Origin: a virus
Strand: one strand, 5' to 3'
IMG/VR virus record: IMGVR_UViG_3300009502_001139
Coordinates: 1 to 21,183 of that record
DNA: 21,183 nucleotides
Under the pieces are notes generated by a model. The model was not told where the DNA came from and did not search any database. It saw only the letters and a list, made by a program, of their open reading frames with translations. Positions 1 through 21,183 of the stretch are shown here, in pieces. Positions within the stretch are counted from its first letter, which is position 1. The number at the start of each line of letters is the position of its first letter. The position numbers and the translations under genes were made by a program.

Positions 1-693
1 GATAACAATAGATTTGTCTATAAGCAAAAATTTAACATAGTTGTTTCTAGATTTTTTCACATTTGGTTTTTACTAAATGAAATGAAAAAGAAATATCGCT
101 ATGTCATTTCAGTTGATGTGGCTGATGTTATATTTCAAAGAAATCCATCAGATTACTTATCAACAATATTAGCACCAGAAACAAAAAAGAAATTGAGTGT
201 TGGTTGCGAAAATCTAAAATATAAAGATGAACCATGGGGTATTCACAATATGTATAGGTCTTTTGGTGATATCTCTGCTATTCATATGCAAGATAAACCA
301 ATATATAATGCTGGTACAATTGCTGGAGAATTTGACACCTTCTTGGATTTCTGCTATAATGTATTCTTATTGTGCCAAGGCGCCCCCATGGAAGTTCCTG
401 GAGGTGGCGGTCCAGATCAAGCTGCATTGAATATTTTGTTGTCATTGGAACCATACAAATCAATAACAGCATTTAATTCCCATAGTGATTCGTGGGCTTG
501 TCAATGTGGCACTACAGTCGATCCTAACAAAGTTAATAATTTTAGATCAAAGTTTATAATGCCATCTGAACCTATCATGGATAAAGATAGTGGATGTGTT
601 GTGAATTCTCTTTATCTAGAAGATTATGTTTTAGTGCATCAATACAATCGTGTACCAGAGTGGAATGAAATTATAAGGAAGAAATATGAATGA
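1..693 (+). CDS. GT-A-like glycosyltransferase, 5' end missing
   Basis: The reading frame is open from base 1, and the residues before the first ATG (position 82) fit the family, so this is a gene cut by the window edge and ATG 82 is probably not its start. Seen: a motif VDVADVIFQRNP soon after a basic stretch, which resembles the D-x-x-D-V-x-F-Q motif after the nucleotide-sugar strand in GT-A glycosyltransferases; NAGTIAGE; GPDQAALN; and VHQYNR near the C-terminus, a signature I associate with small eukaryote-like and phage glycosyltransferases. The expected role is transfer of a sugar from a nucleotide donor in the cytoplasm. Its stop overlaps the next gene by 8 bases, which argues for one operon with the methyltransferase and other sugar genes downstream. 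Donor and acceptor cannot be told from the sequence. It could also be an inactive family member, since the catalytic set is not fully visible. Confidence 0.7.
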   Translation, partial: DNNRFVYKQKFNIVVSRFFHIWFLLNEMKKKYRYVISVDVADVIFQRNPSDYLSTILAPETKKKLSVGCENLKYKDEPWGIHNMYRSFGDISAIHMQDKPIYNAGTIAGEFDTFLDFCYNVFLLCQGAPMEVPGGGGPDQAALNILLSLEPYKSITAFNSHSDSWACQCGTTVDPNKVNNFRSKFIMPSEPIMDKDSGCVVNSLYLEDYVLVHQYNRVPEWNEIIRKKYE

Positions 694-1324
694 TGTGATT
701 ACATTTAATACTGAAACTAATCAATACACCAAACAAGAGACGCACGTTGATCCTTGGGACCATTTAGACGTTGATGGATGGGTTCAAAAGCAAGTTGAAT
801 GGGGTGAAGCAAATCCATCTGGTCGTGGAATGGTACCTTATTTACAAAAGTTAGGTACTGATCTTGTTGGTGCAGAAATTGGTGTTTGTCTTGGCGTTAC
901 TACGGAAATGATTATGAAAAATGTTAGTATTCATAATCTTTTTGCTGTAGATAATTATCCAACATATATTGATTGGAATGGATTACCCATTACAACAGAA
1001 CGACAAAACAAAATTAAAGATCACGCATTTAATCGTTTAAATGGTTATGATTGCGTGGAATTTGTATATGAAGATAGTTCCAAATTTTCTTCAAGTATTG
1101 ATGATGAATCTTTAGATTTCATTTTCATTGATGCTGACCACAGCTATGAGGGTGCATTACGTGATTTTAAACAATTTTGGCCTAAAGTTAAGAGTGGTGG
1201 TATCTTTGCTGGTCATGATCTGAATATTCCAACAGTCAACAAAGCAATTCGTGAATTCTTTGGTGAAAAAATGGATGGTATTATTTCTTTAGTTGACAAT
1301 GCTTGGTTGTATTATAAGGATTAA
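686..1324 (+). CDS. Class I SAM-dependent methyltransferase
   Basis: A 212-residue protein with a Rossmann-type methyltransferase core. The glycine motif is AEIGVCLGVTTEMI (about residues 64-77), the acidic end of strand 2 is FAVDNYP, and strand 4 with its catalytic-side loop is LDFIFIDADHSYEGALRDF, followed by SGGIFAGHD. This arrangement matches the Methyltransf_24 type often found in sugar and glycan clusters. The likely reaction is methyl transfer from S-adenosylmethionine to a sugar or small acceptor in the cytoplasm. The start at 686 lies inside the stop region of the preceding gene (8-base overlap) with GGAAG a few bases upstream, and only one base separates it from the next gene, so the cluster is translationally coupled. 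The acceptor is unknown; sugar O-methylation is inferred from the neighbours. Confidence 0.82.
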   Translation: MNDVITFNTETNQYTKQETHVDPWDHLDVDGWVQKQVEWGEANPSGRGMVPYLQKLGTDLVGAEIGVCLGVTTEMIMKNVSIHNLFAVDNYPTYIDWNGLPITTERQNKIKDHAFNRLNGYDCVEFVYEDSSKFSSSIDDESLDFIFIDADHSYEGALRDFKQFWPKVKSGGIFAGHDLNIPTVNKAIREFFGEKMDGIISLVDNAWLYYKD

Positions 1325-1325
1325 T

Positions 1326-2318
1326 ATGAACAAGTATAAAAAAATTATTGTTTGGGGTGCCAAGCAAGACACTGGTCACACCCATGCTTTTATTCATGGC
1401 GCAATCGTTCGTGCTGCTCAATCAATGGGTATTGAGACATATTGGTTAGATAACCGTGATAACGTGTCTGAAGAATTCTTCAACGATGCAATTGTTGTCA
1501 CAGAACAGTGGTTAGTATTTCAAAATGGTTATAGCAACAATATGCCATTGAATAAGACTGCTTGTTATCTCGTACACTACCTAGGTAATCTTGGTAATGT
1601 GGAGGGGAATCCTGGTACAGAAATGTATCTAGGTAAGGTCGGTAAGTTGATTGATTTCAGATTCAATGCGGAACATGGTTGGGGTATCAACGGATCACCA
1701 GATAAAAATTATAACTACAAATTTGAACCATCAAAGTATGATGCATTTAATGATGTATCGTTTTATGAAAAAGGTGATTCTTATGATAATTTCTATTCTA
1801 TTTGGGCAACTGATTTGTTACCAGAAGAAATAGATTTTGATGTACGTTTCACACCACAAGAAAATCGAGCATTTTTCTGTGGTACTATCCGTGAAGATAA
1901 TTATCCAGTATTTGAAAATTTCATCAAAAAATGTGAAGAACATAAGATTCCATTTTTATACAGCACACCATATCAACAACAATTACCAACTGAAGAAGTT
2001 AGGAAGTTAGTTGTTTCTTCATTACTTCCTTTAGATTGCAGACCCAAGAATCATCTAGATAATGGATATATTGCATGTCGACCAATTAAGAACGTGAGTT
2101 ATGGTGCGTTAGGTATGACTAACTCAAAGACCATCTATGATTTTTTTAATGGTGAGATTGCATATGCACCAGATTCTGGTGATTTATTTGATATGGCAGT
2201 TGAAATGCAGAAAGATCCAAAAACTAAAGATGTTATTTTAAAACAAATGAAGTGGATTAAAGATCAACATACATACATTAACAGAGTGAAAGATATTATT
2301 AAGGCTGCGGAGATTTGA
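1326..2318 (+). CDS. Probable GT-B-fold glycosyltransferase
   Basis: A 330-residue protein. I chose ATG 1326 over ATG 1293 because 1326 follows the previous stop by one base and starts directly with a basic-then-hydrophobic strand (KKIIVWGAKQDTGH), whereas 1293 would run 32 bases into the methyltransferase. The N-terminal half has a GxxxxGHTHAFIHGAIVRAAQSMG segment like the first Rossmann strand and helix of GT-B enzymes. The second half has FCGTIREDNYPVF, and near the C-terminus GYIACRPIKNVSYGALGMTNSK followed by an acidic helix, a pattern I associate with GT-B proteins of polysaccharide clusters. There is no signal peptide or membrane segment. It sits between a methyltransferase and an epimerase in an unbroken operon, consistent with glycan assembly. 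The assignment rests on fold-level resemblance, not a diagnostic catalytic motif. Confidence 0.6.
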   Translation: MNKYKKIIVWGAKQDTGHTHAFIHGAIVRAAQSMGIETYWLDNRDNVSEEFFNDAIVVTEQWLVFQNGYSNNMPLNKTACYLVHYLGNLGNVEGNPGTEMYLGKVGKLIDFRFNAEHGWGINGSPDKNYNYKFEPSKYDAFNDVSFYEKGDSYDNFYSIWATDLLPEEIDFDVRFTPQENRAFFCGTIREDNYPVFENFIKKCEEHKIPFLYSTPYQQQLPTEEVRKLVVSSLLPLDCRPKNHLDNGYIACRPIKNVSYGALGMTNSKTIYDFFNGEIAYAPDSGDLFDMAVEMQKDPKTKDVILKQMKWIKDQHTYINRVKDIIKAAEI

Positions 2319-2319
2319 T

Positions 2320-3186
2320 ATGAAAATTTTGATTACAGGACATAAAGGATTCGTTGGTGGATACTTTATGAGAAAATATGCCGAACATGATATTACAGGG
2401 ATTGATATTAAAGAAGGCAATGATTGCCGTGACTTCTTTAAAACAAATGATACCAAATTCGATCTAGTCATCCATTTGGCTGCTATTGTTGGTGGTCGTG
2501 AAACTATTGAGAATAATCCACTATCAGTCGCTATTGATCTGTCTATTGATGCGGAAATGTGTCAATGGGCATTGCGAACAAAACCTGGTCGCTTAGTTTA
2601 TTTCTCATCCTCGGCTGCGTACCCAACATATTTACAAAAGTCGGATATGCAACATCAGTTGAATGAGTGTGATATTAATCTGAACAATATTCGATCTCCT
2701 GATCTGACATATGGTTGGTCTAAACTAACCGGTGAATACACGTTACAATTCTTGGAAGAAAAGGGAATTCGTGTTCATGTATTCCGACCATTTAGCGGTT
2801 ATGGTACAGATCAAGATTTATCTTACCCATTTCCGTCATTCATTCAACGTGCAAAAACCTTGATGAATCCTTTTGATATTTGGGGTGATGGGAAACAAGT
2901 TCGTGACTTCATTCATATGCAAGATATTGTTGATGCTGTTGATGAAGCAATCAGACAAGATATTAAAGGTCCAGTCAATCTAGGTTCAGGCATCGCAACA
3001 TCGTTTAATAGGTTGCAAGAAATTGTTTGTGGTATGCAACAATACTGTCCAGAAGTGAATCATATAAAAACTGCACCAGTTGGTGTGATGTATCGTGTAT
3101 GTGATCCAACTAAGATGTTATCATTCTATAAACCGAAGATTGATTTATATGAAGGCGTTGCTCGTGCGTTGAAAGGTGAAATTTAA
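2320..3186 (+). CDS. NAD-dependent epimerase/dehydratase (extended SDR)
   Basis: A 288-residue extended short-chain dehydrogenase that probably acts on a nucleotide-sugar. Seen: the NAD-binding GxxGxxG as ITGHKGFVGG (residues 5-14), an acidic residue ending strand 2 (GIDI), the HLAA motif (52-55), the catalytic serine region YFSSSAAYP (94-102) and the catalytic YGWSK (Y131, K135), followed by FRPFSGYG and a substrate-domain WGDGKQVRDFIHMQDIV. This is the full set for UDP-glucose 4-epimerase or GDP-fucose-synthase-like enzymes; the exact sugar is not determinable. The length is normal to slightly short for the family. The start is one base after the previous stop, and its TAATG junction overlaps the following methyltransferase by one base. 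It would supply the activated sugar used by the flanking glycosyltransferases. Confidence 0.9.
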   Translation: MKILITGHKGFVGGYFMRKYAEHDITGIDIKEGNDCRDFFKTNDTKFDLVIHLAAIVGGRETIENNPLSVAIDLSIDAEMCQWALRTKPGRLVYFSSSAAYPTYLQKSDMQHQLNECDINLNNIRSPDLTYGWSKLTGEYTLQFLEEKGIRVHVFRPFSGYGTDQDLSYPFPSFIQRAKTLMNPFDIWGDGKQVRDFIHMQDIVDAVDEAIRQDIKGPVNLGSGIATSFNRLQEIVCGMQQYCPEVNHIKTAPVGVMYRVCDPTKMLSFYKPKIDLYEGVARALKGEI

Positions 3187-3791
3187 TGGAATTCATTTAC
3201 AATACATCTAATCCGTCTATAGTACAGAAAGCACAGAATAAAATAATTGACATTGGCTCTGGTCCGCACCCTAAACCTGATGCAGATGTTCGTATGGATA
3301 TCCATCAGTGGGGTAATGTAAATTGTTTACACAATCTAACAGAAACTCCATATCCGTTTGATGATAATACATTCGAAAAAGCATATATGGGTGATGTAGT
3401 GGAACACATTTCAATCTTTGAAATTGATAAGGTATTGACTGAAGTTTGTCGTATTCTCAAACCAAATGCGATACTAGAGGTTACTGTTCCTGATATGGAT
3501 TGGATCATTGAAAGACTTTATAAAAAAGACTGGAATCATCACGCTAATGTTGATTGGTTGAATCCAACAATGGATCCATGGAAAAATGCAATGTCTTATT
3601 TGTTTGGTGGTTTTCACAACAAAGATGAATATAAATTGGAGGGCATGGGTCACGTTAATGCATTCAATCAAAAATCACTTAAAGAACTATTGGAAAAAAA
3701 TGGATTTATGGAATGTGAACGCCATCCAGATATGAGAAATCCAGAACCCGCTAGAATGTCAATTCTTAAAATGGTATGTAAGAAAGCATGA
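3186..3791 (+). CDS. Class I SAM-dependent methyltransferase (Methyltransf_11-like)
   Basis: A 201-residue protein with the usual order of methyltransferase motifs: IIDIGSGPHPKPDADVRMDI (motif I, then the acidic residue that binds the SAM ribose), PYPFDDNTFEKAYMGDVVEHI (motif II region with the VEH often seen in Methyltransf_11) and VLTEVCRILKPNAILEVTVPD (motif III). The region after residue 110, with many Trp and His (WNHHANVDWLNP, GHVNAFNQ), is probably the acceptor-binding part. The start overlaps the epimerase stop by one base (TAATG) and the stop overlaps the next start (ATGA). It is the second methyltransferase of the cassette and differs in type from the one at 686. The substrate is probably a sugar or lipid-linked glycan, by context only. 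Confidence 0.85.
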   Translation: MEFIYNTSNPSIVQKAQNKIIDIGSGPHPKPDADVRMDIHQWGNVNCLHNLTETPYPFDDNTFEKAYMGDVVEHISIFEIDKVLTEVCRILKPNAILEVTVPDMDWIIERLYKKDWNHHANVDWLNPTMDPWKNAMSYLFGGFHNKDEYKLEGMGHVNAFNQKSLKELLEKNGFMECERHPDMRNPEPARMSILKMVCKKA

Positions 3792-4750
3792 AAATATTAT
3801 TTGTAGTTCATCGATATGCACCCTATCCGGGTGGTTCCGAGTATAATGTTCAGCGAACCGCTGAAGAATGTGTACGCCGTGGTATTGATGCAACTGTCGT
3901 TGCGGGTGAACATAAAGGAGATTTGAATGGTGTTCACGTTACTAGTTCTGTTAACCCTAATGACTTTGACCTTATTGTAATTCATGGTGGTGATGTAAAT
4001 GTTCAAAATATGTTTCTACAGAACATTAAGAACTTCAACGCACCAGTTCTTTATTGGTTAATTAAACCATCTGAAAGTCCAATTTGTTTACAAGCACTCA
4101 AAGATGCCAAGTATATCGGTTGTTCCACTGAAGAAGATTGGGATCACGTTGAGAAATGGGGTGTCAAAGATAAGTCATTTAAGATTGCATATGGTATCAA
4201 AGAAGAAGATGCTGGTACTGTTGGAGTATTCAAAAAGAAATATGGTATTCCTAAAGATGTAAATATGTTCTTATCATGTGGTGGATATTGGCCCAATAAG
4301 AGAATGAGAGAATTAGCAAAAGCATTTAAAGATGCTAATTTACCAAATTCTGTTCTTGTAACTACTGGGTATGATAATAGACACGATTTGATGCCAGAAG
4401 CGTCACACAATGTTATTCCTTTAATGATAGAAGATCCAGCAGAAATTAAAGATGCCATGGCTGATGCTTATTGCTATATTATGAATTCAGATGCAGAAGG
4501 TTTTGGTCTCGTTTTGTTGGAATCCATGTTGAACTGTACTCCTTGGCTGTCTCGTAATATCGCTGGTGCAAAACTAATGTGTGATTATGGGTGTGTGTAT
4601 GATACGGAAGAAGATTTAACTCGTATTTTGAAAATTTGGGAAACTGATCCACATAGAAATAACAGAATAAAATATGCATACGATTTTGTTACTAGTGAAC
4701 ACTTAATCAAAAATACAGTAGATGACATTTTAAATATAGTAAAAAAATGA
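3788..4750 (+). CDS. Family 4-type (GT-B) glycosyltransferase
   Basis: A 320-residue protein with the hallmarks of GT4 enzymes. The N-terminal strand and glycine loop are ILFVVHRYAPYPGGSEYNVQ, where donor or acceptor phosphates are usually held. The C-terminal domain has LSCGGYWPNKRMRELAKAF (the usual strand with its K/R-rich helix) and the EX7E motif SDAEGFGLVLLES (E237 and E245), which in this family contacts the sugar nucleotide. The length is a little short for GT4. It overlaps the upstream methyltransferase by ATGA, so it is the last gene of the coupled sugar operon; a 15-bp inverted repeat follows two bases after its stop. Retaining transfer of a hexose or deoxyhexose is expected; donor and acceptor are unknown. 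Confidence 0.85.
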   Translation: MKILFVVHRYAPYPGGSEYNVQRTAEECVRRGIDATVVAGEHKGDLNGVHVTSSVNPNDFDLIVIHGGDVNVQNMFLQNIKNFNAPVLYWLIKPSESPICLQALKDAKYIGCSTEEDWDHVEKWGVKDKSFKIAYGIKEEDAGTVGVFKKKYGIPKDVNMFLSCGGYWPNKRMRELAKAFKDANLPNSVLVTTGYDNRHDLMPEASHNVIPLMIEDPAEIKDAMADAYCYIMNSDAEGFGLVLLESMLNCTPWLSRNIAGAKLMCDYGCVYDTEEDLTRILKIWETDPHRNNRIKYAYDFVTSEHLIKNTVDDILNIVKK

Positions 4751-4751
4751 C

Positions 4752-4801
4752 CTATATATCAAACCCAATAATTTTAAAACCAGAAAGGGTTTGATATATA
4801 G
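4752..4801 (+). repeat. Perfect 15-bp inverted repeat (hairpin) after the sugar operon
   Basis: The arms are 4752-4766 (CTATATATCAAACCC) and 4787-4801 (GGGTTTGATATATAG), fully complementary, with a 20-base loop that itself holds TTTTAAAA (4772-4779). It begins two bases after the stop of the glycosyltransferase. No T-run follows the 3' arm, so it is not a textbook intrinsic terminator. It may stabilise the 3' end of the upstream transcript or separate it from the late block, whose promoter box starts 13 bases further on. A protein-binding palindrome is another option. Confidence 0.75.
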
Positions 4802-4814
4802 AGTTCAAAAGTTG

Positions 4815-4822
4815 TATAAATA
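4815..4822 (+). promoter_or_regulatory. T4-type late promoter box TATAAATA
   Basis: An exact match to the T4 late consensus TATAAATA lies in the 132-base gap between the sugar operon and the virion-associated block, 60 bases before the ATG at 4883. T4 late promoters consist of this box alone, read by host core polymerase with gp55 and gp33. Transcription would start a few bases downstream, leaving a leader of about 55 bases that includes the TAGGA ribosome binding site at 4871-4875 (7 bases from the ATG). Confidence 0.7.
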
Positions 4823-4882
4823 ACTTCATACAAAATGATTTTTCGTAACCATAGTGTGTTACATATCTAATAGGAATCTAAT

Positions 4883-6061
4883 ATGAAGTCTTTTTTATAT
4901 TTTATAAAAGAAGAAGCTGAAGAAAGTGATGGTAAACTAAAACATATCGATCATGCTGAAGATCGTCCTATAATTGACGGGGCAAAAGGTTTTGAACACA
5001 CTCATGCAGCTTTAACACAAGCACATGAACATATCAAATCTGGTGGTGAAAGTTCTGCATTGACTATGAAATATGATGGTTCACCTGCTATTGTATTTGG
5101 TCATCATCCCGAAACAGGCAAATTCTTTGTAGCTTCCAAATCAGCTTTCAATAAAAACCCAAAAATTAACTATAATCATGCTGATATCGTGAAAAATCAC
5201 GGGCATGCTCCAGGATTAGTTGAAAAACTTCATGCAGGTCTCAAACATCTTAAAAAAGTAGCACCTAAGACTGGTGTATATCAAGGTGATTTGATGTATT
5301 CAGAAGGTGATCAAAAGGAAACGAAGAAAGGTGTTTCTTTCACCCCAAATACAATCACATATACTGCTAAGGGTGAACAAGCAGATAAAATCAAAAAATC
5401 CAAACTAGGTGTTGTTGTTCATACACAATATCATGGTAAAAATATCGCTGATATGCAATCGGATTCCCATCCTGACGTTCATAACTTTGGTCATCACCCA
5501 GACGTATGGCACAAATCTGCAAATCACGACACTTCACAAATTCATTACTCAGAAAAAGATCAAAACGAATTCAAAACACATCTTGCTGCTGCTAAGAAGA
5601 TACATGATGAACATAAGTCAAAAATGTATAAAGCAACAGAGATGCATTCTGGTGATGGTGGTCATTTAACGACATATATAAATCAAACTGTTAGAACTGG
5701 TGAAAAGCCAACAGCAGAAGGATTAAAACAACATATTGCTGTTAAATATAACAAAGCTGCCGAGAAGTTAAAGACTCCCGCTGGACAAGTTAGAAAACAA
5801 ACAGAAGCTAAAGGACATTTAGATCACATTGAAGCAAATAAAGATCATTATAACAATTTGTTAAAAATGCATAATCATATACAGAAAGCAAAAAATGTAT
5901 TGGTTAAAAATCTAGAGCAAAATGAAGGTGGTTTAGAACATCACATTGATGGAAAACGAACTGGTCCAGAGGGATTTGTTGTCAATCATGCAGGTGAGCC
6001 AACAAAATTAGTTAACAGAGAAGAATTTGCAAAAGCTAACTTATTGAAGGTGCGTAAATGA
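4883..6061 (+). CDS. Ligase-like covalent nucleotidyltransferase domain protein, CTS-like N-terminus
   Basis: A 392-residue, His- and Lys-rich protein. It carries motifs of the nucleotidyltransferase (DNA/RNA ligase) superfamily in order: KYDGSPA with K63 as candidate AMP-accepting lysine (motif I, KxDG); VYQGDLMY (residues 132-139) like motif III; LGVVVHTQY (175-183) like the strand before motif IV; GPEGFVV (361-367, E363) like motif IV; and TKLVNR (K375) like motif V. Between about 190 and 355 lies a long charged, helical insertion, so spacing from motif I to IV (about 300 residues) is much larger than in T4 RNA ligases. The first ten residues (MKSFLYFIKE) resemble the T4 capsid-targeting sequence. 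The start has TAGGA 7 bases upstream and it is the first gene after the late promoter. I recognise it as a type recurring in T4-like marine phages, usually without a function; ligase activity is inferred from motifs only. Confidence 0.6.
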   Translation: MKSFLYFIKEEAEESDGKLKHIDHAEDRPIIDGAKGFEHTHAALTQAHEHIKSGGESSALTMKYDGSPAIVFGHHPETGKFFVASKSAFNKNPKINYNHADIVKNHGHAPGLVEKLHAGLKHLKKVAPKTGVYQGDLMYSEGDQKETKKGVSFTPNTITYTAKGEQADKIKKSKLGVVVHTQYHGKNIADMQSDSHPDVHNFGHHPDVWHKSANHDTSQIHYSEKDQNEFKTHLAAAKKIHDEHKSKMYKATEMHSGDGGHLTTYINQTVRTGEKPTAEGLKQHIAVKYNKAAEKLKTPAGQVRKQTEAKGHLDHIEANKDHYNNLLKMHNHIQKAKNVLVKNLEQNEGGLEHHIDGKRTGPEGFVVNHAGEPTKLVNREEFAKANLLKVRK

Positions 6062-7233
6062 AATCAATCCAGTACAGAATTTGGGAACAAAGATCGGGTA
6101 TTAAAACTGACCTTTTTGAAGAAAAGATAAGCAAAGAACAAATTGAAGCAATTATAAAATATCTTCACGATGAAGATGAAGAAGAATTAGCTAAGTGGAA
6201 TTTAAAAGAAAATTTAAATCAAGAATTCTTTGAAATGATTAGTGAAGAAACTGCAAAGGCTTCTTCTGATACTAAAGGTAAATTGCATGAACTTCTAGTT
6301 GGTTATCACTTGAATGGTGGTAAACATATGGAAAAACATCCTGACAAATCTGGTGATAGTCCTGCAGAAGCACACAATAAACTAAAAGCATCAATTCATC
6401 CAGATGAATATAAAAAAATTGATGCAAGAGCAAAATCTGCTGCTAATGACATTAAGAAAAAAGTCGAAACTAATGGACATAAAATTAATCAAGTTCATTG
6501 GACTTCACAACCAAACGACATTCTTAGAACAACTGGTATTAAATCTTCACAAAAAGAAGATCCTTCTGATTTGGTTGTTACTACACACAAAAAAGAAAGA
6601 AATAAAAAACAACCAACAGTATTACATCATGGTATTAGTTTAAAAGTTACCGATAGTTCATCGAAACATGTCCCAACATCAAATTTAGGAATTAAAGCAG
6701 CAGGTCCTAAAGCACAAGACATTCATGATGACCACAGAAGAGATATTTTAAAACATTATCCTAAACTTGCTACACATGCAACAAACGCAAAACAAAGAAA
6801 GGAAATGTTAAAAGCAGATCCAAAAATGAATGAATATGTAAAAACTAAAAATAGTGTAACTCTTAATAAAGTTGCAAAACATTTACATGATCACCTAACA
6901 TCTATTCCTAAAGATGAATTAGTTCATCACATTAGAAATGTTATTCACGCACACACAACTCCTATGCAAAGAGAAGGTCATAATCACATTAGACATACTT
7001 CTTATACTTCTGGTGGCACTACTAATTCAACATTTGAACATCACTCAATTGATCCAAGTCAACATCATGAACATATTTTCAATGATCCACACAATATTGA
7101 AGTTCATCACAGTGGTGGTAGTATTCATTTTAAATATAAAGGTAAAACTTTTGCTAGACACGCACTTAAATTCTCTTCGCAGAGTGATCCTTTAAGTTCT
7201 ATTAAAGGCTCTGGTCAAACTTCGGGTGATTAA
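6058..7233 (+). CDS. Conserved phage protein, His-rich, weak PD-(D/E)xK-like motifs
   Basis: A 391-residue protein coupled to the preceding gene by an ATGA overlap. I cannot name its function. Seen: a CTS-like N-terminus (MKSIQYRIWE); an acidic helical segment (residues 20-65); a helix GKLHELLVGYHLNGG (about 75-89); then DPSDLVVTT, and after about 20 residues HHGISLKVTD, then NLGIKAAG. A helix with Glu, a strand with Asp and a strand ending in x-x-K is the layout of restriction-endonuclease-like folds, and ISLK is a variant seen where the usual acid is replaced or moved. The C-terminal third is full of His (THTTPMQREGHNHIRHTSY) and ends with a beta-rich GGSIHFKYKGKTFARH. Same length as its upstream partner and the same late block suggest joint function. 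Nuclease activity is a weak inference; a structural role is equally possible. Confidence 0.5.
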   Translation: MKSIQYRIWEQRSGIKTDLFEEKISKEQIEAIIKYLHDEDEEELAKWNLKENLNQEFFEMISEETAKASSDTKGKLHELLVGYHLNGGKHMEKHPDKSGDSPAEAHNKLKASIHPDEYKKIDARAKSAANDIKKKVETNGHKINQVHWTSQPNDILRTTGIKSSQKEDPSDLVVTTHKKERNKKQPTVLHHGISLKVTDSSSKHVPTSNLGIKAAGPKAQDIHDDHRRDILKHYPKLATHATNAKQRKEMLKADPKMNEYVKTKNSVTLNKVAKHLHDHLTSIPKDELVHHIRNVIHAHTTPMQREGHNHIRHTSYTSGGTTNSTFEHHSIDPSQHHEHIFNDPHNIEVHHSGGSIHFKYKGKTFARHALKFSSQSDPLSSIKGSGQTSGD

Positions 7234-7239
7234 TATACA

Positions 7240-9156
7240 ATGAAAACATTTTTACAATTAGTTGAAGAAGAAGAAAAATCACACAATCCAGTAGTGATGG
7301 CTTTCGGACGTATGAATCCACCAACTGTTGGTCATATGAAATTGATAGACAAAGTGAAAAGTGTAGCAGAGAAACAAAAAGCAAAGCATGTTGTTATTGT
7401 TTCTCACTCACAAGATAGTAAGAAGAATCCATTAACTGCTGAACAAAAATTAAAACATCTAAAAAGATTTTCATCGGATACAAATTTTGATGCATCAAGC
7501 AAAGAACATCCATCTATTTTTCATCATGCCACAAAATTATACAATAAAGGGCACGACCACTTAACTGTTGTTGCTGGTTCAGATCGTGTTAAAGAATTCC
7601 ATGACACATTACATAAGTACAATGGTGTTGAAGGTAAACATGGATACTATAACTTTAAAAAGATCAATGTAGTATCAGCAGGTCAACGTGATCCTGACGC
7701 AGAAGGTACTGAAGGGATGTCTGCATCTAAAATGAGAGAACATGCTAAGAATGGAGATTTCTCTTCATTCAGAGAAGGTGTTCCATCACATGTAAAAGAT
7801 CATCATGCGAAAGAACTTATGAACGATGTTCGTAAGGGAATGGGAATGAATGAAGAAGTTGATCGTGGTCAGTTCAGAGCAATCTTCGTGACTGGAGGCC
7901 CAGGGTCAGGAAAAGATATTGTTATTCGTGAAGCCATCGCCGAATCTAAAATAACAGAACTCAATCACATTCAAGCTATCAACTATCTGTCTGATAAACA
8001 AAAATTATCAGAAAATTCTAGTGATAATAAATTACAAGCGATTCGATCAAAAGCACCATTGATAATTAATGGGCCTGCTGATGACATTGAGAAGATTTCT
8101 TATATTAAAGAAGAACTAGAAGAACTTGGATATCTGACAATGATGGTATTTGTAAATTCATCAAATGAAGTAAGTAAAGAAAGAAATAATTTACTAACAA
8201 GAATGATGAGTGAATCTGTTAGAAAAGACAAATGGGATAAATCACAAGAAAACGCTGACACATATAATGAAATATTTAACGACTTTATATTTTTTGATAA
8301 CTCTGGTGATGAAGTAGCTAAAGAAGAATTTGTTACAGAAGTTTATAAAACAACAAAATTGTTTTTAGATTCTAATTTAATTAACGAAGCTGCATCACAT
8401 TGGTTAAATAGAAGTGTGATAAACAAAAGCATCTATGATATATTTAAGGAAAACAAAAATGTTAAAAAAGATTCTAAATCTATTCAAAAAGCAAACCTCA
8501 GCACCAACGCTTGCGGCCAACACAGAATGCTCGCAGATAATAACTGCCCAGACTGTCAAATGGTCAGAATCGCAGGAAAACAAGATGACGTCCGATATGG
8601 CGACACAAAAGCAAATCCAGGTGGGTATATCTTCCGCACCTACGAAGAAAAAGGGCCGACCCTCAAAATCAATCCACCAGCAAAAGTCCCGAATTTCCAA
8701 AAAGACAACAACACAGAAAAAGTAAAAAAACGTGGAAATACATCTTTGAGTGCTGGACGTATTAGTAGACCTGATGGTATTGGTGGTGAATGGAATACAA
8801 GAACAAACGGTTCTGGTCTAACAGGTGGTGCTGGTCTTGGTAATCCAATGTCTAGTGAGAGTCAAGAATTTAGCACTGCAAATCCTGCTAGTACAGCATT
8901 TCCTGGCGGCGGATTAGTTGATCCTATGAAAGTTGACAGAGAGAAAATAACTGAAAAGCCATCTTTTACTAAAATAAGAAAGAAGCTAAAAGAATTTAAT
9001 GGTTTTCAAAATGGTTTAGGAAGTGGTCTTGGAGGTGTATTGGGTGGTGGTGATAACAAAGAAGGAATGGATACATATAAAGATCCTATGAGAAATGTTC
9101 AAAATGATTATGGTATAAAAATTAAGAAAAAAGAAACTAAAAGAAGATCACGTTGA
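7240..9156 (+). CDS. NadM-like adenylyl/cytidylyltransferase fused to a P-loop domain and a virion-type tail
   Basis: A 638-residue multidomain protein. Residues 17-200 form a cytidylyltransferase-like HIGH domain: FGRMNPPTVGH (22-32) is the nucleotide-binding motif and GMSASKMRE (159-167) is the equivalent of the ISSTxxR motif, with VAGSDRVKEF between them, as in nicotinamide-nucleotide adenylyltransferases. Residues 213-400 form a P-loop domain with Walker A TGGPGSGKD (218-226, K225). The tail from about 410 has CxxH/CxxC-like cysteines (CGQHR, CPDCQ), DDVRYGDTKANPGGYIFRTY, and a Gly-rich end with LGGGDNKEGMDTYKDP, a tail I associate with homologues in T4-like cyanophages. The expected chemistry is nucleotidyl transfer (perhaps NMN to NAD) plus phosphorylation of an unknown substrate. 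It has a CTS-like start (MKTFLQLVEE). A nested ORF and an out-of-frame extension lie in and after the tail. Confidence 0.8.
   Translation: MKTFLQLVEEEEKSHNPVVMAFGRMNPPTVGHMKLIDKVKSVAEKQKAKHVVIVSHSQDSKKNPLTAEQKLKHLKRFSSDTNFDASSKEHPSIFHHATKLYNKGHDHLTVVAGSDRVKEFHDTLHKYNGVEGKHGYYNFKKINVVSAGQRDPDAEGTEGMSASKMREHAKNGDFSSFREGVPSHVKDHHAKELMNDVRKGMGMNEEVDRGQFRAIFVTGGPGSGKDIVIREAIAESKITELNHIQAINYLSDKQKLSENSSDNKLQAIRSKAPLIINGPADDIEKISYIKEELEELGYLTMMVFVNSSNEVSKERNNLLTRMMSESVRKDKWDKSQENADTYNEIFNDFIFFDNSGDEVAKEEFVTEVYKTTKLFLDSNLINEAASHWLNRSVINKSIYDIFKENKNVKKDSKSIQKANLSTNACGQHRMLADNNCPDCQMVRIAGKQDDVRYGDTKANPGGYIFRTYEEKGPTLKINPPAKVPNFQKDNNTEKVKKRGNTSLSAGRISRPDGIGGEWNTRTNGSGLTGGAGLGNPMSSESQEFSTANPASTAFPGGGLVDPMKVDREKITEKPSFTKIRKKLKEFNGFQNGLGSGLGGVLGGGDNKEGMDTYKDPMRNVQNDYGIKIKKKETKRRSR
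8446..8450 (+). promoter_or_regulatory. Shine-Dalgarno AAGGA of the nested ORF
   Basis: AAGGA ends 8 bases before the ATG at 8459. The core and spacing are the same as for the o-spanin start (14494-14498 before ATG 14507), the other gene here that starts inside a longer gene. It lies inside the coding frame of the adenylyltransferase/P-loop gene, where it has no need to be. Confidence 0.5.
8459..8725 (+). CDS. Candidate overprinted small basic protein nested in the +1 frame
   Basis: An 88-residue ORF wholly inside the tail of the 7240-9156 gene, in its +1 frame. The product begins MLKKILNLFKKQ (short amphipathic basic helix), continues with a Ser/Thr/Ala/Gln-rich segment, has an AT-hook-like KKKGRPSK (residues 63-70), and ends in a Lys/Thr/Gln-rich tail. 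Support: a well-placed AAGGA; no stop for 88 codons in AT-rich DNA; and a strong wobble shift in the host frame, with about 28 C-ending to 11 T-ending codons over 8494-8700 against about 2 to 27 just downstream, which fades at the nested stop. Host wobble bases are second bases of the nested codons, so the shift is expected if Ser/Thr/Ala/Pro codons are maintained. No function is recognised. Alternatives: import of a short GC-richer segment, or chance. I recall no described homologue. Confidence 0.42.
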   Translation: MLKKILNLFKKQTSAPTLAANTECSQIITAQTVKWSESQENKMTSDMATQKQIQVGISSAPTKKKGRPSKSIHQQKSRISKKTTTQKK

Positions 9157-9244
9157 AGAATTAGAAAATGGTTTACATAAATTAGATAGCCATATAAAAT
9201 TCCAGATGAATGGATTAAATATAAAAAATAAGGATAAAAAATGA
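9119..9244 (+). other. Out-of-frame coding extension with no start codon
   Basis: After a stop at 9116-9118, the frame +1 to the preceding gene stays open to TGA 9242-9244. It encodes a plausible amphipathic helix (EDHVEELENGLHKLDSHI, then KFQMNGLNIKNK). Its TGA overlaps the next gene's ATG as ATGA, the junction used repeatedly by real genes here. There is no ATG, GTG or TTG start before an ATG near its end (9209), so it is either reached by +1 frameshifting from the preceding gene (near A-rich 9124-9135, or at CGT-TGA 9151-9156), or is the end of that gene after a recent indel or sequencing error, or is a gene remnant. Without it the preceding gene ends in KETKRRSR, leaving 84 bases untranslated in an otherwise compact block. 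Confidence 0.4.
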
Positions 9245-9660
9245 TTTCTTTTAAACACTTTTTAAACGATGATGATTTTACAGATGAATCAGCATATGTT
9301 CGTGAAGATGTGGAACAACTTTGGGAAGATGAAATTTCTGAAGATGAATTTAATTTTAATGGTGATGAAGAACAACTCATTGATGCCATTGATTGGGATT
9401 TGGAAACAGAACCGCTAGAAGAAGCAGAGTATCACGGTAAGAGCGTAAAACTTGGCAAACCTATGAAAGGTGATGTTAAGAAATCAAAAGTATTTGTAAA
9501 GGGTCCTTCTGGTCGTGTCGTAAAAGTCAATTTTGGTGATAAAAATATGACTATTAAAAAGAATATTCCAGCAAGACGTAAAAGTTTTAGAGCAAGGCAT
9601 CGTTGTAATACACCAGGTCCAAGAACAAAAGCCAGATATTGGTCTTGCAGAGCTTGGTAA
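9241..9660 (+). CDS. Small conserved T4-like phage protein, probably virion-associated
   Basis: A 139-residue protein. The N-terminal 60 residues are very acidic (DDDFTDESAY, WEDEISEDEF) and begin with a CTS-like MISFKHFLND. The C-terminal half is basic and conserved in character: YHGKSVKLGKPMKGDVKKSK, VFVKGPSGRVVKVNFGD, then RRKSFRARHRCNTPGP and KARYWSCRAW. I recognise this basic C-terminal domain from proteins of T4-like marine phages, where it may be fused to other parts and has no assigned function that I can recall. Cys and His (RHRC, SCRAW) could bind metal, but two Cys are too few for a classic finger. The start has AAGGA (9230-9234) 6 bases upstream. An acidic head removed by the prohead protease to leave a basic DNA-binding part would fit, but that is inference. 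Confidence 0.65.
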   Translation: MISFKHFLNDDDFTDESAYVREDVEQLWEDEISEDEFNFNGDEEQLIDAIDWDLETEPLEEAEYHGKSVKLGKPMKGDVKKSKVFVKGPSGRVVKVNFGDKNMTIKKNIPARRKSFRARHRCNTPGPRTKARYWSCRAW

Positions 9661-9691
9661 AAAAATATCAATAACAGGAGTTTTATAAAAA

Positions 9692-11551
9692 ATGTTCACA
9701 CAAAATAAATTAAAAATGGATTCATTGGCTGAAGCAGTTGCTCAAGTCATGGAAAAATCAGAGTTAGATGAAACTGGTTTGCGTAAGGCGGCATATGCTG
9801 CTCATAAATCAGGTCAAACACATTTTGAATTTCAGGGTAAAAAATATCCTGTTAAAGTTCAAGGTGAAGAAGTTATGGCTGGGAAATCTATCGAAGAAGC
9901 ATCAGTCAAAGTTTCTACTGCAACAGGTATGAAAGTTTATGGTGGAGCCAAAGGTGGTTCTGCTAAAGCATATCTGAAACAAAAATACGGTGATGATTTG
10001 GATGACATTCATGGGCCTTCGGACAAAGACCTAGAAGCAATTAAACACGAAAAGAAAAAGAAAAAAGAAGTTGATGAAGAAGTTGAGGATGTATCGGAAA
10101 TGGACTATGGTGGTGGTAAAAATCCATATGCAGGTCATGGACTTAACGATGATGATGATGAAGGTGGGGAAAAACGTACACCAGAACAAATTAAAAAAGA
10201 CAAGGCAGAATGGAACAAGATATCCAAAATAATGGGTGTTCCTAAAAGGACTGGACTAGTAAAAAAAGATGATACGATTTCAGATTTAACAAAACACCTT
10301 AACTATCACTTACAAAAAGCAAAAGTAAAGAAAGAAGAAGTTGATGAAGATTTTAAAGAAGAAAATACTTCATTTGCTTATCGACTACTACAAAGTATCA
10401 GAGAAGGTAAAGGCAATCAGCCACAAGAAACATTTACCGATAATAATATGGGTGAAGAGATGTCCTCTGCACAAATGAAAAAGCGTGAGAAAATTGTTAT
10501 GTCAATGAAAGACAAGACAGCAGAATTCAAAGCTAAGTATGGAAAAGATTGGAAAAATGTTATGTACGCTACTGCTACAAAAATGGCTATGAAAGAAGAA
10601 ACTATTTACGAAGCAGGAGTAGTTACAAAAGAAAGTGATCCTGAAGAAGTCACTACAGATATGTTGACTGGTCGTGAAAAAGGTGGCAAATCAAACTCAA
10701 TTAAATCATACAAACTGCAATTGAGAACAGATGGTGAAATGAAATCACCACAAACAGAAGAACCTGCAGACACAAGAGAAAAACAAAAGATTTCAACGAA
10801 TCCAGGTCCAGTTGATATTAAATTAGATGACAAATTAACTGGTCCTACACCATATACACATTTTGCAAATGAAAAGAGTATTACTAGTGGTATTAAAACA
10901 GAAGCCGTAAGTAAGTTATTGAGCAAAATACGTAAGAATACAGAAAAAATTCATAAAGATGATATTGCTGATTTCAAGAGTAAAATTGTTCAGGCTAAAG
11001 AAGAAGTTGAATACTATGAAATCAACGAAGAAAAGCCAGAGCATACACACGTTGCACATTTTGAAGACAAAAATGGTCAATGGATGGCTAAACTTTTAAT
11101 CAATGCAGATCATGATGGTCACGCAATTGATCAAGCTAATGAAGCGTCTGGTAAAGGTCCATTTGGTGGATTAAAAGTTCGTAAGGTTGAACGTGTAACT
11201 AAAGTTATGGAAGATGTTGAGTTAGATGAAGAAAGTTGGAAAAAAGAAACTGACTGGACACCAGCTAAAGGTGATGTAAAAGACAAGTCTGGTGCAAAGC
11301 ACACTCCAATGTCTCGTGCAAAAGACTTAGCTAAAAAAGCAATGAAGAATGTAGGTAAATCATTAAATAAAGAAACTATGATGGGTAAAGCTGGTACCAC
11401 TTCAGAAGAAGTTGAATCTCTTGATGAAGATAATCTACTAGACACATATCTCAGTTCATTAGGTATGGAACCAAAAAATGTTCCAAAATCCAAAAAGATT
11501 GGTTACGCTAATTCTACTAATTTTTTGAGATGGAAACAAACTCATCAATAA
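9692..11551 (+). CDS. Large low-complexity virion-type protein with several T4-like phage modules
   Basis: A 619-residue, Lys/Glu-rich, mostly helical or disordered protein, preceded by AGGAG about 11 bases from the ATG; a second ATG at 9716 is a possible alternative. Modules: an N-terminal SLAEAVAQVMEKSELDETGL helix; KVYGGAKGGSAKAYLKQKYG (about 90-110); repeated acidic linkers of the type KKEEVDEDF; KREKIVMSMKDKTAEFKAKY plus KNVMYATATKMAM (about 262-299), a module I know from other T4-like marine phage proteins; a compact domain HTHVAHFEDKNGQWMAKLLI (about 450-505); and a C-terminal LDTYLSSLGMEP module with a relative in the next gene. It lacks the CTS-like N-terminus of its neighbours. No enzyme motif is seen. 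A capsid-internal or scaffold-like structural role is inferred from composition and location. Confidence 0.65.
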   Translation: MFTQNKLKMDSLAEAVAQVMEKSELDETGLRKAAYAAHKSGQTHFEFQGKKYPVKVQGEEVMAGKSIEEASVKVSTATGMKVYGGAKGGSAKAYLKQKYGDDLDDIHGPSDKDLEAIKHEKKKKKEVDEEVEDVSEMDYGGGKNPYAGHGLNDDDDEGGEKRTPEQIKKDKAEWNKISKIMGVPKRTGLVKKDDTISDLTKHLNYHLQKAKVKKEEVDEDFKEENTSFAYRLLQSIREGKGNQPQETFTDNNMGEEMSSAQMKKREKIVMSMKDKTAEFKAKYGKDWKNVMYATATKMAMKEETIYEAGVVTKESDPEEVTTDMLTGREKGGKSNSIKSYKLQLRTDGEMKSPQTEEPADTREKQKISTNPGPVDIKLDDKLTGPTPYTHFANEKSITSGIKTEAVSKLLSKIRKNTEKIHKDDIADFKSKIVQAKEEVEYYEINEEKPEHTHVAHFEDKNGQWMAKLLINADHDGHAIDQANEASGKGPFGGLKVRKVERVTKVMEDVELDEESWKKETDWTPAKGDVKDKSGAKHTPMSRAKDLAKKAMKNVGKSLNKETMMGKAGTTSEEVESLDEDNLLDTYLSSLGMEPKNVPKSKKIGYANSTNFLRWKQTHQ

Positions 11552-11561
11552 AGAGATAATA

Positions 11562-12644
11562 ATGAAAAATTTAAAAGATTTTATAAAAAAGAATCCTGAG
11601 CCTGCTGATAAGAAAAATGTTAATCCTTCTCAGTTAGGACAGTATTCTGCACAAAATCAAGTAGCTGAATCTGGTGATTTAAATTCTTATCTTTCATCAA
11701 AAGGTATTGAAGTTTCTACATTATCTCCACAAACAAAAGCAGGTCATGCCCGATCAAATGAATATAAAAGTTGGAAAAATCAACGTGAAGATTTAACTAC
11801 AAAAAGAAAATTGGGTTCAGATAAATCAATTAAAACACCAAAAATATATGGTATACAATTATCTGGTGAATCAAAAATATCTGAATCGGATCAACAAAAT
11901 AGATCATTAACTAGTCAATCACCTACTGAAAGAAGTAAAAAAAGATTAGCTAAAGTAAGTAAACACTATACTATAAAATCTGTTACAACACATAAACAAT
12001 TACATAATGATGAAACATTGAAACGCTTAGGTGAAGCATCTGATCCCTGTTGGACTGGTTATAAACAATATGGTATGAAAGATAAAGGTGGGAGACAAGT
12101 ACCTAATTGCGTTCCTGTAAAAAAAGAATCAAGTCAAGTTTCACAAATAACACCGGAAGAAGTTGATCAAAAAGATGTAGATAAATTTCACTTAAAGTTG
12201 GATAAACTTGTTCATACTGCTTTCGGAAAAAGTAAAACCGAAAAGCGAATGAAAAAAGAAGAAGTTAAAGAAGATACATTTGCTGATAATAAAGCAGCAA
12301 CACAAACAGTTATGGCTCCAGGTGAAGTTGTTGAAAAAAAGAAAATGTCACTATCTAAATTCCGTTCAATGAAAGAAGATATGACAGATCATGAAAAAGA
12401 AGATAAGTCTGTTGTCACATATGGTAAAAAACCTAAATTTGAAAAAGCTGATAAAGATGAAGGTGGTGAAAAAAAACCATCTGCATCAGCAACAATGACA
12501 GGTGGTAAAACACTTACTGGAACCATAAGAGATACTATTGAAATAGATCCAGCAATGAGAAATCGTCCAGGTCAACCTGATATCACTAAGAAAGATGATA
12601 AAAAGGACGACAAAAAAGACGATAATAAACAAAATAAGAAATAA
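11562..12644 (+). CDS. Low-complexity virion-type protein with CTS-like N-terminus
   Basis: A 360-residue, highly charged protein starting 10 bases after the preceding gene with AAAGAG as a weak ribosome binding site. It begins MKNLKDFIKK. Residues about 40-77 (LNSYLSSKGIEV ... GHARSNEYKSWK) match the C-terminal module of the preceding protein. At about 160-186 is CWTGYKQYGMKDKGGRQVPN ending in CVP, a Cys-bracketed motif of the CW-x-GY-x-x-x-GMK-x-K-x-G-x-x-VPNCVP type that recurs in unrelated-looking proteins of T4-like aquatic phages. The C-terminal end is low complexity (repeats of KKDD from 12590 to 12625). No catalytic motif is visible. With its neighbour it may form internal head or decoration components; that is inference. 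Confidence 0.62.
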   Translation: MKNLKDFIKKNPEPADKKNVNPSQLGQYSAQNQVAESGDLNSYLSSKGIEVSTLSPQTKAGHARSNEYKSWKNQREDLTTKRKLGSDKSIKTPKIYGIQLSGESKISESDQQNRSLTSQSPTERSKKRLAKVSKHYTIKSVTTHKQLHNDETLKRLGEASDPCWTGYKQYGMKDKGGRQVPNCVPVKKESSQVSQITPEEVDQKDVDKFHLKLDKLVHTAFGKSKTEKRMKKEEVKEDTFADNKAATQTVMAPGEVVEKKKMSLSKFRSMKEDMTDHEKEDKSVVTYGKKPKFEKADKDEGGEKKPSASATMTGGKTLTGTIRDTIEIDPAMRNRPGQPDITKKDDKKDDKKDDNKQNKK

Positions 12645-12652
12645 GATAAATA
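12645..12652 (+). promoter_or_regulatory. Candidate late promoter box GATAAATA
   Basis: GATAAATA starts on the base after the stop of the preceding gene and differs from the T4 late consensus at the first base only. It is 31 bases before the ATG at 12683, which has a full AAGGAG (12671-12676) at 6 bases. Position in a gap and pairing with a strong ribosome binding site support it; the one mismatch and AT-rich context weaken it. Confidence 0.35.
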
Positions 12653-12682
12653 CTAATATAACGAAGGTTAAAGGAGATTTAA

Positions 12683-13327
12683 ATGTCAATCTGGTTAAAC
12701 AATGACACAGCAAATAGTAAGCCTCTACTACCAGTAGAAAGACAAGTTAGAGAATTTACCTCGCTAACAACTCAAAACGTCACATCAGTAACAAGCAATA
12801 CTATCGTTTTCCAACAGATTGGTGGATCTAACTCTATCCCATCTGGTATTGTTGTTGGTTCTTATGTATATTCGACAGATGCAAATACAGCAGTTTCTAG
12901 GCTGTATGATGGTTCTATTATTGATCCTAATGATATGTCTTTCCTAAAATCTAATAATACTGTTGCTCTAATTGATAGTGCAAACAGTCTGATACGTCTA
13001 GCTAATACATTGTCTGGTAATTTAGCTGTCAATTCTTTAGTGTTTTTTGCTAATGCAATTCAATATAAAGCCAACACTCAAGCAAACACATATTTTTCTG
13101 ACACGATTCTGGTAACTCAGACACGAGCAGCTAATACTACGGTAGCGTTAGGTGCTGTTGCTAATCTAGGCAATTTTAATTCTGGTTGGAATCACATTCA
13201 AAAGAAAACAAATAATGACGGAACTGTTCGTTATTTGAGAGAATGTTTGATTGTTACGGCAAATGCTGTTGCTTCAAATGCTACTTCTGGAAATACAAGT
13301 TTTGGTTCGTTTTTGCCTGGTCTTTAA
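12683..13327 (+). CDS. Virion structural protein, beta-rich
   Basis: A 214-residue protein rich in Asn, Thr, Ser, Ala and Val, without Lys/Glu-rich stretches, so quite unlike the proteins before it. Alternating patterns (VTSVTSNTIVFQQI, LIRLANTLSGNLAVNSLVFF) suggest beta structure of the kind seen in tail, fibre or decoration proteins. The C-terminal GWNHIQKKTNNDGTVRYLRE followed by CLIVTANAV resembles the GW-x-x-R/K...GG-x-x-G-R-x-x-x-E-x-LVA ending I associate with a structural protein of T4-like cyanophages. It has the best ribosome binding site in this block (AAGGAG, 6 bases) and a possible own late promoter, so it is likely made in quantity. The exact virion position is not known. A 62-base gap with no clear terminator follows. 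Confidence 0.62.
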   Translation: MSIWLNNDTANSKPLLPVERQVREFTSLTTQNVTSVTSNTIVFQQIGGSNSIPSGIVVGSYVYSTDANTAVSRLYDGSIIDPNDMSFLKSNNTVALIDSANSLIRLANTLSGNLAVNSLVFFANAIQYKANTQANTYFSDTILVTQTRAANTTVALGAVANLGNFNSGWNHIQKKTNNDGTVRYLRECLIVTANAVASNATSGNTSFGSFLPGL

Positions 13328-13389
13328 TATTCGTTGTTGTGTATGATGGATGCATTTGTGTTCATCGGTAATTATAAAAAAATTAAAAT

Positions 13390-13776
13390 ATGTTTGATAA
13401 CTTGAATGAAGAAAATTTTACATTATATGCAATAAAGTGTTATAATGCACCAAATTGTATAATGTCTGAATTTGAAGGTGACTTAAAAAAAACAAAGTAT
13501 CTAAAAAGATTGTTTCGTAGATATAAAGTCACCAAAATACTTAAAGAAAGATTGATACTCAATCACATCATTATGTTGAATAATGTTTTTGGTGTGATAG
13601 CTACTTCTAGAATTCTATTTTACAAGATAGATGAACGGGACTATGATATATTAAAAACATTTTTATTATATTTAAATATAATGCCAGAAACAATTTTAAA
13701 TATCAAAGGAAAAAACATTTATTCAACAGAAATACCAGTTGATTTAAATGTTGCAAACATATTAAGAAAAATATGA
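13390..13776 (+). CDS. Conserved T4-like phage protein of unknown function
   Basis: A 128-residue protein I recognise as a family recurring in T4-like cyanophages and related aquatic phages, by FTLYAIKCYNAP near the start, FEGDLKKTKYLKRLFRRY (about 28-45), LKERLILNHIIMLNNVFG (about 54-71) and the following LFYKIDERDYDILKTFLLYL. It is mainly helical and basic in the first half. I know of no assigned function. An in-frame stop at 13384 fixes the start at ATG 13390, yet no Shine-Dalgarno is visible; the leader is only A and T for 20 bases, so initiation may depend on ribosomal protein S1 or an unstructured leader. It overlaps the next gene by ATGA. Confidence 0.7.
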   Translation: MFDNLNEENFTLYAIKCYNAPNCIMSEFEGDLKKTKYLKRLFRRYKVTKILKERLILNHIIMLNNVFGVIATSRILFYKIDERDYDILKTFLLYLNIMPETILNIKGKNIYSTEIPVDLNVANILRKI

Positions 13777-13964
13777 AAACTTTTAAAGAATTTGTCAAAG
13801 AAGACGGTATGGGTGCTGGTGCAGTTTCTGCTGGACCAACCAATACAGTAGGTTCAGGAGCAATTGCTGGTTCTGGTGGTAAAGGTGGGGAACCTGGTGT
13901 TTATCTTCCACGTAAAAAGAAAAAACATGATCCAGTCATGATGACGATAGGAAGAAAATCGTAA
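13773..13964 (+). CDS. Small Gly-rich protein with CTS-like N-terminus
   Basis: A 63-residue protein coupled to the preceding gene by an ATGA overlap. Three parts are seen: MKTFKEFVKE, the closest match in this window to the T4 capsid-targeting sequence MKTYQEFIAE; a Gly/Ala/Ser-rich middle (GMGAGAVSAGPTNTVGSGAI); and a basic end (LPRKKKKHDP, then MMTIGRKS). Similar small proteins with a VGSGxIAG middle and a KKKK tail occur in T4-like phages as hypotheticals. After removal of the first ten residues it would be a short basic peptide that could bind DNA in the head. No enzyme function is likely. It does not overlap the next gene, which starts three bases on. Confidence 0.65.
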   Translation: MKTFKEFVKEDGMGAGAVSAGPTNTVGSGAIAGSGGKGGEPGVYLPRKKKKHDPVMMTIGRKS

Positions 13965-13966
13965 TA

Positions 13967-14185
13967 ATGGATATTGTTGTGAAACGTGTTGCAGAAGTAT
14001 TTGGTGTAGTTCCAGAATCGAAACAAATTGATAATACATTGTTTTTAAGAATTCATGGTATTGATGCAATGTCACTTTCAAATTGGATTTCAAATAATTT
14101 TTTAGATGTAAATGTACATATTAAGTATAGAAGATTAGATAAATTTTCTGATACTGATTGGATTATAATAGAAAAGAAGGAATAA
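13967..14185 (+). CDS. Small protein of unknown function
   Basis: A 72-residue protein that I do not recognise. The sequence alternates beta and helix (MDIVVKRVAEVFGV, then LFLRIHGID, a helix LSNWISNNFLD, and VHIKYRRLD), so a small alpha/beta fold is plausible. There is no signal peptide, membrane segment or Cys. It starts in TAATAATGG immediately after the upstream stop, and ends two bases before the i-spanin start, so it is co-transcribed with the lysis genes. Codon use matches its neighbours, with mostly T- or A-ending codons. Confidence 0.6.
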   Translation: MDIVVKRVAEVFGVVPESKQIDNTLFLRIHGIDAMSLSNWISNNFLDVNVHIKYRRLDKFSDTDWIIIEKKE

Positions 14186-14187
14186 AA

Positions 14188-14673
14188 ATGTGGATTATAA
14201 ACTTATTACCTGACTTTGTTTTTCATATTATGGTTATAGTTGGTATAATTGGTATTTTTTCTAGTTTATTTTTAGCATTTTTACCAATAATTACCTCATA
14301 TAAAATTTTAATACAATTTGTTTCAACTATAATATTGGCGTTTGGAATATATTTCGAAGGTGCAATAAACGACAGTAAAGAATGGAAACAAAAAGTTGCA
14401 GATATGGAAATGAAAGTTTCTATAGCAGAACAAAAATCTATGGATTTGAATAAAAAGATAGAAGATACTATCAATAATAATTTGGTAAAGGATAAGGAAA
14501 AAGAAAATGTTCAAACACAAATTATTCAAAAAGTTATTACGAAATATGATAATACCTGTAAGCTGTCTGATGATATTATCAGGTTGCATGACAGTGCCAG
14601 TCAAAACAGAATTCCCGACAGCAACATCGGAGTTACTACAAACACCCCCAATGTTACAAACAGTAAGAAGTGA
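14188..14673 (+). CDS. i-spanin (Rz-like inner membrane spanin subunit)
   Basis: A 161-residue protein starting at ATG 14188, which follows AAGGA at 8 bases; the in-frame ATG at 14158 would run into the upstream gene and add a hydrophilic leader, so I reject it. The N-terminus is hydrophobic and appears to hold two membrane segments (about residues 10-32 and 36-54), followed by a charged coiled coil (KEWKQKVADMEMKVSIAEQK, continuing to about 110) and a C-terminal part with one Cys (KYDNTCKLSDDI). This is the form of inner-membrane spanins of T4-like aquatic phages; lambda Rz has one membrane segment. It would span the periplasm and join the o-spanin, whose gene starts inside this one in another frame, to fuse inner and outer membranes in the last step of lysis. 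Confidence 0.75.
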   Translation: MWIINLLPDFVFHIMVIVGIIGIFSSLFLAFLPIITSYKILIQFVSTIILAFGIYFEGAINDSKEWKQKVADMEMKVSIAEQKSMDLNKKIEDTINNNLVKDKEKENVQTQIIQKVITKYDNTCKLSDDIIRLHDSASQNRIPDSNIGVTTNTPNVTNSKK

Positions 14674-14821
14674 TAATTCTACTACTGATGTAAAACTTTC
14701 AGATTTTATACAAATTGTTGTTAATAATTATAACACATATTACGCCGAGCGTGAAATTATTTTAGCTTGGCAACAATGGTATTCTGAAAATAAAAAAATA
14801 TTTGATGATGCGAACAAATGA
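14507..14821 (+). CDS. o-spanin (Rz1-like outer membrane lipoprotein)
   Basis: A 104-residue protein whose first 167 bases overlap the i-spanin gene in a different frame. The N-terminus is a lipoprotein signal: basic KHKLFKKLLRN, hydrophobic MIIPVSCLMI, lipobox LSGC with C27 as the expected acylated cysteine. The mature part has a Pro-containing linker (VPVKTEFPTATSELLQTPPM) and a helical end (LSDFIQIVVNNYNTYYAERE, then WQQWYSENKKIF). AAGGA (14494-14498) lies 8 bases before the ATG. It would be exported, processed by signal peptidase II and anchored in the outer membrane, where it pairs with the i-spanin. The stop overlaps the endolysin start as ATGA. Partial embedding of Rz1 in Rz is a classic arrangement of Gram-negative phages. 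Confidence 0.85.
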   Translation: MFKHKLFKKLLRNMIIPVSCLMILSGCMTVPVKTEFPTATSELLQTPPMLQTVRSDNSTTDVKLSDFIQIVVNNYNTYYAEREIILAWQQWYSENKKIFDDANK

Positions 14822-15426
14822 TTACAGTAGATCAGATTAAACATATTGCGCCATTAAATAAAAATCCAACACAATGGTGCGACACATTCAATAATCATAT
14901 TGAAAAATATGACATTAATACACCTTTGCGAGTTGCGGCGCTTCTTGCCCAGTGTGCTCACGAATCTGGTGATTTTATTAATTTATATGAAGATTTGAAT
15001 TATCGACCTGAAACATTAATGCATCTGTGGCCAGCATTATTCCCAACATTAATGGTTGCTGATGAGTATACGATGAAACCAGAAAAGATCGCAAATCGTG
15101 CGTATGGAAACCGTATGGGTAATGGCAATGAATCGTCTGGTGATGGTTGGAAATATCGAGGCAGGGGTTTGATTCAATTGACTGGAAAATCTATTTATAC
15201 GAACTTTGCTAATTACTTAAAGGCGTCGGTTGAAGATTGTTTGAATTATATAATGCATCCTGATGGTGCAGTAGAGTCTGCTTGTTGGTTTTGGAAAACG
15301 AAAAGTATAAATACTTTTGCTGACAAAAAAGATATTAATGGCATGACTAAAGCTATTAATGGTGGTCTAAACGGTTTAGCAAATAGAAAAATCAAATATC
15401 AATTAGCTTTGGATGTAATAAAATGA
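14818..15426 (+). CDS. GH19 (chitinase-like) endolysin
   Basis: A 202-residue glycoside hydrolase family 19-type endolysin that would cut peptidoglycan glycan strands. Motifs: AALLAQCAHESGDF (residues 40-53) with E49 as the expected general acid; the second acidic position in LYEDLNYRPETL (E58); GDGWKYRGRGLIQLTGKSIY, the usual substrate-groove segment; and the C-terminal INGGLNGLANRKIKY that closes the domain. The length is that of a single-domain enzyme: no separate cell-wall-binding domain is seen. There is no signal peptide or SAR segment, so release should need a holin. The ATGA overlap with the o-spanin and with the following membrane gene places it at the centre of the lysis block. A TATAAATA at 15306-15313 falls inside this gene and is probably chance. 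Confidence 0.92.
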   Translation: MITVDQIKHIAPLNKNPTQWCDTFNNHIEKYDINTPLRVAALLAQCAHESGDFINLYEDLNYRPETLMHLWPALFPTLMVADEYTMKPEKIANRAYGNRMGNGNESSGDGWKYRGRGLIQLTGKSIYTNFANYLKASVEDCLNYIMHPDGAVESACWFWKTKSINTFADKKDINGMTKAINGGLNGLANRKIKYQLALDVIK

Positions 15427-15671
15427 AAAAAATATTAAACGACATTGTTACTGGTAAAAATAATGAAACTATTGACATTGCTCGTTTATTATGGTTAATA
15501 ACATCCATCTCATTAATGCTTGGATGGGCATGGGACATCATACATAACGACAACATTCATATGATAGACTTTGCACAATCAATAGCTATTTTAGCTGGCG
15601 CTTTTGGTGCATCGCTATATATGAAAAAAGATACTGAACCTACACCCAATTCAACAGAGAAAAAAGAATAA
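15423..15671 (+). CDS. Holin candidate with two membrane segments
   Basis: An 82-residue protein with two hydrophobic segments (about residues 21-39, ARLLWLITSISLMLGWAWD, and 48-66, FAQSIAILAGAFGASLYM), a short polar loop and a charged tail (KKDTEPTPNSTEKKE). Small size, two segments, charged C-terminus and ATGA coupling to the endolysin are what is expected of a class II holin, which forms lesions in the inner membrane to let the endolysin out and sets the lysis time. The sequence has no further diagnostic motif, and T4-like phages of this type are not known to me to use a T-type holin in this place, so the function rests on context. Confidence 0.65.
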   Translation: MKKILNDIVTGKNNETIDIARLLWLITSISLMLGWAWDIIHNDNIHMIDFAQSIAILAGAFGASLYMKKDTEPTPNSTEKKE

Positions 15672-15672
15672 A

Positions 15673-16104
15673 ATGGCTGATGACAATAGAGATAATACCG
15701 AAATTAAAATAGATGTTGGTATATTGAAGACACAAGTATTGACTTTATCATCACTATGTAATAAAATGGATATAGTAATCGATAAATTAATCAAACAACA
15801 CGACAGACACATAGAAAAAGTATATGATGATATGGAAAAACGTAGATTAGAGACGGAATCAGATATTAAAGAAATTCATGATCGTATCGATATGGTTTTG
15901 GATAAAATGCAATTATCTGAATTAAGAATTACCGATGAAATTAAATCTTTACATGCCCACATGTTGGAACACAATAAAGAAGAAAAAGAAGCATTAGATA
16001 AAATGAATCAATGGAAGTGGATGATATATGGTGGTATCGCTGTTCTAACCTGGGCAATTGCTCATTCAGATTTAACCACAATAGTAAAAATCTTTATTAA
16101 GTAA
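15673..16104 (+). CDS. Coiled-coil protein with C-terminal membrane anchor (XhlA-like)
   Basis: A 143-residue protein starting one base after the holin candidate. The first 110 residues form a long, charged coiled coil (KMDIVIDKLIKQHDRHIEKV and following heptads); residues about 116-137 are one hydrophobic segment (WKWMIYGGIAVLTWAIAHSD), then a short basic end. This plan resembles XhlA/hemolysin-type proteins that act with holins in other phages, so it may be a second holin component, antiholin or membrane-linked lysis regulator with its coil in the cytoplasm. The last gene of the lysis block; a 22-base gap separates it from the primase. The assignment is by architecture and neighbours only. 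Confidence 0.55.
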   Translation: MADDNRDNTEIKIDVGILKTQVLTLSSLCNKMDIVIDKLIKQHDRHIEKVYDDMEKRRLETESDIKEIHDRIDMVLDKMQLSELRITDEIKSLHAHMLEHNKEEKEALDKMNQWKWMIYGGIAVLTWAIAHSDLTTIVKIFIK

Positions 16105-16126
16105 TTTTATTGGTGATTTATATATA

Positions 16127-17137
16127 ATGAGCATTTTCATTGACAGGAAATACCTGTTTCAAATGTCATCTAGACTTGGAAGATTCACAAAGAAAAAAGA
16201 TGACCTTTACAATTTCAGATGCCCGATTTGTGGCGACTCCCAGAAAAATAAATCAAAATCCCGAGGTTATGTCTATCGTAAAAAGAATGACTATTTTTAC
16301 ATGTGCCATAATTGCGGGATCAGTATTACTTTTTACAATTTCCTAAAACAAGTAGATCCTACATTATTGAAAGAATATCAACTTGAGAGATACACAAATG
16401 GTGAAACTGGAAATAATAATTATCCGAAACCAAGTTTCGATGAGTTTAAAACAGAACAACCGGTTTTCAAAGAAAAGATTCAACTTCCATCAATTGCCTC
16501 TCTCGAAGAAGATCATTTTGCTAGGAAATATGTTCAACAAAGAAAGATACCCATTGAATTACAAAACTCATTATATTATGCGAATGATTTTAAACAATTC
16601 GTTGGAAGTTTTGGAATTGAAAAGGATATACCAGACGGGGATAAACGACTCGTTATCCCGTTTTATGACAAAGAAAAGAATCTCATTGCTTTTCAAGGTC
16701 GTGCATTAGGTGAATCAAAGATAAGATACATAACAATAAAATTACATGATGATGTAAAAAAGATATATGGTGCAGAACGTATTGATCCTGAAAAGAAAAT
16801 ATACGTGTTCGAGGGCCCAATCGATTCAATGTTTATTAAAAATTCAGTAGCCACCGCTGATTCGCATTTAGAAGCGATTACAGACGTTTTTGATAAAAGT
16901 AGTGTCGTACTAGTCTTTGATAATGAACCACGCAACAAAGAGATTGTGAAGCAAATTGAACGGGCTATTGACAATCATATGAATGTTGTGATCTGGCCAG
17001 AGATGATTGTAGAAAAAGATGTGAATGAAATGGTGCTTAATGGCTTTTCAACAGATGAAATCCAAGATATACTAGATAATCATACACACCAAAATCTTAG
17101 AGCCAAGATGGAGTTTATAAATTGGAAGAAAATCTAA
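16127..17137 (+). CDS. 61: DNA primase, T4 gp61-like
   Basis: A 336-residue primase that makes RNA primers for lagging-strand synthesis with the replicative helicase (gp41 in T4). Zinc-binding domain: FRCPICGDSQ (about 31-40) and MCHNCG (about 60-65) give the four Cys of a zinc ribbon; between them is SKSRGYVYRKKNDYFY. The Toprim core follows, with RLVIPFYDKEKNLIAFQGRA, then KKIYVFEGPIDSMFI (the acidic Glu of Toprim in FEGPID) and VVLVFDNEPRN, the DxE-like acidic pair. The N-terminal SIFIDRKYL aligns in character with the T4 protein, supporting ATG 16127 although the ribosome binding site is only GGTGA at 10 bases. Its 3' end overlaps the next gene by 16 bases. It marks the change from late lysis genes to replication genes. 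Confidence 0.92.
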   Translation: MSIFIDRKYLFQMSSRLGRFTKKKDDLYNFRCPICGDSQKNKSKSRGYVYRKKNDYFYMCHNCGISITFYNFLKQVDPTLLKEYQLERYTNGETGNNNYPKPSFDEFKTEQPVFKEKIQLPSIASLEEDHFARKYVQQRKIPIELQNSLYYANDFKQFVGSFGIEKDIPDGDKRLVIPFYDKEKNLIAFQGRALGESKIRYITIKLHDDVKKIYGAERIDPEKKIYVFEGPIDSMFIKNSVATADSHLEAITDVFDKSSVVLVFDNEPRNKEIVKQIERAIDNHMNVVIWPEMIVEKDVNEMVLNGFSTDEIQDILDNHTHQNLRAKMEFINWKKI

Positions 17138-17598
17138 TTAAGTGGATTAATAATATATCTGAAAAAAGAAATGAACTCGGTGGTTTTTCTATATGTCCGT
17201 TTGCAAAAAAAGCATTAGAAGAAAAGAAAGTGTATGTATCTTACATCGATGAAACACCAATGATGTATATTTTAAAATACATAGAAAACTTATCTGTAAG
17301 TGATTTTGAGTTAATTATTTTTTATAATCTATCCAAATCATTGACAGATGATGATTTAAAATATATAATATCTATGCTACATAAAGAAGTACCCCATCTA
17401 GTTTTTCTCAAAGATCATCCAAATAATCCCGGTTATATAAATGGCATACACACAGGTAATGGTGAGTATCCACTTATTCTTGTACAACCAAAAAATAAAT
17501 TAGAAGAAGCCCGTAATAAACTAAAGAAAACCAAATATTATGATGTTTGGTCAGATGAATATAAAAATGAAATATGGAGTTATGGAAATGAATGTTAA
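17122..17598 (+). CDS. Conserved protein of unknown function, TTG start
   Basis: A 158-residue protein. The frame is closed upstream by TAG at 17098, and the only reasonable initiator is TTG 17122, with GGAG (17110-17113) 8 bases upstream; the next in-frame ATG is far inside the protein. Seen: FSICPFAKKALEEKKV (residues 22-37), with a CPFA motif like that of some conserved bacterial proteins (DUF1415-type), an alternating helix-strand middle, and a distinctive C-terminal half FLKDHPNNPGYINGIHTGNG, then LILVQPKNKLEEARNKL. No membrane segment. It overlaps both the primase and thyX, so it is part of the replication/nucleotide operon, and a role linked to those is likely but unspecified. A thiol-based function of C25 is only a guess. 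Confidence 0.65.
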   Translation: MEENLIKWINNISEKRNELGGFSICPFAKKALEEKKVYVSYIDETPMMYILKYIENLSVSDFELIIFYNLSKSLTDDDLKYIISMLHKEVPHLVFLKDHPNNPGYINGIHTGNGEYPLILVQPKNKLEEARNKLKKTKYYDVWSDEYKNEIWSYGNEC

Positions 17599-18268
17599 AT
17601 TGATTAATTATTCAAAAATGCCTTATGATAAGAAATTTATTCCAGGTACTGAGGAACAAGAAAGAAATCTTTTAGAACAAATTGCTTATGTTGCAAGAGT
17701 ATCAAACCCAACAAACCAAGATAATAATGAAACTGCTGAAAAGTTAGTTCGTTATCTCATCAAGAATCAACATTGGTCACCATTAGAGATGGTCAATGTT
17801 TGCCTAGAGATTGAAACAACAAGAGATATTGCACGACAGATTTTGAGACACCGTTCGTTCTCATTTCAAGAATTTAGTCAACGATATGCGGATCCAACTC
17901 AACTTGGTTTTGAATTTCGTGAGGCACGGTTACAAGACACAAAGAATCGTCAGAACAGTATTGAAACACATAATAAAGATTTACAAGCTGGTTGGAAAAT
18001 ACGACAAGATCATTTAATGGAACGTATACAAGAACTGTACGAATGGGCAATTGATCGTGGTATTGCCAAAGAACAAGCAAGAGCAATATTGCCTGAGGGT
18101 ATGACAGTTTCAAGACTTTATATGAATGGTACATTGAGGTCATGGTTGCATTACATACAATTACGAAGTGATGTTGCTACTCAAAAAGAACATCGAGAAG
18201 TATCTTTGGCTTGTGCTAAAGCAATTGAACCAATTTTTCCAATGATTATGGAGTTTGTGAATGTATAA
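17588..18268 (+). CDS. thyX: Flavin-dependent thymidylate synthase ThyX
   Basis: A 226-residue ThyX, which methylates dUMP to dTMP using methylenetetrahydrofolate and FADH2/NADPH. The signature RHRSFSFQEFSQR (87-99) fits the RHRx7S ThyX motif. Also seen are HWSPLEM (62-68), the usual N-terminal motif in ThyX, and the C-terminal ARAILPEGMTVSRLYMNGTL with LRSWLHYIQLR, where substrate-binding Arg residues lie. I place the start at ATG 17588 because GGAG (17576-17579) is 8 bases upstream; ATG 17582 would be too close and 17540 too far into the previous gene. It overlaps the upstream gene by 11 bases and the MazG-like gene by 8, forming a nucleotide-supply set with the ribonucleotide reductase. 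Confidence 0.95.
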   Translation: MNVKLINYSKMPYDKKFIPGTEEQERNLLEQIAYVARVSNPTNQDNNETAEKLVRYLIKNQHWSPLEMVNVCLEIETTRDIARQILRHRSFSFQEFSQRYADPTQLGFEFREARLQDTKNRQNSIETHNKDLQAGWKIRQDHLMERIQELYEWAIDRGIAKEQARAILPEGMTVSRLYMNGTLRSWLHYIQLRSDVATQKEHREVSLACAKAIEPIFPMIMEFVNV

Positions 18269-18614
18269 TGATGTTGTAAAGTTTATTGAAGCGTGTGATC
18301 AAGAAAAAACAAAAAAAAATCAGCAATTATATAATACTTTAATTGGTGAAGAATATGATGAATTTATTGAAGCCTGTGTTGAAAATGATGAAGTCGAAAG
18401 ACTTGATGCTTGCATGGACATGATTTGGGTAATTCTTGGTTACTGTTACATGAAGGGATATGATGTACAAGGTGCATGGAAAGAAGTTGCACGTTCTAAT
18501 TTAGCGAAGATAGATAGTACTACGGGTAAAGTTAAAAAACGTGAAGATGGTAAAGTGTTGAAGCCAGAAGGTTGGACACCACCTAATTTAAAAGAATTTA
18601 CAAAACAAAAATAA
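18261..18614 (+). CDS. MazG-like nucleotide pyrophosphohydrolase
   Basis: A 117-residue single-domain all-alpha NTP pyrophosphohydrolase. Metal-binding acids are visible as EEYDE (30-34) and EVERLDACMD (44-53), giving the two ExxE/ExxD pairs of the MazG superfamily on successive helices. The C-terminal EVARSNLAKIDSTTGKVKKR and EDGKVLKPEGWTPPNL is the family's typical ending in phage-type members. It would hydrolyse nucleoside triphosphates to monophosphates; in phages this has been linked to nucleotide pools or alarmone levels, and the preferred substrate cannot be told. Length is normal for the short type. It overlaps ThyX by 8 bases and is followed by nrdA after 12 bases. Confidence 0.82.
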   Translation: MYNDVVKFIEACDQEKTKKNQQLYNTLIGEEYDEFIEACVENDEVERLDACMDMIWVILGYCYMKGYDVQGAWKEVARSNLAKIDSTTGKVKKREDGKVLKPEGWTPPNLKEFTKQK

Positions 18615-18626
18615 TAGGGTTATTAT

Positions 18627-20417
18627 ATGGAATATCTGGGTATTAATATAGATTTAGAAAGAGATAAACTTTTTGATATTCTGGGAATCAAACGTTTGAA
18701 AGAATCGTATATGAAAGACGATGAAATTTCACCACAACATAGATTTGCATTTGTATCAAAGTCATTTGGAAGTAACAAAGAACACGCACAGAGACTATAC
18801 GACTATAGTAGTAAACATTGGCTCTCTTACAGCACTCCTATTCTTTCTTTTGGTCGCTCTAATCGAGGTTTACCAATATCGTGTTTTCTTAACTATATTG
18901 AAGATACTGCGGAGGGATTAGTTGAAAACTTATCAGAAACAAATTGGCTTTCTATGTTCGGCGGTGGTGTTGGTATTGGTTTTGGTATTCGTTCTGCTGA
19001 TGATAAGTCTACAGGTGTTATGCCTCATCTTAAAATGTATGATGCGTCTTCTTTGGCTTATCGTCAAGGTCGCACTCGCCGTGGTTCTTACGCCGCTTAT
19101 CTTGATATTAGCCATCCTGATATCATTTCATTCTTGGAGATGCGAAAACCAACAGGTGACCAAAACGTCAGATGTTTAAACCTTCATCACGGTGTAAATA
19201 TTACAGATGACTTTATGAAGATCATTGAAAATTGTATGATTGATCCTGATGCTAATGATGATTGGAACTTAGTTGATCCAGCATCAAATGAAATTCGTGA
19301 AACCGTATCAGCTAAAATGTTATGGCAGCTAATTATGGAATTACGTATGCATACTGGTGAACCATATCTACATTTTATTGATACCAGTAATAAACATCTT
19401 CCACAATGGTTAAAAGATAAAGGTTTAAAAGTAAATCAATCGAATCTTTGTTCTGAAATTATTTTACCTACCAATGAACAACGAACTGCTGTGTGTTGTT
19501 TATCTAGTCTAAATTTGGAAAATTATGATGAATGGAAAAATGAACCACTATTTCTTAAAGACGTTGCTGAGATGCTTGATAACGTCCTTAATTATTTCAT
19601 TGATAACGCTCCCGACACAATTTCTCGTGCAAAGTATTCTGCTGCAAGAGAACGGAGTATTGGTATTGGTGCTTTGGGATTTCATGCTTATCTTCAACGT
19701 AAAGGAATTGCTTTCGAAGGAGTAATGGCCAAGATTACAAATAAGAGAATTTTTAATACAATTAGAAAAGGATTAGATGATGCTAATATTCAACTTGGAA
19801 AAGAACGGGGTGAAGCTCCTGACGCTGTGGGTACTGGTTTTCGTTTTAGTCATGTTATGGCCATTGCTCCTAATGCCAGTTCTTCCATTATTATGGGTAA
19901 TACTAGCCCTAGTATTGAACCTTATCGGGCTAACGCTTACCGTCAAGATACTCTGTCAGGTTCTTTTTTAAACAAGAATAGATGGTTGGATGAACTAATT
20001 ATAAAGATTTCAAATGAGAAACCTGAAGGATGGTATGATGATGTTTGGTCATCGATTATTGCAAATGATGGTTCTGTACAACATTTAGATTGGATGTCGG
20101 AAAATGATAAATTTGTTTTCAAAACAGCAATGGAAATTGACCAGCGTTGGGTAATTGAATTGGCCGCTGATCGTCAACAAGTTATTGACCAGGCACAATC
20201 ATTGAATTTGTTTTTCAGACCAGATGCACACATTAAATACGTTCACGCTATTCACTTTATGGCATGGAAAAAAGGATTAAAGACTTTATACTATTGCCGT
20301 TCAGAGAAGATCGGTAAAGCTGATAAAGTATCAAAAAGAATCGAACGTCAAGTCATTAAAGAACTTGATATGACACAAGTTGCACAAGGTAATGATTGTA
20401 TTTCATGCGAAGGATAA
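18627..20417 (+). CDS. nrdA: Class I ribonucleotide reductase large subunit NrdA, no ATP-cone
   Basis: A 596-residue class I reductase alpha subunit that reduces ribonucleoside diphosphates. Catalytic elements: C86 (PISCFLN) and C290 (AVCCLSSLNL) as the redox pair; NLCSEI with N273, C275 (thiyl radical) and E277; KTLYYCR near the C-terminus with the Tyr-Tyr relay to NrdB; and a mobile CISCEG tail for re-reduction by thioredoxin or glutaredoxin. Glycine loops FGGGVGIGFG and RQGRTRRGSYAAYLD are typical. The protein begins almost directly with the catalytic 10-stranded barrel (SYSTPILSFGRSNRG at about 67-81), so the N-terminal ATP-cone, which gives on/off control, is missing, and it is about 150 residues shorter than T4 or E. 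coli NrdA. AGGG lies 7 bases before the ATG. nrdB follows after one base. Confidence 0.95.
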   Translation: MEYLGINIDLERDKLFDILGIKRLKESYMKDDEISPQHRFAFVSKSFGSNKEHAQRLYDYSSKHWLSYSTPILSFGRSNRGLPISCFLNYIEDTAEGLVENLSETNWLSMFGGGVGIGFGIRSADDKSTGVMPHLKMYDASSLAYRQGRTRRGSYAAYLDISHPDIISFLEMRKPTGDQNVRCLNLHHGVNITDDFMKIIENCMIDPDANDDWNLVDPASNEIRETVSAKMLWQLIMELRMHTGEPYLHFIDTSNKHLPQWLKDKGLKVNQSNLCSEIILPTNEQRTAVCCLSSLNLENYDEWKNEPLFLKDVAEMLDNVLNYFIDNAPDTISRAKYSAARERSIGIGALGFHAYLQRKGIAFEGVMAKITNKRIFNTIRKGLDDANIQLGKERGEAPDAVGTGFRFSHVMAIAPNASSSIIMGNTSPSIEPYRANAYRQDTLSGSFLNKNRWLDELIIKISNEKPEGWYDDVWSSIIANDGSVQHLDWMSENDKFVFKTAMEIDQRWVIELAADRQQVIDQAQSLNLFFRPDAHIKYVHAIHFMAWKKGLKTLYYCRSEKIGKADKVSKRIERQVIKELDMTQVAQGNDCISCEG

Positions 20418-20418
20418 T

Positions 20419-21183
20419 ATGATTAAGAAAATAAATTCAAATTTAACGGATGAAAGGGATTCATTCAAACCATTTAACTATCCTTGGGCATATGATGCAT
20501 GGCTAAAACATGAGCAATCATCTTGGTTGCATACAGAAGTTCCAATGTCGGAAGATGTTAAAGATTGGAAAAAGAAATTGTCAAGTGAAGAAAAACAATT
20601 TCTAACACATATCTTTAGATTCTTTACACAAGGTGATATTGATGTCGCTGGCGGTTATGTTAAAAATTATCTGCCACATTTCTCACAGCCAGAAGTACGT
20701 ATGATGCTGCTTGGATTCGCCGCTAGAGAAGCGTTACACATTGCAGCATACTCACATCTAATTGAAACATTGGGACTCCCAGAGACCACTTATAATGAGT
20801 TCTTAGAGTATGATGAGATGAAAGAAAAACATGAGTATCTGGTATGCGTAACAGATGACGTTTCATCAAAAGAAAACACAGCAACACGTATCGCTGTGTT
20901 TTCTGCTTTTACGGAAGGAATGCAACTATTTTCTTCTTTTATTATGTTGTTGAATTTTCCACGACATGGAAAAATGAAAGGTATGGGCCAAATCGTCACT
21001 TGGTCAATTGTCGATGAAACGCAACATTGTGAAGGTATGATTAAATTATTCAGAACATACATAGAAGAAAATAGAGAAATTTGGAACGATGAATTAAAAG
21101 CCAAAATATATTCTATTGCTGAAAAGATGGTAGAACTGGAAGATAAATTTATTGATTTAGCTTTCAGACTAGGTGAGATGGAA
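20419..21183 (+). CDS. nrdB: Class I ribonucleotide reductase small subunit NrdB, 3' end missing
   Basis: The frame opens at ATG 20419, one base after nrdA, and stays open for 255 codons to the window edge. NrdB holds the di-iron tyrosyl radical cofactor that starts catalysis in NrdA. All expected ligands present in the window are visible: D73 (FTQGDIDVAGGY), E104 and H107 with the radical tyrosine Y111 in REALHIAAYSHL (spacing E-x2-H-x3-Y as in E. coli), E166 (SAFTEGMQLF), and E200/H203 (VDETQH). The conserved radical Tyr indicates a class Ia-like iron or manganese enzyme rather than a Tyr-less subclass. The missing C-terminus would contain the tail that docks into NrdA. AAGGA (20410-20414) upstream serves as ribosome binding site, 4 bases from the ATG. 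Confidence 0.95.
   Translation, partial: MIKKINSNLTDERDSFKPFNYPWAYDAWLKHEQSSWLHTEVPMSEDVKDWKKKLSSEEKQFLTHIFRFFTQGDIDVAGGYVKNYLPHFSQPEVRMMLLGFAAREALHIAAYSHLIETLGLPETTYNEFLEYDEMKEKHEYLVCVTDDVSSKENTATRIAVFSAFTEGMQLFSSFIMLLNFPRHGKMKGMGQIVTWSIVDETQHCEGMIKLFRTYIEENREIWNDELKAKIYSIAEKMVELEDKFIDLAFRLGEME

Follow-up and report, generated by a model that had tools for sequence, protein, structure and literature searches.

The open reading frame (ORF) at 8459-8725 of the DNA analyzed is almost certainly a real gene, judged from its sequence and from that of its relatives. Furthermore, it is very probably a genuine overprinted gene, which lies on the same strand as the gene around it and is initiated independently. 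The host gene codes for a cytidylyltransferase/P-loop protein, and the phages that carry it are T4-like relatives of Methylophilales phage Melnitz and of pelagiphages. The nested gene is a new protein family in an arrangement of a known kind. The window was the whole stretch of 21,183 nucleotides, positions 1 to 21,183 of the IMG/VR virus record IMGVR_UViG_3300009502_001139, which is a 21 kb sequence from an uncultivated virus. The features are listed in Table 1.

Table 1. Coordinates of the host gene, the nested gene and the predicted parts of its product in the window.
Feature	Position	Strand	Basis or description
Host gene	7240..9156	+	Cytidylyltransferase-like domain in the N-terminal ~210 aa, P-loop domain at ~210-395, variable linker, conserved C-terminal tail
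Nested gene, 88 aa (very probably overprinted)	8459..8725	+	+1 frame of 7240-9156; homologous ORF in relatives; selection tests
Putative Shine-Dalgarno (SD) site AAGGA of the nested gene	8446..8450	+	8 nt before the nested ATG; K-E in the host frame
Predicted N-terminal amphipathic helix	8459..8494	+	Hydrophobic moment; AlphaFold2 helix at residues 2-13
Predicted disordered middle, rich in Thr/Ser/Pro/Gln	8495..8635	+	T+S+P+Q fraction; low pLDDT
Basic tail, ending in KKKGRPSKSIHQQKSRISKKTTTQKK	8636..8722	+	Family pattern RSKSxxxPKxxTSxKTxTKK; alignments; net charge

Host gene, nested frame and relatives

The cytidylyltransferase-like domain of the host gene matched PF01467 (E 1e-8) and phrog_3041 (E 1e-65). 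This domain is widespread and also occurs in phages without the nested ORF, and the P-loop GGPGSGKD of the host protein was invariant among the relatives. The linker after the P-loop domain contained the entire nested ORF. In this linker, a possible zinc knuckle, CGQHxxxADNNCPDC, was observed at ~8506-8560. The pattern was partly kept in two relatives without the nested ORF, L073 and L085 (CKHG...NNCTFC and NNCTAC, respectively), and was absent from most carriers. The contig L002 was near-identical to the window (99.98% over 7.9 kb), but the window possessed an extra A in the homopolymer at 9126-9132, outside the nested ORF. With this base, which is a sequencing error or a real variant, the host protein ended in KKKETKRRSR and not in KKKKLKEDHVEEL..., and its stop came about 30 codons earlier.

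Similar start peptides were observed in six genes of the window, which start at 4883, 6058, 7240, 9241, 11562, and 13773 (MKSFLYFIKEE, MKSIQYRIWEQ, MKTFLQLVEEE, MISFKHFLNDDD, MKNLKDFIKK, and MKTFKEFVKED, respectively). These peptides appear to resemble the capsid targeting sequence (CTS) of T4 internal proteins. If they are CTSs, the phage head may contain the host enzyme. The CTS of the T4 internal proteins has been described (PMC3012670).

The initial annotation claimed an 88-codon ORF in the +1 frame with AAGGA 8 nt before its ATG, and exactly this ORF, of 88 aa plus the stop, was found. In the single window sequence, the open frame was suggestive and, taken alone, not decisive (P about 0.015 when the host codons were redrawn from the gene's own usage), and other evidence was therefore needed from relatives. 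Two scans of IMG/VR yielded some 90 loci, and 67 non-redundant host genes were left after the removal of near-copies. All relatives were uncultivated metagenomic contigs of T4-like phages. A separate scan of genome contigs yielded relatives of the N-terminal domain only and gave no basis for assigning a bacterial host. A homologous +1 ORF was present in 55 of the 67 host genes (window counted), at about host codon 390-410. Thus, the ORF persists in most relatives with the host gene, a point that the initial annotation had proposed to check. No stop was found inside any of the 55 nested ORFs, whereas elsewhere in that gene the +1 frame had 5.8-7.0 stops per 100 codons. Across the relatives, the observation was therefore decisive. 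Moreover, the +1 frame was the only one open in all carriers, in which the identity of the host protein to that of the window fell to about 50%. The nested products were 61 to 128 aa long (median 93), the shortest being due to a contig end and, in L018, to a start set too far downstream. One further contig, L093, gave a raw regular-expression match; it was a false carrier and was counted among the 12 non-carriers. In the ten carrier contigs searched, the nested gene occurred as a single copy per genome and always nested, and no stand-alone copy was found. In one carrier of 162 kb, the major capsid protein was closest to those of Methylophilales phage Melnitz (65%) and pelagiphage Mosig (64%), which places the carriers among the T4-like phages, near Kyanoviridae.

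Viral genes overprinted in the +1 frame of the same strand, of the phiX174 type, have been reviewed (PMC8227390). Like these, the present gene lies wholly inside the enclosing gene, in the +1 frame and on the same strand, its frame is open and conserved in relatives, and its product has no database homologues. It differs from them in that the phage is about 160 kb and the gene was found through a wobble signature coextensive with the ORF. The arrangement also resembled the Rz1-type nested o-spanin, which is a small gene read in a different frame within a larger phage gene and has a short SD-ATG arrangement. However, the nested product carried no signal peptide or lipobox, and the enclosing gene was an enzyme gene and not an i-spanin. 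Cys was absent from 53 of the 55 nested products (present in 2), and the N-terminus was a cationic amphipathic helix, unlike that of a spanin lipoprotein. Elsewhere in the window, a nested lipoprotein-like ORF (LSGC; 14507-14821 in 14158-14673) overlapped a small membrane protein and adjoined a lysozyme-like gene and a likely holin. The two ORFs are probably an i-spanin/o-spanin pair.

The nested product and its possible role

The nested products could be aligned from end to end. They began with ML[KR]x[IL][IL]x[LF][FL]K, contained QTT and TPSxPT in the middle, and shared a conserved Lys/Ser/Thr-rich C-terminus with SKS and TSxKT motifs. The T+S+P+Q fraction was 0.47 over the nested proteins of the carriers, and the net charge of the last 30 residues was about +9.5 on average. 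AlphaFold2, run with 46 homologues, predicted one helix (residues 2-13) and no further fold, with low pLDDT in the middle. Over the first 11 aa, the hydrophobic moment averaged 0.640 in the carriers, compared with 0.448 (sd of mean 0.016) when the host codons were shuffled. The amphipathicity of the helix thus exceeds the expectation imposed by the host protein.

The nested protein had no match in Pfam and gave only scattered, chance-level matches in PHROGs, and tblastn of two nested proteins against named phages returned no match. In a PDB profile search, one weak match to a phycobilisome protein (E 0.05) was taken as chance. The nested alignment was too variable for a pattern search of the whole collection. 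The AT-hook-like motif claimed in the initial annotation did not hold up in the family, since a motif of the GRP or RGRK type was present in only 2 of 55 homologues, and an AT-hook function was rejected. In addition, the motif S/T-P-x-K/R, a possible minor-groove binder, was slightly enriched (0.62 versus 0.45 under local codon shuffling), which is not a strong argument.

The nested product has three parts: a short cationic amphipathic helix, a disordered linker, and a Lys-rich tail. In E. coli MreB, a short N-terminal amphipathic helix serves as the membrane anchor (PMC3163269). An anchor of this kind is also present in B. subtilis Noc, by which DNA is brought to the membrane (PMC4331003). 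By its hydrophobic moment and the AlphaFold2 prediction, the N-terminus of the nested product is an amphipathic helix as well. Like both proteins, the nested product combines a short N-terminal amphipathic helix with basic residues; Noc, in addition, couples the helix to DNA binding. In contrast to them, it has no homology to either and no folded domain, and a basic disordered tail stands in place of a DNA-binding domain. By this analogy, the helix might lie in the inner membrane, as do the N-termini of MreB and Noc, and the basic tail might hold DNA or RNA. Tentatively, the nested product could be a peripheral inner-membrane protein that holds nucleic acid by its tail.

Another reading, which concerns the function only, has the helix dock on a protein of the phage or its host, with the tail as a flexible, basic tether. 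Candidate partners would be, for instance, the P-loop host protein itself, RNA polymerase, and the sliding clamp. Docking peptides, too, are commonly short amphipathic helices, and the location in the P-loop gene guarantees co-expression with its protein. However, the non-carriers keep the host gene, so the host protein has no need of the nested product, and basic residues next to the hydrophobic face suit membrane anchors well. Docking on a protein is about as likely as the membrane role, and each is possible rather than probable.

Initiation, wobble composition and selection

A site of the AAGGA, GGAG or AGGA type was present 5-10 nt upstream of the nested ATG in 50 of the 55 carriers and, as scored, was absent in 5. 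The host Lys codon that makes the AAGGA was AAG in 36 cases and AAA in 2, whereas the other K-E pairs of the same genes used AAG 34 times and AAA 501 times (p 4e-35, which overstates independence because the carriers are related). This codon bias argues that the nested gene has its own translation signals. Most likely, the nested frame would be translated from the mRNA of the host gene by independent initiation at its own SD site and ATG. Alternatively, ribosomes could enter the nested frame from the host frame by a programmed +1 or -2 shift, so that its product would extend the host protein at the C-terminus. The two frames share a strand, and A-rich runs occur near the nested start. However, the nested SD and ATG are conserved, the codon choice is bent to form the SD, and the host frame is still conserved 3' of the overlap in the relatives, which makes frameshifting very improbable.

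In the window, the host third bases from 8494 to 8700 comprised 28 C, 11 T, 24 A, and 6 G, compared with 12 C and 56 T from 8000 to 8458 and with 4 C and 27 T from 8701 to 8860. The C and T counts of the initial annotation for the overlap and its T count downstream were reproduced, and its downstream C count of 2 was corrected to 4. Over the 55 carriers, the C and T fractions were 0.40 and 0.17 in the overlap, 0.14 and 0.39 in the 200 codons before it, and 0.12 and 0.42 in the 60 codons after it. The wobble flip was coextensive with the nested ORF in the 55 carriers and absent from the matching region of the 12 non-carriers. It very probably results from selection on the nested product, chiefly for Ser/Thr/Pro/Ala codons, in which the wobble base of the host frame occupies the second position. 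This cause was suggested in the initial annotation and gains support from the way the flip tracks the presence and absence of the ORF.

The initial annotation had also considered a short imported GC-richer segment. According to this explanation, or to one of local mutational bias, the open +1 frame is a by-product. Local shuffling of the host codons within the overlap often kept the frame open (median P 0.45), and the openness thus stems largely from codon composition. However, in several non-carriers, such as L073, the host protein segment was clearly homologous and yet lacked the flip. The segment occurs without the flip and the flip accompanies the ORF, and an imported GC-rich block is therefore excluded. 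Moreover, composition does not explain the AAG codon at the SD, the amphipathic helix, or the results of the shuffling and substitution tests below. An origin by import or bias is accordingly highly unlikely.

Purifying selection on the nested frame, beyond that on the host frame, was observed in both the shuffling and the substitution tests, and the SD codon bias and the amphipathicity of the helix agreed with them. When the synonymous host codons were shuffled with the host protein kept, the mean similarity of the nested products was lowered (mean Z 3.6, 400 pairs, none negative). The same test on the +1 frame of control parts of the gene gave a mean Z of 0.6-1.75. The +2 frame in the overlap also gave some signal (Z 2.3), as expected from linked bases, and the frame-specific proof therefore rests on the open frame, the SD, and the NN/NS tests. 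Among ten pairs of close relatives, substitutions that affected both proteins (NN) were less frequent than those that affected the host protein alone (NS): the NN/NS was 0.61 in the overlap versus 1.09 in the upstream control (p 0.005 against the site expectation and p 2e-4 against the control), as obtained by simplified counting and not by OLGenie, with few SS sites (4 changes). The host synonymous rate per weighted site was 0.053 in the overlap and 0.080 in the control, a decrease of a third (p 2e-7), which is the reduced synonymous change that the initial annotation had asked for. The host motif SKSIQKA (~8476-8500), which overlies bases of the nested helix, was also kept in the non-carrier L005, and both frames may be constrained at these shared bases. 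An RNA element or an antisense gene in place of a +1 protein can be dismissed with near certainty: the window does contain an antisense ORF of 98 aa across this region (8700-8404), but at best 27% of the carriers were free of stops in an antisense frame, Rfam gave no match, and the constraint follows the +1 codon structure.

History and significance of the overprint

In a tree of the N-terminal 390 residues of the host protein, without an established root, carriers and non-carriers interleaved, and the presence and absence of the ORF required 7 changes. Because the nested products are homologous, the likely history is a single origin followed by several losses, or else exchange through recombination. 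The 12 lineages without the ORF keep the host gene, and the ORF is therefore not essential to it; with several lineages lacking it, the nested gene seems to be accessory. Neither frame had a codon usage close to that of the remaining gene (r 0.07 and 0.23). In the non-carriers L052 and L080, HMM matches (E 2e-4) hinted at decayed remnants, but they were not convincing, as 14 and 8 of 200 codon shuffles, respectively, scored equally high.

The finding may describe a phage protein family, always overprinted in one enzyme gene of a large uncultivated T4-like clade, that anchors nucleic acid of the phage or its host at the inner membrane, although this role is put forward with reserve. Genome compression does not obviously account for an overprinted gene in a large dsDNA phage, and annotation pipelines usually discard such ORFs. 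The flip in wobble composition is a cheap signature visible in a single genome, which could serve to screen viromes for further nested genes. Furthermore, the 55 diverse carriers and the 12 natural absences give access to the gain and loss of such a gene and to the conflict between two frames.
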